DNA of 64,000 bases from NCBI RefSeq assembly GCF_003096415.1, contig NZ_QEKH01000001.1, positions 62,001 through 126,000 of the forward strand, given 5' to 3'. The notes under the pieces were generated by a model. The model saw only the letters and a list, made by a program, of their open reading frames with translations, ran no database searches and was not told the origin of the DNA. This stretch comes from Victivallis vadensis (GTDB lineage: Bacteria > Verrucomicrobiota > Lentisphaeria > Victivallales > Victivallaceae). This document shows positions 1-64,000 of the stretch, piece after piece. A program made the translations under genes and the position numbers. Every line of letters starts with the position of its first letter. Position 1 is the first letter of the stretch.

Positions 1-1001
1 AGCAGCTCATTGCCGGACAGGAATTTTTTCATCGCGATTCCGGCGGCGTCGCCGTAGACGCCGCGCGACAGCAACGCCGCGATTTCCCGTTCGCGCTCCT
101 CCGGGCCGGACGGCGGCGATGCGACGCGGTGCAGTTCGGCGGCGGAGAGGCGAAAGGCTTCCGTCATCATCGCGGTGACGGCGAGCGTGCCGATGCCGAC
201 CTTGAAGCCGTGGGACGCCTCGATCCCCTCCATCTCCCACACGTGGCTGACCAGATGCTCCGCGCCGGAGGCGGGGCGGGAGTCGCGGTAGAGCTGCATC
301 GCGTAACCGGTGGCGGCGAGGCCGAGAAATATCTTTTCGAGGTCTGCCGGTTCACTGAGCCGGTCACGCAATTCGGGCTGGACCATCTGCCAGACTTCGG
401 GCCGGATCGGTTCAAGGCCGAGTGCGTCCACGATCAGCCAGTCGGCCCCGGCCGGAATCTTTGCGGCGAGGTCGGCGTAACCGGCGGCGGCCATCTCCGG
501 CGGAGCGGCTTTCAGTACATCGGTATCAGCGGCCAGCGCCAGCGGAGCGGGACACGGGAGAGTCTGCTTGAGCCCGTCTTTGACCAGCGACGCGCCGGAA
601 CTGGTGAAGCCGTCCACCGAAGCGGCGGTCGACACGCAAAGATAGCGCCGACCCGCGACGAAAGCGGCCCGTTTCACGAGGTCGTTGACCGTGCCGCCGC
701 CAACCGCGACCGGAACCGCATCCGGAGGCATCGCCGCAACCAGCGTATCGACATGGCGATTTTCGGCATGCAGCGGCGGCGAGGCGGGAAAAAGGTACGG
801 TTCGGCAGGCGTCAACCCCGCCTTCCGCAACGAGTTGAACACGCCTTTCCCGGCGGCTTCCCAGGTATTGCCGTCGGCGACGATCCACGGGCGGCGGCCG
901 GGAAAAAACTCCCGGCACAGCCCCGGCACCGCAGCCAGCGCGCCGGAATCCAGTATGAAACATTCGGTTTCAAGGCCGGGAGGCAGGGAAATCCGTCTCA
1001 T
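1..1001 (-). CDS. sn-glycerol-1-phosphate dehydrogenase family protein (3' end outside window)
   Basis: The frame is open from an ATG at 1001 to the window edge (333 codons). It has the NAD-binding GGGTVND at residues 101-107 and SVDGFTS at 128-134, as in the bacterial AraM/EgsA branch of iron-containing alcohol dehydrogenases, which interconvert dihydroxyacetone phosphate and sn-glycerol-1-phosphate in the cytosol. Likely metal ligands are Asp177, His249 (in SGAEH) and His264. It starts 3 bases after the stop of the glycerophosphodiesterase gene and is the last visible gene of a six-gene glycerol-phosphate operon. Family members are usually 350-400 residues or longer, so only the tail is missing. 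A 3-dehydroquinate-synthase-like role is less likely given the SVDGFTS and SGAEH motifs. The physiological direction cannot be read from the sequence. Confidence 0.85.
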   Translation of the reverse strand, partial: MRRISLPPGLETECFILDSGALAAVPGLCREFFPGRRPWIVADGNTWEAAGKGVFNSLRKAGLTPAEPYLFPASPPLHAENRHVDTLVAAMPPDAVPVAVGGGTVNDLVKRAAFVAGRRYLCVSTAASVDGFTSSGASLVKDGLKQTLPCPAPLALAADTDVLKAAPPEMAAAGYADLAAKIPAGADWLIVDALGLEPIRPEVWQMVQPELRDRLSEPADLEKIFLGLAATGYAMQLYRDSRPASGAEHLVSHVWEMEGIEASHGFKVGIGTLAVTAMMTEAFRLSAAELHRVASPPSGPEEREREIAALLSRGVYGDAAGIAMKKFLSGNEL

Positions 1002-1004
1002 TCT

Positions 1005-1757
1005 TCACTCCGCGAGTTCGCAGCCGAGCGCGTAGGCGCGGTTGCTGGTCAGGGAGTTGACGTTCATCGCGATCAGGCGGCGGGCCTGTTCCACGGCGTC
1101 AACCGTCCACACATTGAAGCTGTAACCGGCGGCGTGCATGGCGCTTACGTGCTCCGCCCCCACAAAATCAGGATGGATGTCCACGCCGTCCACACCGAGT
1201 TCCCGGACTTTGGCGACCAGTTCATCCGGCGTGAAACGCGCCTGAGTGTGACAATCCCACGGGCCGATCCAGTTGCAGAGCAGCCAGTAGGCGTTGTGAG
1301 CCGGAAACAGTTTCTTGACCGAAGAGATCGTCGTTTCATCGAAAGCGATGAAGGTCAACTGTTCCGGCCGCCATGGGCCGGCGGCGAAAACCGCTTTGAG
1401 CCGATCGAGGATCGGGCCGACGCTTTTAAGCTCAATAAAGATTTCGCCGTCTTCCGGCATGGTGCGCAGGACTTCGCCGAGGGTGGGAACACGGGTGAAT
1501 TTCCAGGCGTCCCCTTTCCACTTCCCGGCGTCAAAACTCCTGATTTCGGCCAGCGTCAGTTCGGCCAGCGGACGGTCGACGCCACAGGTGCGCTTCGCAT
1601 TGTCGTCGTGCATGCAGACCACCTCCCCGTCGCGGGTCAGGTGGAAATCCCCCTCGATGCATCTGGCGCCGCGCGCCCAGGCGAGGGTGAAGGCTTCGAG
1701 AGTGTTCTCCGGGGCGGCTTCGGATTCGCCCCGATGGGCGACCAGTTTGACGGACAT
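1005..1757 (-). CDS. Glycerophosphodiester phosphodiesterase
   Basis: A 250-residue protein of the GDPD TIM-barrel family, which splits glycerophosphodiesters into glycerol-3-phosphate and an alcohol. The signature is complete: HRG at 8-10, PENT at 16-19, the metal pair Glu35/Asp37 and His50-Asp51. No signal peptide is visible, so a cytosolic role is expected. The gene sits 13 bases downstream of the DUF1667 gene and 3 bases before the glycerol-1-phosphate dehydrogenase gene. It would therefore supply substrate to the GlpA-like dehydrogenase of the same operon. The length is typical of bacterial cytosolic members. Confidence 0.92.
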   Translation of the reverse strand: MSVKLVAHRGESEAAPENTLEAFTLAWARGARCIEGDFHLTRDGEVVCMHDDNAKRTCGVDRPLAELTLAEIRSFDAGKWKGDAWKFTRVPTLGEVLRTMPEDGEIFIELKSVGPILDRLKAVFAAGPWRPEQLTFIAFDETTISSVKKLFPAHNAYWLLCNWIGPWDCHTQARFTPDELVAKVRELGVDGVDIHPDFVGAEHVSAMHAAGYSFNVWTVDAVEQARRLIAMNVNSLTSNRAYALGCELAE

Positions 1758-1770
1758 GATGACGGTTCCT

Positions 1771-2136
1771 TTATTTTACGCAGTCACAGGAAAATATAAC
1801 GTTCACTCCGGTATTTTCAATATCGGCGAGCAGGAGTTCACCGCATTTTACCGGAATTTTCACTTCCATTTGATACAGCCGGTTCAGCAGCGGCGCGATG
1901 AACCGCTTCGGCAGCGCAGCATTGGTGCGGACCGGCAGACAGGGCAGCAGCTCTGAATCACAGCGGACCACGGCGGTGACGATCCGTCGCGGATCGTGCA
2001 ATTCATTCTGTGCATAGGCGACGCCGCGCGGACAGCGGTTGCCGGTAATTTTCCATTCGCCGTCTGCGGTTTCGCGGGAAGCGGACAGCCGGCAGCCGGT
2101 CGGGCAGGAGATGCAGATCAGGTGTTTTTCTTCCAT
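1771..2136 (-). CDS. DUF1667 cysteine-rich protein of the glycerol-3-phosphate dehydrogenase operon
   Basis: A 121-residue protein with four N-terminal cysteines (Cys8, Cys11, Cys15 and Cys35) in a CxxC-P-x-GC plus NRCPRG arrangement typical of DUF1667, suited to bind a metal or Fe-S cluster. Two further cysteines lie at the extreme C-terminus (CDC). In anaerobes such proteins are encoded directly after a GlpA-like dehydrogenase and a second FAD protein, exactly as here, and are thought to be the third, electron-transfer subunit in place of GlpC. It starts 4 bases after the stop of the upstream FAD oxidoreductase. The role is inferred from this order; the ligand is unknown. Confidence 0.85.
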   Translation of the reverse strand: MEEKHLICISCPTGCRLSASRETADGEWKITGNRCPRGVAYAQNELHDPRRIVTAVVRCDSELLPCLPVRTNAALPKRFIAPLLNRLYQMEVKIPVKCGELLLADIENTGVNVIFSCDCVK

Positions 2137-2140
2137 TCTG

Positions 2141-3403
2141 TCACGCCTCCAATTCTGTTTCCAGTGAAAATACCAAATCGCCGGAGCGGTTCAGCAGCGT
2201 TCCGGGAAGCTCCACCTTGATCATTTCGGCGGGCCGGATGCCGCGCAGCCGGCGCTTCCAGACGATTTCACCGTCGAGCCGCGCGGTCAGTTGCGCCGCG
2301 TCGGCGGTGATCAGCGGCCGGAAAGAGAATACCGTATTCAGATTGCGGCTGAAATAGCCCGGCACCACATATTTCAGATTGGCTTCAACCCGGACGCGGT
2401 TGCGTTCCGGCGGAGGCGCACCGTCCAGATAACGGAGCGCCGCTTTCGCCGCCAGCGCCGCTTCCTCCGAGACGAAGTCGACGAGGTCGTGTACATGCAG
2501 CACATTGCCTCCGGCGAAAACTCCCGGCACACTGGTCTGGAAACCGGAATCCACCCGGGCGCCGCCGGTAGCCGGATTGAGTTCGACTCCGAGCTGTCTG
2601 GAAAGTTCATTTTCCGGAACCAGCCCGACAGAGAAAAGCAGCGTATCGCATTGGATGCGAAATGTTTTTGACGCGTCTGGGATGCCGTCCGCCAGCGGCG
2701 CGACATCGACGTATTCCACCCGCTTCGCCCCGCCGATGTTGGTCACCGCATGCTCGAGGTAGAGCGGAATTCCGAAGTCGTCGAGACACTGGGCGATGTT
2801 GCGGGGAAGCCCCGAGGGCTGCGGCATGATTTCAATGACCGCCTTTACCTCGATCCCGCACCAGCGGAGCCGCCGCGCCATGATCAGGCCGATGTCGCCG
2901 GAGCCGACGATCACCGCGCTGGTGCCGGGAAGCGCTCCATCCCGGTTCAGCAGCTTTTGCGCGCTTCCGGCGGTATAGATTCCCGCCGGACGGGTGCCGG
3001 GGACCGCAAGGTTGCCGCGAGTGCGTTCCCGGCAGCCCATCGCGAGAATCACCGCGCGGGCGGTGTAACGGACCACGCCCCGCTCCGCCGACAGCGCGAC
3101 CAGCCCGAACCGGTTGTCCGGCAGGCGTTTTACATCGGTTACGGCGCTGCCGAGCGCAAAGACCGCACCGGCTTCTTCGGCGATCCGGGTGATGCGGGTC
3201 GCATACTCCGGCCCGGTCAGCTCCTCCTTGAAATAATTGATGCCGAAGCCGTTGTGAATGCACTGCCGCAGGATGCCGCCGGGCAGTTCCTCGCGGTCGA
3301 TCACCACGGTGGAACGTCCGGCCCCGGCGGTCTCGGCGGCGGCGGCAAGTCCGGCGGCTCCGGCGCCGATCACCGCGACGTCGTATGTTTCTTCCTGAAT
3401 CAT
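2141..3403 (-). CDS. FAD-dependent pyridine-nucleotide oxidoreductase, GlpB-like partner
   Basis: A 420-residue flavoprotein. The first FAD-binding loop GAGAAG is at 13-18, and a second Rossmann loop (VGSGDIG) lies near residue 165. A late GVFAGGNV motif closes the FAD site, as in thioredoxin-reductase-like enzymes. The RQCIHNGFG segment near residue 47 is typical of the oxidoreductase found between glpA and DUF1667 genes. The redox-active CxxC of true thioredoxin reductases is not seen. It probably passes electrons from the GlpA-like subunit to the DUF1667 protein and on to an acceptor. It lies 16 bases after glpA and 4 bases before the DUF1667 gene. Confidence 0.85.
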   Translation of the reverse strand: MIQEETYDVAVIGAGAAGLAAAAETAGAGRSTVVIDREELPGGILRQCIHNGFGINYFKEELTGPEYATRITRIAEEAGAVFALGSAVTDVKRLPDNRFGLVALSAERGVVRYTARAVILAMGCRERTRGNLAVPGTRPAGIYTAGSAQKLLNRDGALPGTSAVIVGSGDIGLIMARRLRWCGIEVKAVIEIMPQPSGLPRNIAQCLDDFGIPLYLEHAVTNIGGAKRVEYVDVAPLADGIPDASKTFRIQCDTLLFSVGLVPENELSRQLGVELNPATGGARVDSGFQTSVPGVFAGGNVLHVHDLVDFVSEEAALAAKAALRYLDGAPPPERNRVRVEANLKYVVPGYFSRNLNTVFSFRPLITADAAQLTARLDGEIVWKRRLRGIRPAEMIKVELPGTLLNRSGDLVFSLETELEA

Positions 3404-3419
3404 AGCAAGTTGCCTCCTG

Positions 3420-4871
3420 TCATAACAGTACGGGCCGGTCGCCGAGGCGGCCGACGGTAAGACGGCTGACGCCGCCGTTCTTGGTCAGTTCCGAAAGCGG
3501 CAGGCCGGTTTCGCGGCTGACGATTTCCATGATCCTCGCCGAACAGAAACCGCCCTGACAGCGCCCCATTCCGGCGCGGGTGTAAAACTTGATGCCGTCG
3601 AGGGTGCGGTGCCCCTTGCGGACCGCTTCGACGATCTCCGCCTCCGAAATCTTTTCACAGCGGCAGACCAGATGGGTCCATGCCGGATTTTCCTCATGAA
3701 GCCTGTCCAGCGTTTCAAGGGATTCGTGGCGGACTTCATGGCGTCGGGGCAATTCGTAATCGTACTCGCGCTTTTCGATCAATTGGAGGCCGCCGGTTTT
3801 CAACAGGTCCTTCACGTATTCGCCGATCGCGGGGCTGGCGGTCAGGCCGGGCGACTGGATGCCGGCGACCTGCACGAATTGCGGAACCTTTTCCGAAAGA
3901 GCGATATAGAAATCTTCTCCGTCCAGCACCGGACGCAAGCCGGCAAAAGAGGTGATGATATCGCGAGGCGAAACCCCGTCTACCATCCGGCTGACCAGCG
4001 AAACGATCCGCTGCATGTGGTCGCTGCTGGTGGCGGTGTCCTCCTTGTCATCGGTCGGATCGGCGGTCGGCCCGATCATCGTGGTTCCTTCCGCGGTCGG
4101 AATCACCAACACCCCTTTGGAATGCCGGGTCGGCACCGGGAAGATCACCCGCTCCGGCCGGGCGTCGCTGCTGCGGTCAAGCAGATATTCCTCGCCCTTG
4201 CGCGGATGGATCCGGAACTCCTCGCCGCCGCAGATCCGCGAAATCCGGTCGGCATAAAGCCCGGCGGCGTTCACCACGTAACGGGCGCGGACTTCGCGGC
4301 CGTCCGCCGCGGCCAGGCGCCAGCAGCCGTCCGCGAAACTGCCGGAAACTACTTCAAAATCGCAGTTCAGATTGACGCCGTTGCGGACCGCCGATTCCAC
4401 CAGGCTGAACACATAACGGTAGGGCTCAATGGTGCCGCCGCCGGGAGCGAAGAAACCGCCGACCGCCTCCTTGTTCAGTTTGGGTTCGAGCTGCATCAGC
4501 CGGGCATGACCGCACATTTCGAGGTTGCGCACGCCGTTGGCGACGCCCTGTTCATAGAGCCGCTGCACCGTCGCCATCTGTTCTTCGCTGAAGGCGACCA
4601 CCAGTATCCCGTTGCGGCGGAACGGGAAACCAAGCTCGTACTGCAATTTGTCGAACATCAGGTTGCCACGGATTTCCAGCTTCGCCTTCAGTGTGTTCAC
4701 CGGATGGTGAAACCCGCCGTGGATGATGCCCGAGTTGGCTTTGGAAACTCCGAAGCAGACATCGACGCACTTCTCCAGCAGCACCGTCGAAAGATTATAG
4801 TGGGCCAACTGGTACGCGGTGCTCGCGCCGGAAACTCCCGCGCCGATCACCGCAACGTCATAGATTATCAT
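3420..4871 (-). CDS. glpA: GlpA-like FAD-dependent glycerol-3-phosphate dehydrogenase with BFD-type [2Fe-2S] domain
   Basis: Begins with the FAD-binding loop GAGVSGAST at 10-18, followed by a DAO-type catalytic region including SGIIHGGFH near 47-55. It ends in a BFD-like domain whose cysteines (403, 405, 438 and 443; CRC and CQGGFC) can hold a [2Fe-2S] cluster. This is the layout of anaerobic glycerol-3-phosphate dehydrogenase GlpA, which oxidises glycerol-3-phosphate to dihydroxyacetone phosphate. An ATG at 4892 would add seven residues. AAGGAG nine bases before the ATG at 4871 supports the shorter start (483 residues), which also avoids overlap with the preceding HAD gene. The following genes encode its likely partner subunits. 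A lactate or 2-hydroxyglutarate oxidase is the alternative. Confidence 0.85.
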   Translation of the reverse strand: MIIYDVAVIGAGVSGASTAYQLAHYNLSTVLLEKCVDVCFGVSKANSGIIHGGFHHPVNTLKAKLEIRGNLMFDKLQYELGFPFRRNGILVVAFSEEQMATVQRLYEQGVANGVRNLEMCGHARLMQLEPKLNKEAVGGFFAPGGGTIEPYRYVFSLVESAVRNGVNLNCDFEVVSGSFADGCWRLAAADGREVRARYVVNAAGLYADRISRICGGEEFRIHPRKGEEYLLDRSSDARPERVIFPVPTRHSKGVLVIPTAEGTTMIGPTADPTDDKEDTATSSDHMQRIVSLVSRMVDGVSPRDIITSFAGLRPVLDGEDFYIALSEKVPQFVQVAGIQSPGLTASPAIGEYVKDLLKTGGLQLIEKREYDYELPRRHEVRHESLETLDRLHEENPAWTHLVCRCEKISEAEIVEAVRKGHRTLDGIKFYTRAGMGRCQGGFCSARIMEIVSRETGLPLSELTKNGGVSRLTVGRLGDRPVLL

Positions 4872-4884
4872 GGAACGATTCTCC

Positions 4885-5679
4885 TTATGCATTGAGCCAC
4901 AGCTCCTTGAGTTCTCCGAGATTGCGCACGCGCATCTGCGGCGCCAACTCCGGCGGCACGTCCGACGCCGCCTCCGGCTCCGGGGTGACGTGACAGGTCA
5001 GCGCCCCTGCCCGCCGTCCGGCCGCGATATCGGTGGCGAGCCGGTCACCCACCATCAGGGTCCGTTCCACCGGAACGCCGCTGCGCGCCGCCGCCTCCTC
5101 AAGCATTCCCGGATCAGGCTTGCCGAGGACCTTGAGCTTCACTCCGGTCGCCGCCTCCAGCATCCTGGTCAGCGCCCCGCAGTCCGGCAGCCAGGTCGGG
5201 CGGTCGGTCGGGCAGAAGAGATCGGGATGGGTTGCGAAGCCCGGCACCCCCTGTTTCAGCAGCCATGCCGCCCGGCAGATTCGCGCATAAACCAGACCCC
5301 GGTCAAAGGCGACGACCACCGCGTCGGGATGCGTTTCGTCAACCGTGAAACCGGCGGCCTCGAATTCGGCGCGGATGCGGGGCATGGCCAGCAGGTAGAG
5401 CTTTCGGAATCCCGGATGATGCCGCTTCAGATAGTCGATGGTGTAATCGGTTGAAATGTAGAAGTTTTCCGCCGCCGCCGCAATTCCCATCCGGGAGAGT
5501 TTCCCGATATACTCCTCCGTGCTGAACGAGGAGTTGTTGGATAAAAAGGTATAGCCGATCCCCCGTTTCTCCAGAAAATCGAGGAACGGCGCCGTGGTCG
5601 GAAACAGCGTGTCGCCGTGATAGATCGTGCCGTCCATGTCCAGAAAGACCCGGCGGATTTGCTGCAATTGTTTCGGCAT
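4885..5679 (-). CDS. HAD-IIA family phosphatase (NagD / glycerol-phosphate phosphatase-like)
   Basis: A 264-residue HAD hydrolase with all four motifs: DMDGT with nucleophile Asp14 and Asp16, SNNSS near 47, a Lys in GKPDPG near 187, and GDRLATDI near 212. The large C2 cap between motifs II and III marks subclass IIA, which includes NagD, 4-nitrophenyl phosphatase and glycerol-phosphate phosphatases. As first gene of an operon handling glycerol-1-phosphate and glycerol-3-phosphate, it plausibly dephosphorylates one of these; that is inference from position. The start is supported by AGGA eight bases upstream and lies just after a strong promoter (5718-5745). Confidence 0.85.
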   Translation of the reverse strand: MPKQLQQIRRVFLDMDGTIYHGDTLFPTTAPFLDFLEKRGIGYTFLSNNSSFSTEEYIGKLSRMGIAAAAENFYISTDYTIDYLKRHHPGFRKLYLLAMPRIRAEFEAAGFTVDETHPDAVVVAFDRGLVYARICRAAWLLKQGVPGFATHPDLFCPTDRPTWLPDCGALTRMLEAATGVKLKVLGKPDPGMLEEAAARSGVPVERTLMVGDRLATDIAAGRRAGALTCHVTPEPEAASDVPPELAPQMRVRNLGELKELWLNA

Positions 5680-5697
5680 GGTTCAAATCCTGTTTTT

Positions 5698-5780
5698 GTT
5701 TACCTTTATGTTTACTGAATATAAACTATTAATAAAATAAGTCAAGAGCAAATTGCATAATTATTTTATTTTTTGTAAAC
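5698..5780 (-). promoter_or_regulatory. Promoter and operator-like repeats of the glycerol-phosphate operon
   Basis: Read on the minus strand, TTGACT (5745-5740) and TATATT (5723-5718) are 16 bases apart, a near-consensus vegetative promoter. Just downstream, GTAAAC occurs at 5715-5710 and again at 5703-5698, spaced 12 bases. The opposite orientation GTTTAC is at 5780-5775 and GTTTAT at 5726-5721, overlapping the -10 box. This repeated hexamer around the start of transcription looks like a repressor site. No regulator gene for it is in the window. Confidence 0.7.
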
Positions 5781-5823
5781 TTTAATGAAAACAAACGGAT
5801 TTTCAACTTTTTACGGCGCAGAC

Positions 5824-5852
5824 TTGAAAGCGGGAACGCCTAAAACTATATT
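5824..5852 (+). promoter_or_regulatory. Promoter of the deoxyribosyltransferase-like gene
   Basis: TTGAAA (5824-5829) and TATATT (5847-5852) are separated by 17 bases. The gene begins 50 bases further on, with AAGGAGGAG ahead of its ATG. Confidence 0.65.
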
Positions 5853-5902
5853 ACCGAATACAGTGGAACAATCTAACGGCGACGACAAGGAGGAGCTGGA
5901 TC

Positions 5903-6562
5903 ATGAAAGACGCACTCAAGATTTATTTTGCAGGAGACCTTTTCAATCATAAGGACCTGACCGGAAATGCGGCGCTGGCTTCCCGGCTCACCGCCGCATC
6001 GGGAAACCGCTGGAAGGTCCTGCTGCCGCAGGACAGCGAAAGCAACTGCGCGCGTGCCGTCGAGGAGATCCGCAACCGCGACCTGGAACTGCTGTTCCAG
6101 TGCGACGTGCTGGTCGCGAATTTCGATGGTCAGGAGCTCGATTCCGGCACTGTGGCGGAGTTCATGTATGCGAAGTTCCTGGACATTCCGGCGGTGTTGC
6201 TGCGGACGGACTTCCGCAGCTGTTCCGACCAGCAGGCAGGCGGGGAACCGTGGAACCTGATGTGCTCCGGCTACCCGCGCACCCATTCTCTGATACTGCA
6301 CGGCATGACCCTCTATCATGAATGCTTCAATCGCGAAGGCAGCCTGGAAGAAAAAATGGTGATGTACCACGACCGGATCGCGCGCAAGCTGATCGCCGAG
6401 CTGGAAGCCGTCATCGCCGAACCGCCGTGGCTCGGCCGCGACATTGCCGTCGACCATTACCGGCGCGCGGTGCAAAGCGCGGGGAACGGCTTGGAACGGC
6501 TTCTGACCGGCGAGGTGCTCGCCGCACTGGTCGCCGGCAAGATCAGCCGAGGAATGTTGTAA
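5903..6562 (+). CDS. Nucleoside 2-deoxyribosyltransferase family protein
   Basis: A 219-residue protein beginning with a strand-loop IYFAGDLFN near 7-15, where the family usually has YLAGPLF. This is followed by VLVANFDGQELDSGTVAEF near 69-87, whose Asp and Glu match the substrate-binding and catalytic-nucleophile positions of nucleoside 2-deoxyribosyltransferases. These enzymes move deoxyribose between bases or hydrolyse nucleotides. The protein is longer than the usual 150-165 residues: the last 60-70 residues form an extra helical tail that I do not recognise. It has its own promoter and strong ribosome-binding site and converges on the polymerase gene with a 2-base gap. A DNPH1-like 5-monophosphate hydrolase is an alternative. 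Confidence 0.75.
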   Translation: MKDALKIYFAGDLFNHKDLTGNAALASRLTAASGNRWKVLLPQDSESNCARAVEEIRNRDLELLFQCDVLVANFDGQELDSGTVAEFMYAKFLDIPAVLLRTDFRSCSDQQAGGEPWNLMCSGYPRTHSLILHGMTLYHECFNREGSLEEKMVMYHDRIARKLIAELEAVIAEPPWLGRDIAVDHYRRAVQSAGNGLERLLTGEVLAALVAGKISRGML

Positions 6563-6564
6563 AA

Positions 6565-8733
6565 TTACTTCTGCGGCAGGATGAAGCTCTCGAAGTTCCT
6601 GTAAAGCTCATCGAGCTTGTTCAGATAGTAGGCGGTATTCTCGTCGCGTTCTCCTTCTGGCGCGTCGGCGAGGAGTTTGGCGTTGTCCACCGCGGACACT
6701 TTTTTCTTTTCCCCGGTGATGTAGTAGGTGACCTGATCGCCCGACTGGTAATCCCGCTCCGACCGGATCGCCAGCTCGAACGCGGCGGCGCGGCGGCCGG
6801 TTCCGGCGGCGAGCTTGCGCTTGTAGGTCTCCGGCGAATCGTTCAGCGTCTCGGTTTTGGCGAGATCGGCGAGCGGGATTTTCCGGCTTTCGATCGACCG
6901 GCGTATGCGGTCGTAAGCACGTGGAATCGCGGCGCGGTCATCGCGCAGCAGCGCGTCGATCATCTCCGCCATGAACCGGCGCTGGAAAGGTTCGAGACCG
7001 CGAGATTTCAGCGCCGCCCCGGTGATGCTGACGACACCGTCCGGCGACAGCAGCGCATAGTTCTTGCTCTTGTAGGAGAACATCGCGTCGTAGACCGAAT
7101 CGAGCTCCACTTCGATTCCGGCAGGCAGAATCTCCTGGATTTTCCGGCCGAACTCCGCGGGCTTTCCGACGCCGGCGGGAGGCTGGAAATAGATGCCGTC
7201 GGTATCCATCTCCAGCACCTTCGCCCCCGCGCCGGTCAGGAAGTCAAGCATCATCGTCAGGATTTCGCGGCCGCGCGCGGTGACCCGTTCGGCCATGTCG
7301 AAGTCGTTGAAGGTCCCCTGCGAGAAACCGAGATAGCCGTAAAAGGAGTTGATCGTGATCTTGAAAGTGCTCTGCAGCGCCTGAAAATATTTCTTCTTCG
7401 CCGGGTCCTCCGCGGTGCGGGCGGCGTCTTTGGCCGCGAGCCGGAAAGTGCGCAGCGCCCCCAGCAGCCGGGGAAATTCACCGAGCTCGTCGCGCGAGGG
7501 CACCCACTTTTCGGCGAGGATGATCGACGGATACAGCGAACGCACGTCGCAGTGCCAGACGTTGCGGAAGATTCCGGTCGCGTCGGCGCGGGTCAGCGCC
7601 CCCGAAAAACGGCGCGGCGCTTCCGGCAGCGGCAGGCTGTGGCGCTTGCGCAGATATTCGCAGGTCAGCAGCGCGTCGAGGCTGGTGCCGTTGCCCCGGA
7701 TGATCACATTCTGGTATTTGAGCGGCAGCAGCTGCGTCTGGTAGAAATAACTCGGGCTGAGCACCGCACTCAACGCCTCGGTTTCACGCACGTCGTCGAG
7801 CGCATAGGCGAGCAGCGTGGCGTGGTCGGAATTCCACAATTCGGTGATCTTCGAGCCGTCGACATAGGTTCGCTCGTCGGAGGCGATCCTGAAGTGCTTC
7901 GCCAGATATTTGAGGTTGTAGGATTCGAGGTTGCGGTTCGCGCCGTCATAGAGCATCGCCAGATGGAGGGTGTCCACCACATGGCGGCCCCATACATCAT
8001 ACCGGCTGTAGTTGATGATCCGGTCCGCGATATTGAAACGGCTGCTCCGCTTTGAGAAGGTCGAACCGTCCCGCCCCAGCGCCAGCTTCACCTTGTGGCG
8101 TCTGGCGCGCGCTTCGAGGTAAGGGAGGTCAAAACGGCAGAGGTTATGACCTTCGATCACGTCCGGGTCGCGTTCGGCCAGCGTTTTCACAAAGGCCTGA
8201 ATCAGCTCCTTTTCGCTCATGTCCTCCTGCGACAATACCAGCTCGAAGCCGGTGGAGTCGCGCATGGAAATAATCACGATCTCGTCGCCCTCGCGGTCGG
8301 AATTGGGGAAATCGTAGCCGGGCGTGGTCAACGTTTCGAGATCGAAGCTGAGCCGCCGCAGTTCGGAAAACTCCATGCCGCTGAACAGCCGGCTTTTCCC
8401 CTCCAGCAGCGCCTGCTGGCTGAGGTCGCGGAAAAAAGTCCAGGGGCCGTTCGGCGTCTTTTTCAGGTACTTCTGCGCGGCTTCGTAAGTCTTGACATCC
8501 GGGAACGAAGCCATCAGTTTGAAGGTCATATCGCCGGCCAGCGGCGTCGGCGAAAAGGCCCCCTCGAACTGGCTGAGCTGCTCCGGGGAGCTTAACAGGA
8601 TGAACGGCTTGAACGGTTCCTCCTCGGTCCGGAAGCCGTCGCCGTCGTGAAAGTAATAAATGGTCCGGTCGGCGGTTGTCTCGACTGCGGTGACTCCCTG
8701 CCGCCGGGTTTCGGTCAGTTGTTCAAAAAACAT
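6565..8733 (-). CDS. Family B DNA polymerase (compact, with 3'-5' exonuclease motifs)
   Basis: A 722-residue polymerase. Exonuclease motifs are intact: FDLET with Asp131/Glu133, NLCRFDL near 197 and YALDD near 310. Polymerase motifs follow: A (DVRSLYPS, near 400), B (KITINSFYGYLG, near 468) and C (DTDG, near 517). It therefore should both polymerise DNA and proofread. It resembles the 'DNA polymerase domain' proteins of Verrucomicrobia and Lentisphaerae more than E. coli Pol II, with a shortened N-terminus and no obvious thumb-terminal extension. AGAGGAG six bases before the ATG supports the start. It lies 60 bases downstream of a MATE gene; no SOS-type operator was seen. Confidence 0.88.
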   Translation of the reverse strand: MFFEQLTETRRQGVTAVETTADRTIYYFHDGDGFRTEEEPFKPFILLSSPEQLSQFEGAFSPTPLAGDMTFKLMASFPDVKTYEAAQKYLKKTPNGPWTFFRDLSQQALLEGKSRLFSGMEFSELRRLSFDLETLTTPGYDFPNSDREGDEIVIISMRDSTGFELVLSQEDMSEKELIQAFVKTLAERDPDVIEGHNLCRFDLPYLEARARRHKVKLALGRDGSTFSKRSSRFNIADRIINYSRYDVWGRHVVDTLHLAMLYDGANRNLESYNLKYLAKHFRIASDERTYVDGSKITELWNSDHATLLAYALDDVRETEALSAVLSPSYFYQTQLLPLKYQNVIIRGNGTSLDALLTCEYLRKRHSLPLPEAPRRFSGALTRADATGIFRNVWHCDVRSLYPSIILAEKWVPSRDELGEFPRLLGALRTFRLAAKDAARTAEDPAKKKYFQALQSTFKITINSFYGYLGFSQGTFNDFDMAERVTARGREILTMMLDFLTGAGAKVLEMDTDGIYFQPPAGVGKPAEFGRKIQEILPAGIEVELDSVYDAMFSYKSKNYALLSPDGVVSITGAALKSRGLEPFQRRFMAEMIDALLRDDRAAIPRAYDRIRRSIESRKIPLADLAKTETLNDSPETYKRKLAAGTGRRAAAFELAIRSERDYQSGDQVTYYITGEKKKVSAVDNAKLLADAPEGERDENTAYYLNKLDELYRNFESFILPQK

Positions 8734-8793
8734 GGCGCTCTCCTCTTGGCTGAAATATTCCTGTAAAGGAGAATATAACAGCTTGAGAGGATT

Positions 8794-10272
8794 TTAGCAA
8801 ACTGCCGCCTCGGATTTTTCATCGCCGTCACCTCCGGCGGCGGGCAATTCGATCACTTTGATCCGCCGCCATGCGCCGGTGCCGCGCCGCCACAGCATCA
8901 ATGCCGCGTCGATGAAAATGTAGAAGGTGATCAGCATCCAGACCTCCGACACCGTCGCGTGGATCACGTAAACCAGCAGGATCGTGCCCGGAATCTGGAT
9001 CAGCCACGAAGTCGCCATGCCGATCAGCAGCGGTATGCGCGTATCGCCCGCGCCGCGCAGGCTGCCCATCGTGATGAAACGGGTGCCGTCGAGCAGATTG
9101 AAGATCACCGCCCAGTGCAGAATCGAAATCACGTTGGCGGTGACCTGCTCGAAATTCATCCCAGTCGAACTGGCGTTGTGAGAACTGAACAGCCGGATCA
9201 GCAATTCCGGCGCGAAGATGTAGAAAAGCGACGCGGTCAGCATCCATACAAAGAGAAGCCGCAGCGAACGCCCCGCGATGCGGTTGGCCACATTGAGCTT
9301 GCGGCGGCCGATATACTGGCCGGTGATCACGCTGGTCGCATCCAGCAGACCGATCATCGGCATATTACCGAGCATATTGATGGTCAAAGCGATGCTGGTC
9401 GCCGCCAGCGCCTCGTCGCCGAGGTTGCCGATCATCATCACCACGATCGCGAACGCCGCGTTGCGGATAAAGGTCTGCAACCCCGCCGGAGCGCCGAAAA
9501 ACACCAGTTTTTTCACGAACTCCCAGTGGAACCGCCGGTGCTCCCGGGTCGGGTATTCGCTCTGCTTCACGCAGAGGAACAGCGTAATTGCGGTGAGCAT
9601 GGTAAAAAGGTTCGCGAAACTGTTGGCCAGCCCGCCGCCGAGGATACCGAGCGGCGGCAATCCGAGCTTGCCGAAGATCAGGATATAGTTGAGCGGCACG
9701 CAGACCAAGCAGCCCGCAACCTTGACCGCCGCAACCAGCATGGTTTTGCCGCGGCCGGTGAAAAACGACAGAAAGGCGGTTTCCATGCAGGTGAAACCGG
9801 CGCACGGCGCCATCGCGACGAAGTATTCGCGCTCATACTGGGCAATCCCGGCGGAGTGGCCGTTGTGCATGATGATCCAGCTTCCGCCCGCCGGAAGCGC
9901 GAACATCAGCAAGGCGGCAACCATCGCGCCGAAATAGAAACCGTTCCACGCCGCCCGCACACACCCGACCCGATCGTTCGCGCCGTGGAACTGGGCGACG
10001 ATCGTCGCAGTGAAACCGGTGGTGATCAAAAAGAACGCCATCAGCGTAAAAAACATCTGGCCGGCGGGCATCGCCGCCGCGATCTCCTCCGGTGAATTCC
10101 ATGCGAGAAATACCCGGTTGGTCAGCATCATAATGGTGTTGCTGGCGCTCAGAATCACCAACGGCCACGCGATTCGCCAGATTTCGGCATAGCCGCCCTG
10201 TACGGTAAGTTCGCTCTTCCGGAAGTAGCCGGAAAATGTTTTCAACAGACGTTCGAAGAAAAGATGAATCAT
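8794..10272 (-). CDS. MATE family multidrug/sodium antiporter
   Basis: A 492-residue inner-membrane protein with about twelve hydrophobic segments in two related halves. The first begins after a roughly 25-residue cytosolic head (IWRIAWPLVILSASNTIMML). The second half has the corresponding GAPAGLQTF and the GQYIGR stretch typical of MATE carriers, which export cationic drugs or metabolites in exchange for sodium or protons. It follows the YkgJ-like gene after a 146-base gap and precedes the polymerase gene. The substrate is not predictable. The C-terminal 30 residues are charged and cytosolic. Confidence 0.88.
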   Translation of the reverse strand: MIHLFFERLLKTFSGYFRKSELTVQGGYAEIWRIAWPLVILSASNTIMMLTNRVFLAWNSPEEIAAAMPAGQMFFTLMAFFLITTGFTATIVAQFHGANDRVGCVRAAWNGFYFGAMVAALLMFALPAGGSWIIMHNGHSAGIAQYEREYFVAMAPCAGFTCMETAFLSFFTGRGKTMLVAAVKVAGCLVCVPLNYILIFGKLGLPPLGILGGGLANSFANLFTMLTAITLFLCVKQSEYPTREHRRFHWEFVKKLVFFGAPAGLQTFIRNAAFAIVVMMIGNLGDEALAATSIALTINMLGNMPMIGLLDATSVITGQYIGRRKLNVANRIAGRSLRLLFVWMLTASLFYIFAPELLIRLFSSHNASSTGMNFEQVTANVISILHWAVIFNLLDGTRFITMGSLRGAGDTRIPLLIGMATSWLIQIPGTILLVYVIHATVSEVWMLITFYIFIDAALMLWRRGTGAWRRIKVIELPAAGGDGDEKSEAAVC

Positions 10273-10341
10273 AATCCAGAATTCCCGTTTTTGGACATCT
10301 ACTTAATATAATGCGGAAATCCTGATATTCCAGCCAAGAAA

Positions 10342-10371
10342 CCGAATACATTGCAAATCTTGAATATTCGG
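10342..10371. repeat. Short inverted repeat between the MATE and YkgJ-like genes
   Basis: CCGAATA (10342-10348) and TATTCGG (10365-10371) form a perfect 7-base inverted repeat around a 16-base spacer, about 70 bases upstream of the MATE start. There is no T-run, so a protein-binding site is more likely than a terminator. Nothing else is recognised in the 146-base gap. Confidence 0.35.
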
Positions 10372-10418
10372 ATATGCGACAGAGATTTCAAACGGATAAT
10401 AGAATAAATAACGAAACC

Positions 10419-10712
10419 TTACAATGGATCAGCCGCTCCATTTCCTTCCGGCGTGGTCAGCCGCTCCAATTCCGTCAGGATCGCCAGAGCCTCTTCCCGG
10501 CAGGAACCGCACATTTCGGGAGTCGCCCGCAGCGAACCGCACACCGCCGGACGCTCCGGTGCCTGAAAGATTCGGCAGCGGAACTCCCGGTCCAGATTCA
10601 CGCAGGGGACTCCGGCGGCCTTGCCTTCCGGCATTCCCGGAATCGGCGACGAGATCGACGGCGCGATGCAGCAGGCGCCGCACCCCGGACGGCATTCAAA
10701 CGTATTTTCCAT
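10419..10712 (-). CDS. YkgJ-family cysteine-cluster protein
   Basis: A 97-residue protein with the N-terminal cysteine cluster Cys7, Cys11, Cys14-Cys15 (C-x3-C-x2-CC) and later cysteines in FRCRIF, PAVCGSL and EMCGSCREE. This is the zinc- or iron-chelating pattern of YkgJ/UPF0153 proteins. Members are small cytosolic proteins of unsettled function, often linked to metal or Fe-S chemistry. GAGGAG upstream of the ATG at 10712 supports the start. It is transcribed away from the LacI gene and toward the MATE gene. Confidence 0.8.
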
Positions 10713-10795
10713 GACACAACTCCTCTTTTCAATATATCCGCCAATCCCGGATTATCCATGCCCATGTGGAAAACTTTGATGATTTTTTTCAGAAA

Positions 10796-10860
10796 AAAAC
10801 GTTTTATCACTTGACATCCGCAATCTTTTTTGGTATAATAAAAGAGATGATAAAACGTTT
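10796..10860 (+). promoter_or_regulatory. Promoter of glycan module 1 flanked by twin LacI-type operators
   Basis: A consensus promoter, TTGACA (10811-10816), 17-base spacer, TATAAT (10834-10839), is enclosed by a perfect 13-base inverted repeat: AAACGTTTTATCA (10797-10809) and TGATAAAACGTTT (10848-10860). Each arm carries the CG-centred palindrome AAAACGTTT(T), as bound by LacI/CcpA-type repressors. The downstream gene encodes such a repressor, so autoregulation is likely. Confidence 0.85.
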
Positions 10861-10891
10861 GCCTAAGAGATGAATCCATCAGGAGCCATAC

Positions 10892-11962
10892 ATGCCGGGA
10901 ACAGGAATCAGAACAGTCGCGGAGCTGGCGGGAGTTTCGATCGGAACCGTATCGAAGATCCTGAATCCGGGTTCCTCCGCCAATATCCGGGTTTCGGCGG
11001 AGACGCGCGAAAAGGTGCTCGCCGCCGCCGACCGGCTCGGTTACCGTCCGAGCTACGGGGCCAAGCTGCTGCGCGGCGAAAGCACGCGGACCATCGGTTT
11101 CGCGGTCACGCTGCCCGGCGACCACACCGATACTTATTTGTCCAATTACACCTTCCGGCTGCTGAACGGCATCGGGCGTGAAGCCTCCCGCCACCACTAT
11201 CAGGTACTGCTGATTCAGGGGGAGGATTACCGCTACTATATGGACGTGAAGCGGATCGACGCGCTGGTGCTGATCGGTTTCCCGCTCGACAGCAATCCGC
11301 TTACCGACCAGATGCGCGGGCTTTTCGAGCACTTCAACGCCCGGAATTATCCGTATGTGGTAATCAACAACCAGCTTCCCGGCGTCACCGCCGCCGGAAT
11401 CGGCGTGGACAACCGCTCCGGGATGCGGCAGGTCGCCGAACTGATCCGGCGCAAGGGGTATGAAAGCGCCGGTTTCGTCGGCGAGCTGACCCCGAATCCT
11501 CAGCGCCATCATATCGAGCGCGTCCGTTGCCTTCGTGAATTCCTCGCCGGGAGCGGCTGTACCTTCGACGATGCCCGCATCCTGAACGGTTGCGGCAACG
11601 GTGTACCCGAAGTTCCCCGCGTCGGCCGTTACAGCCATGCCGACGGACAGGCCGGACTGCGTTATCTCCTGGACAACAAGCTGTTGCCGCGCTGCATCGT
11701 CTGCGGCAACGACGACATCGCGACCGGACTGCTGAAAGCCGCCCGCGCGCAAAAGCTGCGTATCCCGGAAGAACTCGCGGTCATCGGCTTCGACGACAAT
11801 GAAAACGCCGAATATCTGGAACCCGCCCTGACCACCATCCGCCAGCCGCTTGAGGAGTTCGGCCGCCTCGCGGTCAGCCACCTGCTCGATAAAATCAATG
11901 ATCCCGCCCGCACCATCCAAATGACCATAGAACCCGAACTGATCGAAAGGAGCACCACATAG
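10892..11962 (+). CDS. LacI-family transcriptional regulator (module 1)
   Basis: A 356-residue repressor. The N-terminal helix-turn-helix (TVAELAGVSIGTVSKILN, about 6-23) and hinge (RPSYGAKLLRGEST) are followed by a periplasmic-binding-protein-like sensor domain with FDDNENAEYLEP near the end, as in sugar-responsive LacI proteins. AGGAG eight bases ahead of the ATG supports the start. It is the first gene of a unit with a pseudopilin (1 base after its stop) and a secreted glycoside hydrolase, so it probably represses that unit until a product of the target glycan is present. Twin CG-centred palindromes surround its own promoter. The effector is unknown. Confidence 0.92.
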   Translation: MPGTGIRTVAELAGVSIGTVSKILNPGSSANIRVSAETREKVLAAADRLGYRPSYGAKLLRGESTRTIGFAVTLPGDHTDTYLSNYTFRLLNGIGREASRHHYQVLLIQGEDYRYYMDVKRIDALVLIGFPLDSNPLTDQMRGLFEHFNARNYPYVVINNQLPGVTAAGIGVDNRSGMRQVAELIRRKGYESAGFVGELTPNPQRHHIERVRCLREFLAGSGCTFDDARILNGCGNGVPEVPRVGRYSHADGQAGLRYLLDNKLLPRCIVCGNDDIATGLLKAARAQKLRIPEELAVIGFDDNENAEYLEPALTTIRQPLEEFGRLAVSHLLDKINDPARTIQMTIEPELIERSTT

Positions 11963-11963
11963 T

Positions 11964-12716
11964 ATGAACCGTTTTACGTTAATAGAACTTTTAATAGTAA
12001 TTGCTATCATCGCGATTCTAACTGCGATGCTTCTGCCGTCACTGAACAAGGCGCGGGAAAAGGCGCAAACCGCAACCTGCCTGTCCAATTTCAAAACCAT
12101 CGGTCAAGCGACGGCCATGTATCAGGGAGACAGTGATGACTATTTTCCGAATGGCGGCAATGTCGGCAACCTGACCGCAGAACCGATTCTCGAAGGGCGC
12201 TGGTATCAGAAATTGGAACGTTATACCAACAACTTCCGGGTTTTCAACTGTCCGGCCATGGTCAAAGTTGCACCGGGGCATGAAGTCGCCAACCTCAAAG
12301 GTCAGGGGGTAGCGGGCTGGAATCCGGCTTGGGGACAGATTCCGCGCGGCCGAGCCGGAGTTGGCGCCAGCTGCTGCTCCGCGTTGAATACCAGTCAGTT
12401 CGGCAATGCCAACAGCGGAGTTCCAAATTATACGGTTCGCACCAGAAACCTGATCGACCAGATTCGGACCGTATATAAAAATCCCAGGCCGACACTCGGC
12501 AACGTGGTCTATGTCTCCGACGGCACACTCGCCGTTTACAGCACGAAATTCAATGAAAACTACTCCATATTACAATTGAAATACTTCGTTCACAACAACC
12601 AGCGCAATATCCTCTATATCGACGGCCGTGCCGCCTCCAAAGGAGTCAATGACCTGCGAGGCTGTGAAAACGATAATGCGGCCGGTCCGATGTGGCGTGT
12701 CATTTACAGTAATTGA
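11964..12716 (+). CDS. Prepilin-like pseudopilin with N-terminal methylation-type segment (module 1)
   Basis: A 250-residue protein starting with the type IV pilin/type II secretion N-terminal helix: FTLIELL at 4-10, then a hydrophobic stretch to about residue 24 and LLPSLNKARE. The Glu of the +5 position is present, but the residue before Phe is Arg, not the Gly used by prepilin peptidase. The C-terminal domain contains a His followed nine residues later by Asp-Gly (HX9DG type), a feature of pseudopilins abundant in Lentisphaerae and Planctomycetes. The start lies one base after the lacI stop, behind AAAGGAG. It is followed 21 bases later by a secreted hydrolase. It may be part of an export or surface-display device for that enzyme; this is inference. 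Confidence 0.85.
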   Translation: MNRFTLIELLIVIAIIAILTAMLLPSLNKAREKAQTATCLSNFKTIGQATAMYQGDSDDYFPNGGNVGNLTAEPILEGRWYQKLERYTNNFRVFNCPAMVKVAPGHEVANLKGQGVAGWNPAWGQIPRGRAGVGASCCSALNTSQFGNANSGVPNYTVRTRNLIDQIRTVYKNPRPTLGNVVYVSDGTLAVYSTKFNENYSILQLKYFVHNNQRNILYIDGRAASKGVNDLRGCENDNAAGPMWRVIYSN

Positions 12717-12737
12717 ATCAGATAAGGGAAACAATCA

Positions 12738-15449
12738 ATGAAGCTCAGACTATTTTTCATGGCAATGCTGTTCTCGGCCTCAGCCGTGCTCGCGGCAATG
12801 CCGCGGCTTACGGAATCCGGCGTGGAAATCGACGGCGGCACGATGGGGAAATTCATTTTTTCCTATCCGGGTTTCAACACCGGCGGCAAAACAGTCAAGC
12901 CGAAAGTCCGGCTGGACGGCGGCAAAGCCGTACTGACCTATCTGGCCGACCGCGCCCCGCGGATCGAACTCACTCTGGACGGCGACCGGCTGCGCGGCAG
13001 CATGAAAACCGCCGCCGAAGGCAAGCTCATCTGGGATATGTTCCTGCCGATCATGTTCGGCGGCAAGGGGGAATGGGCGTTTGGACCGGACGGAAAAAGC
13101 GGCGTGTTTCCGAAAGAGCAGCCCTCCAAGCCGCATCTCGTCCAGCTCCACGGCTCCTGGTTCCGCCTCACCGATCCTCAAAGCGCCGAATCCATCGTCA
13201 TCACTCTGGACGGCAAGGGCTTCTGGCAGCTTCAGGACAACCGGGAGTGGAAGTGGAAAATCTTCCAGCTCATCCTCTACACCGATGTCTATCCCGGCTG
13301 CACGCAGGAGTTTACACTCACTTTCAGCTCGAAACAGCCCGAAGCCGTCCCGGTCCGGGTCGACCGTTTCGGCCAGCCGAAGAATCTCGACTTTCCCGGC
13401 AAGATCACCGATGAGGCGCAGTTGAAAGCCGACATCGCCGCCGACCGCGCCTATTACGGTTCGCTGCGGCCGCCCGAAACCGCGCCGTGGGGCGGCATGG
13501 CCGGAAGCCGCGGAAAATTCAATCTGAAAGCAACCGGTTTCTTCCGGCTGGACAAAGTTCAGGGGCGTGATGTGCTGGTCACGCCGGAGGGCGACCTCTT
13601 TTTCCAGCTCGGCGTCTGCACGGTCTGTCCCGGCGACGACCACACCTACATCAAGGGGCGCGAACAGATCTACGAGTGGCTGCCGAAGTATGAAAGCGAA
13701 TACAAGACCGCTTTCCGGGGACACTGGGCCACCGATTTCTCCTTCTATCTGGCGAACCGCATCCGCAAAACCGGCCGTCCCTATGAACTTGACGAATGGA
13801 AGCGCGAGCAGATCAGCCGCCTGCGCAAGTGGGGCTTCAACAGCGACGGTGCTTTCACCACATACACTCCGGTCAATGCAGCCGCTAAATTCGGCCGCAC
13901 GCCTGGACTTTTCAAAAAGGCGGGACTGGTCGGCGATATCGGCGATCCTTTCAACGAAACCTTCCGCCGGGAACTGGACGAAAATTTCGCCCCGATCGCC
14001 GGCTTCAGGGACGATCCGACCATCATCGGCTACTTCATCGCCAACGAGCAGCCCTACGGCGATGTGGCTCGCAAGGTTCCGGGCTTCGACGGCAAAACGG
14101 CGGCAAAGCGCGAGCTGGTGAAACTGCTGGAACGCAAATACGGCGCCATCGACCGCTTCAATGTCGCATGGGGCCTGAAAGCCGCCAACTTCGACGCACT
14201 GAACGACCTGCCGCTGCCGGTGCAGACCGAGGCGGCGTGGAACGACATGCAGGAATACAGCCGGCACTTCTTCGACGCCTATTTCGGGCTGATCGCCCGG
14301 ACCTTCCGCAAATACGATCCGAACCACCTGCTGCTGGGCGCCCGCTTCCTGCCCGCCAACATCAGCGTTGAAGCGGCGGTCGAAGCGTGCGGCAAATACT
14401 GTGACGTATTCAGCATCAACTACTATTCCCGTTCCATCGAACCGGAATTTCTGGAGAAGATTCACCGGCTCTCCGGCAAGCCGCTGCTGCTTTCCGAATG
14501 GAGCTTCGGCACCGCCGAGCAGGGGCTGGCGGGCGGTGTGATCGACGCCCGCAGTCAGACCGAGCGCGGCCAAGCCTACCGCAGCTACGTCGAGGAGGCG
14601 GCCGCCCTCCCCTATGTCGTCGGCAGCCAGTGGTTTTCCTACCTCGACCAGGCGTTGACCGGGCGGTACTTCCAGCATTACAACGGCGAGTGCATGAATA
14701 TCGGTCTGGTCAATGTGGCCGACCGGCCGTTCAAGGAGTTTCTGCATGAGGCGATGAAAACCAATTACCGGATCTACGACCTCAAACTCGGTGCCGTCGA
14801 ACCTTTCGTGTGGCGCGCCGCCGGCAGTGCCGGAAATCGCACTCCAAAGCGCCTCCAGATTCCGCGCGCCCTGCCCGGCCACAAAGTGGACGGCGTGAAA
14901 ACCCCGTGGCCGGGCCGTCCCTCGGAGCGGCTCGACGGCTCCTGTCTCGTCACCGGCGCCGAAACCGGCGGAACCGGAGCCGACTTCTGGCTCTGCTGGG
15001 ATGAGAAGAACCTGTATTTGTATGCCGAAGTTGTCGATTCCACCCCCGCCCGGAACAGCCGCACCGGCGCCGACCTGTGGCAGAGTGACTGCATCGAGCT
15101 TTTCACCGGCGGCGAATCTCCCGACCGTTCCGGCCCGCTGCTCTTTTCCGACCGCCAACTGCTGATCTCCGCCGCCCAGCCGAAAGGCGGCAGCTGGTTT
15201 GTGAACCAGCCGGTTCAGGCCGGAGTGCAGGCCGTGGTGATCCCGAATGCCGGAGGCTATACGCTGGAGGCGGCAATTCCGTGGGAGGCGCTGCGGATCA
15301 AGCCGGAAACCGGCCTCTCGTTCCGGTTCGACCTCGGACTCGACGACAGTGACGACGGGCCCAAACGGCTGCGCCAGTTCATGTGGAGCGGCGTGGCGAA
15401 CAACAGCGCCGACCGTTCCAACTGGGGAACGGCCACGTTAGTGGATTGA
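12738..15449 (+). CDS. Secreted glycoside hydrolase, agarase/GH50-like (clan GH-A), with C-terminal CBM9-like domain
   Basis: A 903-residue protein with a signal peptide (cleavage near residue 19-20). An N-terminal beta-rich region (about 20-230) is followed by a TIM-barrel region opening with GFFRLDKVQGRDVLVTPEGD, resembling agarase-type GH50 proteins. Candidate catalytic acids are Glu436 in IANEQP (acid/base) and the Glu of SEW near 585 (nucleophile), the clan GH-A pattern. Residues from about 705 to the end resemble a family 9 carbohydrate-binding domain (WDEKNLYLYAEV, WQSDCIELF). It acts outside the cytoplasm on a polysaccharide; agar itself is not proven. It is the last gene of module 1 and is followed by a terminator. 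Confidence 0.75.
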   Translation: MKLRLFFMAMLFSASAVLAAMPRLTESGVEIDGGTMGKFIFSYPGFNTGGKTVKPKVRLDGGKAVLTYLADRAPRIELTLDGDRLRGSMKTAAEGKLIWDMFLPIMFGGKGEWAFGPDGKSGVFPKEQPSKPHLVQLHGSWFRLTDPQSAESIVITLDGKGFWQLQDNREWKWKIFQLILYTDVYPGCTQEFTLTFSSKQPEAVPVRVDRFGQPKNLDFPGKITDEAQLKADIAADRAYYGSLRPPETAPWGGMAGSRGKFNLKATGFFRLDKVQGRDVLVTPEGDLFFQLGVCTVCPGDDHTYIKGREQIYEWLPKYESEYKTAFRGHWATDFSFYLANRIRKTGRPYELDEWKREQISRLRKWGFNSDGAFTTYTPVNAAAKFGRTPGLFKKAGLVGDIGDPFNETFRRELDENFAPIAGFRDDPTIIGYFIANEQPYGDVARKVPGFDGKTAAKRELVKLLERKYGAIDRFNVAWGLKAANFDALNDLPLPVQTEAAWNDMQEYSRHFFDAYFGLIARTFRKYDPNHLLLGARFLPANISVEAAVEACGKYCDVFSINYYSRSIEPEFLEKIHRLSGKPLLLSEWSFGTAEQGLAGGVIDARSQTERGQAYRSYVEEAAALPYVVGSQWFSYLDQALTGRYFQHYNGECMNIGLVNVADRPFKEFLHEAMKTNYRIYDLKLGAVEPFVWRAAGSAGNRTPKRLQIPRALPGHKVDGVKTPWPGRPSERLDGSCLVTGAETGGTGADFWLCWDEKNLYLYAEVVDSTPARNSRTGADLWQSDCIELFTGGESPDRSGPLLFSDRQLLISAAQPKGGSWFVNQPVQAGVQAVVIPNAGGYTLEAAIPWEALRIKPETGLSFRFDLGLDDSDDGPKRLRQFMWSGVANNSADRSNWGTATLVD

Positions 15450-15452
15450 AAC

Positions 15453-17849
15453 TCATCGCCCGGCGGATTTTGCCGGGCTTTTTTCATCATCCGCCGCCTC
15501 TCCCGGCAGGGAACGGAAATCCTGAAAAAACTTCATCACCCCTTCCTGACTCAGTTTCTCCAGATAGAACCAGTTCACCGAACGGATATGGCAGAAGGTG
15601 TAGACCACCATTTCCCCTTTGGAGTCGCGAGTGACTCTCAAGCCGAACTTGCGCTCTTTCAAGTCGTTCCACAATTCCTCATTATCCAGCTTCGCGAACG
15701 TCGGCTCTTCATCGGAAGAGCTGTAGCTGTGCAGCTTGGCGTTTGCGAAATCCCGCGTGGTGGAGACGATGATCTGCCCGGAATCATCCACGATCGCTTT
15801 TTCCAGCACATAATCCCCGCTGTTGCCGGAGGAGTGCAGCTCCTCGATCAGCTCCGACAGCGAAATATCCACAGCGCAGACACCGTCGGCCCGCCCCTTC
15901 GCCGAATACAGCGGCACGGAACAGGAAATCACCAGCCCGATTTCCGGGATGCCGTCGATGTAAGGCTTCGACCAGACGGCGCGTTCGGCCTCGGGATTTT
16001 CCGGGAATCCGTACCAGACGCGGCGGCGCGGATCGTAACCGGCGGGGAAAGCGCCGCTGGCCGGATAGGCCACATACAGACCGTCCGCAAAGCCGAACAA
16101 TACCCGGATGATCGGCGTACCGTCCAGGAAGGCCGACCGTTTGAGCCGCTCCAGATTGCCGAGGGTGACCTTCGCATTCACCGGACTCTCCAGAATGGTC
16201 TGGAGCAGCCGGGGGATAAAGCGCGAGATCGGATCAAGCCGCTCCCGGAGCCGGGCAAGATCGGTATCCGGCGTCGTGTGGTAGGCAACCGCGTCCGGCG
16301 AAATCCGGCCGTGATGAAATACCGAATCGACCAATCCGGGACAACCCTTCTCCCGGATTTCCGCCACCGGATAAAAGGCTGCCGAACTGTTGCCGTGCCC
16401 GCTTTCCTTGTGCACGTCGTAATCCAGCAGGAACTGCACATCCGCCGCCAGCGCATCGGTCATCTGCTCAAGTTTGGAGAACTGTTCATCCAGCCGGTAA
16501 CCGGCATGGGTGCTGACCGAATAGGCCATTCCCAGCGCATAGTCCCTTTTGCGCATCTCCTCGGATACCCGGAACTCCCGGTACAGCGAAAACGCCAGCG
16601 CTCCCGCGCCGATCAGCAATGCGGTCAGCATCAGGATCAGCGTCATCCGGCGGTGGATATAACACCAGCGTACCGCCTTCATCGCCGGATTGTCCGGATT
16701 TGCCCGCACCTCCAGCCCCATCAGACAGCGCCGCAGGTCCTCGGAAAGTTCGCCGATGGTCTGATACCGCTCGTCGCGGCTGGTGGCGGTCGCCTTGCGG
16801 ATCACCGCTTTCAAATCCCGGTCGATCCGGACGTGGAAGCGATGCTCCAGCGGCTCCATCCGGCCATCCCGGATATTCTCCATCAACTCCTGCACGGAGG
16901 AACCGGTGAACGCGCTTTTCAGCGTCACCGCTTCGAACAGGATCACGCCCATCGCAAAGATATCCGCCCGCTGGTCGCAAACCTCGCCGACGACCATTTC
17001 CGGAGCGAGGTAGTGGGGAGTCCCGCAGATTCCCTTCTTGCCGTCCGGGGTCTCCGCCTCCTCGGGCTTCTCTCCGATCCGCCGGGCGATCCCCCAGTCC
17101 ATGATGTAGGTTTCATGGTATTCGCCGATCATGATGTTGGCCGGTTTCAGGTCCCCGTGCATCACGTTGCGGCTGTGCGCGTATTCCAGCGCGTCGCAGA
17201 CCTTGAGCAGCACATCCAGCCGGAAATGCAGCGACTTTTCCTCATCATAGGCATTGATGCCGTCCAGCCGGTAATGGGTGACGACCTGCTCCAGATAGCT
17301 TTTGAAATTCTCGCCGTTCACCAGCTTCATCGCCAGATGCAGGCCATTCTCGCGGTCGGAGTTCAACGCATAAATCGGCACGATCGCCGGATGATCCAGC
17401 TGGGCGGTGACCCGCGCTTCCGTCAGGAAAAGGCGGCGCTGCCGCTCCCTGCCGGAAAGCTCGCGCCGCAGGGATTTGATCGCCACCAGCCGCCGCAGCC
17501 TGCGGTCGAAGCCGCTGTAGAGCTTCCCCTGTCCGCCCTCGGCGAACTCCCGGCCAAGCTCGTAATTATCTTCGATCAGGTCGAGTCGCTCTTCGTTGCC
17601 CAGAAACGCGACCTCCTGCGGAGGCCGTTTGTCGCGCAGCAATTCGATCACGGAACCGACATCCCTGCGTTTCCGGAAGGAGAAGATACGGAACCCAAAC
17701 AGCCGTTTTTTCCGTTTTCCGCCATTCTCCGCGGCAGAAGCGGCCCGGGACAGCGGTTCCAGCGGAATGGTGCGTTCTCCATCCAGCGCAATCGTGGAGG
17801 TATCATCCAGTGGAACCGTTTTTTCCGGATCGAACTCTTTTTCCGTCAT
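15453..17849 (-). CDS. Transmembrane Ser/Thr protein kinase with extracytoplasmic Cache-like sensor
   Basis: A PknB-type kinase (798 residues from the ATG at 17849; an in-frame ATG at 17894 would overlap ftsW). The head is rich in Thr-Val/Ile-Pro-Leu repeats that look phosphorylatable. The kinase domain (about 95-380) has the glycine loop EFAEGGQG, the ATP lysine Lys125, HGDLKPAN at 231-238 and APE at 282-284. The usual HRD is HGD and the DFG is DWG (251-253), so it is atypical although the catalytic Asp, Lys and Asn are kept. A transmembrane helix (402-421) leads to an outer domain of about 370 residues resembling double-Cache sensors (VWYGFP, KPYIDGIPEIGLVIS, AVDISLSEL). It is the last gene of the SEDS/PBP-dimer cluster. 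Confidence 0.88.
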   Translation of the reverse strand: MTEKEFDPEKTVPLDDTSTIALDGERTIPLEPLSRAASAAENGGKRKKRLFGFRIFSFRKRRDVGSVIELLRDKRPPQEVAFLGNEERLDLIEDNYELGREFAEGGQGKLYSGFDRRLRRLVAIKSLRRELSGRERQRRLFLTEARVTAQLDHPAIVPIYALNSDRENGLHLAMKLVNGENFKSYLEQVVTHYRLDGINAYDEEKSLHFRLDVLLKVCDALEYAHSRNVMHGDLKPANIMIGEYHETYIMDWGIARRIGEKPEEAETPDGKKGICGTPHYLAPEMVVGEVCDQRADIFAMGVILFEAVTLKSAFTGSSVQELMENIRDGRMEPLEHRFHVRIDRDLKAVIRKATATSRDERYQTIGELSEDLRRCLMGLEVRANPDNPAMKAVRWCYIHRRMTLILMLTALLIGAGALAFSLYREFRVSEEMRKRDYALGMAYSVSTHAGYRLDEQFSKLEQMTDALAADVQFLLDYDVHKESGHGNSSAAFYPVAEIREKGCPGLVDSVFHHGRISPDAVAYHTTPDTDLARLRERLDPISRFIPRLLQTILESPVNAKVTLGNLERLKRSAFLDGTPIIRVLFGFADGLYVAYPASGAFPAGYDPRRRVWYGFPENPEAERAVWSKPYIDGIPEIGLVISCSVPLYSAKGRADGVCAVDISLSELIEELHSSGNSGDYVLEKAIVDDSGQIIVSTTRDFANAKLHSYSSSDEEPTFAKLDNEELWNDLKERKFGLRVTRDSKGEMVVYTFCHIRSVNWFYLEKLSQEGVMKFFQDFRSLPGEAADDEKSPAKSAGR
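15459..15485 (+). terminator. Rho-independent terminator of glycan module 1
   Basis: CCCGGC (15459-15464) and GCCGGG (15472-15477) form a stem with a 7-base loop, followed by CTTTTTT. It begins 9 bases after the hydrolase stop and lies inside the last codons of the convergent kinase gene. It has no T-run on the other strand. Confidence 0.85.
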
Positions 17850-17871
17850 ATCCAATTTATTCCTTGTCGAA

Positions 17872-18954
17872 TCATTCCGTCTCATTGGCCGCACTCAGCG
17901 CGATGCCGAGCAGTAAACAACAGCCGAACAGCGAACTGCCGCCGTAGCTGATCAACGGCAAAGTCAGCCCGGTTGTCGGCAGCAGACATAAATTCACACT
18001 GATATGAACCAGCGTCTGGATGCCGACCAGCGCCGCCGCGCCAAGCAGGTAAAGACGCGCTTCCCGCGCCAGCCCGAAGCGGAACGCCAGCAGCAGCAGC
18101 GACGCGATCAGGACCGTAAAACAGATCCAGACCGGCAGCACGCCGCACCATCCGAGCGTCTCCGCCATCGTCGCATAGGCCGAATCATTGTAGGCCAAAG
18201 GCAAATAGGCGTTGCTCCAGACCGCTCCGCCCAGTTTCGCCCCGAACCACCCGCCGCGCGCGATCGCCAGCTCGAACTGGCGGATATGCCAGCCGCTGCC
18301 CAGCGGGTCGAGGTCAGGGTTGAACAGCCCGGTGATCCGCCGCCACGCATACGGATGGCGCCAGACGAAGAGCGCCGCCGTGCCGACGCCCCCCGCCGCC
18401 AGCAGCAGCAAATTCCGCCACGAACCGCCCGACAGGAAGTACAGCGAAGCGAAAACGGCCAGATAGATCGCCGCCGTGCCGAAGTCCGGCTGGAGCAGGA
18501 TCGGCAGCAGCCAGACCAGAGTCAGCAGCGCCCCGCCCCAGAAGCGGAGGTTGTCCGAGCGCAGCTTCGAAAACGCGATCACCAGCGTCAGCAAATAGAT
18601 TCCCTTTGCCGGCTCCGTCGGCTGAAAGTGGAAACCGCCGAGCCGGAACCAGCCGCACATCCCGTTGACCCGCACTCCGAAAAGCGGCAGCAGCAGCAAC
18701 AGCCCGAACGCCGCCAGCATCAGAATCCACGCATTGCGGCAGTAAAACCGGAACGGCACCTTCGAAGCTCCCCACATCACCGCCAGCCCGAGAATCAGGA
18801 ACATCAGCTGCTTCCCTGCCAGCAGAAACGGTTCCGAAGCATGCGACTGGCTGCTCACGATGGTCAGCAGCCCCCAGCCGCCGATCAGGAATGTCATCAG
18901 CAGCGCCAGAGTTTCAGGGCCGAGCAACGGCAGTTTGCGACTCCGTCGATTCAT
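17872..18954 (-). CDS. FtsW/RodA/SpoVE (SEDS) peptidoglycan glycosyltransferase
   Basis: A 360-residue polytopic membrane protein with about ten helices. SEDS hallmarks include FQPTEPAKG near 110, LLQPDFGTA near 153 and GLTLPLISYGGSSL near 333. SEDS proteins polymerise lipid II into glycan strands and normally work with a class B penicillin-binding protein. Here the partner gene directly upstream overlaps it by 4 bases, but that partner has lost its transpeptidase domain. The family Ser of 'QPSE' is Thr here. RodA or FtsW identity cannot be decided from the sequence alone. Confidence 0.9.
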   Translation of the reverse strand: MNRRSRKLPLLGPETLALLMTFLIGGWGLLTIVSSQSHASEPFLLAGKQLMFLILGLAVMWGASKVPFRFYCRNAWILMLAAFGLLLLLPLFGVRVNGMCGWFRLGGFHFQPTEPAKGIYLLTLVIAFSKLRSDNLRFWGGALLTLVWLLPILLQPDFGTAAIYLAVFASLYFLSGGSWRNLLLLAAGGVGTAALFVWRHPYAWRRITGLFNPDLDPLGSGWHIRQFELAIARGGWFGAKLGGAVWSNAYLPLAYNDSAYATMAETLGWCGVLPVWICFTVLIASLLLLAFRFGLAREARLYLLGAAALVGIQTLVHISVNLCLLPTTGLTLPLISYGGSSLFGCCLLLGIALSAANETE

Positions 18955-19661
18955 TGCTCCGCCTCCTCTCCGGCAGGACGCCGCATCAACGTCTCCAGCG
19001 TCACGTCAAGCCTGACGTCTTCGCCCGGAGCCGGTTCCTCCAGCAGCTTCCAACTGCCGGCGATCCAGTTGCGGCGACGGTCCAGCATCACCTCGAACCG
19101 CCCGGGCCTGCCGCGCAGCCGGGCGTCGAACTCGGCTTCCAGCCCCGATGCGCCGACCAGTTCGCCGTTTTCCCTTTTTACCGTGCCCAGACGGCTCCGC
19201 GCCGCCGGGTTGCTGACCGCGATCCGCTCCACGCGCGATTCGATGCGGAAGGCGCGGTTGTTCTTCACTACCGGCTCCAGCGCCAGCAGCTCCGCGGGAG
19301 CGAGGTCGCGCTTGAGCAGCATCGGCGTCCCCGTTCCGGCTTCCGGAATTTTCAAATCCTTCACGGTTTTCCGGACCGCGTCAAAGGTTTCATCCTCCGG
19401 CGTCATGCCTTCCGGCAGCGTCAGATAGAGGTCGAAGTAACGCTCGCTCCAGACCAGCGTGCGCCCGGCGCGGTCCAGAATCCGGCCGCGCATCGCCGGG
19501 AGCGTACCGTGAAAGCGGGCCATCTTCTCCCCTTGCGCAATATACTCCGCGCTGCGCGGGCCGGCCAGCCAGACCGCGCGTAACAATGCCGCCGCCGCCC
19601 ACGCCAGAAGCAGCGAAAAGAAAATCACGGCCCGAAACCGCCAGGAATCCCCTCCGCTCAT
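18951..19661 (-). CDS. PBP dimerisation-domain protein lacking a transpeptidase domain
   Basis: A 236-residue protein with one N-terminal membrane helix (about 10-29) and then the pedestal/dimer domain of class B penicillin-binding proteins: MRGRILDRAGRTLVWS near 56-71 and GASGLEAEFDARLRG near 172-186. A full-length PBP2 or FtsI would continue with the Ser-x-x-Lys, Ser-x-Asn and Lys-Thr-Gly active-site motifs. This gene stops after VRLDVTLETLM, just where the transpeptidase domain should start. The stop overlaps the ftsW start by 4 bases with no remnant beyond it, so this looks like a stable short form, perhaps a SEDS activator, not a sequencing frameshift. Confidence 0.8.
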   Translation of the reverse strand: MSGGDSWRFRAVIFFSLLLAWAAAALLRAVWLAGPRSAEYIAQGEKMARFHGTLPAMRGRILDRAGRTLVWSERYFDLYLTLPEGMTPEDETFDAVRKTVKDLKIPEAGTGTPMLLKRDLAPAELLALEPVVKNNRAFRIESRVERIAVSNPAARSRLGTVKRENGELVGASGLEAEFDARLRGRPGRFEVMLDRRRNWIAGSWKLLEEPAPGEDVRLDVTLETLMRRPAGEEAEQ

Positions 19662-19746
19662 CGTCCTCCTCCCGTCACTTTACGCACCGTCACCGGCGGA
19701 ACCGGCAGCATCCAGCGTCCGCCCCCTCCGCCGCCATCACTCTCCG

Positions 19747-21402
19747 TCACGGTCTGTTTGCATATCCCCGGCTGTGAACATGGCCGCCGGCCTGGTGCAG
19801 CAATTTCGCCAGCAGCGCGTAATTGAGCGGGAAGGTCATCCCCCACGCCCTCCCCAGTTCACGCAGTTGCCGGAACCGCTCTTCAGAGAGGCGCGGCACC
19901 ACCACCACCGCCGGAACCTCACGCCGCCCGGCCGCCCGGCGCAGCTGGACGACCAGCTCCACCGGATCGCAGGTGCGGAAAGGAGCCACCAGCACGAAAC
20001 CGTCGTAATCCCCCTGCTCCGCCTCCTTCTGCATCGCCTCGGCTGTATCCACTGCCGTCACCGAGATCAGCTCCGCCCCGAGAATCCGTTTCAAAATAAA
20101 AACCTCGTCGGTATTGTCGTCGCCCAGCAGGATTTTCATCGGCGTACAGCTTCCCTCCGGCTCCTCAGAGCTGCCGTCCGGCTCCGACTGGCTCGACCGG
20201 CTGCTGCGCCAGTTGCCGGCCCGATTTTCAGCGGAATCGACCGTGCAGTCCTTTTCATCCAGTTCCAGCCGCAGGATGGAATACGCTTCCGGAGTACTCT
20301 CGACTTCGAGGCGGCAGCCGATTCTGGTCGCGATATCGCCGACGAAGCAGAGCCCCAGCACGCCGAGACTCTCCGAAGTCGGGTAAAGCATCGACGGATC
20401 GGCGTTTTTGCGGTGTTCCAGATAGATCCGGGCCAGCTCCTCGCGGCAGACGCCGTGATGGCTGTCGCGAACCTCGAAAATCACCCGGTGACGCTCCGAA
20501 TAACACGAGAGCACCACCGTTTCCCCCGGAGCCGACGCCCGGGCGACAGCCCGGATCAGGATGTTCATCAACTGGAACAGCAGCTCCCGGTCGGTCCGCA
20601 CTCCCTGCGGCGCACTGGAGGAAAAATGGTTGACCAGCGTCATTTCGCGCGCCTGAAGCGACAGGGTGCTGCGCTCCGTCAGCTCCCGCAGGAAATCCGC
20701 CGTATTGAAAGATTCCAGATGGAGCACGCTCCATCGCTCGCGCGACAGCGAACCGATGTCGTCCATCCGGTCCACCCGCCGCGACAACGAACCGATCCGC
20801 TTGCCGATCACATCCAGAATGCGCAACTCCTCGCCGTCCGGTGTACGCCCCTCCTCGATCCCCTGCTTCAGCACCAGCGCCATCCCCTTGATGATGCTCA
20901 AAGGCTGCCGCAGCTCCGGCAGCATTCCGGTCAGGATGCGCAGCTGCAGCAGGTCGTGCCGCTCGATTTCGCGCTTCACCTCGGCTTCGCGCGCGAGGCT
21001 CAGCTTGAGCTTGCCCTGCAGATTCTGCTGCCGGTCCCGCAGGAAGTTCAGCGCGGCGTGCAGCGAACCGATTTCGTCGGCCTCCTGCTCGATCGCCGCC
21101 AACGGCTGGGGCATATCGCCGCCCGCGAGATGGTCGGTGAATTCCGCCATCCGCCGGACCGGTTCGACCACATTCTTCAGCAGTCGCAGGCACCCCAGCA
21201 TCATGGTTCCGAACACTCCCAGCAGGCCGATCAGGGTCACCAGCGGCAGCGCGTCGCCGAACCGCAGCTCCGTAACGCCGAAAATTCCGCCGAAGAACCG
21301 GACCGTCTCACTGCCGCCGAAAATAAACAGCGGAATCACGGCAAACGCGGAAAAAAATCCCGCGACACAAAGAAAGGTGATGACTTTTTTTCTGATATTC
21401 AT
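19747..21402 (-). CDS. Degenerate histidine-kinase/receiver membrane protein (pseudo two-component scaffold)
   Basis: A 551-residue protein from the ATG at 21402 (AAGGCAGG just upstream; an ATG at 21486 would overlap the kinase gene by 50 bases). Two membrane helices (about 5-28 and 52-75) precede a HAMP-like segment and a helical HisKA-like region. In the H-box PELRQPLSIIKG (162-173), the phospho-accepting His is Pro162. The ATPase-like domain (about 265-385) has DSHHGV in place of DxGxG. A serine-rich linker leads to a receiver-like domain (422-551) that keeps acidic GDD (427-429) but has Val472/Ala473 where the phospho-Asp belongs, and Phe replaces the conserved Lys. It therefore probably does not do phosphotransfer but may scaffold or sense. 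Confidence 0.82.
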   Translation of the reverse strand: MNIRKKVITFLCVAGFFSAFAVIPLFIFGGSETVRFFGGIFGVTELRFGDALPLVTLIGLLGVFGTMMLGCLRLLKNVVEPVRRMAEFTDHLAGGDMPQPLAAIEQEADEIGSLHAALNFLRDRQQNLQGKLKLSLAREAEVKREIERHDLLQLRILTGMLPELRQPLSIIKGMALVLKQGIEEGRTPDGEELRILDVIGKRIGSLSRRVDRMDDIGSLSRERWSVLHLESFNTADFLRELTERSTLSLQAREMTLVNHFSSSAPQGVRTDRELLFQLMNILIRAVARASAPGETVVLSCYSERHRVIFEVRDSHHGVCREELARIYLEHRKNADPSMLYPTSESLGVLGLCFVGDIATRIGCRLEVESTPEAYSILRLELDEKDCTVDSAENRAGNWRSSRSSQSEPDGSSEEPEGSCTPMKILLGDDNTDEVFILKRILGAELISVTAVDTAEAMQKEAEQGDYDGFVLVAPFRTCDPVELVVQLRRAAGRREVPAVVVVPRLSEERFRQLRELGRAWGMTFPLNYALLAKLLHQAGGHVHSRGYANRP

Positions 21403-21436
21403 ATCCTGCCTTGGTTTCAATTCCCGAGGGTATTCT

Positions 21437-22429
21437 TCACCGCCTGAACCAGCCGGAAAGTTTCCGGACCAATCCTTCGCCTTCATCTTTTCCTTCCGTT
21501 TCCGGCACCGCCGCCAGTTTCAGCCCGGCGATGATCTCCCGGTATTCGGGACGCTGTTCGGGCAGATAGCTGAGCATCCGGCCGACCAGCGCCGAAAACT
21601 CCGGCGTCACTTGCTTATTCACCTTGCACAGCTCCGGGTAATGCGGATTCGCGCGCCGGTCGAGCAACTCCTCCGGCGTTCCCTTCACGCCGAACGGCAC
21701 CAGCTTCGTCATCGCCTCGTAAATCGTCACGCCGAGGCTGAAAATATCGCCGCGGTAATCCTCGCCGCCGTAAAGCAGCCGCTCCGGGCTTACATAGCCG
21801 GGGCTGGCCCAGCCGTCGCACAGCGTCAACGCATCTCCGGTTTCCCGGACGTCCGCCAGGTCGAAATCCCCCAGCTTCGCCTCCCATTCCGAGGTCAACA
21901 GGATATTGCCCGGCTTGATGTCGTGATGCACGACGCTCTGCTGCCGCAGCGCAAACTCCAGCCCTTCCGCGATATTGGCCATCCAGCCGGCGGTCATCGA
22001 AACGTCGGCCAGGCCGTCCCGCCGGAGCAGCTCCTCGACGCTGCCGTTCTCCATATAACGCATCACCAGAAACGGCCGGCCTTCGGCCACGCCGCAGTTA
22101 TAGATCGGAATCACGCCGGGGTGGTTGATCTTCGCGACCAGCTTCGCTTCTTCCAGAAACCGCCGCCCGCCGTCATTTTCTTCGCTCTCCTCGTTCAGGA
22201 TTTTGACCGCGACGCGGCGCGCCAACTCCGGCTCCAGCGCCCGGTAGACTTTGGACATGCCGCCGATGCCGCAAACCTTCTCCAGCAGATAGCGGTCGAA
22301 CCGCTTCGGGACCCGGAGCACGGTGCCGCACTCCGGGCACTCCACATGGCTGAACGGCTCCAGGTCGGTCACGTCCAGCTTCGCGTGGCAGTTCCGGCAG
22401 AACACCTTGATCGCATCCTGTTGCGCCAT
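21437..22429 (-). CDS. Ser/Thr protein kinase with N-terminal zinc ribbon
   Basis: A 330-residue soluble protein starting at the ATG at 22429 (GGCGGGG upstream; a GTG three codons earlier is possible). The head has a zinc ribbon (Cys11, Cys14, Cys31, Cys34). The kinase domain has the loop GIGGMSKVY, Lys76, a Glu in the C helix (EEAKLV), VVHHDIKPGN at 166-175 (HHD in place of HRD) and GDFD at 187-190 in place of DFG. The C-terminus ends in a basic tail. No transmembrane helix is seen. It lies between a WalJ-like gene and the pseudo-histidine kinase, so it may phosphorylate members of the envelope cluster. Confidence 0.87.
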   Translation of the reverse strand: MAQQDAIKVFCRNCHAKLDVTDLEPFSHVECPECGTVLRVPKRFDRYLLEKVCGIGGMSKVYRALEPELARRVAVKILNEESEENDGGRRFLEEAKLVAKINHPGVIPIYNCGVAEGRPFLVMRYMENGSVEELLRRDGLADVSMTAGWMANIAEGLEFALRQQSVVHHDIKPGNILLTSEWEAKLGDFDLADVRETGDALTLCDGWASPGYVSPERLLYGGEDYRGDIFSLGVTIYEAMTKLVPFGVKGTPEELLDRRANPHYPELCKVNKQVTPEFSALVGRMLSYLPEQRPEYREIIAGLKLAAVPETEGKDEGEGLVRKLSGWFRR

Positions 22430-22431
22430 GC

Positions 22432-23241
22432 CTAACACCCCGCCTTCAGCGCCGGCAGCTCCGGCTCCAGTTCAAAGGTTCCGAGCGGATGGTCCTGCTC
22501 GATGATCCCGAATTCGATATCGGTACGCCCCAGCTCAGCGAGGCGGCGCTCGAACAGCGGCCGCACGATTTCAATTGAGTTGCACTCGCTGCTCAGGTGA
22601 GCCAGCAGCAGCAACTGCGTGCGCGGAGTCAGCAGATAGTCCAGCGCCGCGCAGGCCGCCATGTTGTCGAGGTGACCGTGCCGCCCCAGAATCCGCCGTT
22701 TCAGATAGAGCTGCCGGTCGGAATCGCGCAGCATCTGCGCATCGTAATTGCTCTCCAGCACCAGCGCGTCGCAGTCGCTGAGCCGCTGCATCGCCAGCAT
22801 ATTGATATCGCCGAGGTCGGTCGCGATGCCGATCTTCAGGCCTTCGCGCCGGATCACGAAGCCGACCGGGTTGACCGCGTCGTGCTGAACCGCGAACGGC
22901 TCCACCCCGAAGCCCCCGATCTGGAACTCCCCGCCCGGCTCGAACTCCAACACCCGCACCGGCAGCTTGCCTTTCTTGCGCAGGAAGTTCGCGGTCAGCG
23001 AGGAGGTGCATAAGGGGATGTCGAATTCGTCGCAGAACACCCGGCATCCTTTGGAATGGTCGTCGTGTTCGTGGGTCAGCAGCGCCGCCTTGATCTCCTC
23101 GGCATTAAGACCGAGAGTCCGCAGCCGGCAACAGGTCTCCTTTCTGGAAAAACCGACATCCACGATAATCGACCCGTCCCCGCAGGAGAGGACCAGCGCA
23201 TTGCCTTTGCTGCCGCTGCCCAGCGCACTCAATCTGACCAT
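22432..23241 (-). CDS. WalJ/YycJ-like metallo-beta-lactamase-fold hydrolase
   Basis: A 269-residue MBL-fold protein. The metal motif THEHDDHSKG carries His57, His59, Asp61 and His62; further likely ligands are the His of AVQHD and the Asp of ATDLGD. The start ALGSGSKGNA matches the YycJ/WalJ branch, which in Firmicutes is encoded with the WalRK cell-wall two-component system and acts as a DNA exonuclease or processing enzyme. Here it heads a cluster with SEDS, PBP-dimer and protein-kinase genes, echoing that linkage. It is divergent from rpoN. The enzymatic substrate is not known. Confidence 0.85.
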   Translation of the reverse strand: MVRLSALGSGSKGNALVLSCGDGSIIVDVGFSRKETCCRLRTLGLNAEEIKAALLTHEHDDHSKGCRVFCDEFDIPLCTSSLTANFLRKKGKLPVRVLEFEPGGEFQIGGFGVEPFAVQHDAVNPVGFVIRREGLKIGIATDLGDINMLAMQRLSDCDALVLESNYDAQMLRDSDRQLYLKRRILGRHGHLDNMAACAALDYLLTPRTQLLLLAHLSSECNSIEIVRPLFERRLAELGRTDIEFGIIEQDHPLGTFELEPELPALKAGC

Positions 23242-23330
23242 TTTCTTAAAAAGCTCCTGAAAACTCCGAATTTCCGTCCGGAATCAAAAAATCAGCAAAA
23301 TAAAACCGAAACGACTGGAAAAAAGCTGTT

Positions 23331-23359
23331 TTGAAATTTAAATTCTAATAAGGTAAAAT
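23331..23359 (+). promoter_or_regulatory. Candidate rpoN promoter
   Basis: TTGAAA (23331-23336) and TAAAAT (23354-23359) are separated by 17 bases in the AT-rich gap between the divergent walJ-like and rpoN genes. No ribosome-binding site is visible ahead of the rpoN ATG at 23420. Confidence 0.45.
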
Positions 23360-23419
23360 TCAAACCGCAATCAGGTTCAATACAGCTTTTTTAATCATTA
23401 TTTTCGATAATATACACGC

Positions 23420-24838
23420 ATGCCGGGAAATCAGCAAACATTATCCACCACACTTCGCCAGGAACAGCAGCTTTCCGCCCGCCAGCTTCAGTCGCTGGAG
23501 CTTCTGAATCTGCCCGCCCTCGAACTCGAAGAACGGCTCACCCAGGAGCTGGCCGCCAATCCGCTGCTGGAAGCCGAAGTGCAGTCCGAACCCGTGGAAC
23601 TTCCCGCGCAGCCGGAAGCTCCCGAAAAGGAAGATGAAAGCACGCTCGACGAGCGCGCTGTGGAAAACGAGGAGTGGGCCGACGAACTGCCGATGCCGCC
23701 CGGCACCGGGGAAGCCGGCTTCACCAACGAAGAAAACGACTTCATGCTCAACTCGCTCTCCGACGCCCCGACGCTGCAGGAACAGCTGTTTTCGGAACTG
23801 GCGACCTGTGATGCGACGCCCGAAGTCCGGCGGCTGGCGGAGGAGATCATCGGCTCGATCGACGACACCGGTTATTTCCGCAGCACTCCCGCCGACCTGG
23901 CGATGAGTGAAAACGCCGAGCTGGCCGACGCCGAAGCCGCACTGAAACTCGTGCAGAGTTTCGATCCGCCCGGCGTCGGCTGCCGCGACCTTGCCGAATG
24001 CCTGAAGCTGCAGCTGGAGCGCACCGGAGAACTGACGCCGCTCTACCGGGAAATTCTCGACCATCACCTTGAGGAGATCGCCCGCAACCACCTGCCGCAA
24101 CTGGCCCGGACGCTTCGCATATCACTGGAGGAATTGAACCGGTGCCTTGCACGGCTGCGGCGGCTGAATCCCTATCCGGGGTCGGCGCTGGCGCCGGAAC
24201 ACGCCGATTTCGTAATGCCCGAGGTGTCGATTGTGCGCGGAGCCGACGGAGAATACGAGGTGGCGCCCCGCCGCAACGGCATGCCGCGGCTCTTTCTGGC
24301 CGAACGGTATCTGAAGCTGCTGGAAACCCCGGACCTGCCGACGGCGGACAAGGCGTATCTGCGCGACAAGCTCCAGCAGGCCCGGGAGCTGATGCGCGCG
24401 CTCGACCTGCGCCAGAGCACCATCGTCCGCATCGCGGGCGTGATCGTCGCGACCCAGCGCGACTTCCTCGACAACGGCGTGGCGGCGCTGAAGCCGCTGA
24501 CCATGAAACAGGCGGGCGAAATGCTCGAACTGCACGAAACCACCGTCAGCCGGGCGGTAGCCAACAAGTATGTGGAGACGCCGCAGGGGATTTTTCCATT
24601 CAAGTTCTTTTTCACCGCCGGTTTCACCGGGGAGGACGGCACCTCCGTCTCCAACCGGGCCGTGATGGAGAAGATCAAAGAACTGATCGACAAGGAGAAT
24701 CCGGCCAAGCCCCTCTCCGACGAACAGCTCGCCCAGATGCTGAAAGCCGGGGGCCTCGCGGTCGCCCGGCGCACCGTCGCCAAGTACCGCGAAGGGATGA
24801 ACATCCCCTCATCGTCGCTGCGCCGCAAGCACATGTGA
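23420..24838 (+). CDS. rpoN: RNA polymerase sigma-54 factor
   Basis: A 472-residue sigma-54. Region I (residues 5-50) is the glutamine/leucine-rich activator-contact segment, region II is acidic (about 55-90), and the core-binding domain follows. The DNA-binding part has the helix-turn-helix around LHETTVSRAVANKY and the RpoN box ARRTVAKYRE at 449-458. It directs polymerase to -24/-12 promoters in combination with enhancer-binding ATPases, none of which is in this window. The start is fixed by region I, although no Shine-Dalgarno sequence precedes it. Its usual neighbour in proteobacteria, ptsN, lies separately (47830-48315). Confidence 0.97.
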   Translation: MPGNQQTLSTTLRQEQQLSARQLQSLELLNLPALELEERLTQELAANPLLEAEVQSEPVELPAQPEAPEKEDESTLDERAVENEEWADELPMPPGTGEAGFTNEENDFMLNSLSDAPTLQEQLFSELATCDATPEVRRLAEEIIGSIDDTGYFRSTPADLAMSENAELADAEAALKLVQSFDPPGVGCRDLAECLKLQLERTGELTPLYREILDHHLEEIARNHLPQLARTLRISLEELNRCLARLRRLNPYPGSALAPEHADFVMPEVSIVRGADGEYEVAPRRNGMPRLFLAERYLKLLETPDLPTADKAYLRDKLQQARELMRALDLRQSTIVRIAGVIVATQRDFLDNGVAALKPLTMKQAGEMLELHETTVSRAVANKYVETPQGIFPFKFFFTAGFTGEDGTSVSNRAVMEKIKELIDKENPAKPLSDEQLAQMLKAGGLAVARRTVAKYREGMNIPSSSLRRKHM

Positions 24839-24859
24839 GCGGACAGGGAGGTTCGGTGC

Positions 24860-24886
24860 CTGCCCTCCGGGCAGCTTGTCTGTTAT
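24860..24886 (+). terminator. Weak terminator after rpoN
   Basis: CTGCCC (24860-24865) and GGGCAG (24869-24874) make a 6-base stem with a 3-base loop, followed by a T-rich but interrupted tract. The position, 22 bases after rpoN, suits a terminator. Confidence 0.4.
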
Positions 24887-24904
24887 TGCGGCAATGCAAA
24901 GTCG

Positions 24905-24930
24905 AACATAAACCAAAGACGCTTTGCGTC
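24905..24930 (-). terminator. Terminator after the Rrf2 gene
   Basis: On the minus strand, GACGC (24930-24926), AAA and GCGTC (24922-24918) form a short hairpin followed by TTTGGTTT, 17 bases beyond the Rrf2 stop. Confidence 0.45.
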
Positions 24931-24946
24931 GCAGGAGCAAGCCCCC

Positions 24947-25393
24947 TCAGATGCAGTAATCGAGGAATTCGCCGTCGCCGTTTTTGGCGCGGTAACGGTC
25001 GATGATCTCCTGAAGGGTGATTTTCTGCAATGCCTCACGAATCTGATTGTTGAGTTCCGTCCAGATTTCGCGGGTGACGCACGAAGCGATACGCGGACAA
25101 CAATCGCGGGCGGAGACGCAGTCGACGATGCTGACCGGTCCTTCCATCACTTCAACCACATCGAGCAGCGTGATCTCCTTCGGTTCGCGGGAGATGCGGT
25201 AGCCGCCTTTGGAGCCGCGGATCGATTTGACCATGCCCGCCTTGCGCAATTCGATAATCAGGCGGCTGATGTACTTTTCGGAAATATGCTGGGATTCGGA
25301 GATGTCACGGATCATCCGCGGCTTCTCAGAATCGTTCAGCGCCAAATCCAGCAGGATGCGCAGACCGTAACGGCCCTTGGTCGAGATTTTCAT
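24947..25393 (-). CDS. Rrf2-family regulator with Fe-S-type cysteines (IscR-like)
   Basis: A 148-residue winged-helix regulator with the opening MKISTKGRYGLRILLDLA typical of Rrf2 proteins. Cysteines at 92, 98/99 and 105 match the three cluster ligands of IscR, so it probably binds an Fe-S cluster and senses iron, redox state or cluster supply. The recognition helix is around SEKYISRLIIELRKAG (38-53). It lies 45 bases downstream of mutL in the same direction, with no isc or suf gene nearby, so its targets are elsewhere. No obvious operator was seen in the short upstream gap. Confidence 0.9.
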   Translation of the reverse strand: MKISTKGRYGLRILLDLALNDSEKPRMIRDISESQHISEKYISRLIIELRKAGMVKSIRGSKGGYRISREPKEITLLDVVEVMEGPVSIVDCVSARDCCPRIASCVTREIWTELNNQIREALQKITLQEIIDRYRAKNGDGEFLDYCI

Positions 25394-25438
25394 ACTGCGT
25401 TTCTCTGTTTATGATTTTATGAAATAAATTGACTGTTT

Positions 25439-27430
25439 TCACCGGCGTCCGAACCGTTTTTCGATCTCTTTGAAGGTAACGGTCACCATAGTCGGGCGGC
25501 CGTGGGGACAGAGCGTCCCCTGACGGCACTCGCCGAGCTGCCGCAGAAGCTCGCGCGCTCCCTCCGGCGAAAGCCGGTCGTGCGCCTTGATCGCGGCGTG
25601 ACAGGCGGCGCGGGCGACGTACTCAAGCTCCACCGGCATCTTGTTGGCCATATTGTCCAGAAGCTCCTGAAGCATATCCGGAATCAGTTCATTCAGCGGC
25701 CGGTGCGTCGGCATCTCCATCGGCAGCGCATTGAGCATGACCGAGGTGCTGCCCATCGGTTCGATGTCGAAGCCCAACACCTCGAACACCTTGCGGTTGC
25801 GCAACAGCAACGAGCTCATCGTCGCGGGAAGCTCCAAAAGCTGCGGCAGCAGCAGCGGCTGAGCCGGAACTCCGGTCCGGGCCGCCTTCAACAGATGTTC
25901 GAACATGATCCGCTCATGGGCCGCGTGCTGGTCGATCATCACCAACCCGGTGCGGCCGGCGCACAGAATATAGGTGTCATCCAACACGCCCAGGATTTCG
26001 GTCGGCCAATCCCCGTTGAAGGGAGCGTCCGGATAGATGTGCTTTTCCGGCGGCACCTCGCGCGGCTGCGGCGCCTCCGGCGGCGGATCATTCAGGAACA
26101 ACGGCTTTGCGCCGGGTGGAAGCTCCGCATCCGGTGCCGATTCCGTTGCCGCTGCTTCCGGCGACTCCTCAAGTTCACGGACCGGCGACGGAGAAAAACG
26201 CGGCACCGGCGGCGACGCAATGGCCGGAACAGAGCGGGACGGCGACGGTTCCGGTTCAACCGGCGACTCCTCCTTCACCGCCGGCGGTTCCGGCGGCACA
26301 ACGGAGGAGGGTATTGCAAACTCCTGCTGCTCAGTGTCCCGGACGGTATAGGAGATCTTGGCGCTGTCCAGCACCAGATGGAGGGGAACCTGACCGGAAA
26401 GCGGCAGATTTTCCGCCTCATCATTCAAGTAATCCACTTCGCGGGAGCGCTTCAATGCTTTGGAGACCGCGGCGGTCACCGCCCGGCTGATCGCGTATTC
26501 ATGCTTGAACCGCACCTCCCGTTTCGCCGGATGGACGTTCACATCCACCTCCTCCGGCGGCATTTCAAGGTACAGGATCACCGGAGGGAAACGGCCCGGC
26601 TCATTCAGCGTCGCATATCCTTCGCGGATGCCGCGGTAGAGCGTCGGGGATTCGACCGCGCGACCGTTGATGAACGTGCGCTGCTCCTTGCGCGAATTGC
26701 GTGTGAAGCCCGGTGAAGCGACGAATCCGGTCACACGGATGTCGTTTTCGGCATGATCGACCGGCCACATCGCATCCGCGAACTGCCGCCCGAAAAACTC
26801 ACGGATCCGCGCCTCGGCGGTCGACGAGGCCGGAGAGTTGAAAACCAGCCGGCCATCCATGCGCAGCTCGAAGCCGACCTCATGGCGCGGCAAAGCCATC
26901 GACAGGACCATCTCCTCAATATGGTGCGCCTCGGTAGCGGGGGCCTTCAGGAATTTGCGGCGCGCCGGAGTGTTGAAAAAGAGGTCGCGCACCTGCATCA
27001 CCGTCCCGACCGGACAACCGGCGGGCGCGGCTTCCAGCAGCCTGCCGCCTTCGACCCGCACCCGGGTGCCCTCCAGCATGTCGGAAGTCCGGGTCTGGAT
27101 GGAAAAGCGGCTGATCGACGCGATCGACGGCAGCGCCTCCCCGCGAAACCCCAGCGTGGTGATCCGGTCGATATCCTCTTCGGTGAAAATTTTGCTGGTG
27201 CCGTGCGGTTCGATGCAGAGCAGCGCGTCGTCGCCGTCCATGCCGGAGCCGTCATCCTCCACGGAAATCAGCCTGGAACCGGCTTTTTCAATTTCAATGC
27301 GGATATGCCGGGCGCCCGCGTCGATCGCGTTCTCCACGAGCTCCTTCACTACGGAGGCGGGACGCTCGATCACCTCTCCGGCGGCAATCCGGTTGCTGAG
27401 CTGTTCGGACATCACTTTAATCTTGCTCAT
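25439..27430 (-). CDS. mutL: DNA mismatch repair protein MutL with endonuclease motif
   Basis: A 663-residue protein from the ATG at 27430 (CGAGG seven bases upstream). The N-terminal GHKL ATPase is intact: ELVENAIDAGA, DDGSGM and GFRGEAL. A proline/serine/glutamate-rich linker spans about 360-480. The C-terminal dimer domain carries DQHAAHERIMFE near 498-510, matching the DQHA-x2-E-x4-E nicking-endonuclease motif, plus CPHGRPT near the end. This form makes the strand nick itself and is typical of bacteria without MutH/Dam-directed repair. Its start overlaps the 3' end of the upstream TPR gene by 14 bases. No mutS is in the window. Confidence 0.97.
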   Translation of the reverse strand: MSKIKVMSEQLSNRIAAGEVIERPASVVKELVENAIDAGARHIRIEIEKAGSRLISVEDDGSGMDGDDALLCIEPHGTSKIFTEEDIDRITTLGFRGEALPSIASISRFSIQTRTSDMLEGTRVRVEGGRLLEAAPAGCPVGTVMQVRDLFFNTPARRKFLKAPATEAHHIEEMVLSMALPRHEVGFELRMDGRLVFNSPASSTAEARIREFFGRQFADAMWPVDHAENDIRVTGFVASPGFTRNSRKEQRTFINGRAVESPTLYRGIREGYATLNEPGRFPPVILYLEMPPEEVDVNVHPAKREVRFKHEYAISRAVTAAVSKALKRSREVDYLNDEAENLPLSGQVPLHLVLDSAKISYTVRDTEQQEFAIPSSVVPPEPPAVKEESPVEPEPSPSRSVPAIASPPVPRFSPSPVRELEESPEAAATESAPDAELPPGAKPLFLNDPPPEAPQPREVPPEKHIYPDAPFNGDWPTEILGVLDDTYILCAGRTGLVMIDQHAAHERIMFEHLLKAARTGVPAQPLLLPQLLELPATMSSLLLRNRKVFEVLGFDIEPMGSTSVMLNALPMEMPTHRPLNELIPDMLQELLDNMANKMPVELEYVARAACHAAIKAHDRLSPEGARELLRQLGECRQGTLCPHGRPTMVTVTFKEIEKRFGRR

Positions 27431-28040
27431 CGGTAACCTCGCTTTGCACTGGGGCAACCCAATTGTTTCGCGGAATACAGATCACGTCGGGCGGCAAGGA
27501 GGAGTTACCCTTACTGTTTTCCACAGCCCGCAGGTAATATTCTTCTGCCTTATCCATACGGCCGAGTTCGCGGTAAGCCCGGCTGATATTGTACTCGAAA
27601 TACGGGGTCTTGCCGTCCTTCCGCAATGCCCGCAGCAGCTCGGTGATGCCCGCCTCGATGTTGCGCATCCGGATCAGTGTCATCCCGAGATTGTTGCGCG
27701 CGGCGGCGTCCCCGCCGTTGCGGATCAGAAAAAAACGGAACAGATCGGCGGCCCGATCATACTGGCCGTTTTCATAGCAGCACACGGCCAGCAGCCGCTG
27801 GGCGCTGACGTTGTCCGGCTCCAGCTTCAGCAGACGGCTCAGCACCCGCTCCGCCTCCAGAAATTTCCGCCCCTGAATCAGCGTATTCGCTTGACTGCGC
27901 AGCTGCCACGCCAGCTTCGCCTGGGACGACGAAAGACTCTGCGGCGCGGAAGCCGGACCGTCGTAAGTCCAGATCACAATGCCTGTCGCCGCGACGATCA
28001 TCGCCAGCAGGAAGGCCGGAATGAGAAAACGGCGGTTCAT
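27417..28040 (-). CDS. Membrane-anchored TPR protein
   Basis: A 207-residue protein with an N-terminal hydrophobic segment (about 5-25, no lipobox), probably an uncleaved anchor or signal peptide. It is followed by three to four tetratricopeptide repeats between about 45 and 175 (for example FLEAERVLSRLLKLEPDN and MDKAEEYYLRAVENS). TPR repeats mediate protein contacts, so an envelope assembly role is plausible. Its start overlaps the ABC ATPase stop by 4 bases and its end overlaps mutL, indicating one transcript. No specific function is assigned. Confidence 0.8.
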   Translation of the reverse strand: MNRRFLIPAFLLAMIVAATGIVIWTYDGPASAPQSLSSSQAKLAWQLRSQANTLIQGRKFLEAERVLSRLLKLEPDNVSAQRLLAVCCYENGQYDRAADLFRFFLIRNGGDAAARNNLGMTLIRMRNIEAGITELLRALRKDGKTPYFEYNISRAYRELGRMDKAEEYYLRAVENSKGNSSLPPDVICIPRNNWVAPVQSEVTDEQD

Positions 28041-29056
28041 CGCTGCGGCCGCCTCCGTCCGTCACCGGCGAAGTGGCAGGCGCAGCGGTGGCCGGGCGAA
28101 AGCACGCGGCTTTCCGGCGGCACCTCCCGGCAGCGGCGCTGCGACTCCGGGTCCAGCTGCGCGCAAAGCTCGCAGCGGTCGCTGAACCGGCAGCCCGCCG
28201 GAAAGTGTTCCGGCGGCGGCACATGCCCCGGGATCGTTGAAAGCCGCCCGGACTCCCCGCCGAGATGCGGCACCGCCCGAAGCAACGCCAGCGTATAGGG
28301 GTGTTTCGGCTGCTCCACCAGCTCCCGCGCCGTCGCGTATTCGACGATATTGCCCGCGTACATCACCGCGACATGATCCGCCAGCTGCGCGACGATGCCG
28401 AGGTTGTGGGTGACCAGAATCACCGCCATTTCGCGCTCACGCCGGATATGGTCGATCAATTCCAGTATCTGCGCCTGAATCGTCACGTCGAGCGCGGTGG
28501 TCGGCTCGTCGGCGACCAGCAGGTCGGGATTTCCGGCCAGCGCCATCGCGATCATCACACGCTGCTGCATCCCGCCGGACATCTCATGCGGAAAGGCGTC
28601 GATCCGCGTCTCCGGCGCCGGAATCCCGACGTCCTTCAGCAGCTCGATCACTTTGGAACGCACATCGGCAACCTCAGGCCGGTGCAGCTCCAGCACCTCG
28701 GCGATCTGGTCGCCGACCCGGAAAACCGGATTCAGCGACACCGAGGGTTCCTGAAAAATATAGGCGATTCCGCCGCCGCGGATCTTCCGGAGCCGCCGCG
28801 GGGGAAGCCGGAAAAGGTCGACCCGTTCCCCTTTCCCCGTCTTAAATTCGACACAGTCGGCGGAGGCGAAAGCCGGCGGCGACGGCAGCAGCCCGGTCAG
28901 CGAAAGACAGCTGATGCTCTTGCCGCACCCAGATTCGCCGACCAGCGCCAGGATTTCCCCGCGGGAAACCTCAAAGGAGATCCGGTCCACCACCGGCAGC
29001 ATGCGCCCCCCGGAGCGGAACCGGATCGAAAGATTCTGCACATTCAATAACGCCAT
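28037..29056 (-). CDS. Oligopeptide/dipeptide-type ABC transporter ATP-binding protein (OppD-like)
   Basis: A 339-residue ATPase from the ATG at 29056. It has Walker A GESGCGKS near 39-46, signature MSGGMQQRVMIAM, Walker B LLVADEPTTALD and the switch His in THN. The C-terminal extension FPAGCRFSDRCELC, with spaced cysteines, is the OppD/OppF-type tail. It would energise import of peptides or oligosaccharides. No permease, substrate-binding protein or second ATPase gene is adjacent, so it is an orphan that must work with components encoded elsewhere. It is the first gene of a run with the TPR protein, mutL and the Rrf2 gene. Confidence 0.88.
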   Translation of the reverse strand: MALLNVQNLSIRFRSGGRMLPVVDRISFEVSRGEILALVGESGCGKSISCLSLTGLLPSPPAFASADCVEFKTGKGERVDLFRLPPRRLRKIRGGGIAYIFQEPSVSLNPVFRVGDQIAEVLELHRPEVADVRSKVIELLKDVGIPAPETRIDAFPHEMSGGMQQRVMIAMALAGNPDLLVADEPTTALDVTIQAQILELIDHIRREREMAVILVTHNLGIVAQLADHVAVMYAGNIVEYATARELVEQPKHPYTLALLRAVPHLGGESGRLSTIPGHVPPPEHFPAGCRFSDRCELCAQLDPESQRRCREVPPESRVLSPGHRCACHFAGDGRRRPQR

Positions 29057-29227
29057 GACAACCACTTTCTCCTGTTCATAATGGAATATAACACGAAAAT
29101 CAAGGATATTCCACAATATTTTCCTCCGAAAGCAGTAGAAAATCCCGGAAAAACGGTCTATATTACCATGAGCTTATATCAATAATAGTAAACGCGGCCT
29201 GCCGGGCCGAATATTCTGCGAGGACTC

Positions 29228-30457
29228 ATGGAAAGAGTTTTTATCACGGGCCGGGGGCTGGTCACTCCGCTCGGAAATTCACTTGAAGTCAACGAAGCCG
29301 CGCTGCGGTCCGGGGCCAGCGGCCTTTCACAGGTGCCGGAATTCCTGGAACACCGGCTCGAAAGCGTCGTCGGCGGCGTTGCCGGCGAGGGACTCACCAC
29401 ACCCCTGATCGACCGCAAGCTGTTGCGCTTTGCTCCGCCCACCGCCGTGATGTCGGTGGTGGCGGCCACGGAAGCATTCGCCGAAGCGGAAATTCCGCTG
29501 GAATCCCTGCGGGAACGGAAAATCGCCATCATCGGCGGCACCGCCGGCAGCAATTACCGCGAAGTGTTCCAGAATGTGGACGACTATATCCGCAGCGATT
29601 ACCGGCTGCGCCGCGTTTCCCCCTATTGTGTGCCGCGGGTAATGCCTTCCTCGGCCATCTCCAACCTCTCGCTGATCTTCGGGATCACCGGGGAGTCCTA
29701 CGATATTTCAGCCGCCTGCGCGTCCAGCGCTCTGTCGATTCTGATGGCGGTGCGTTTGATCCGCGCCGGCATTTACGACATGGTGCTGGCCGGCGGCGCG
29801 GAGCAGATCGACTGGGTACAGGCGCTCGGCTTTTGCGCATGCCGCGCCCTGTCGAGAAAATACAACGATACGCCGGAACTCGCAAGCCGCCCCTTTGACC
29901 GGGACCGCGACGGCTTCGTGCTGGCCAGCGGCGCAGCCTACGTGCTGCTCGAATCCGAACGCAGCCTGAAAGCGCGTGGCGTCCGGCCGATCAGCCAGGT
30001 CTCCGGTATTGCGGCGAACAGCAACGCGCATGACATGGTCGTGCCGGATGCGGCCGCCTCCGCCGCCGTGATCCGCGAAGCGATCGCGGACGCCGGCCTG
30101 AAGCCGGCCGATATCGGTTACGTGAATACCCACGGCACCGGCACTCCCGTCGGCGACCCGCTGGAGCTGGCGGCCATCCGTGAAGTGATCGGCTCCGGCG
30201 CGGCGATCAACAGCACGAAATCGCAGACCGGGCACATGGTCGGCGCCACCGGAGCGGCGGAGGTGATCTTCTCCTCGCTGATGCTCGAACGCGACTTCCT
30301 TTCGCCGTCGATCAACCTCGACAATCCCGATCCGGAATTCGGCTGGGCGGACCTCGTGCGCGAATGCCGTACCGGCACGAAGATCCGCCACGCGCTGTCG
30401 AACAGCTTCGCCTTCGGCGGCAGCAACGCGGCAATCGTGATTTCCGACTGCAAATAA
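29228..30457 (+). CDS. fabF: Beta-ketoacyl-ACP synthase II-like (FabF family)
   Basis: A 409-residue thiolase-fold condensing enzyme with the Cys-His-His triad: Cys near 163 in AACASS, His near 302 in NTHGTGTPVGDP and His near 336 in KSQTGHMVGATGA. It ends with SFAFGGSNA. These enzymes condense malonyl-ACP with acyl-ACP in fatty-acid or related synthesis in the cytosol. GAGG lies just before the ATG. It is not next to acpP, fabD or fabG, so it may be an extra copy with a specialised role, for example in a polyene or lipid pathway. The family is certain; the exact substrate is not. Confidence 0.9.
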   Translation: MERVFITGRGLVTPLGNSLEVNEAALRSGASGLSQVPEFLEHRLESVVGGVAGEGLTTPLIDRKLLRFAPPTAVMSVVAATEAFAEAEIPLESLRERKIAIIGGTAGSNYREVFQNVDDYIRSDYRLRRVSPYCVPRVMPSSAISNLSLIFGITGESYDISAACASSALSILMAVRLIRAGIYDMVLAGGAEQIDWVQALGFCACRALSRKYNDTPELASRPFDRDRDGFVLASGAAYVLLESERSLKARGVRPISQVSGIAANSNAHDMVVPDAAASAAVIREAIADAGLKPADIGYVNTHGTGTPVGDPLELAAIREVIGSGAAINSTKSQTGHMVGATGAAEVIFSSLMLERDFLSPSINLDNPDPEFGWADLVRECRTGTKIRHALSNSFAFGGSNAAIVISDCK

Positions 30458-30574
30458 CACAGCGGCTTAAAAATGCGGATGCTTCCGAAAGTCCGCCTGG
30501 CCTCGGGGGGCTGGAAATTAACGGTAATTCGATGATTTCCAACTCCCTGATCGTTTTCGGAAAGGTGAAAAGCA

Positions 30575-31126
30575 ATGGGAAAAATCAGGAATATCGCAGT
30601 ATACTGCGCCTCGCTGCCTGGGAATAACCCGGCCTACTGCAATGCGGCGGCGGAGCTCGGCAAGCTGTTGACGGAACGCGGCATCGGCCTTGTCTACGGA
30701 GGCTCCGACTGCGGCACCATGAAAGTTCTGGCGGAAGCGGTGCTGGCGAATCATGGAAATGCGACCGGAATATTCCCGGAAGGCTTCCGCGCGGAACTGC
30801 TCCATCCCGGCCTCACCCGTTCCATCATGGTGAAAGACCTCGCGGAACGCAAGGCGAAAATGCTCGAACTGGCCGACGCGGCGATCGCGCTGCCCGGCGG
30901 TTTCGGCACCTTCGACGAACTGTTCGACGCCTATTGCCTCTACAAGCTCGGTTATCACCGCAAGCCGTGCGGACTGCTGAACATCGCCGGTTATTACAAC
31001 GGACTGATCCGGTTCATCGCTCACGGCGTCGCCGAAGGGTTGATTTCCCGGGATGACCGCAACCGGCTGCTGACAGCCGGGCAGCCGGGAAAGCTGCTTG
31101 AACTGCTCGAAGCCGCCGCCGTCTGA
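30575..31126 (+). CDS. LOG-family (TIGR00730) nucleotide phosphoribohydrolase-like protein
   Basis: A 183-residue Rossmann-like protein with the family signature PGGFGTFDE near 107-115, preceded by ERKAKM near 89-94. This matches the LOG/lysine-decarboxylase-like family, whose members hydrolyse nucleoside 5-monophosphates to the base and ribose phosphate (cytokinin-activating in plants and some bacteria). In bacteria of this type the role is probably nucleotide salvage. An AAAGG sequence precedes the ATG. It follows fabF by 117 bases, a gap in which I see no clear terminator. It converges on the methyltransferase gene with a 3-base gap. Confidence 0.9.
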   Translation: MGKIRNIAVYCASLPGNNPAYCNAAAELGKLLTERGIGLVYGGSDCGTMKVLAEAVLANHGNATGIFPEGFRAELLHPGLTRSIMVKDLAERKAKMLELADAAIALPGGFGTFDELFDAYCLYKLGYHRKPCGLLNIAGYYNGLIRFIAHGVAEGLISRDDRNRLLTAGQPGKLLELLEAAAV

Positions 31127-31129
31127 ATT

Positions 31130-31855
31130 CTATATGCTCTTCCACGCGCCGAATGCGGCGAATGACGAATTCTTGTGCAGCAGCTCCACCCGGCTGAAAC
31201 CGGAGCGGCGCAGCAGTTCCAACTGGTAAGTGACCGGGCGCGGCGAATCCTCCTTCGCGATCGAAGCGGCCACCTTGCCGCGGTATTCCGCGCCGCCGAC
31301 GGATTCGAGATAGCCGCAATAGCGGTCGAACATCATCCGCTCCACCGCCGGAATTTCATGGCTGATCAGATCGGTGATCCAGACGCTTCCGCCGGGAGCC
31401 GTCAGCGCATACAGTTTTTGAAACGCCCGTTCCCAGTCCTCATCGCCGCGCAGGTGGTGCAGTACCGCCGCCGCCAGAATCACATCGAATCCCCGTTCCG
31501 GCAGCGTCGTCTCCCGAAAATCCCCCTGGATTCCGGTCACTTTGCCCGCTCCGGCCCGTTTGACCCGTTCGACGGCCCGCTCGACCATCGCCCCGGCCAG
31601 ATCGACCAGCGTACACTCCGCGCCGGGAGCCAGCTCCAACAGCTTGAGCGTATTGTTACCCGCCCCGCAGCCGATATCCAGAATCCGGCGCACCGGATGT
31701 GTGGCAACAGCAGCAGCCCGGGTGATCAGTTCCATCGCCAGCGGCGCGTCGACCGTCGAAACCTGTCCGGTGTGCAGATCGGAGAACCGCTCCACATCGT
31801 GCTCGAACCGCTCCCGGATCTCCTCGACACTGCTCTTATTCCGATAGGGCTCCAT
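31130..31855 (-). CDS. Class I SAM-dependent methyltransferase
   Basis: A 241-residue methyltransferase with motif I LDIGCGAGNNT near 60-70, an acidic VDL ending strand 2 near 86, QGDFRE near 110 and FDVILAAAVLHHL near 124-136. The overall pattern resembles UbiE/Tam-like small-molecule methyltransferases. The C-terminal LRRSGFSRVELLHKNSSFAAFGAW is common in that group. The substrate is unknown. AAGGAGG ahead of the ATG and a promoter at 31889-31916 support an independent transcript. Confidence 0.85.
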   Translation of the reverse strand: MEPYRNKSSVEEIRERFEHDVERFSDLHTGQVSTVDAPLAMELITRAAAVATHPVRRILDIGCGAGNNTLKLLELAPGAECTLVDLAGAMVERAVERVKRAGAGKVTGIQGDFRETTLPERGFDVILAAAVLHHLRGDEDWERAFQKLYALTAPGGSVWITDLISHEIPAVERMMFDRYCGYLESVGGAEYRGKVAASIAKEDSPRPVTYQLELLRRSGFSRVELLHKNSSFAAFGAWKSI

Positions 31856-31868
31856 CCCGCTTCCTCCT

Positions 31869-31916
31869 TATATTGAATGATGCCATACAATATAACTCCG
31901 GCGTCCGCTTATTCAA
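31869..31916 (-). promoter_or_regulatory. Promoter of the methyltransferase gene with inverted repeat
   Basis: On the minus strand, TTGAAT (31916-31911) and TATATT (31894-31889) are 16 bases apart. TATATTG (31894-31888) is repeated inverted as CAATATA (31875-31869 on this strand), so the -10 box is one half of a possible operator. Confidence 0.6.
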
Positions 31917-31968
31917 ATTATTTATCAAAATTAATTATAATTAACAAGGAGCTTGCGCACGGCGGCAA

Positions 31969-34900
31969 TCAGTCGGGATAATACAGCGGCGGCACCGCCC
32001 CGGCCGGATTGTAAGGCTCCTTCGTGTATTCGCTCCGGCGGCGGAACTTCAGCGGCACCGGCGGCTGCCAGTTCAGCCAGGAGGCCGGATCGGTGTCGCG
32101 CAGCTCGCTTTTCACCCCTTCGCCGTTGCCGTTGACCGCGGCGACCGCATACTCCCAGATCTTCCCCTGACAGGGGGCGGGATTGTCGGCGGAGCCGGGG
32201 AGACGGCGCGGCGGAACCACGCCGGGAGCCCGGTCGGTAAACTGCCGGTCCGGCCCGGAGTAGACCAATTTCCACACTTCCGTGCCGCGTTCGCGCCGGT
32301 AGAGTCGGTAGCCGGTCACGCCGAGGCATTCGCCCCAGGTTGCGCACACCTGACCGTCGCCAGGCTCCAGCAGCAGCCCGTCCGGGTGCTCCGGCGGCCG
32401 GTCCGTCACATACAGCGGATACAGCGGCGACGGCGGCGACATGCGGTTGCCGCGCAGCGCGGTCAGACGCAGATGCACCTTACGCCCGTTCGATAAATCC
32501 TTCACTTCCAGCGGCGAGGCGCTCCCCTCCGCCGCCGTCGTCCAGCTCGCACCGTTGTCGGAACTGATTTCGAGCCGGTAGCGGTCCGCGCCGCCCGCCG
32601 GATTGAAAAAGACCTTCGCGCCGCCGGAAAAGTTCTCCGTGCGCAGCAGCTCAGGACGGGCGGGAGCTGCGGTTCCGGCGGTGTACTCCCACATGTGCCG
32701 TCCGGGGGCAACCGCCTTGCCGTCGGCTTCGACGCCGTCGATATGGAGCCTGCCGGGAACTCCGCCGAAGTCGAATTCCACCGCCTGCGGAGCCGTTCCC
32801 GCCACTGAGATCACGCCGGAAAGCCCGCCCGACGCGGTCCGGGTCAGCCCGGCGGCGGCGAGGTCGCTGCCGATCCGGATGCCGAGCTTGCCGCTGCGCA
32901 GTTCGCCGCTGCCGAAAAGTGCGAGTTCCAGCGACTGATCGCGCCGGTCGCGGACCACTCCGGCGGAACCGGAGAAGCTAACTTGCTTATCCTGATAGTG
33001 CAGCGGGCGGGTGGAGCGGAAGAACAGGTCCTTCGACTCCGGCGTCTCCACCGGATACACTCCTTCCGGGTAACGTCCGGTCTTGCGGAAATCGTACAGC
33101 TTGTTTTTCAGGAACGGCAACTCCCGCTTCTGCATGGTCGGCAGCTTGAGTTTGCCCTTGCGGTGGGTGACCAGCACCAGATGATCGCCGTTTTTCGGGG
33201 TGCCGTCGCGCTGGAAGCCGCGCGCGCTCGGCGTTTCGACCTCGCGCCAGTGATCCTGCCGGATCGAAACCGGATTCAGGAACCAGAAATCCGGGAACTC
33301 CCCGTCTTTCGGAATAAACCAGCTGAACCGGGTGTTGCCGCGCACTTTGTCCAGCAGCACGAAATAGTCGCCGCCGACCAGCATCACCGAGCGCGATTCG
33401 TACTCCGGCCACGCATAGGCATCCTTTCCGCGACGCGATTCGATGGTCGCCAGCTGGGCCACTCCGAGGTCGAAGAGCGGCTTTTCCAGCACATTGCGGC
33501 CGAGCGCGCGGAAAGCGTGCTCCTTCATCACCGCCGCGCCGGAATAACCGTCCACATCGTTGGCCGTATGGTCGCCGGCATCCTCGCGCTCATGGCCGGT
33601 CCAGAGCCGCCCGCCGGCGACGTAGTAGAGCGCCCCGGTGGCCCCCTGCCCCGAATTGCCCCAGCGGTAGTTCGGGCCGTCATCCACCTGCGACAGATAG
33701 AGGAACACCTCGTCCGGCGTGCCGACGCCGTGCCGCAGGTTCACGCCGTAGCCGGTGTACTTGCTGCTGGCGAGTTCGGGCCGGGTGCCGCGGTTGCCGC
33801 CGATACGCGGTGCAAGATGGCTTTTGCCCCAGTCGGTCGAACCGGCGACCTCCTGAAACTCCTCGGCGTCGAGCCAGAGCAGATGTTCGGCGGTCAGCGG
33901 CGCGTAATTCCGCAAAAACCAGCCGAAATAACGGACCGTCTGCGGGATCGGCATGGTGGTGCCGGAGCCGTGTGCGCCCTGCGCCGGATAGTTCCGCCGC
34001 GCCCGCGCCTCCGTCAGCGGCGGCGGGATCGCCTCGCCGCTGCGGAAATTCTGCCGCCAGTAGGGATCGGGATTCAGCACCGGAGCGGTCACCGAATCGA
34101 CCATCCAGTTGCCCCGTTCGGCGGTCGCCGGAGTCGCCCAGCGGTTCACGCCGTCGGAGAGGAATCCGGCGATCTGGGCCGGCAGCGTCGGCGCGAGGTG
34201 CGCCCAGTTGTACACGCCGAAACTCTCCGTCCAGCGCCCGCCCCGGCTGCCGTATGCCTTCACCGCCGGACGGGTGAAGAAGACGGTGCTGACCTGCCAG
34301 TATTTCTGGAAATAGTCCCGCCACTCCTTCGCCATCGGATGCTCCGGGAAGAGATAGGCGACGTGCATCGGCATGGTCCAGCCGTCGGCTGCCATATTCG
34401 GGCACCCCGCCAGGCTCGAACGGATCGGGTGCATCGCGTCGTCGGTCAGCAGATAACCGGCGTAGAGTAGCAGCGCGTCGAGCCGTCGGCGGCTTTCCGG
34501 CGAAAGTTCCTCTGCAAAGCGCAGGTAACTCTCCGACAACATCCCGTACATATAGCGGTGCTGGATCGAATTCACGCCCGGCCAGGTGTTCAGCCCCTGC
34601 GGGTAGAAGACCAGGCTGGAATTCAGCACGAACTTCTCCATGTCGGCAGCGTCCTTGTACTTGCGCCCGTCGAGCGGGCCGGGATCGGGATGCTTCCCGT
34701 CATAGGTGAGCTGCCAATCCTTGACCCGGTTCAGGCTCTGCGGACCGTAGAGCTGGCCGAGCAGCTGGTTGTAGCGGAACCGGGTGGTCCTGTAGTTGAA
34801 GCGCACGTCGCCCGCCGGTTTCGGCACGTTTTTCCAGTAGTCGCGCTTCAGCGCCTCGACGAACTTTTCGCCTTTCGCGGCGGGCGCGTAGTTCACCGCC

Positions 34901-35964
34901 AGCGAACGGCCGCCGGTGGTCAGCGGGAAGCTCCACTCCAGCACGCCGTCACGGTAGCGGAAGCCGACCATCAGGTTCCGGGTCGGCTGCCAGATACCGT
35001 AGGCCGGGTCGAACCAGCGATTGTAATCACGCACGAAAATCCCCAGTTCATTCCCTTTTTCGGACCAGAAACTCGCGCACGGGAAAATTTCGCGCACGCC
35101 GTTGCCGCAGTAGGGGCCGAGCTTCATATACATCGGTTCGCCCGGCTGCTCCACCACGGTCGGGGACCAGTGCGGGTCCTCCTGGATCATCGCGGAAATC
35201 ATCGGTTCATCGATTTTCGGCCACGCGCCGGCGGCTTCATTCCAGTAGCTCGACTCGGTCGCGAAACGGTACTCGACCGGGAAGCCGGTCCAGCGCGCCG
35301 TCATCCGGATTCCGGCGTCAACGGGCAGATTCTCCATCTCCTCGTCGAAGTCGAAGAAATCGTAACCGGCCACGATCCGCAGCGTGACGCGGTAGACGCC
35401 GCCGTTCGCGAACTCATAGCTCAGCTGTTCGGTCCGGAAAAGCGGCCCGTTTTCGAGGGTCGCGCGCTTCAGCGACTTCACCGCGAGTTTCGGACTTTTG
35501 ATCACGCTTTCCCCGATCCAGCCGCCGTCGCCGATACGGAGTCCGGCGAAGGGGCCGGGAACGGTCTCGCCCGGCGCGAAGCCGCGCGCTTCCGGCAGCC
35601 GCAACTGAATCGCATCGAATTTCGGAGCGGATGCAGGCGTCCCGGCCTCCAGTGTGAAGTTCCGTTCCGCGCCGGAAGGCAGGTCGCCGAAGAAATTCAG
35701 CGTCGCCGACTCCGCCATGACCTGCGACCACTGGACCGGAACCGGTTTGCCCGCCGCGTCCTTCAGCACCAGCTTCGCAAGATCGGTGCCGGGCGCGAAG
35801 CGCACCGGATACGACAGCAGCGTACGCGGCCAACGGTAAACCGGAAAATTGATCGCATCCGCATAGTGAATCGGCAGCGGCCTGCCGTTCCAGAAAAGCT
35901 CCCCGCCCGCCGCCGCCAGCGACAGCAGCAGAACCGCCGGCGCGATAATCCTGAACAGTTTCAT
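31969..35964 (-). CDS. Very large secreted protein, putative polysaccharide-degrading enzyme with fibronectin III-like tail (module 2)
   Basis: A 1331-residue protein with a signal peptide (about 1-20). The first 400 residues are beta-rich. The middle (about 400-750) is Trp/Tyr-rich and helical, as in alpha/alpha-toroid enzymes. Then comes a beta-sandwich-like part with repeated VMLVGGDYFVLLDKV-type strands, like the C-terminal domains of heparinase-type and other polysaccharide lyases. The last 300 residues contain two fibronectin III-like modules (YRLEISSDNGASW, VTGYRLYRRERGTEVW). I cannot name a family with confidence. GGAGG lies before the ATG. It starts 3 bases after the heparinase-like gene stop and is the last gene of the module. 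Confidence 0.6.
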   Translation of the reverse strand: MKLFRIIAPAVLLLSLAAAGGELFWNGRPLPIHYADAINFPVYRWPRTLLSYPVRFAPGTDLAKLVLKDAAGKPVPVQWSQVMAESATLNFFGDLPSGAERNFTLEAGTPASAPKFDAIQLRLPEARGFAPGETVPGPFAGLRIGDGGWIGESVIKSPKLAVKSLKRATLENGPLFRTEQLSYEFANGGVYRVTLRIVAGYDFFDFDEEMENLPVDAGIRMTARWTGFPVEYRFATESSYWNEAAGAWPKIDEPMISAMIQEDPHWSPTVVEQPGEPMYMKLGPYCGNGVREIFPCASFWSEKGNELGIFVRDYNRWFDPAYGIWQPTRNLMVGFRYRDGVLEWSFPLTTGGRSLAVNYAPAAKGEKFVEALKRDYWKNVPKPAGDVRFNYRTTRFRYNQLLGQLYGPQSLNRVKDWQLTYDGKHPDPGPLDGRKYKDAADMEKFVLNSSLVFYPQGLNTWPGVNSIQHRYMYGMLSESYLRFAEELSPESRRRLDALLLYAGYLLTDDAMHPIRSSLAGCPNMAADGWTMPMHVAYLFPEHPMAKEWRDYFQKYWQVSTVFFTRPAVKAYGSRGGRWTESFGVYNWAHLAPTLPAQIAGFLSDGVNRWATPATAERGNWMVDSVTAPVLNPDPYWRQNFRSGEAIPPPLTEARARRNYPAQGAHGSGTTMPIPQTVRYFGWFLRNYAPLTAEHLLWLDAEEFQEVAGSTDWGKSHLAPRIGGNRGTRPELASSKYTGYGVNLRHGVGTPDEVFLYLSQVDDGPNYRWGNSGQGATGALYYVAGGRLWTGHEREDAGDHTANDVDGYSGAAVMKEHAFRALGRNVLEKPLFDLGVAQLATIESRRGKDAYAWPEYESRSVMLVGGDYFVLLDKVRGNTRFSWFIPKDGEFPDFWFLNPVSIRQDHWREVETPSARGFQRDGTPKNGDHLVLVTHRKGKLKLPTMQKRELPFLKNKLYDFRKTGRYPEGVYPVETPESKDLFFRSTRPLHYQDKQVSFSGSAGVVRDRRDQSLELALFGSGELRSGKLGIRIGSDLAAAGLTRTASGGLSGVISVAGTAPQAVEFDFGGVPGRLHIDGVEADGKAVAPGRHMWEYTAGTAAPARPELLRTENFSGGAKVFFNPAGGADRYRLEISSDNGASWTTAAEGSASPLEVKDLSNGRKVHLRLTALRGNRMSPPSPLYPLYVTDRPPEHPDGLLLEPGDGQVCATWGECLGVTGYRLYRRERGTEVWKLVYSGPDRQFTDRAPGVVPPRRLPGSADNPAPCQGKIWEYAVAAVNGNGEGVKSELRDTDPASWLNWQPPVPLKFRRRSEYTKEPYNPAGAVPPLYYPD

Positions 35965-35967
35965 TCT

Positions 35968-38331
35968 CTACCTCCGTTTTACTTCGGCACCGCGGCCGGT
36001 GATGGTTGCCTGAACTTTCCTGCCGGAACCGGGAGTTTCAAACTCCACTTTGACCGTGCCGTCCGCCGCCGCATCGAACCGGGCGGCACGGGCGGTCCGC
36101 GCCGGATCGTCCTCCGGCAGCAGCGGAAAAACCAGCTGCGCCATCGTGACCGGGGCGGAAGTGGTTTTCCGCCTGGAATAGGCGGTGAAGAAGGAGTTGT
36201 ACCTTTTCCCGCCGATCTTGTAAGCGTGCATATAACCCGGCGTGAACTCCTCCACGCCGCACTCCGTCCCGATGGGACGGTAAAACTTCACCAGCGTGCG
36301 CCGCTCCGGGCGGTCGACGCCGTCCACCTGCGGGAACCTCCCGTCGGACTCCGCCGCGAACCAGTCGTCCCCCTGCTCCGCTTTCGTATAGAGCTGCCAG
36401 AGCTGCCCGACCGTCCGCCCCGCGAACCGGGGAGCGGGCGTGAAACGGTCGACCACCGCCAGCACCCCTTCCTCCGTCAGCAGCATCCGGCGCTCCAGCC
36501 GGTTGCCCGGCCCCATGTAGTCGCGGAACACCACCCGGCCCCACGCATCGGAGCCGAGCTGCCTTACCTCGGCGGAGTCGACTTCGCACTCCAGCGCCGC
36601 ATTGCCGAAATCCATCCAGCGCCGGCACCAGCCGCGCAGATTGCAGTACGGCAGCGGACCGTCGTATTTGTAATCGAAGCGTACAAGGTCGTACTCCTTT
36701 TCCTTGACCGTCCTATTGCGGAACTCCGGCGGCAGGTCGCGGTTGACCACCTGCCCGTTGAAGATATTCCAGCCGACCCGCTGGGCATGAACGCCCTCGG
36801 TGCGGTCGTCGACGGTTTCGATGGAAATTTTCGGCAGGTTCCGGGTGTAGCGCGTCCAGAGGCCGGGCGACTCGAAGCCGTCGATCAACAGCGTTCCTCC
36901 GGTCCCTTCCAGCCGCAGGTTGTCGAAGGTGATGCTTTTCAGCGTCGGCTGGCGGAAGGTGCGGAAATCCAGCCGGTTGGTCAACCGGTACTCCCCTGCC
37001 CTTTCCGCCGGCTGCAGCCGGTTGACCGGAATGGTCATCGTATTCCAGACGCCCGGTTTCGGATGGCCGGGAAAACGGTCGAACGCCTCCTCCAGCCACA
37101 CCACATTCGCGTGGTTTCCACTGGTGGTGCCGCGCCGCCCGAGGTTGTGGAACAGCGCCGTGCCGCCCGCCTCGAAGTAGGCAATCGAAGGCCGGTGGAA
37201 TTCATGCGCGTGACTTCCCCGCGCATAGAGGTCGAGCATGATCATCGCGTCGCCCGGCTGCGAACCGGTGCGCAGAATCAGCTTATCCGGCACAGTCGGC
37301 CTGCCGTTCCCGCCGTATCCGGCGCGGTACTGCACCTGCGACAGGGCCGGAGCGGCGGGCTTCGCCGCGGAATGGTACGTGTCGAGTTCCATCAGCGGCA
37401 GCGCGCGGAAAATCAGGTCGTCGTCCGGCTTGCCGTTGTCGCGCTGCATGATCCGCCGGGCCTCGGCCGCGAACGACGGATCGTCGAACAGCCGCGCTCC
37501 GGCCTCCATCATCAGCACCACATCCAGCGGCAGCAGTTCGTGCTTGAAATAGCTGTCCCCGATCTCCGGGAAGATCACCGCCGGGCCGGCGAAATCACGC
37601 CAGCGGCTGAACTGGTTGCGGAACCCGGCATTTTTCCGCAATTCCTGCGTCCTGCCTTCGAGCGCCAGCAGTTCAAGGAAGAACGCGGTACCGAGAGGCG
37701 CGTAGTTGGTCGCATTTTCATTCAGGTCGCCGTTGGCGAGGATGCGGTCGGCAAACTCCTTCGCCAGTTCCCGGATCTCCCGGACCGGCAATCCCTTTTC
37801 CGTAGCAAACACGATCGCCAGCGCATCGGCGGCGACCATCTCCGCCTGATGGATATTGTGATCCCACAGTTCTTCGGCAAAGAGCCTGCCGTCTTTGTTG
37901 CGTCCGTAATAGTGATTCAGATAAGCGCGGGCCAGTTCCAGCGTCCGCGCCCGCCTTTCGCCGGTCAGCAGCCCGTCCCGGTCCAGCCGCCACGTCAGAA
38001 GCGCCCACGGCCGGGTCAGGTGGAAATCCGAACCGCGCCCGGTGACCGGCTTCATCGCCGGAAACCGGTCGTACATCTCCACGCCGAGCTTCACGAACTC
38101 CGGCTCCGCCGCCGCTTTTCCATAACGGTAACAAAGCTCCGCCTGCGTGATCATCGAAGTCGCGTTGAAACGCGGATCGGCCCGGTTCGGCCGTTTCGGC
38201 TGCGGTTTGCACAATGTCTCCGCCGTCATCCGGGCGCGTTTCGCAAAAAGCGGCAGATAATCATGCTTTGAGCTTTCGATCGCGCCGAGCGAAAGAGCGG
38301 CGCACAACACCGGTAATATCCACTGTTTCAT
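35968..38331 (-). CDS. Secreted heparinase II/III-like protein (module 2)
   Basis: A 787-residue protein with a short signal peptide (about 1-17). The first 330 residues form a helical region rich in paired helices (toroid-like). The following sandwich-like region begins near GDAMIMLDLYARGSHAHEFHRP (about 355-380), closely resembling the His-rich active-site entrance of heparinase II/III-family lyases, where the usual motif is GHAHxD. It probably cleaves an acidic or substituted polysaccharide outside the cytoplasm; beta-elimination chemistry and substrate are inferred, not shown. It lies 2 bases after the pseudopilin gene. Confidence 0.7.
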   Translation of the reverse strand: MKQWILPVLCAALSLGAIESSKHDYLPLFAKRARMTAETLCKPQPKRPNRADPRFNATSMITQAELCYRYGKAAAEPEFVKLGVEMYDRFPAMKPVTGRGSDFHLTRPWALLTWRLDRDGLLTGERRARTLELARAYLNHYYGRNKDGRLFAEELWDHNIHQAEMVAADALAIVFATEKGLPVREIRELAKEFADRILANGDLNENATNYAPLGTAFFLELLALEGRTQELRKNAGFRNQFSRWRDFAGPAVIFPEIGDSYFKHELLPLDVVLMMEAGARLFDDPSFAAEARRIMQRDNGKPDDDLIFRALPLMELDTYHSAAKPAAPALSQVQYRAGYGGNGRPTVPDKLILRTGSQPGDAMIMLDLYARGSHAHEFHRPSIAYFEAGGTALFHNLGRRGTTSGNHANVVWLEEAFDRFPGHPKPGVWNTMTIPVNRLQPAERAGEYRLTNRLDFRTFRQPTLKSITFDNLRLEGTGGTLLIDGFESPGLWTRYTRNLPKISIETVDDRTEGVHAQRVGWNIFNGQVVNRDLPPEFRNRTVKEKEYDLVRFDYKYDGPLPYCNLRGWCRRWMDFGNAALECEVDSAEVRQLGSDAWGRVVFRDYMGPGNRLERRMLLTEEGVLAVVDRFTPAPRFAGRTVGQLWQLYTKAEQGDDWFAAESDGRFPQVDGVDRPERRTLVKFYRPIGTECGVEEFTPGYMHAYKIGGKRYNSFFTAYSRRKTTSAPVTMAQLVFPLLPEDDPARTARAARFDAAADGTVKVEFETPGSGRKVQATITGRGAEVKRR

Positions 38332-38333
38332 AA

Positions 38334-39152
38334 TCAGTCTCCGCTGCGCGCCGTCCAGCGGCCGATGCCGCCGTTGCGCGGGAAGTTGGCATCCTGTTTG
38401 GCCAGCCGGTCGGCCGGTTCCGCGGCGGAAAGCATCTGCACGTGTCCGTCCGCCATCACGAACGGCTGCGGCGCCCAGAGCTTTTTGTCGTTATGGCGGC
38501 CGGTGTACATCACGAAACCGTAGGTCGCATCATCCCGGTCGCGCCAGATGTTGTAGTTGCGTCCGCCCGAACTCAGGTTCGGATAAAGGTGAAAGGCGAC
38601 GTTCGCGACAATCGCATCGGCGTACATCCAGGTATCCCCGGCCACGCGCGACATCTTCTGCCCGAACTTCAGCCCGAACATATTGTCGCGCATCGCGTCG
38701 GACTTCCCCTGCCAATCCTTCACATCCTTGTACAGAACATTCGGACTGTAGGAAAGCGTACCGTAAACCTTGTTGCCGTCCCCGGCGACAAACGCATTCC
38801 GGTAATTCCGCTTGATGTTGTTGTCCCCCGGACAAGCCCAGACTTTAGGGCTGACCAGATGCCTGGTATCGTACAATGCCCTCACGTAGGTGATATGAGC
38901 GGTATCTCTGGCGGTATTCGTATCATGTCCGTCATTCCATGAAGCACATCCGGCGCACAGCGGCGGCAGATAGTCGAAGTCGTTGGTGTAGGCGACGGTC
39001 GCCAGCCCGATCTGTTTCAGATTGCTGATGCAGCTGGCCAGCTGCGCCCGCTCCCGCGCCTTGTTCAAAGCCGGCAGCAGCATCCCAGCCAGAATGGCGA
39101 TGATGGCAACTACGACCAGCAGCTCGATTAAGGTAAAACTTCGCTTCTTCAT
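38334..39152 (-). CDS. Prepilin-like pseudopilin (module 2)
   Basis: A 272-residue protein with FTLIELL at 6-12, a hydrophobic helix to about residue 27 and [13 protein letters not shown]. The residue before Phe is Ser5, not Gly, although the conserved Glu is present. The body contains SNLKQIGLA, a GRHNDKK segment and MADGHVQM near the C-terminus, the DG-containing end typical of this pseudopilin group. Its ATG overlaps the stop of the sodium-symporter fusion by 4 bases, and its stop lies 2 bases before the heparinase-like gene. It is therefore translated in the same operon as the enzymes it accompanies. Its exact task is unknown. Confidence 0.87.
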
Positions 39153-41740
39153 GCTTCGGTTCCTCCCTGTTCAGTAGGTGTGAAAACGGTTAGTCCGGTA
39201 AGATCTTTGCGGCTTCCGCCGGTGAGTACGCTGACCAGATAGCCGACCGCAAAGGCGGCGATCAATGCGAGCGCCGGATAGTACACAAACGAGATATCGG
39301 TGTATTCCTGAATGAAGTACACCACCGCCATCGACACGATCCAGCCGGCGATCACCCCGGCGGTGTTCCCCCGCTTCGTCAGCATCCCCAGCATGAAAAT
39401 GCTCGGAAAACCGCCGATCAGCAGCGCCGTGACCTTGGAGAAGGAAACCCACAGCGAACCGGCGTCGAAGGTCGCGAACACCACCGCCGCCAGCGTGCCG
39501 AGCGCCCCGGCGAGGAAGGTGAAAAAGCGGCTGAAAAAGAGCAATGCCTTTTCGGAACACTCCGGCTTCCACACCTTCAGAAAGTCGGTGACCAGCACCG
39601 CGCCGACCGAATTCATCCCGGCGTCGATCGTGGACATCGACGCGGCGACGATGCCGATGATCAGCAATCCGCGGATTCCGGCGGGCAGGCTCTCCACGAT
39701 GAACTGCGGGAACGCCGAATCCGGCGCCAGCGTCGGATCGAACAATCCGGGATTCTGGTAGAAGAATACGAACAGTCCGACTCCGATGATCCACATCGCC
39801 GACTGCACCGGCAGCGCGAGCAGGAAGTTCCAGACCGTCACCTGTTTGGCCTCGCGCACATCCTTCACCGCCATCACCCGCTGGATGAAGCCCTGGTCGG
39901 ACATCCCGTTGAACATGGTCAGGGGAGTTGTCAGCAGACAGAGCCACACCGTCGGCATCGTCCAGTCCCATGAGAAGTCGTACATCGTCCATTTGTCGTA
40001 CTTCGCGGCCACGTCGATGAAGCCGGAAATTCCCCCGTCCGCGCCGCAGACCATCAGCACCATGCACAGAAGCGCGCCGCCGGTCATGATGATGAACTGG
40101 AATACGTCGCACCACGCGACCGAGTTGATCCCGCCGATCACCGTGTACAGCGTCGCGATCGCACCGGTCAGGATGATGCAGATGTAGACGTTCAAGCCGG
40201 TCACCGCCGCGATCGCCATTGCGGGCAGCAGCGTCACCACCCCGAGCCGGATGAACACCAGCGAAATCACGAACAGCGCCGATGCGAACTGCCGGATGCC
40301 CCGCGCGAACCGCGCGTCGAGATATTCGTAGCAGCTGACGATATTGAGCTTGCGCACCAGCGGAATGATGAAAACCGCGCTGAGCACCGCCGGGATGATT
40401 CCCCAGAACAGCATTCCCCAGTACAGCAGATTGCTCTGGTAAGCCATCGCGGGCAGCGCCATCATCGTGATGCCGCTGGCTCCGGCGGCCTGCGCGCTGA
40501 TCGCGGCGACCCACATCGGCATCTTATGGCCGCCGACGAAGTAATCGGAGCTGTCCTTCCCCTTCCGGGCGAAATGCAAACCGATCCAGACCAGCAGCGC
40601 CAGATAAGCGCCGATCAACGAATAATCCACCCAGTTCAGGCTGCTCTTTTCAACCCGGTAGCCGGAAAAACGCACCAGCGGTTCCCCGGCCTGCCCCGTT
40701 CCGAAAAACAGCACGCCCGGCTCGCTGATGTTTCGTCCCCCCGCCCCGGTCAGCACCCGGGCGAATTCGGCGGCGCACTCCGCCATCGCCGCCTCCGGCG
40801 GCAGCGGCACTTCAAAGAAGCGGTCGGTCACATTGCTGTAAACCAGCATCGTATCCCGCACCGGAGCGGGAGCGAACAGCGCGGCGAAGGAATCCGCGGA
40901 CGGCGTGCTCCGCAGTCCGGCAAAGCCGTAGTGGGTCACACCGAGCCGGAAGCCGCAGGAACCGCCGAGCGGCGCCGGAGCGGGCGCACACTCCCGCCAC
41001 CCCGCATCCTTCCAGCCGCCGGTTTTCAGGCGCCAGATCGAGCTTGAAGCGGTCAGAGTGCCGTCCGGGTTGGCCGTCCAGCCGCCGAACAGGGTCAGCA
41101 GCCCGTTCTGGCTGCTCAGGAAAGGCAGGATGCGCCCCTGACCGGACTCGGGCGCTCCCTCATCCGCCTCCCAGCGCGCTTGCGGCAGGGCCGGATCGTA
41201 CACATAGATTTTCCGGTTGACCCGCAATGGTTTGAGAGAAGTCACGCCGCCCGCCAGATAATATCTGCCTTCAAATTTCGCCATTCCCGCCGCCGCGATC
41301 CCCTCCGGCAGCTCCGGCAGCGGCTCCGACTTCAGGATATCCCCCTGCGGGTGAAGCAGCTGCGCTTTGCGGCTCAACGCGCCGTCCGGCTCCAGCCCGC
41401 CCGCCATCACGATCGCGGAACCGGTCCCGGCAAAAGCCGCCAGCGGCCGGATTCGGACTGTGCTTTTCAGCGGACGGCGCTCCTGTGCGTTGCGGGAAAT
41501 CTCCAGGATCGTTTCCGAACCGGGAGCGGAAGCGAGCTTCCCCGCCTCCGGCTGCGCCGCAAAACCGCCCAGCCGGATCACCCGGCCATCGAACGCAACC
41601 GCACTCGAACCGATCCCGGCCGCCGGAACCGGGTGCGTACCGTGGGTGACGACCGTCATGCGCCCGGCTTCCGCCGCCGGAACCGGCAGCATCGTCAGCA
41701 GAGCGGCCAGCAATCCCCAATACTTCATTTGCAACTTCAT
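39149..41740 (-). CDS. Kelch-domain/sodium:solute symporter fusion protein (module 2)
   Basis: An 863-residue protein from the ATG at 41740 (CAGGA seven bases upstream). A signal peptide (about 1-26) is followed by about 340 residues of Kelch-like beta-propeller blades ([41 protein letters not shown]). The rest (about 375-850) is a sodium:solute symporter with some thirteen helices and the [15 protein letters not shown] start typical of the SSSF family. NanM-type Kelch proteins are sugar mutarotases, so the outer propeller may bind or epimerise a sugar before uptake. It lies 43 bases downstream of the lacI gene and overlaps the pseudopilin gene by 4 bases. The transported sugar is unknown. 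Confidence 0.85.
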
Positions 41741-41783
41741 GATGATTCCTGCGATTTCAACAGACATAAGGCAAATTTGCCGG

Positions 41784-42755
41784 TTATTTCCGGAACAGCC
41801 GGGGCAGCAGCACGAGCTGGCAATTCTCCACCGGAATACTCCCGCTTGAAAGCAGAATCCCCTGCCGGATCAACTCCGGGCCGCGCATATCCAGATAGTG
41901 AAATCCGGGTGTCTGCATCGCCGCCGGGCTGTACTCCGTGACGAAACACTCGTAATCCCGCCCGAGCCGCAGCGTTTCGCAGGGGATCCGCTTCATCACA
42001 TCCTGCTCGAAACTGCTTTTCCGGAAGCCGACGACGGCGGTTTTGCCGCCTCCCTTTGCCAGCTCCGCGCGCAGCTCATCCGCCATCGATTCGCGCTGAC
42101 CGGCCAGCTGCCGGCACGGCACCTGCCGCGACGCCGCCAGAAAACTCAGATAGGAGACTTCCTCCCGCTGAAGCGAGGAAGAAACCGTCTCCTTTTCCAC
42201 ATCGAGGATCAGGAGTTCCCGGCAGCCGCTCCGCAGCGCCGCATCCATCAGCAGCTGCACTCCCATCACGGCATTCGGCAACACCTGAATCCCGATGTCG
42301 GTGTTGTTCTCGAAACCGTAGAGGATGATGTTGCGGGTGTTGCGCAGCTGGGAGCACTTCTGCAACTGGTCCGAACAGTACGACTTGATGAAAAACACAT
42401 CGATATCCATCGTGGAAATCGATTCCGGCAACCCGCCGTCCTCCGACAGGCGCGACACCTGCAATGAAGCGTTGTACTGCTGGGCATACTGTTCAAGCAC
42501 CTCGATCGTGCTCAGGTCCAGATCGGTATAGGAATAGGAACGGAAGGTGTACGGCAGCAGGAAGCACCAGTTCAGCCTTTTCCCTCTGGCGCGCCGCCTG
42601 ACCGGCTGATAATCGAGCTCTCTGGCGATTTTCCGAATCCGGGCCGTCGTTTCCGGCGAAATCGCAGGGCTGTTGTTCAGCGCCAGGGAAACGGCCCCCT
42701 TGGAAACCCCAGCCTGCTGCGCCACATCCATGATGGTAATCCGGCTCTTGATCAT
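41784..42755 (-). CDS. LacI-family transcriptional regulator (module 2)
   Basis: A 323-residue repressor from the ATG at 42755 (AGGGGG five bases upstream). The DNA-binding helices (TIMDVAQQAGVSKGAVSLALN, about 7-27) are followed by a hinge and a ligand-binding domain. The effector domain is divergent: GLALLNNS-like motifs are lacking, but an NTRNIILYGFENN segment and a C-terminal LLPRLF tail are present. It is the first gene of a five-gene minus-strand unit that encodes a transporter, a pseudopilin and two secreted enzymes. A CG-centred palindrome (CATTCGAATG) lies inside its promoter spacer, suggesting autoregulation. The inducer is unknown. Confidence 0.9.
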   Translation of the reverse strand: MIKSRITIMDVAQQAGVSKGAVSLALNNSPAISPETTARIRKIARELDYQPVRRRARGKRLNWCFLLPYTFRSYSYTDLDLSTIEVLEQYAQQYNASLQVSRLSEDGGLPESISTMDIDVFFIKSYCSDQLQKCSQLRNTRNIILYGFENNTDIGIQVLPNAVMGVQLLMDAALRSGCRELLILDVEKETVSSSLQREEVSYLSFLAASRQVPCRQLAGQRESMADELRAELAKGGGKTAVVGFRKSSFEQDVMKRIPCETLRLGRDYECFVTEYSPAAMQTPGFHYLDMRGPELIRQGILLSSGSIPVENCQLVLLPRLFRK

Positions 42756-42797
42756 AAATCCCCCTGTGGTTGTCCGTATATTTTCTTTCTGCCTATA

Positions 42798-42826
42798 ATT
42801 ATGAAACAGAATCATTCGAATGTCAA
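42798..42826 (-). promoter_or_regulatory. Promoter of glycan module 2 with CG-centred operator
   Basis: On the minus strand, TTGACA (42826-42821) and CATAAT (42803-42798) are 17 bases apart. The perfect palindrome CATTCGAATG (42813-42822) fills the -35-proximal spacer, where a LacI-type repressor would block polymerase. Confidence 0.8.
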
Positions 42827-42865
42827 TAGTGTTTATGAATATTTTTAAATTATTTTAGCAATCAA

Positions 42866-42894
42866 GTTTAGCTTAGTTTAGTTAAACTGTTTAG
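42866..42894. repeat. Three GTTTAG direct repeats upstream of module 2 and hemW
   Basis: GTTTAG occurs at 42866-42871, 42876-42881 and 42889-42894 in the AT-rich divergent region between the lacI and hemW genes. The spacing is 10 and 13 bases, so they lie on roughly one helix face. They could serve either direction; no regulator is identified. Confidence 0.45.
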
Positions 42895-43011
42895 AAATTT
42901 TATTTTTTCCACCGATAAATGCCGAAATCGGATGTGTTTTCCTGTAAAAGCGCCGAAGGAGATGCTATATTAGCCGCGAGCCGTCATTTTCCAAGATACC
43001 GGATGCTTTTG

Positions 43012-44097
43012 ATGAACTACTATTTTCACATTCCGTTCTGCCGCAGCAAATGCGGTTACTGCGCGTTCTATTCGGAGCCGTCGCCGGACCCCGGCATGTT
43101 CGACGCCTATCTGGATAAACTCGAACGGGAACTGGATGCCGCCCCCCTCCCCCCGCCCGACACTGTCTATCTCGGCGGCGGCACCCCGACCCTTTTCGAT
43201 CCGGCCCGGCTGGAACGGCTCTTTTGCCTGATCCGGCAGAAACTGGCCCCGGAAGCCGGAACCGAAATTTCCATCGAAGCCAACCCGGAAACCGTCGACC
43301 GCGAAAAAATCCGGCTGATCCGCAGCTTCGCGAACCGGATCAGCCTCGGCGTGCAGTCGTTTTCCGCCGAACACCGCCGCACGCTCGGACGCGACTGCAC
43401 GCAGCAGGCGCTCCATCACGCGATCGACCTGATCCGCGACGCGGAGTTCCCGCAGTGGAACATCGACCTGATCTACGCGATTCCCGGAGCAACGCGCCGG
43501 GACTTCTTCAACGACCTCGCCACCGCCGCGCGCGCAGGCGCTCCCCACATCTCCTGTTACAGCCTGACCCCGGAGGAAGGGGCGCGGCTCTGCGACCGGC
43601 TTCAGCCCGACGACGACGAGGCTGCCGCCCTCTGGGAAGAAATTCCGCAACAGCTCGCCCCGTGGGAGTTCCGCCGTTACGAGATCAGCAACTACGCCCT
43701 CCCCGGCCACGAATGCCGCCACAATGTGAACGTCTGGCGCGGCGGGTTGCTGCGCGGTTTCGGCCCGGCGGCGGCCTCCTTCGACGGCGCGCTCCGGTAC
43801 GCGCAGGCCGCATCGCTGACGGAATGGCTCGCCGGAGCGCCGCCGGAGCTTGACGAAATTCCCGGCGCGGCCCGGCTCAATGAAATCTTCGCGGTCAATC
43901 TGCGCACCGCCTCCGGCTGGACGCCGCACCTTTGGAGCCGCGTTCCCGGCGCAGACGGCTGGGAGGCGCGGTTGCGGCTTGCCCGCAGCGCGGCGAAAGA
44001 AACTTCGCCGGAATTCTTTGACATTTCGCCCGGACGCATTACATTAAGCAGCTCGGGCCTGTTATTCTGGAACACCATTGCGGAAGTTTTACTATGA
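43012..44097 (+). CDS. hemW: Radical SAM HemW-like protein (coproporphyrinogen III oxidase family)
   Basis: A radical SAM enzyme with CRSKCGYC (Cys10, Cys14, Cys17) binding the [4Fe-4S] cluster, GGGTPT, SIEANPET and ISLGVQSF, all typical of HemW/HemN. It lacks the extra cysteine and length of HemN, so a heme-chaperone (HemW) role is likelier than oxygen-independent decarboxylation. The start is uncertain: no clear ribosome-binding site precedes ATGs at 43003 or 43012, and the frame stays open to 42919. Its last codons overlap truA by 4 bases. Confidence 0.88.
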   Translation: MNYYFHIPFCRSKCGYCAFYSEPSPDPGMFDAYLDKLERELDAAPLPPPDTVYLGGGTPTLFDPARLERLFCLIRQKLAPEAGTEISIEANPETVDREKIRLIRSFANRISLGVQSFSAEHRRTLGRDCTQQALHHAIDLIRDAEFPQWNIDLIYAIPGATRRDFFNDLATAARAGAPHISCYSLTPEEGARLCDRLQPDDDEAAALWEEIPQQLAPWEFRRYEISNYALPGHECRHNVNVWRGGLLRGFGPAAASFDGALRYAQAASLTEWLAGAPPELDEIPGAARLNEIFAVNLRTASGWTPHLWSRVPGADGWEARLRLARSAAKETSPEFFDISPGRITLSSSGLLFWNTIAEVLL

Positions 44098-44912
44098 GCA
44101 TCGAAGAGACCCCTTACGAACCGTATAAACGTTATCTGCTGGAAATCGCCTACGACGGCACCAATTACAGCGGCTGGCAGATCCAGCCCCACCGCGTCGC
44201 CGTGCAGCAGCGCGTGCAGGAGATCCTGACCAAAATGTACAACGGCCAGCCGATCCACCTGATCGGCAGCAGCCGCACCGACGCGGGAGTCCACGCCCAG
44301 CGGTTCGCGGCCAGCTACCTGACGCCGGTGAGGCCGGATATTCCGACGGATAAAATCCTGCGCGCGGTGAACCGCCAGTTGCCGGGCGACATCAAACTGC
44401 GTACCGTCCGGGAGGTTCCGCTGGAGTTCCACGCCCGCTACGACGCGCTCGGCAAGGCCTACACCTATGTGCTGAACCTCGGCGATCCCTCGCCTTTCAC
44501 CGACCGCTACACCTGGCGGCCGATCCACCGCATGGATGTGGAGAAAATCCGCGCCGCCTCGCAGGTGCTGACCGGCACGCACGACTATTCGAGCTTCGTG
44601 GTGGAGCGCAGCCTGATCGACGAAGCCGTCCGCACCATCTACCGGATCGACGTGCAGGAGTTCGGCCAGTTCTGCTGCGTGACTTTCGTCGGCAACGGTT
44701 TCCTGTACAAGATGATCCGCTGCCTGATGGGGACGCTTGAGGCCGCCGGGGCGGGCAAACTTTCACCGGAGGCGGTCAGGCGGATTCTCGAAGCGTGCGA
44801 CCGCACCGTAGCGCCCGAAACCGCGCCTCCCAACGGGCTTTTCCTGATGAAGGTGTTCTACACGCCGGAGGAGCGGGCCGGATTCAAGCTCGAAAACGTG
44901 CCGTTCTACTGA
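44094..44912 (+). CDS. truA: tRNA pseudouridine synthase A
   Basis: A 272-residue TruA that modifies uridines 38-40 in the tRNA anticodon arm. The start YLLEIAYDGTNYSGWQIQ and catalytic RTDAGVHA with Asp near 63 are diagnostic; the C-terminal FLYKMIRCLMGTL is also typical. It overlaps hemW by 4 bases (ATGA), implying translational coupling. Its 3' end overlaps the convergent membrane-protein gene by 7 bases. Confidence 0.97.
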   Translation: MSIEETPYEPYKRYLLEIAYDGTNYSGWQIQPHRVAVQQRVQEILTKMYNGQPIHLIGSSRTDAGVHAQRFAASYLTPVRPDIPTDKILRAVNRQLPGDIKLRTVREVPLEFHARYDALGKAYTYVLNLGDPSPFTDRYTWRPIHRMDVEKIRAASQVLTGTHDYSSFVVERSLIDEAVRTIYRIDVQEFGQFCCVTFVGNGFLYKMIRCLMGTLEAAGAGKLSPEAVRRILEACDRTVAPETAPPNGLFLMKVFYTPEERAGFKLENVPFY

Positions 44913-46324
44913 CCGTTCCGCGGCATCCGTTCCAGCACCTGCCGAATCAGATCGGGACGCTTCCGGTTGAAGGCGGAGTGGTACAGAAAACGCCAGCTGT
45001 CTTCCGCTCCGTAATAGTTGAACAAAGCCCGGGTCAACGCCGAATCCGGGTTGTTCTCAAAGCTCCAATTGAATAGATTTCCCCAGAAAGTGCTTTGAAT
45101 CCGGCACGTGAAGTGTCCCCGGGGCGACCGGGGGCCTTCATACGCCACGCAGAACGGCACATAGCTTCCAACCACCGCCGTCACTACTCCGACTGCTGCC
45201 AATATCCCGGCCAGCGTAAGCCGCCCTCCGTTTTGCGGCGCGGCCAACACCCAGCGCCCGGCCCAGTACCACAGCACCGGGATCACCGGGATCAGATAAC
45301 GGAAACCGTATGCGCCGCCGCCGTATTCCACGGTAATCAGCAAATAAAGCAACATCAGCACTGCCGAAGCGCCCAGCATCACCCGATCCGCAATCCGGCT
45401 CTTCTTCCACAAGGTGAACACGGCGGGAAAAACCAGCAGCAGGAACGGCTGATAACTGAAAAGCCCCCGGGGGCCGATCAAACAGTCCGCCAGATATCTG
45501 CCGAGATTTTCATGGGCGGCCAAACTGTAGGTGCCGGCAGTTCCGGCCACATAAAGCGGCACCACCGTGCCGTAGGCAATGAAATTCAGCAGCAGCAATC
45601 CGGCCTCGACCGCCATTCCGGCCGCCACGCAGCAGCCGGTCAGTTTCCACCGCGTTTCCGCCGGGGCAGTCAGGAAAACCCCGGCGACGGCGGCGACTGC
45701 AAACACCGCACCGGCCGGCAGGTCGCAGGCGGCGACTCCTCCGGCCGCCAATCCGGCCATGACGGCCGGTACACGGGAGGGGACGCGCCGGAATTTCTCC
45801 AGCACGATATACAGTCCGAGCACACCCAGCGCGGCAGGCGTGTGGTTGTTCAGGGTAACCGAATAGCTCAGCAGCCAGGTTCCGAGCGAAACGCCCAGCG
45901 CCAGAAAAAACTTCAGATACGGACTTCCCCGGCGCACCCGGCAGAACATCCGAAACATCCACACGAAAATCAGGATGTTGACCGTCCCAGAAAACAGCAG
46001 GTTCACCAGATAGACGGAGAGGTAATAATGATCGGTGAAATTCAATCCGAACAGCCGGTGCGGAATTTTATAAAACATTCCCAGCGTCCAGCCGAGCGGC
46101 AGGGGCTTGTCAGAGTAAACATGGCCGTCCCGTACAATCCGGTCCACCGATTTGAACACGGTGTTCTCGATGTGAAACACATTCTGCTCCCCCACCGCCT
46201 GCACCACGGAAAAACGGGCGGCTTCCAGACCGATCAGCGTCACATCGGCTTTGGAATAAACAAGGGCAAAGACCGCCAGAATGGCGATCCCTGCCCACAT
46301 CAGCTTTTTGCGCAGCTTTTTCAT
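44906..46324 (-). CDS. Polytopic membrane protein, putative GT-C-type glycosyltransferase
   Basis: A 472-residue inner-membrane protein with about eleven helices. After the first helix comes an outer loop with ENTVFKSVDRIVRDGHVYSD and then KPLPLGW, resembling the first loop of GT39/ArnT-like enzymes, where acidic residues near a DK-P motif act in catalysis on polyprenyl-phosphate sugars. The helices are followed by a soluble outer tail (about 390-472). Its start overlaps ruvA by 4 bases, in an operon nadC-ruvA-this gene. The glycosyltransferase assignment is inference; the membrane topology is clear. Confidence 0.6.
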   Translation of the reverse strand: MKKLRKKLMWAGIAILAVFALVYSKADVTLIGLEAARFSVVQAVGEQNVFHIENTVFKSVDRIVRDGHVYSDKPLPLGWTLGMFYKIPHRLFGLNFTDHYYLSVYLVNLLFSGTVNILIFVWMFRMFCRVRRGSPYLKFFLALGVSLGTWLLSYSVTLNNHTPAALGVLGLYIVLEKFRRVPSRVPAVMAGLAAGGVAACDLPAGAVFAVAAVAGVFLTAPAETRWKLTGCCVAAGMAVEAGLLLLNFIAYGTVVPLYVAGTAGTYSLAAHENLGRYLADCLIGPRGLFSYQPFLLLVFPAVFTLWKKSRIADRVMLGASAVLMLLYLLITVEYGGGAYGFRYLIPVIPVLWYWAGRWVLAAPQNGGRLTLAGILAAVGVVTAVVGSYVPFCVAYEGPRSPRGHFTCRIQSTFWGNLFNWSFENNPDSALTRALFNYYGAEDSWRFLYHSAFNRKRPDLIRQVLERMPRNGQ

Positions 46325-46932
46325 CCGAAATTCAGTTTGATGATCCCCTGCCGCAGCAGCTTGTCGGTGGTGTGTTCCGACTTCGGCAGCTCGGCCAGCA
46401 AAGTTTTCAGCACCTTGTCGATCGCATCGCGCTTGAAGCCGAGCTGCTCCAGCGCCAGCGCCGCTTCCGCCGCAGCCGTCAGTTCGCCGCCCTGCTCCGC
46501 ATCCGGTACAAAAACGCTGCCGCCGGCCACCGAACCGAGTTTGTCACGCAGTTCGACCACCATCCGTTCGGCGGTCCGCTTGCCGACACCGCTGATCCGC
46601 GACAGCGACTTGATGTCCCCGGAGGCGATCGCCGAGCAGAAGCCGGAGACCGGCATCGAACTCAGTACGCTCAACGCGATCTTTCCGCCGATCCCGCTGA
46701 CGTTGATCAACTGCTGGAAGAGCTTTTTCTCCTCCGGCGTCGCAAAGCCGAAGAGCGTGATCGCGTCCTCGCGCACCTGCGTGAAGATGTGCAGCTCGAC
46801 CTTGTTGCCGGGCTGCGGCAGCTTGTCGAACGTCGACAGCGGGATCAATGCTTCATATCCGACTCCGCCCACGTCGATGATGCAGCCGGAGAAACTGCTC
46901 TCGGCCAGGATGCCGGTCAGCCGGGCGATCAT
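46321..46932 (-). CDS. ruvA: Holliday junction DNA helicase subunit RuvA
   Basis: A 203-residue RuvA. The N-terminal OB fold (MIARLTGIL...FSGCIIDVGGVGYE), the two helix-hairpin-helix motifs (NVSGIGGKIALSVLSSM and RISGVGKRTAERMVVELR) and the C-terminal RuvB-contact domain are all present. It binds four-way junctions and loads RuvB for branch migration. ruvB and ruvC are not adjacent. It overlaps nadC and the downstream membrane-protein gene by 4 bases each. Confidence 0.97.
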   Translation of the reverse strand: MIARLTGILAESSFSGCIIDVGGVGYEALIPLSTFDKLPQPGNKVELHIFTQVREDAITLFGFATPEEKKLFQQLINVSGIGGKIALSVLSSMPVSGFCSAIASGDIKSLSRISGVGKRTAERMVVELRDKLGSVAGGSVFVPDAEQGGELTAAAEAALALEQLGFKRDAIDKVLKTLLAELPKSEHTTDKLLRQGIIKLNFG

Positions 46933-47810
46933 TTTTCCACCCGGATGTCCAGTGAAATATCCGCCGACTTCACCGAATGGGTCAATGCGCCGGAGGAGAC
47001 GAAATCCACGCCGATCTTTCCGATGCGCGGCAGTCGTTCCAGCGTGATGCCGCCGGAGGCCTCCAGCTTCGCGCGCCCGGCGACCAGCTTCACCGCCTCA
47101 GCCATCATCTCGTCGGACATATTGTCAAGCATGATGTATTCGGCGCCGGTTCCGGCGGCCTCTTTCACTTCCTCAAGCGAATCGGCCTCCACTTCAATCT
47201 CCAGCCCCGGATACATCTTCCGGGCGCGTTCGACCGAGCGGGCGATGCCGCCGGGGCCTTCCATCGCGGCCATTTCGCGGTGATTGTCCTTGATCATCAC
47301 CCGGTCGAACAGTCCGACGCGGTGGTTGGTGGCGCCGCCGACCGCAACCGCGTATTTCTCCAGATTCCGGTAGCCGGGAGTGGTCTTGCGCGTGTCGAGC
47401 ACCACGGTTTTGAAGCCGGCCAGCGCCTTCGCGTACTTCGCGGAAGTGGTCGCCACGCCGCAGAGCCGCTGCAGAAAATTCAACGCCGTCCGCTCCGCGA
47501 TCAGGATGCCGCGGGCGGGGCCTTTGATCTCCGCGAAAACCTCTCCGACCCCGCAACTGTCGCCGTCATGTTTCAAAGCGGTGAATTCCAGCCTCGGTTC
47601 CACCTTTTTGAACACCCGTTCGGCCACGCCGAGCCCGGCGATCACCATGTCCGGCTCCTTGCAAAGCAAGACGGCGCGGGCGACGGCCTCCTCCGGCACC
47701 ACGGAATTGGTGGTCACATCGCCGGTGGTGTCGAGGTCTTCCTGCAGCGCCAGATCGATCAGAAGGTCGACCCGCGCCCAGTCGATCGGCGGATAAGCGG
47801 AACTGTTCAT
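46929..47810 (-). CDS. nadC: Nicotinate-nucleotide pyrophosphorylase (carboxylating)
   Basis: A 293-residue enzyme from the ATG at 47810 (GGGAG nine bases upstream). It opens with LALQEDLDTTGDVTT and carries the phosphate and quinolinate contacts ERTALNFLQRLCGVAT, DTRKTTPGYRNLEKYAV and GGATNHRVGLFDRVMIKDNH. It converts quinolinate and PRPP to nicotinate mononucleotide in NAD synthesis. It follows the PTS IIA gene by 19 bases and overlaps ruvA by 4 bases. No nadA or nadB is in the window; nadD is present further on as a fusion gene. Confidence 0.97.
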   Translation of the reverse strand: MNSSAYPPIDWARVDLLIDLALQEDLDTTGDVTTNSVVPEEAVARAVLLCKEPDMVIAGLGVAERVFKKVEPRLEFTALKHDGDSCGVGEVFAEIKGPARGILIAERTALNFLQRLCGVATTSAKYAKALAGFKTVVLDTRKTTPGYRNLEKYAVAVGGATNHRVGLFDRVMIKDNHREMAAMEGPGGIARSVERARKMYPGLEIEVEADSLEEVKEAAGTGAEYIMLDNMSDEMMAEAVKLVAGRAKLEASGGITLERLPRIGKIGVDFVSSGALTHSVKSADISLDIRVEK

Positions 47811-47829
47811 ACGATTCGTCTCCCTGTCA

Positions 47830-48315
47830 TTATTTTTCAATCAGCTGAGCATAAAATTCGGCGGAACTGCTGCACGCGAACAAGCGCTCCCGGAAACAGT
47901 CGTCCTTCAGTTTCGAACTGAGCCTGGAAAGCAGCCGCAGATATTCGGCATGCTGGTCGCTCCGCGCCGCAATCAGCAGCACCAGCCGGACCGGCATGGA
48001 GTCGAGGCTCTCATAATCGTCGATCCCCCGCGGAACCAGCGCGGCGGCGACCGCCAGATCGGAGACCGACGCGAGCCGGACATGGGGAATCGCAATTCCC
48101 AGCCCGATTCCGGTGCTCATAAGTTTTTCACGTTCATAGACTCCGGCCGCCAGTTCCTCCCGGGAAGCGACCTCCGGCGAACCGGCCAGACAGTCGATCA
48201 GACGGTCCAGCACTTCGTGTTTACTGTGTACATCGAGCAGGAGGGCACGGTCGCCGGTCAGATATCCGGCCAGATTGCATTCGCCGCCCTCCACGGAAGA
48301 AACAGAATCAGCCAT
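47830..48315 (-). CDS. PTS IIA-type phosphotransfer protein (PtsN-like)
   Basis: A 161-residue EIIA domain of the fructose/nitrogen type. The phosphorylated His is His78 in GIAIPHVR, with ARSDQHAEYLRLLSRLSSKL near 120-138 closing the active site. No IIB, IIC or HPr gene is nearby, so it is more likely a regulatory EIIA-Ntr relay than a sugar-uptake component. It is the first gene of a run with nadC and ruvA, and lies downstream of an AT-rich gap. rpoN is not adjacent, unlike in proteobacteria. Confidence 0.88.
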   Translation of the reverse strand: MADSVSSVEGGECNLAGYLTGDRALLLDVHSKHEVLDRLIDCLAGSPEVASREELAAGVYEREKLMSTGIGLGIAIPHVRLASVSDLAVAAALVPRGIDDYESLDSMPVRLVLLIAARSDQHAEYLRLLSRLSSKLKDDCFRERLFACSSSAEFYAQLIEK

Positions 48316-48416
48316 GAGTTGAAAAAACCTTAAAAAATTGCCTGCCTATATTCGGATTTCGAGTAATATATACCTCAACACCCGAAAAAACAAATGATCC
48401 CCCCTCAAAGCAAATG

Positions 48417-48452
48417 AAAAAAGCGGCGGTTCCCGCTACGGGGTCCCGCCGC
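48417..48452 (-). terminator. Rho-independent terminator after the SGNH hydrolase gene
   Basis: On the minus strand, GCGGCGG (48452-48446) and CCGCCGC (48429-48423) form a 7-base stem around a loop with its own small CCCG/CGGG stem. Six T residues follow (48422-48417). It ends the transcript 17 bases beyond the hydrolase stop. Confidence 0.88.
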
Positions 48453-48468
48453 CTCTTCGGAAAAGCGG

Positions 48469-49341
48469 TCAATTCGCGTCGATCGTACCGATATAATCGC
48501 GAACCACCTTGGTCACAATATCATCGAGCCGCTGCTTGTCCTTCGCGGCCTTGCGGCGCAATTTCATATATTCATTGACCGAAACCCTGACCTGCGTGCT
48601 GCCGATCGGCATCATGCGGGGACGTGCGAACCACTCGTCACGCAGTTTGGCCACCGCTTCCGGCGACACGCCGAACGCTTCGAGAATGCCCGACGCCATC
48701 ATCACGTTGCCCATCGCATTCATATGCACGCCGTCGCCGGTGAGCCGGTTGCCCGGCAGCGGCCCCATCGCGCGCAGTTCCCGGAGCATCCGCGCATTCA
48801 GATCGGCAACCGGCAGATTGCGTTCCTTCGCCAGCTCCAGCAGGAAGTCGTTGTACGGCTTGAGCGCCACGTTCTTTTTGTCGCGGGAGTTTTCAGTGAT
48901 CATGGTGGAGGTCAGCAGCATCACCTTGATACCGGCGGCCTGCGCCTTGTCCACGATTTCGGTGATGTTCTTTTTATAATCTTCAAGGCTGACGCCGTTC
49001 GGCTTTTTATAGAACTGGTGCCAGACGTCGTTGACGCCGCAGCTCAAAAGCATCCATTGCGGCTTTTTGGCGATCACGTCCTTTTCCAGCCGGGCGAGCA
49101 TCTGCGTCGACTTGTGGCCGCTGACGCCGGCCGGAACCGCGCTGATATCCTTCAGTCCCTGCGCCTTGAGCCCTTCCATCACCAGATGGACGTAACCGCT
49201 CGTCTTATTGCCGTTGCCCTGCGCCGTGATCGAATCGCCGAGAAACGCGATTTTGTCGCCGTCTTTCACCAGCAGCTCCGAAGCCGCCAGCATGGAGCAG
49301 GCGAAAACCGCCGCCGCCATTACCGAGAATAATTTCATCAT
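48469..49341 (-). CDS. Secreted SGNH/GDSL-family hydrolase
   Basis: A 290-residue esterase-like protein with a signal peptide (about 1-20). The four SGNH blocks are clear: GDS with Ser37, a glycine in VSGH near 75, GVND with Asn104, and DGVHMN with Asp203 and His206. Such enzymes remove acyl groups from polysaccharides or xenobiotics. The last 60 residues are a charged helical tail. It is possibly co-transcribed with the ketopantoate-reductase-like gene 69 bases upstream and ends at a strong terminator. A role in de-esterifying the glycans handled by the nearby modules is a reasonable guess. Confidence 0.88.
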   Translation of the reverse strand: MMKLFSVMAAAVFACSMLAASELLVKDGDKIAFLGDSITAQGNGNKTSGYVHLVMEGLKAQGLKDISAVPAGVSGHKSTQMLARLEKDVIAKKPQWMLLSCGVNDVWHQFYKKPNGVSLEDYKKNITEIVDKAQAAGIKVMLLTSTMITENSRDKKNVALKPYNDFLLELAKERNLPVADLNARMLRELRAMGPLPGNRLTGDGVHMNAMGNVMMASGILEAFGVSPEAVAKLRDEWFARPRMMPIGSTQVRVSVNEYMKLRRKAAKDKQRLDDIVTKVVRDYIGTIDAN

Positions 49342-49409
49342 TCACTCCTTACTGTTATGAAATTACAGGATGGGGCAATATCCCCAACTCCGAAAATCAA
49401 TCATTTTTC

Positions 49410-50333
49410 TCAGGACCGGTGGAGATTGACTGACTTCAGCAGTGCGTAACAGGCCTCCATCTTCGGCACGGGCACGTTGTTTTGATGCGCCAGACGGACG
49501 GCGTTGCCGAGGATCGCCTCGACTTCCAGTTCCCGGCCCGCTTCGAAATCCTGCAGCATGCTGGTTTTGTAGGCCGGAAATTCGCGGGTGTATTCCATCT
49601 GGCTGCGCGCATCCTTTTCCGACAGCGCCACTCCGCAGGCGTTCGCCACCGCAATCGTTTCGAGCATCAGCGACCAGCAGAGTTTCTCCAGTTCGGCGCG
49701 GTCGGTCATCGTGCGCGTGTCCACCCGCCCCGCCAGCACCGACACCGGATTGAACGGCAGATTCCACAACAACTTGTACCACCGCACGAACCGGATGTCT
49801 TCGCATAGTTCGCACTTCACGCCCCCTGCTCCGAATGCGGCGGCCAGCCGCTTCGCGCTCTCCGAAATCCCGGAAGGATAAACGCCTGTCTTCAGGTTGC
49901 CGCTGCCCTGATGCAGCACTTCGCCGCGCGCGGGGCGCGATACGCCGATATAGGCGATCGTGCTCAAAAGTTCGTTGTCCGGGAACGCCGCCCGCACCGT
50001 TTTCTCGATATCGATCCCGTTCTGGATCAATACGATCACCGTTTTCGGAGAGCGGATCACCGGCCGGAGCATACCGACCAGATCCAGTTCCGGCAGCACC
50101 TTGGTCGCCGCGATCACGTAATCAGGCGTCTCCTGATAATCCGCACTGTCCTTCAGCACGGCGGCCGGATGAAAGTCGAAATCCCCGGCGACACTCCGGA
50201 TATGGTAACCGCGCTCCTTCACGACTTCATAATCGCCGCGCGCCACCACCGCCACCTTCGCGCCGCCCTGTGCGAGCCGGCCGCAGAAGTAAGTGCCGAC
50301 TGCACCGGCACCGATCAAAAGAACATTCATCAT
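49410..50333 (-). CDS. Ketopantoate reductase family protein (2-dehydropantoate 2-reductase-like)
   Basis: A 307-residue NADPH-dependent reductase. The Rossmann loop GAGAVGTYFCG follows directly after the start. KxxxN-type residues are present: Lys in KLLWNLPFNPVSVLAG and the Asn of IQNGI, as in ApbA/PanE. The C-terminal EARELEVEA-like stretch (ein FEAGRELEVEAILGN here) is also typical. GGAGG seven bases before the ATG at 50333 supports this start; a second ATG follows immediately. panB and panC are not nearby, so a broader 2-keto-acid substrate is possible. It follows yggS by 37 bases. Confidence 0.85.
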   Translation of the reverse strand: MMNVLLIGAGAVGTYFCGRLAQGGAKVAVVARGDYEVVKERGYHIRSVAGDFDFHPAAVLKDSADYQETPDYVIAATKVLPELDLVGMLRPVIRSPKTVIVLIQNGIDIEKTVRAAFPDNELLSTIAYIGVSRPARGEVLHQGSGNLKTGVYPSGISESAKRLAAAFGAGGVKCELCEDIRFVRWYKLLWNLPFNPVSVLAGRVDTRTMTDRAELEKLCWSLMLETIAVANACGVALSEKDARSQMEYTREFPAYKTSMLQDFEAGRELEVEAILGNAVRLAHQNNVPVPKMEACYALLKSVNLHRS

Positions 50334-50370
50334 CACCTCTCCTCCATTCCCGACATTCAAAACCGTCATC

Positions 50371-51051
50371 TTACCGCGCGCCGAAAATCAGGCTGCCGAC
50401 GCGCACCAATGTGGAACCGTGCCGCGCCGCAATTTCGAAATCCCCGCTCATCCCCATCGACAGGATCGGAAGCTGACGGTTCAGCTTGCCCTCCAATTCG
50501 TCCCGCGTCAATTTCAGCAGCTCGAAAATCGCCGCGATCCTGAACGGTTCCGCATCAAAGGGAGCCATCGTCATGAATCCCTGAAAATCGACATTCGGCA
50601 ATGACGCCGCCTGACGGGCGAACGCCTCCAGTTCCCCGACCGGCACGCCGGCCTTGCTCTCCTCCCCCGAAACATTCGCTTCAAGCAGCACAACCGGACG
50701 TCTGCCCTCCTCGCCCGCGATCCGGTCGATCCGCGTCAGCAGCTCCGGCGTATCCACGGAATGAATCACCCCGGCGAGCTGCACGACCTTGCGCACCTTG
50801 TTCGCCTGCAGCCGCCCGATGAAGTGCCATTCGATATCCGCCGGCAGCGCGGCGGCCTTCTCCGCCAGTTCCGGCGCGCGGCTCTCGCCGAACAGGCGCA
50901 CGCCATGTTCATACAGCTCCCGGATCATCTCCGCCGGGAACGTTTTGCTGACCGCCAGCAGCCGTACCTCGTCGGCGGAACGCCCGTCCTCCGCAGCCGC
51001 GCGGGCCAGCCGGGCGGCAACCTCGTCGTAATGATGCGTCAGCTCACTCAT
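50371..51051 (-). CDS. yggS: YggS/PLPBP-family pyridoxal phosphate-binding protein
   Basis: A 226-residue single-domain TIM-barrel protein of the PLP homeostasis family. Lys36 in LLAVSKTFP forms the Schiff base with pyridoxal phosphate; the phosphate-binding end is RVGSLIFGAR at the C-terminus, and WHFIGRLQANK matches the family's WHFIGxLQxNK. It buffers vitamin B6 and affects amino-acid metabolism. It overlaps cysE by 4 bases, and CysE-derived O-acetylserine enters PLP-dependent cysteine synthesis, so the pairing makes sense. Confidence 0.95.
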   Translation of the reverse strand: MSELTHHYDEVAARLARAAAEDGRSADEVRLLAVSKTFPAEMIRELYEHGVRLFGESRAPELAEKAAALPADIEWHFIGRLQANKVRKVVQLAGVIHSVDTPELLTRIDRIAGEEGRRPVVLLEANVSGEESKAGVPVGELEAFARQAASLPNVDFQGFMTMAPFDAEPFRIAAIFELLKLTRDELEGKLNRQLPILSMGMSGDFEIAARHGSTLVRVGSLIFGAR

Positions 51052-51998
51052 TTGCGTCGTTCGTTTGCGAATTTCATATTGTGTTCCGGCGGCCGGGCGG
51101 TGATCTTGGTTCCGGCAGGCAGGCTTTCAGTCAGCCACACGTTGCCGCCGATCACCGAATTGTCGCCGATGGTGATGTCGCCGAGCACCGAAGCACCCGA
51201 ATAAATCGTCACGTTGCTCCCGATCGTCGGATGCCGCTTGTTTCCCTTGATCAGCATTCCGCAGGCGTCCTTCGGGAAATTGCCCGCGCCGAGGGTGACC
51301 CCCTGGTAGATGCGGACGTTGTCGCCGATCACCGCGGTCTCCCCGACCACCACGCCGGTGCCGTGATCGATGAACACGCCCCGCCCGAGGTGGGCGCCGG
51401 GGTGGATGTCGATGCCGGTCTGGCTGTGGGCATATTCGGTCATCATGCGCGGTATCAACGGAATCCGTTCATGATAAAGCACATGAGCAAGACGCTGGAT
51501 CATGATCGCCTTGATGCCGGGATAGCTCAGGATGATTTCGTCATAGGAGGTCGCCGCGGGATCGCCCGCGTAGGCGGCCTTCACGTCCTCCTTCATCACC
51601 TCCCGGATTTCCGGCAGCTTGGCGATCAGGCTGAACACGGCCCGGTTGGTCCGCTTCTGGCCGCCGCATCCCCGGCAGACCTCATTCTTGCAGCTGTAAC
51701 GGATCGCCCGGCAGATCTGGTCGAACAGGTCCGAATAAATCTCCTTGAGCAATCCCGCCACATCCTGCGCGACGGCATCCTTCCGATATTGCTTGCGCCC
51801 GTCGAAGCCGGGGAAAATCACCTCCAGCAGCTTTTCGGTGATCGCGATCACCTCACTGCGGCGCGGCAGGTTGTCGCCGTCGAGGTGATTCACCCCGAAA
51901 CCGTCCGAATAGGTTTCCCCGATCCGGCCGGCGAGTTCGGCCAGCCGCACCGAACTTGCCGCTTCTTCATCGCTGAAATCGTGTTTGAAATCATCCAT
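51048..51998 (-). CDS. cysE: Serine O-acetyltransferase (EpsC/CysE type) with cysteine cluster
   Basis: A 316-residue acetyltransferase. The left-handed beta-helix covers about 195-300 (IHPGAHLGRGVFIDHGTGVV, GETAVIGDNVRIYQGVTLGA) with the active-site HGTG. Serine acetyltransferase makes O-acetylserine for cysteine synthesis. The 190-residue helical N-terminal part is longer than in E. coli CysE and contains Cys103, Cys108 and Cys111, then GGQK, which looks like a metal- or redox-sensing loop. cysK is not adjacent. It overlaps yggS by 4 bases. Confidence 0.93.
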   Translation of the reverse strand: MDDFKHDFSDEEAASSVRLAELAGRIGETYSDGFGVNHLDGDNLPRRSEVIAITEKLLEVIFPGFDGRKQYRKDAVAQDVAGLLKEIYSDLFDQICRAIRYSCKNEVCRGCGGQKRTNRAVFSLIAKLPEIREVMKEDVKAAYAGDPAATSYDEIILSYPGIKAIMIQRLAHVLYHERIPLIPRMMTEYAHSQTGIDIHPGAHLGRGVFIDHGTGVVVGETAVIGDNVRIYQGVTLGAGNFPKDACGMLIKGNKRHPTIGSNVTIYSGASVLGDITIGDNSVIGGNVWLTESLPAGTKITARPPEHNMKFANERRK

Positions 51999-52007
51999 AG
52001 CCTGATG

Positions 52008-52883
52008 CTACTCCACATTCTGAATTTGTTCGCGCAGCTTCTCCAGCTCGCTCTTGAACGCCACCACCAACGGAGATACAGCCGGAGCCCCGGCCTTGTT
52101 TCCCAATGTGGTGATCTCCCGGAAAAACTCCTGCATCAGGAAATCCATATTGCGTCCCACCGGCTGCGTCTCCTCCAGAAAACGCCGGAACTGCGCAAAA
52201 TGGCTGTGCAGCCGGGTGATCTCCTCGGTCACATCCGATTTATCCGCGTAGAACAGCACCTCTTTCAACAGCCGGTCGTCATCCGCGCCGACCGGAATAT
52301 TCTCCGCCGCCAGCTTCTCCATCAGCCGCTGTTTGATCGAGTCGGCAATATTGCCCACCAGGGGTTCAATCTTTTTCAGCAGCCCTTCCAGTGTCGCAAG
52401 CCGTTCCTGAAAATCCTTCTTCAGCGCCTCGCCTTCACGTTCGCGCATTTCACGATGGTGCGTCAATGCCTCCCGGACCGCCTGTTCGAATGCGGCCGCC
52501 AGCCCGGGCCGATCCATATCCGGCGTCGAACCGCCCACCACGCCTGGCACGCGCATCAACTCCTCAACCGCCACATTGCCGTCAAGGCCGATATCATGCC
52601 GCACTTCGAGACAGACCTTCACCAGCGAGGCAAGCAATCCCCGGTCGATCGTCACCTCCTCCGCCGCGCCGCCGCCGTCAAAGCTCACGCGCAGCTGCAC
52701 GGAACCCCGGCTGACATATTCGCCGATCAGCTTCCGGGCATTCACCTCAAAACCGGAGAACTCCGAAGGCAGCGAAATCCGCGCCTCCAACTGCTTACGG
52801 TTCACGGAGCTGACCTCCACAATGAAACGCTGCCGCCCGTCGAACACCGCCGAGCCTTTGCCGAATCCGGTCATGCTGAGCAT
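52008..52883 (-). CDS. yicC: YicC/YloC-family endoribonuclease
   Basis: A 291-residue protein beginning MLSMTGFGKGSA, diagnostic of YicC. The internal EVSSVNRKQLEARI and the C-terminal GRNMDFLMQEFFREITTLGNK are also conserved; the latter is usually GRKLDFLxQEMNREANTxxSK. Members are toroidal endoribonucleases linked to RNA turnover and stress responses. It lies 9 bases upstream of cysE and 15 bases downstream of the lipoprotein gene, in one transcript driven from 53764-53792. Confidence 0.93.
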   Translation of the reverse strand: MLSMTGFGKGSAVFDGRQRFIVEVSSVNRKQLEARISLPSEFSGFEVNARKLIGEYVSRGSVQLRVSFDGGGAAEEVTIDRGLLASLVKVCLEVRHDIGLDGNVAVEELMRVPGVVGGSTPDMDRPGLAAAFEQAVREALTHHREMREREGEALKKDFQERLATLEGLLKKIEPLVGNIADSIKQRLMEKLAAENIPVGADDDRLLKEVLFYADKSDVTEEITRLHSHFAQFRRFLEETQPVGRNMDFLMQEFFREITTLGNKAGAPAVSPLVVAFKSELEKLREQIQNVE

Positions 52884-52898
52884 AAAGTCAGATACTCC

Positions 52899-53717
52899 TT
52901 ATTTTCTGGCCGTTTCCGGCTTGCTTTCCGGCTCGATCACAATCGGCGTATTCGCGTCCGCCGGAGTTTTGATCACTTTGAGGATATGCTTTTTAAGCTC
53001 CTCTTTTTTCATTCTTCCGGCCCAGTTGATCGTCCAGCCGGTCAGGTCGGGCGCGCTGAAACCGCAGAAGACGATCGCATCCTCCTCATTTCCGTCCAGA
53101 TACCAGACGAGGGAGCGCTGTGCCTTGTTTTTCAGCCGCTGGGCGTCGCCGACCTTCGGCGCCTCCGGGTTCAGCTTGAACGACGGGTCGATCATATACT
53201 CGAAATCGGTCTCGAGGATATAGGGCAGATAGAGCCGGATCCGGTTCAGCTGCGTGACGTCCAGCTCCCGGTAGAAATTGTCGACCGCGAACTGCTGCGC
53301 GGCGGTCCACGCGGAGTTGAGCGCCTTGTACGCATCCCGTTCAAAATTCTTGCGGATCAGGCGGATCGGCTCCCAGCTCGACATCCGCCCCGAGGAAACG
53401 CCGAACACCATATAGAGTTTGTCCCGTCCCGGGATCATCCAGGTCGGGCAGATCTGGCGCTGGCTGGATTCCAGCCGGTTCCCCAGCGCCATGCCGCTGG
53501 AGCCGATCACTTCGCCGACCAGCAGCACCGGTTCGGTGAACTTCACGAAATAAATCTGTTCCACAGTCAGTTCCGGCGATTCCTCCAGCAGGAAAGCCCG
53601 GGCCCGCTCCACCGCTTTCTCCTGGGTGTACTGGTCGGACCTGCAGCCGAAAAACGACACCGCCGCCAGCAAGGCCGCGAACGTGACTCCGAATCGCCGA
53701 ATACTGATTTCACGCAT
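52899..53717 (-). CDS. Lipoprotein of unknown function
   Basis: A 272-residue protein with an N-terminal signal ending in the lipobox SFFGC (Cys25), so it is probably lipid-anchored. The mature part is mixed alpha/beta with no motif I recognise and with a Glu-Pro-rich charged C-terminus. It is the first gene of a transcript with yicC, cysE and yggS and has the strong promoter at 53764-53792. It is likely a lineage-restricted envelope protein. Confidence 0.75.
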   Translation of the reverse strand: MREISIRRFGVTFAALLAAVSFFGCRSDQYTQEKAVERARAFLLEESPELTVEQIYFVKFTEPVLLVGEVIGSSGMALGNRLESSQRQICPTWMIPGRDKLYMVFGVSSGRMSSWEPIRLIRKNFERDAYKALNSAWTAAQQFAVDNFYRELDVTQLNRIRLYLPYILETDFEYMIDPSFKLNPEAPKVGDAQRLKNKAQRSLVWYLDGNEEDAIVFCGFSAPDLTGWTINWAGRMKKEELKKHILKVIKTPADANTPIVIEPESKPETARK

Positions 53718-53763
53718 AACTTACCGCTTACCTCTCCGTCAATAGTACATGATTTGTCTATAA

Positions 53764-53792
53764 ACTATACTGCCGAATCCCCTCCGCGTCAA
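53764..53792 (-). promoter_or_regulatory. Promoter of the lipoprotein-yicC-cysE-yggS unit
   Basis: On the minus strand, TTGACG (53792-53787) and TATAGT (53769-53764) are 17 bases apart, 46 bases before the lipoprotein ATG. Confidence 0.8.
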
Positions 53793-53824
53793 TCCGGCGG
53801 CCGGATATTTTACCGATTATGGGA

Positions 53825-53852
53825 TTGAAAATTCATATTTTTGCGATAAATT
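53825..53852 (+). promoter_or_regulatory. Candidate promoter immediately before nadD-rsfS
   Basis: TTGAAA (53825-53830), a 16-base spacer and TAAATT (53847-53852) lie only 7 bases before the ATG at 53860, with no ribosome-binding site between. If used, the message would be leaderless. Confidence 0.4.
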
Positions 53853-53859
53853 ATCAAAA

Positions 53860-54894
53860 ATGAACAGCAGAGCACCAAAACGAATCGCATACTACGGAGG
53901 CAGCTTCGACCCGCCCCACTCCGGCCATCTCGGAGTGGCCCGGGCGGCGGTGGCCTCCGGGCGCACCGACCGGGTGCTCTTCGCTCCGGCTTTCGTGCCG
54001 CCGCACAAGGTGAATTCAGAGCGCGCCTCGTTCCGGGACCGCTGCAATATGGTGAAGCTGCTGATCGGCGGCGAACCGGGTTTCGCGCTCTGCGACATCG
54101 AGGGACGGCTGAAGCTGACGCCGTCCTACACCATCGATGTGCTGGCCGCGGCGGAGCATGAATTGAAGCAGCCGGTCCAGCTGCTGATCGGCGGCGACAG
54201 CCTGCGCGACCTGCATCTGTGGCACCGGGCGGAAGAGCTGGTGCGCCGCCACGAGATTCTGACCTATCCGCGCCGGGGAGAAATGCCGGAAGCCGGAGAG
54301 CTGGACCGCCACTGGCCGCCGGAATTGGCCCGAAAGCTGCGTTCCGGCATTCTGGACGGGAGTTTTTTTGAAATATCTTCCACGAATGTCAGAAATTCGA
54401 TGGCAAAGTTGACCGGAACGGTTCATATTAATAGTGGAGTACCGGAGAGTATTGAGGAGTATATCCGGCAGCACAACCTTTACAGGAGGAGTCAGGAAAT
54501 GGAAAACATGACGGAAAAAAAGAAGATTTCTTCGGCGGAACTCGCCGATTTCTGCGCGGCCTGCGCATTGGAGAAGAAAGCGGAAAACGTGTTGAAGATT
54601 CACGTCGGCCCGGCCTCGTCGGTCGCGGACTGGTTCGTGATCTCGACCGCGAACTCCGAGCCGCAGTTGCGCGCGCTGGTCAGCTTCACCGAGCGTGAGC
54701 TCCGTGAGAAGTTCCAGCTGCGCCCGCTCTCACAGACCGGCGAAAGCGTCTCCGGCTGGATGGTGCTCGATTTCGGCAACGTGATCGTGCACTTCATGAC
54801 CCCGGAGACGCGCGACCGCTACAATCTGGAAGGATTGTGGGGAGAAAAGCCCGCGGAAGAAGCCTTGCATAAACTCGCAGGAAACCGTGCCTGA
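53860..54894 (+). CDS. nadD-rsfS: NadD-RsfS fusion: nicotinate mononucleotide adenylyltransferase joined to ribosome-silencing factor
   Basis: A 344-residue protein made of two complete enzymes in one frame. Residues 1-205 are NadD: GGSFDPPHSGHL with His20/His23, and ISSTNVR near 171-177. Residues about 214-344 are RsfS, the ribosomal silencing factor that binds uL14: ADFCAACALEKKAENV, SSVADWFVISTA, GWMVLDFGNVIVHFM, YNLEGLWG. The genes are usually adjacent but separate. The junction contains AGGAGGA eight bases before an in-frame ATG at 54499, so free RsfS could also be made. There is no SD ahead of the first ATG. The next gene starts 20 bases downstream. Confidence 0.93.
   Translation: MNSRAPKRIAYYGGSFDPPHSGHLGVARAAVASGRTDRVLFAPAFVPPHKVNSERASFRDRCNMVKLLIGGEPGFALCDIEGRLKLTPSYTIDVLAAAEHELKQPVQLLIGGDSLRDLHLWHRAEELVRRHEILTYPRRGEMPEAGELDRHWPPELARKLRSGILDGSFFEISSTNVRNSMAKLTGTVHINSGVPESIEEYIRQHNLYRRSQEMENMTEKKKISSAELADFCAACALEKKAENVLKIHVGPASSVADWFVISTANSEPQLRALVSFTERELREKFQLRPLSQTGESVSGWMVLDFGNVIVHFMTPETRDRYNLEGLWGEKPAEEALHKLAGNRA
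54484..54501 (+). promoter_or_regulatory. Internal ribosome-binding site for RsfS inside the fusion
   Basis: AGGAGGA (54484-54490) precedes an in-frame ATG (54499-54501, residue 214) by 8 bases. It is the relic, or still active, start of a formerly separate rsfS gene. Confidence 0.7.
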
Positions 54895-54914
54895 CCACGG
54901 AACAGGAGGTATTC

Positions 54915-55538
54915 ATGGGTGACATACCCCGACCTCAGGATAACTGGAACGAATACCGGTGGGAGCAGGAAATCCGGCGCGATGAACGCCGCATCAGCTG
55001 TTATTACCGGGAACTTCCCGCCTGCCTCGACCTGCCCGGCGAAGAGGATATGATCTTTTCGTCGCTGCTGTCGCAGCCGGATCTCGTGCCCATCGGCGGC
55101 AACGCCGATTCACTGCGGGTCTGGCACAGTGAAAGCGAGGAGGAGGACGACGACGAGTTCGACGCCGGGACCCCGGCGCGGACCGGCTCGGAAATCATCG
55201 ACCAGCTGGACCGGCTTGCGGTGGAGTGGAACGTACTCTCCGTGACCCGGTTGCGCGCCGACTTTGAATTGCCCGGGCTCGGCATCAGCTGCGCCTACGG
55301 CAAATTGCTCGCGCGCACCGCCGACTTCATCAATCTGGATGACAAGGACGACCGGGCTTTGAAGCTCAGCCTCGGCAAGCGCGCCTTGTCCGACCTCAAC
55401 GAACTCACCGGCGAGCTGGAACGGCTCGGCCGCGAACAGCGTTCGATCAAAGTGCAGGCACTGCTGCATGTCGAAATGCTCAGCCACGTGCGCGAACGGC
55501 TGCTCGACCAGCTTCAGCGCATCCGCGAACAGCAATAA
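54915..55538 (+). CDS. Acidic protein of unknown function downstream of nadD-rsfS
   Basis: A 207-residue soluble protein with no recognisable domain. Residues 72-82 form an acidic run (ESEEEDDDEFD). Two predicted helical blocks (about 95-130 and 150-205, rich in Arg/Glu/Leu) suggest a coiled-coil or bundle. There is no signal peptide or cysteine cluster. ACAGGAGG ahead of the ATG and a 20-base gap from the fusion gene imply one transcript. The segment GDIPRPQDNWNEYRWEQEIRR at the start is Trp-rich. Function unknown. Confidence 0.7.
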   Translation: MGDIPRPQDNWNEYRWEQEIRRDERRISCYYRELPACLDLPGEEDMIFSSLLSQPDLVPIGGNADSLRVWHSESEEEDDDEFDAGTPARTGSEIIDQLDRLAVEWNVLSVTRLRADFELPGLGISCAYGKLLARTADFINLDDKDDRALKLSLGKRALSDLNELTGELERLGREQRSIKVQALLHVEMLSHVRERLLDQLQRIREQQ

Positions 55539-55550
55539 CCGTGGAATACT

Positions 55551-55594
55551 CGGGTTTCCGCTTCAACGGCCCCGAACAGCTTTATTCTTTTGTT
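55551..55594 (+). terminator. Possible weak terminator after the acidic-protein gene
   Basis: CGGG/CCCG (55551-55554, 55571-55574) with an inner CCG/CGG pair could fold into an imperfect hairpin, followed by a T-rich stretch to 55594. The stem is interrupted. Confidence 0.3.
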
Positions 55595-55613
55595 TCCCGA
55601 TCATAAAGAAACG

Positions 55614-55650
55614 CCATGTACAAGCCCCATTTCGCGAAACTTGCACATGG
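55614..55650 (+). other. Eleven-base hairpin with palindromic loop
   Basis: CCATGTACAAG (55614-55624) pairs with CTTGCACATGG (55640-55650) with one mismatch. The 15-base loop contains the palindrome TTCGCGAA. A run of six T's follows 12 bases later (55663-55668). It could be a terminator, a small-RNA end or a regulatory structure. Confidence 0.45.
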
Positions 55651-55871
55651 TGTTGAAAATGATTTTTTATCTTTTCCCTTGCTTTTGCAACCTTCCCGGT
55701 CATAACGTACACAACCAATGCAAACACTCTTTACCGAGGCATATCAAGTCCGGAGAGTTTGACTTTTTCCGATCGCCGGTTGTCAAAAAGAATTTAACAA
55801 GGTTCCGGGACAACGGGTCAATCGAGTTCTCGGTCAAACTCCTTTTTTTTCGCTTTTTTTCGATTGAGGTA

Positions 55872-55900
55872 TTGACTTTACTATTATGATCGTTCATAAT
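55872..55900 (+). promoter_or_regulatory. Promoter of glycan module 3 with LacI-type operator over the -10 box
   Basis: TTGACT (55872-55877) and CATAAT (55895-55900) are 17 bases apart. The CG-centred near-palindrome ATTATGATCGTTCATAAT (55883-55900; one mismatch pair) overlaps the -10 box, as expected for autorepression by the LacI protein encoded downstream. Confidence 0.78.
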
Positions 55901-55917
55901 TAATAGAGAAAAATTAC

Positions 55918-55950
55918 GTAATCTTACATGATTATTTATGTAATCTTACA
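55918..55950 (+). repeat. Two exact GTAATCTTACA repeats in the module 3 leader
   Basis: GTAATCTTACA occurs at 55918-55928 and 55940-55950, 22 bases (about two helical turns) apart and just upstream of the lacI ribosome-binding site. Each is a partial palindrome (GTAA...TTAC), so a second regulator or additional LacI binding is possible. Confidence 0.65.
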
Positions 55951-55964
55951 CGGAGATCAAGAGG

Positions 55965-57029
55965 ATGAGTGCAAAACAATCTGTCACATTGAACGATGTT
56001 GCCCGGGAGGCAAACGTTTCGGTGGCAACCGTGTCGCGGGTATTGAATCGGAAGGCGCGGGCGGACGCATTGACGCAGGAAAAGGTGTTCAAGGCGGTGA
56101 AGAAGCTGGGATATGACGATTCGGCAATCGCCCGAAAAATCTCAGAAAAGGCCCCCTCGTCCTGGGGCGAACTCAAGACTGAGCTTCTGCTCTGCCCGAT
56201 GCCGGAGCAGAAGAACCTTCTGCAACTTGATTTTATGGCGGAGATTCTGCGGGGAATTCAGAATTATTTCAACCGGCACCGCAATGTTACGATGAATATA
56301 TCGACTTGGGAACCGGACGACAGGAGCGAAGACAATCGGCCTTTGTTGAGAAGATTGAATTCCGTTGGCGGGATCATTCTCATGGGTTCCCCGGATGAAA
56401 AACTCATGAGTTTTTTGCGGCGCAATGCGATCCGATATGTACTCCTGCCGAACGAGTTGCCGAATGAGTCCGCCAATTCGATCAGCTCCGATGACTTTTC
56501 GGGTGGCTTTCGGGCGGCGGAATATCTGATCCAGAAGGGGTTTCGGAAAATCGGCTTTCTGTGCGGCTCCTCGCTTGCTCTGTCGCATACGATGCGCAAA
56601 TATGGGGCGATGGCCTCGACGGTGGAGCATCTCGGAATTGAAGCGTTCGAAGCCCGAACCGCCCATTCTTCGGACAATGCGGATATTGAGCGGTGTTTCA
56701 TCGACTGGCTTGAGTCCGGCACCTGTCCTCCGGCGTTGGTAACATCCCATGCGGCGGTAGCGGAGGTGATCTGCCGGGTGCTTGAGGCGCGGGGAATGAC
56801 CTGTCCCCGGGATTTGAGTCTCATCACATTCGACTCGGAAGTTCGCCTCTACTCCGGGGTGCGGATCTCCTACTTCCGCACGTTTCCGCGCGAACTCGGC
56901 CGCCGGGGGGCGCAGCAGCTCTATCAGCTTATGACCGCTTCCCACCCGGGCGACAAGGTTTGCAAGACGTTGATTCCGCTCGAATTTCAAGAGGGAAACA
57001 GTGTGCGGACTCTGGAGGAGAACCGGTAA
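55965..57029 (+). CDS. LacI-family transcriptional regulator (module 3)
   Basis: A 354-residue repressor with helix-turn-helix TLNDVAREANVSVATVSRVLN (8-28) and hinge GYDDSAIARKISE. The ligand domain includes SVGGIILMGSPDE, AEYLIQKGFRKIGFLCGSS and LSLITFDSEV. AGAGG precedes the ATG. A CG-centred palindrome covers its -10 box. Downstream genes (37 bases away) encode a GH39-like enzyme, a pseudopilin, a GH42-like enzyme and a GH130 phosphorylase, so it should respond to a sugar released from their substrate. Local GC content is a little lower than in most of the window. Confidence 0.92.
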   Translation: MSAKQSVTLNDVAREANVSVATVSRVLNRKARADALTQEKVFKAVKKLGYDDSAIARKISEKAPSSWGELKTELLLCPMPEQKNLLQLDFMAEILRGIQNYFNRHRNVTMNISTWEPDDRSEDNRPLLRRLNSVGGIILMGSPDEKLMSFLRRNAIRYVLLPNELPNESANSISSDDFSGGFRAAEYLIQKGFRKIGFLCGSSLALSHTMRKYGAMASTVEHLGIEAFEARTAHSSDNADIERCFIDWLESGTCPPALVTSHAAVAEVICRVLEARGMTCPRDLSLITFDSEVRLYSGVRISYFRTFPRELGRRGAQQLYQLMTASHPGDKVCKTLIPLEFQEGNSVRTLEENR

Positions 57030-57066
57030 TTTCCGGAACATGAATTCCCGCAGGACGGGAGAAAGG

Positions 57067-59226
57067 ATGATGATGATGCGAATCGGACTGATTGTTGCGG
57101 CTGCATCGCTGGCGATGGCCGCATGGGCGGATGCACCATTGTTTGATTTCGGCGAAGGGGAACGTTCTTTGTGGCTCACTGATGCCGCCACCGGCGAAAA
57201 GGTATTCCGGTTTGGAAATCTGAGTTTTCAGTGGGCGCCTCAAAATGCAACGGCAGGACGGATTACTCCCCTGGACAGGAATGGTTATCGGGTGGAATTG
57301 GAATTTCAGAATGACGTGACCGGAAAATGTCGCGGAAATTATGAGGTCCATCCGGATGGCAATCGGATTGTGGTCGATTATACGCTGAACATTCCGGAGG
57401 AGGTTACGACTGATGGTGTCATTTTCGAACGGTTCATCCCGGGGGGGCAACTGAAGCCTCTTTTTAAATCCGGCATCTGGTTTCGTCATGCCAATGGCGG
57501 CGTTCCGTATGAAGCGAAGGGAGCGGTTTTGCGGCCGTTCCCGGGCAAACGGTTGACCGTCTGGGAAAAGGTGGACGGCAATCCGGCCTGGGGAGGCGAA
57601 TATCAGCAACACATCGTGTTCCGCAAGGATGAAAAGGATCCAACGATTCGGCACGCCCGGGTGGAGTTCATGGTTCTGCCGAACGGATTTGACGCATCGA
57701 CGGCAGCAGCGGTATTCAATCGGCAGGTGCTGGCATTGAATGTGACGACGGCAAAGCCGTTTCATTTGTTCGATGTCGGCGAGACGCCGGAATTTAAGCT
57801 GACCGTTTTCAATCCCTCCCTCCGGCCGGCAGAAGCGGAACTGCGGGTGAATGCCACCGCCTATGACGGCACCGAAACGATCCGTGAAAACCGCCGCTGC
57901 ATGCTTGCGCCGCAGGGGAAAACCGAACTGAGTTTCACACTGCCGAAAGCAGAACAGCCGGACATCTGGTTCATTGAGGCCGTCGGGACGGTTGATGGCA
58001 AAGAGACATTCCTGCGTTCGACGGTAGCGGCGATGGACCGGCATGAGTTTCAGGGGGCTCCCCAAGGCGTTTTCGGCATCTCCGCTTTCTTCCCGATTCC
58101 CGACCGGAAGAGCGCGCTCGAATTACTGCGTCGTATCGGTGTCCGCCATCTGCGCAGTGAAAACGGCAATGAGTTGCGCACATACGGTATGGACGCCGGT
58201 TATCACAGCGCCTACACTCCGAAGGAGTGGGCAGGAAAATCCCCGGAAGAGCAGGAGAAACGGATTCGCGAACACATTGCGAAAATCAAGGCGAATGGTG
58301 CGACTCACTGGGAGTTCGGCAATGAGAATGACTTCAAAAAACCGGAGGAGGCGGCTGCCTACGTTGAGCTGTTGAGGCGGATCCGCCCCATCCTCGATGC
58401 GGAAGCCCCGGGCGTGAAGTTGCTGAGCATCGGTTTTGCGAACGGCTTCGGCGGTATTAAGTCGCTCGATCTGGTCGCTCAGGCGGGAGGCTGGCCGCTG
58501 CTGGACGGCATCGCTTACCACCTCGGGCGTGGCAACACTGTACCCGATCTCGAAAATGTCGGAGACGGCTGGTTCTACCTGAGCAGCCTGCAGGAGCTGG
58601 AGAAACTGATGAAGAAACACGGTGTCAAGCCGGTCTATCTGACGGAGATCTATACGCCGACCTTCCCGAATACCTTCTGGGACGACAGCTTACGCAACGC
58701 AACAGAGAATGTGCCGCTTTCTTATGCGATCGCGCTTGCTCATGATGTGAAAATCGCCCATTACTATCAATTGAACGATTCAGTCTGGTTCGACATCGGC
58801 GGCGTGAATTCCAATGATCGGGAATACTCGTTCGGTATGCTCTACCGCAACGGAAATGTCAAACCGACGCTTCTCGCCTATCAAACTGCGGCAAAAATGC
58901 TGGATGCAGCGAAATTCGAGAAAAAGTGGAAATCCGGGAATTGTTCAAAAGGATATATTTTCACGAAGCCTGACGGCAGCCGGGTCGCCCTGCTCTGGGA
59001 TCGAACGGACGGATACGGCTTGAATCAGAAAAAAACGGAGTTCGCCGGACAGGAGCCGTGGATTGCCTTCTGGAAAACCCGGACTCCGGTGCGGCTGAAA
59101 TGTACCGGCACGGAAATCAAGGTCATCAACCCGATCGGTCAGCTTCGGCGAATTCCCGCAAAAAACGGGTATGCGGAAGTCAATCTCTCCGGAGAACCGA
59201 TCTGGGTCGTCGGCGCGGAATTTTAA
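57067..59226 (+). CDS. Secreted GH39-like (clan GH-A) glycoside hydrolase (module 3)
   Basis: A 719-residue protein counted from the first of four consecutive ATGs (57067-57078), behind GGGAG. A signal peptide ends near residue 22. A beta-rich N-terminal region (about 30-320) precedes a TIM barrel in which WEFGNEND (Glu near 418) is the acid/base and LTEIYTPT (Glu near 525) the nucleophile, as in GH39 and related retaining enzymes. A small beta-sandwich ends the protein. A frame open further upstream would overlap lacI and has no ribosome-binding site. The substrate is unknown. Confidence 0.75.
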
Positions 59227-59242
59227 CTACAGGAGATCATGG

Positions 59243-60001
59243 ATGATGAAAAAACGGAATTTTACCTTAATCGAGCTTCTCATTGTAATCGCCATTATTG
59301 CGATATTGGCCGGGATGTTACTGCCTGCATTGCAGAAGGCCCGGGGGGCCGCACAAAAGGCAAGCTGCCTGAGCAATATCAAACAACTGACGACGGGAGT
59401 CCAGCTTTACGCCGATGATTACAACGGTCAACTTCCGACCCAGAAACCCGCCTCGGAAACGCCGAGCTGGGCGGACAATGGCTGGATGTGGCATCTGTAC
59501 CACCGTTACGGCGTCGGCCAGAAAACCTTTGTCTGCTCAAATCCGCGCCTGACCGATAAGGATGCCGTAGAGAATTATGTGGCCGGCATCGGCCAGCCGA
59601 TCGACGGAAAGGTGGTTGGCTGGGGCGAAGACGGCGGCCGGGTCAATTATACATTCAATCAGTTTCTGCTGCTCGCGAAACACAACTGGGCCTCCGAAAT
59701 CCGGATGCCTGCCGGCAAGATCAGCTCGGTCAGGCAGCCGAGTCGAATGATTATGATTACGGAATACTCCGTTCCGATGATTGGCGATGGGACCAAGGCT
59801 TTCGGGGGAATTCTGAGCCGTTTCGCCTCGAAAAATACCAGCGTGCGCGATCACGGCGGCAACGGCGTCAATTTCGGCCTGGTGGATGGACACGCGGTCA
59901 GCTGCAACTTTCCCTCCAACCCGGGCAATATCGCGTTCATGCCCGATGCTGCGGATGCCCATCCGAATGACGGCTTCTGGACCAAATTGTGGGCGCTCTG
60001 A
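59243..60001 (+). CDS. Prepilin-like pseudopilin (module 3)
   Basis: A 252-residue protein from the ATG at 59243, seven bases after AGGAG. It has FTLIELL at 7-13, a hydrophobic helix and [10 protein letters not shown]. The residue before Phe is Asn6, not Gly. The body contains [19 protein letters not shown], and VRDHGG followed by GLVDGHAVS near the end gives the His-Asp-Gly pattern. It sits 16 bases after the GH39-like gene and 39 bases before the GH42-like gene. As in the other modules it is embedded between regulator and secreted enzymes. Confidence 0.86.
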
Positions 60002-60040
60002 ACTGATTTCACTAATTTTCAATCAAGGAAAACTGACTCG

Positions 60041-63000
60041 ATGAAAAAAAAGTTCCTGCTTCCGGCGCTGCTCCTTCTGCTTCCGGCCGGCGCTGCTGAT
60101 GTGCACAAACCGTCCGCCTATTCGCTGGAACTCTCCGAAGGACTCAAGCCGACAGAAAAAATCTTCCCGCTCGGCATGCTCGGCGGCAGCCGCTTTACAT
60201 TCCTGCCGCAGCTCGGGTTCAATTTCACGGAGATCGGCCACTGCTGTTACAGTTTCAAAGATACGGGAAAATGCAGTTGCAGTTTCCCGCCGAACCGGTC
60301 AAACGGACTCTATTTTGTAGCGATCTGGGCGGCACATTCCATGTGGTACGGCGGCAATACCGCAACGCACGGGCCGGTGATCCGCCCGGTTGATGAAAAT
60401 GGCAAGGCGCAGGAGGGGCCGTGGATCGATTATCTCGCTCCCACCATGCGCGACTACATCCGCGCCTGCGTGAAAGCTTCCGTCGAAGGTTCGGTCAACG
60501 AGAAACCGAAACGCAACATTATGCTTTGGAACATCGATAATGAATGGGAACCGGTTCTGAATTACTCACCGCTGGCGATGGCTGGCTTTCAGCGTGAACT
60601 CGAGCATATCTACGGCGGCGACATCGGCAAGCTCAATGAGGTCTGGAAGACGAAATACCGCAGTTTCTGCGAGATCCTGCCGCCGAAAGGAGAAGAGTAT
60701 CTCGAAAAACCGGCTGCCTGGCTCGCCTGGCACGATTATTCGGAAAATACGTTTGTCGACTTCATCGGTTCCTATCTTGGATGGGTGCGTGAATTCGATC
60801 CTGAACATCGCCCGGCCGTACTGAAATCCACCCAGTGTTCTTCGATCGAAATGAATTATATTGTACGCAGCCACATGGCCAATCTTGCGAAACTGGCCGA
60901 TCGGACCCGCCGCACCTCCGACGGCTGGATCGGCATCGACATGTACGGCAACACCGACCGTAATGCCTATGAGACCAGTTATATCTACAACTGTATTCGT
61001 CCGACTGCAACCCAGCAGGCCGCCGGAGAACCGGAGGGCAGGATCTTTTTTGCAGAGACGAACAATCATGCCGGCCCCGGATTTCAATTCGCGGCTACCT
61101 ACTGGCGGACGCTCGCGCACGGCATGCGCGGTGTGGACTTCTTCGTGCTCGGACGGTACAAATCCAACTGGGACAACCTGACGTTCAGCTTCATCGACGG
61201 CTATGACGGGCAACCGCGTGACCGGATGTTTTACGCATCGCGCTGGGCGAATATGATCCATCGTTCCGAGGAATTCTGGCATGATGCGCTTCCGGCGAAG
61301 AACGTTCCGAAGATCGCGATTTTAATGCCGCAGCGCGACGTGCTGCTCTCGATGGAAACCAACCGCTCCCGCTGGGATTACAGCGTCAACAACCGTCTGA
61401 ATGTCTTTACGCGTCTGCGCGACGCAGGGTACTGGGTCGACGTCCTGCCGTACACCAAACTGACCGACGACTATCTCGCGCGCTATCGTGCGCTCATTCT
61501 GGTCTCCGCCGAACACCTGAGCGCGGAGGAGTGTGCCGCAATCAGGCGTTTCACGGCAAACGGCGGCGTCGTGATGGCCGATATGATGCCCGGCTATTAC
61601 GATGAAAAACACCGCGTAACCCAGGGGCTCGACGAATTGCTCGGCGTCCGACTCGAAGGAGTTTACTCCGGAATCCACTTTTCTCCGGATGACGTCTGGT
61701 ACGGTACGGAACACGGATTCCTCATTCGCGGTGACGGCCGGATCAACGTGAAGCTCGCCGGAGCCGAACTGTTGAATGCGCGCGATGTCGCCTGCAACGC
61801 AAAATCGGCATGGGTCACCTGCAACCGCTACGGAAAAGGACGGGTTTACTGGTTCAATACCAGAATAGGCGTGCTTCGGGCAGAAAATGCGCCGGAAAGC
61901 GACGTGACCACATTTCTGACCGGATTCCTGAAAAGAGCAGGAGTCGCCCCCGCGTATTCTGCAGCGCAGATGGAGAATCTGCGCATCGAACACCCGTTGA
62001 CCGACGGTCGCGGCAACTGGCTGCTGGCCGCCGGAGTGATGAACCGCCTGCCATGGCCGGGCGGTAAGGTAACGCTGAAAATGCCGCCGGAATTCAAACT
62101 CCCCGCCCGGGTCTGGTTCGGCGCTGCGGAGGAGAATATGCTGCACCCGATTCCGGCGGAACTACGCGCCGACGGCACGCTGGAGCTGACGCTTCCTGAG
62201 ATCCGGTCAGCGGGGATGATCTATCTCTTCAACGACCATGCGCCGATGCTGAGTCTCGCCGTGACCAATGCGGAACGGCATGCGGCGAACGATCCGAACA
62301 CCCCAATGTTTGAACCGGGAAAAAGCTGCGAAGTGGTGGTTTCCCCGGTGGATTTCTCACCGGGTTCCGAAGGGCGGCGGATTGCGCTCGACGTGGAGCC
62401 GGGCTGGAAGGTTACTCCGGTTAGCCAACCGGTCGGAACCGCCCCGGCACGCTTCACGGTAACGCCTCCAGCGGAGCTGCCGGAACAGGCACTGCCCAAC
62501 ATGATCTATCCGGTCGTCGCTACGATGAGTGACGACGGCGGAAGAATCGCGGTCGCGCATCTGGCGGCGATGCTCCGCTTCGATCCCGTCCGGCATACGA
62601 TTCTGCTGACAGACAATGCCGACAACGGTTCGGAGGTCGCGCCGATCGCGATCCGTACGGGCGCGGAGTACCGTTTCCTCACGCCGAAGCCGCTCAGAAA
62701 GGACCAGCAGATCCGCGACCCGCGCGATCCCGGGGCAACCGGTGGAAAGCCGGCACTTTTCCAAGGGGTGCTTGGAGACTGGAATCAGCCCGCCGATGTG
62801 TTGTTCGTGAATCTGCCGGAAGCGACGGTCGAAGTCGATCTCAAGTCGGTATACCGGCTCGAACACATGGAACTTGGCGCAGGGTCGAAACCGAATCTCA
62901 AAGGCGTGGAGATATGCTTCAGCCGGGACGGAAAAACCTTCAGCGATCCGAAGAAACTCGATGTCGCCGGACTCAAGTTGAAACTTGCCGGGTTTGAGCT

Positions 63001-63118
63001 GCCGGAGCAGCCGGAGGCGCGTTTCGTCCGTTTCAGATTACAGTTCAGTGCGCCGGAGGCGACCTTCGGGGAGATCAAACTCCGGGGCCGCGTGATCGAT
63101 GGCGGCGGAACAAAGTGA
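60041..63118 (+). CDS. Secreted GH42-like beta-galactosidase-type enzyme with C-terminal discoidin-like domain (module 3)
   Basis: A 1025-residue protein with a signal peptide (about 1-18). The barrel carries NIDNEWEP near 164-171 (acid/base Glu) and FFAETNNHAGPG near 334-345 (nucleophile Glu). From about 410 a glutamine-amidotransferase-like domain (PKIAILMPQRDVLLS, YRALILVSAEHL) corresponds to the trimerisation domain of GH42 beta-galactosidases. The last 150 residues resemble a discoidin/F5-8 carbohydrate-binding fold (VEICFSRDGKTF, ARFVRFRLQFS). It probably removes beta-linked galactosyl or similar units outside the cytoplasm. The ATG follows a modest AAGGA. Confidence 0.78.
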   Translation: MKKKFLLPALLLLLPAGAADVHKPSAYSLELSEGLKPTEKIFPLGMLGGSRFTFLPQLGFNFTEIGHCCYSFKDTGKCSCSFPPNRSNGLYFVAIWAAHSMWYGGNTATHGPVIRPVDENGKAQEGPWIDYLAPTMRDYIRACVKASVEGSVNEKPKRNIMLWNIDNEWEPVLNYSPLAMAGFQRELEHIYGGDIGKLNEVWKTKYRSFCEILPPKGEEYLEKPAAWLAWHDYSENTFVDFIGSYLGWVREFDPEHRPAVLKSTQCSSIEMNYIVRSHMANLAKLADRTRRTSDGWIGIDMYGNTDRNAYETSYIYNCIRPTATQQAAGEPEGRIFFAETNNHAGPGFQFAATYWRTLAHGMRGVDFFVLGRYKSNWDNLTFSFIDGYDGQPRDRMFYASRWANMIHRSEEFWHDALPAKNVPKIAILMPQRDVLLSMETNRSRWDYSVNNRLNVFTRLRDAGYWVDVLPYTKLTDDYLARYRALILVSAEHLSAEECAAIRRFTANGGVVMADMMPGYYDEKHRVTQGLDELLGVRLEGVYSGIHFSPDDVWYGTEHGFLIRGDGRINVKLAGAELLNARDVACNAKSAWVTCNRYGKGRVYWFNTRIGVLRAENAPESDVTTFLTGFLKRAGVAPAYSAAQMENLRIEHPLTDGRGNWLLAAGVMNRLPWPGGKVTLKMPPEFKLPARVWFGAAEENMLHPIPAELRADGTLELTLPEIRSAGMIYLFNDHAPMLSLAVTNAERHAANDPNTPMFEPGKSCEVVVSPVDFSPGSEGRRIALDVEPGWKVTPVSQPVGTAPARFTVTPPAELPEQALPNMIYPVVATMSDDGGRIAVAHLAAMLRFDPVRHTILLTDNADNGSEVAPIAIRTGAEYRFLTPKPLRKDQQIRDPRDPGATGGKPALFQGVLGDWNQPADVLFVNLPEATVEVDLKSVYRLEHMELGAGSKPNLKGVEICFSRDGKTFSDPKKLDVAGLKLKLAGFELPEQPEARFVRFRLQFSAPEATFGEIKLRGRVIDGGGTK

Positions 63119-63163
63119 TATTCTTGAATGTTCAAAGGAATAGACACAGGGAGAGACCCCATC

Positions 63164-64000
63164 ATGAAGGAAGCCGTTAAACTGCCGCCGCGCCTGGCGT
63201 GGATCGAGCATCTGAAGAAATCCGCCTGCAATCCGGTGATCCGGCCGCAGGGGGCCGGACCGGCGGCCGATGCAATCTTCAATCCGGCAGCGATCGTTCA
63301 CGACGGACGGGTCGGCCTGCTCTGCCGGGCGATCAACTTCACCCGGCAGCCCCGCGATTCGCGCAACTGGAGCGTCTCGACTCTGGTCTGGGCGTGGAGC
63401 GATGACGGGTTCCATTTCGAGCTGGACGAGAAACCCGCTTTCGATCCGGGGCCGGATTCGCCTTATCAGGGCGGATTCGAGGATCCCCGGCTTGTGAAGA
63501 TCGGCGACGAATACGTTCTCACCTTCACCGGGGTTCACAACTTCGACCGGACGCCCGGGCTCATCGCGTTTTCACGCGATCTGAAACACTGGGAGTGGGG
63601 AGGAGAAGTGCTTCCCGGCCGCGCGATTGCAATCACCCGCGAACGGATCGGCGGCTATTATTACGGGTATTGGGGAAACAGCTGCATCTTTCTGGCCCGC
63701 AGTCGGGACCTGCGGAGTTGGGAAACGTTGAAGGAACCCGCGCTGCGTCCGCGCCCCGGGCGCTTTGACGCTCTTCTCTGCGAAAGCGCCGCACCGCCGC
63801 TGCTGACGGATGACGGGATTCTGCTTTTCTACAACGGCGATCGAGGGCGCGAACAGGCGCAGAATTATGCGCGGGGAATCATTCCATGTTATGTCCATGA
63901 TATTCTGTGGACCTGTTACTCGACCGGCTGGGCGCTTTTTGACCGGCACGATCCTTCCCGTCTGCTTGCGCGTTGTGAAGAGCCTGTGCTGACTCCGGAG
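63164..64000 (+). CDS. GH130-family glycoside phosphorylase (3' end outside window)
   Basis: The frame is open for 279 codons from an ATG at 63164 (GGGAG ten bases upstream) to the window edge. It shows the five-bladed propeller motifs of GH130: IFNPAAIVHDGRVGLLCRA (about 39-57), GGFEDPRLV with the catalytic-acid region, LTFTG, ESAAPPLLTDDGILLFYNG. GH130 enzymes phosphorolyse beta-mannosides such as mannosyl-glucose or mannosyl-N-acetylglucosamine to mannose-1-phosphate. No signal peptide is present, so it would act in the cytosol on imported oligosaccharides. It follows the GH42-like gene by 45 bases. Specific linkage is not readable. Confidence 0.88.
   Translation, partial: MKEAVKLPPRLAWIEHLKKSACNPVIRPQGAGPAADAIFNPAAIVHDGRVGLLCRAINFTRQPRDSRNWSVSTLVWAWSDDGFHFELDEKPAFDPGPDSPYQGGFEDPRLVKIGDEYVLTFTGVHNFDRTPGLIAFSRDLKHWEWGGEVLPGRAIAITRERIGGYYYGYWGNSCIFLARSRDLRSWETLKEPALRPRPGRFDALLCESAAPPLLTDDGILLFYNGDRGREQAQNYARGIIPCYVHDILWTCYSTGWALFDRHDPSRLLARCEEPVLTPE

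Follow-up and report, generated by a model that had tools for sequence, protein, structure and literature searches.

A third SEDS polymerase gene paired with a class B PBP gene lacking the transpeptidase domain is conserved across Lentisphaeria and probably encodes a peptidoglycan polymerase

The window analyzed here is a stretch of 64,000 nucleotides from Victivallis vadensis (contig NZ_QEKH01000001.1, positions 62,001 to 126,000). Its ORF list confirms six minus-strand ORFs between positions 15453 and 23241, with short gaps or overlaps, each at the coordinates given in the preliminary description, and the domains proposed there are all backed by Pfam (the Cache match is below threshold, and those for histidine kinase and receiver are weak). 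On the minus strand, the block begins with a WalJ/YycJ-like hydrolase of metallo-beta-lactamase fold (MBL; 22432..23241; Lactamase_B_2, with the motif HxHxDH in the translation), followed by K2, a Hanks-type Ser/Thr kinase with an N-terminal, LysW-like zinc ribbon (21437..22438; Pkinase E = 5e-44), and by a pseudo-histidine kinase, or pseudo-HK (19747..21486), which has two transmembrane (TM) helices and HAMP, DHp-like, ATPase-like, and receiver-like regions (weak Pfam matches to HAMP, HisKA, HATPase_c, and receiver). Next on the same strand are the 236-aa pedestal protein (DIM; 18951..19661), consisting of a TM helix and a PBP dimerization/pedestal domain (PBP_dimer, PF03717, 52 bits), and the 360-aa SEDS3 (17872..18954), a third member of the SEDS family of glycan polymerases, the two genes sharing a 4-bp overlap. 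The last gene encodes K1, a Ser/Thr kinase with one TM helix and a periplasmic Cache-like sensor (15453..17894, minus strand; Pkinase E = 4e-38, dCache below threshold).

A divergent rpoN-like gene (23420..24838, plus strand) marks the upstream border of the WalJ-K2-pseudo-HK operon that is conserved in the genus. The true start of the pseudo-HK is probably M29 (~21402) and not 21486, because relatives begin there, and with this start the overlap with the K2 gene disappears. Scanning for promoters and terminators gave matches no more numerous than in shuffled sequences. Elsewhere in the window, a pseudopilin-like gene (11964-12716) is closely followed by a 903-aa ORF (12738-15449).

With respect to the conservation of this arrangement, our sample comprised 61 genomes of the order, from which 50 neighborhoods of the dimer-only protein were fetched, and the whole six-gene arrangement was seen in this genome only. 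A SEDS gene adjoins the pedestal gene in 45 of the 50 neighborhoods, frequently with a 4-bp overlap, and since the pair recurs in dozens of genomes, the pairing exceeds chance; the FtsW/RodA-like polymerase and PBP-dimer protein noted in the preliminary description are therefore a real pair. The remaining genes are associated with this pair to very different extents: the pseudo-HK gene precedes the pedestal gene in 12 other neighborhoods, across genera, the WalJ and K2 genes adjoin the pair within the genus only (congeners L034, L035, and L061), and K1 is found beside it here and in none of the other neighborhoods. Most other families have no WalJ, kinase, or pseudo-HK gene near the pair. The proposed check of gene order in relatives thus gives a divided answer, positive for pedestal-SEDS3 and negative for the six genes as a unit. 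In five neighborhoods (L034, L036, L037, L041, and L145), an MFS-type transporter gene directly follows the pseudo-HK gene, preceding the pedestal gene where the latter is present, and in seven others (L047-L050, L054, L056, and L066) a conserved signal-peptide-like protein of ~220 aa, sometimes in two copies, precedes pedestal-SEDS3.

The order WalJ-K2-pseudo-HK is kept in eight of the nine genomes of the genus, with or without SEDS3, and the WalJ-like gene has one orthologue per genome in all nine. In five sister species (G002, G003, G004, G005, and G008), the rpoN / WalJ-K2-pseudo-HK order is intact and pedestal and SEDS3 are missing after the pseudo-HK gene, indicating that the signaling trio is inherited separately and does not depend on pedestal-SEDS3; the ninth genome of the genus (L061) has WalJ-K2 together with the pair and lacks the pseudo-HK. 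The six-gene stretch therefore consists of two separately inherited blocks and one kinase seen only here. We accordingly consider it quite unlikely that SEDS3-pedestal is under the joint control, through phosphorylation and scaffolding, of the WalJ-like hydrolase, the two Ser/Thr kinases, and the pseudo-HK. The compact, partly overlapping genes on one strand here and the pseudo-HK link that recurs across genera would fit such a system, but the trio without the pair in the five sister species, the pair without the pseudo-HK in L061, the absence of all these genes near the pair in most other families, and the finding of K1 beside the pair in this neighborhood only all argue against it. The preliminary description's single envelope-control system of six genes does not survive these comparisons; direct regulation of the pair by the WalJ, kinase, or pseudo-HK proteins is possible, and co-inheritance gives it no support.

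The signaling proteins themselves also depart from the systems they resemble. In an H-box alignment, the phospho-acceptor His is absent from 13 of 13 pseudo-HK relatives; the N-box and G1-box are degenerate, and the receiver Asp is not seen in the aligned motif. The pseudo-HK thus shows neither the phospho-His nor the intact ATP-binding boxes and receiver Asp of a hybrid sensor histidine kinase, as was claimed for a receiver-fused protein without phospho-sites. Its AF2 model (pLDDT 75) resembles histidine kinase cores, with Foldseek ranking DivL first and HK853 next. DivL of Caulobacter, the closest solved fold, and other pseudo-histidine kinases likewise lack the phospho-His, whereas the domain set found here (two TM helices, HAMP, and a C-terminal degenerate receiver) differs from that of DivL. 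An analogy had also been drawn with wall control by WalRK-WalJ and PASTA kinases in Firmicutes, with which the locus shares an operon combining Ser/Thr kinases with an MBL protein of the YycJ/WalJ type. This analogy proves weak, since Pfam finds no PASTA domain in the locus (K1 has Cache and K2 a zinc ribbon), a search limited to the locus finds no phosphorylatable WalK, and the trio is inherited independently of the wall polymerase. Furthermore, the YycJ/WalJ protein of Bacillus anthracis is reported to act as an exonuclease in mismatch repair (PMC4801191), and given this DNA-repair role, a wall role is not to be assumed.

Turning to the conserved pair, SEDS3 matches the SEDS family profile PF01098 (FTSW_RODA_SPOVE) with 211 bits against a curated cut-off of 26.4 and is one of three SEDS genes in this genome. 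In a tree with Pseudomonas aeruginosa FtsW, Escherichia coli RodA, and Thermus thermophilus RodA as references, SEDS3 and 44 others form a third monophyletic clade (support 100/100) outside the FtsW and RodA clades, and tree placement identifies the true FtsW of this genome on contig C27 (L095) and the true RodA on contig C24 (L094). SEDS3 is an orthologue of neither, as its scores likewise fall below the NCBIfam cut-offs for ftsW (223 versus 337.5 bits) and rodA (203 versus 336.7 bits). The alignment places its catalytic Asp at D257, and the equivalents of E. coli FtsW W138, Q147, P196, R246, D297, G371, G380, and G381 are invariant in all 45 SEDS3 proteins; these columns are among the residues needed for E. 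coli FtsW function (PMC8765783) and are also common to RodA.

Around the catalytic Asp, SEDS3 proteins carry the class-specific signatures NGMxGW and LPLxxSDS, and they depart from E. coli FtsW at two positions that matter there (Met for A135 and Gly for R137), with further changes nearby (Ser for F298 and Leu for the Glu of LPE). Because of these departures, the substrate or regulation of SEDS3 may differ from that of FtsW. A stronger version of this idea, namely, that SEDS3 polymerizes or transfers a lipid-linked substrate other than standard lipid II, such as a special glycan, would agree with the two signatures and with the lack of a coupled transpeptidase, but we regard it as very unlikely, given that every core SEDS catalytic column is kept and that the association with an mraZ-type gene points to division or the cell wall.

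The pedestal protein aligns to residues 14-225 of the 579 residues of FtsI and ends where the transpeptidase domain starts, and in 50 of 50 fetched relatives the ORF likewise ends at this domain border. Of the parts of a class B PBP, the TM helix and pedestal/dimerization domain are present and the transpeptidase domain with its active-site Ser is absent. The single-chain AF2 model (pLDDT 93) matches class B PBPs, the best Foldseek match being PBP2 of the RodA-PBP2 complex (6pl5; E = 2.6e-14). A class B PBP split in two, with the transpeptidase encoded elsewhere and joining the pedestal in trans, could account for this truncation, and a 298-aa ORF with a transpeptidase-like domain is indeed present in this genome (G000:C15:113640-114242; its length is like that of class D beta-lactamases, an identity that is a guess). 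The same ORF type, however, occurs in pedestal-less G005, and seven genomes with the pedestal (G006, G007, G022, G037, G039, G046, and G053) have only two transpeptidases, full-length FtsI and PBP2. Across the genomes of the order, the number of transpeptidase-domain proteins does not vary with the presence of the pedestal gene, and our transpeptidase search of these genomes revealed no extra transpeptidase that matches its distribution. The split protein is therefore largely refuted, and we consider it extremely improbable.

In other families and orders, the pair lies in the order mraZ2, small single-TM protein, pedestal, SEDS3, which is the ancestral operon and resembles a miniature dcw cluster; MraZ was identified by PF02381. 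The gene of the small protein stands in the place of ftsL, a resemblance to FtsL in position only. Within the family to which the window belongs, mraZ2 is located away from the pair, in many cases accompanied by the small gene, and in this genome it is found on contig C4 at ~42.11-42.83 kb (~42.00-42.83 kb, or L084:9002-9830, with the upstream repeats described next), the small single-TM gene overlapping its end. Four direct repeats of TGG-N7, candidate MraZ-type boxes, precede most mraZ2 genes in the class, and in this genome the four-unit pattern occurs once genome-wide, at mraZ2. MraZ2 may control the ancestral operon. Direct control of the window operon by MraZ2 was rejected, as the window contains no TGG-N7 box array. 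By our own per-genome assignment of MraZ2, 47 of the 51 pedestal-bearing genomes have mraZ2, versus 2 of the 10 pedestal-less ones (Fisher P = 7e-6, shared ancestry ignored). Two loci (L088 and L089, in G043 and G055) retain MraZ2 and the box array in the absence of pedestal and SEDS3 genes.

The dimer-only protein is present in 51 of the 61 genomes of the order and, by profile search, in at least 86 of 149 genomes of the class Lentisphaeria (E ≤ 1e-20 and an open frame of ≤388 aa), and for the rest of the phylum the matches listed for this profile are full-length frames only, ~570 aa or longer. Presence of the pedestal coincides with a third SEDS gene: none of the 10 dimer-less genomes has more than two SEDS, and 45 of the 51 dimer-bearing genomes have at least three (Fisher P = 9e-8, phylogeny ignored), the six exceptions being G014, G041, G047, G048, G054, and G059. 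The module is not essential, since several lineages do without it. Scanning genome_contigs with closer SEDS3 proteins returned Lentisphaerota-type loci at 38 to 84% identity before dropping to ordinary SEDS at ~33%, and a collection scan with P0003 gave no confirmed match. One contig labeled Candidatus Paceibacterota (L154; JAIPIM010000078.1) carries a Lentisphaeria-type SEDS3 at 38% identity, which may reflect a label error or contamination.

This dispensability, together with the lost transpeptidase and the dcw-like ancestral operon with its mraZ2, would also be expected of a regulatory decoy, in which pedestal and SEDS3 make no glycan and compete with FtsI and FtsW for divisome partners or lipid II, thereby tuning division; strict invariance of the active-site columns in 45 divergent SEDS3 proteins would be surprising in a catalytically dead protein, however, and we judge such a decoy unlikely. 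The explanation that we favor, and hold to be probably correct, is that the core of the locus is a class-wide third SEDS-bPBP-type peptidoglycan polymerase of Lentisphaeria, with the class B PBP reduced to its activating part. SEDS3 retains the glycosyltransferase active site, and the pedestal protein still has the two elements, membrane helix and pedestal domain, by which SEDS is bound and activated in RodA-PBP2 and FtsW-FtsI, pairs in which the pedestal activates the polymerase via extracellular loop 4 (ECL4; PMC8078798). The two proteins would form a complex, and as the partner has no transpeptidase, polymerization by SEDS3 is expected to be uncoupled from cross-linking: glycan strands would be made without built-in cross-linking, which would be left to other enzymes. 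The small single-TM protein at the ftsL position may be a third subunit or an activator. In T. thermophilus, transpeptidase-domain motion is tied to activation (PMC10257715), and the truncated partner may therefore be constitutively permissive or be controlled by the small protein. The most probable reading is that SEDS3 genuinely polymerizes glycan, is activated by a partner reduced to the pedestal, and works without coupling to cross-linking.

Several known systems share parts of this design. Like FtsW-FtsI and RodA-PBP2, the pair combines a SEDS protein and an adjoining membrane-anchored PBP pedestal partner with the same active-site residues and dcw-like neighbors (mraZ), but its partner lacks the transpeptidase domain, SEDS3 falls in its own clade below the equivalog cut-offs, and both canonical pairs are also present in this genome. 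FtsW2 and RodA2 of Enterococcus faecalis, shown to be glycosyltransferases and not essential, are likewise extra SEDS beside FtsW and RodA, yet their bPBP partners are full-length, they fall into the FtsW or RodA groups, and no report describes one with a partner lacking the transpeptidase (PMC12724132). In Clostridioides difficile, a dcw-encoded SEDS/bPBP pair has been repurposed for sporulation (PMC10693644), similarly a dcw-type pair diverted to a special role, whereas here full FtsW/FtsI is retained and it is the extra pair that has lost the transpeptidase. We found no paper describing this cluster or a SEDS partner without a transpeptidase, and prior mention in older PVC dcw-cluster literature is possible. 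The claim that no system of such composition had been described is thus upheld, as far as we found, for the SEDS/PBP-dimer pair and for the non-phosphorylatable histidine kinase/receiver protein, but not for the six genes, which are not one system.

A search for GT51 (class A PBP, PF00912) found it in only 4 of the 61 genomes of the order, this genome included, against 10 of 14 control genomes, and this scarcity leaves SEDS proteins as the only glycan polymerases known in the order, or at least the main ones. In the searched genomes of genus g40 (family f4), GT51 is present and the PBP-dimer matches are full-length only. A general mutual exclusion of pedestal and class A PBP was dropped, because most pedestal-less genomes elsewhere in the order also lack GT51, and for the same reason, replacement of class A PBPs by SEDS3 is not demonstrated. 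We therefore advance only tentatively, as a somewhat doubtful possibility, that Lentisphaeria use SEDS3 with its pedestal-only activator and the small FtsL-position protein, under their own MraZ, as a stand-alone transpeptidase-free glycan polymerase in the role that class A PBPs, nearly all lost in this order, play elsewhere.

The locus bears on two questions. The first is what minimum part of a class B PBP can activate a SEDS polymerase, and the second is whether any cell makes glycan with SEDS proteins in a way not coupled to cross-linking. A pedestal-only partner that occurs naturally and has been conserved since ancient times would separate activation from transpeptidation and offers a ready test system. 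The class as a whole, made up of gut-type bacteria, possesses a duplicated miniature dcw cluster, and wall construction in one of its orders proceeds nearly without class A PBPs.
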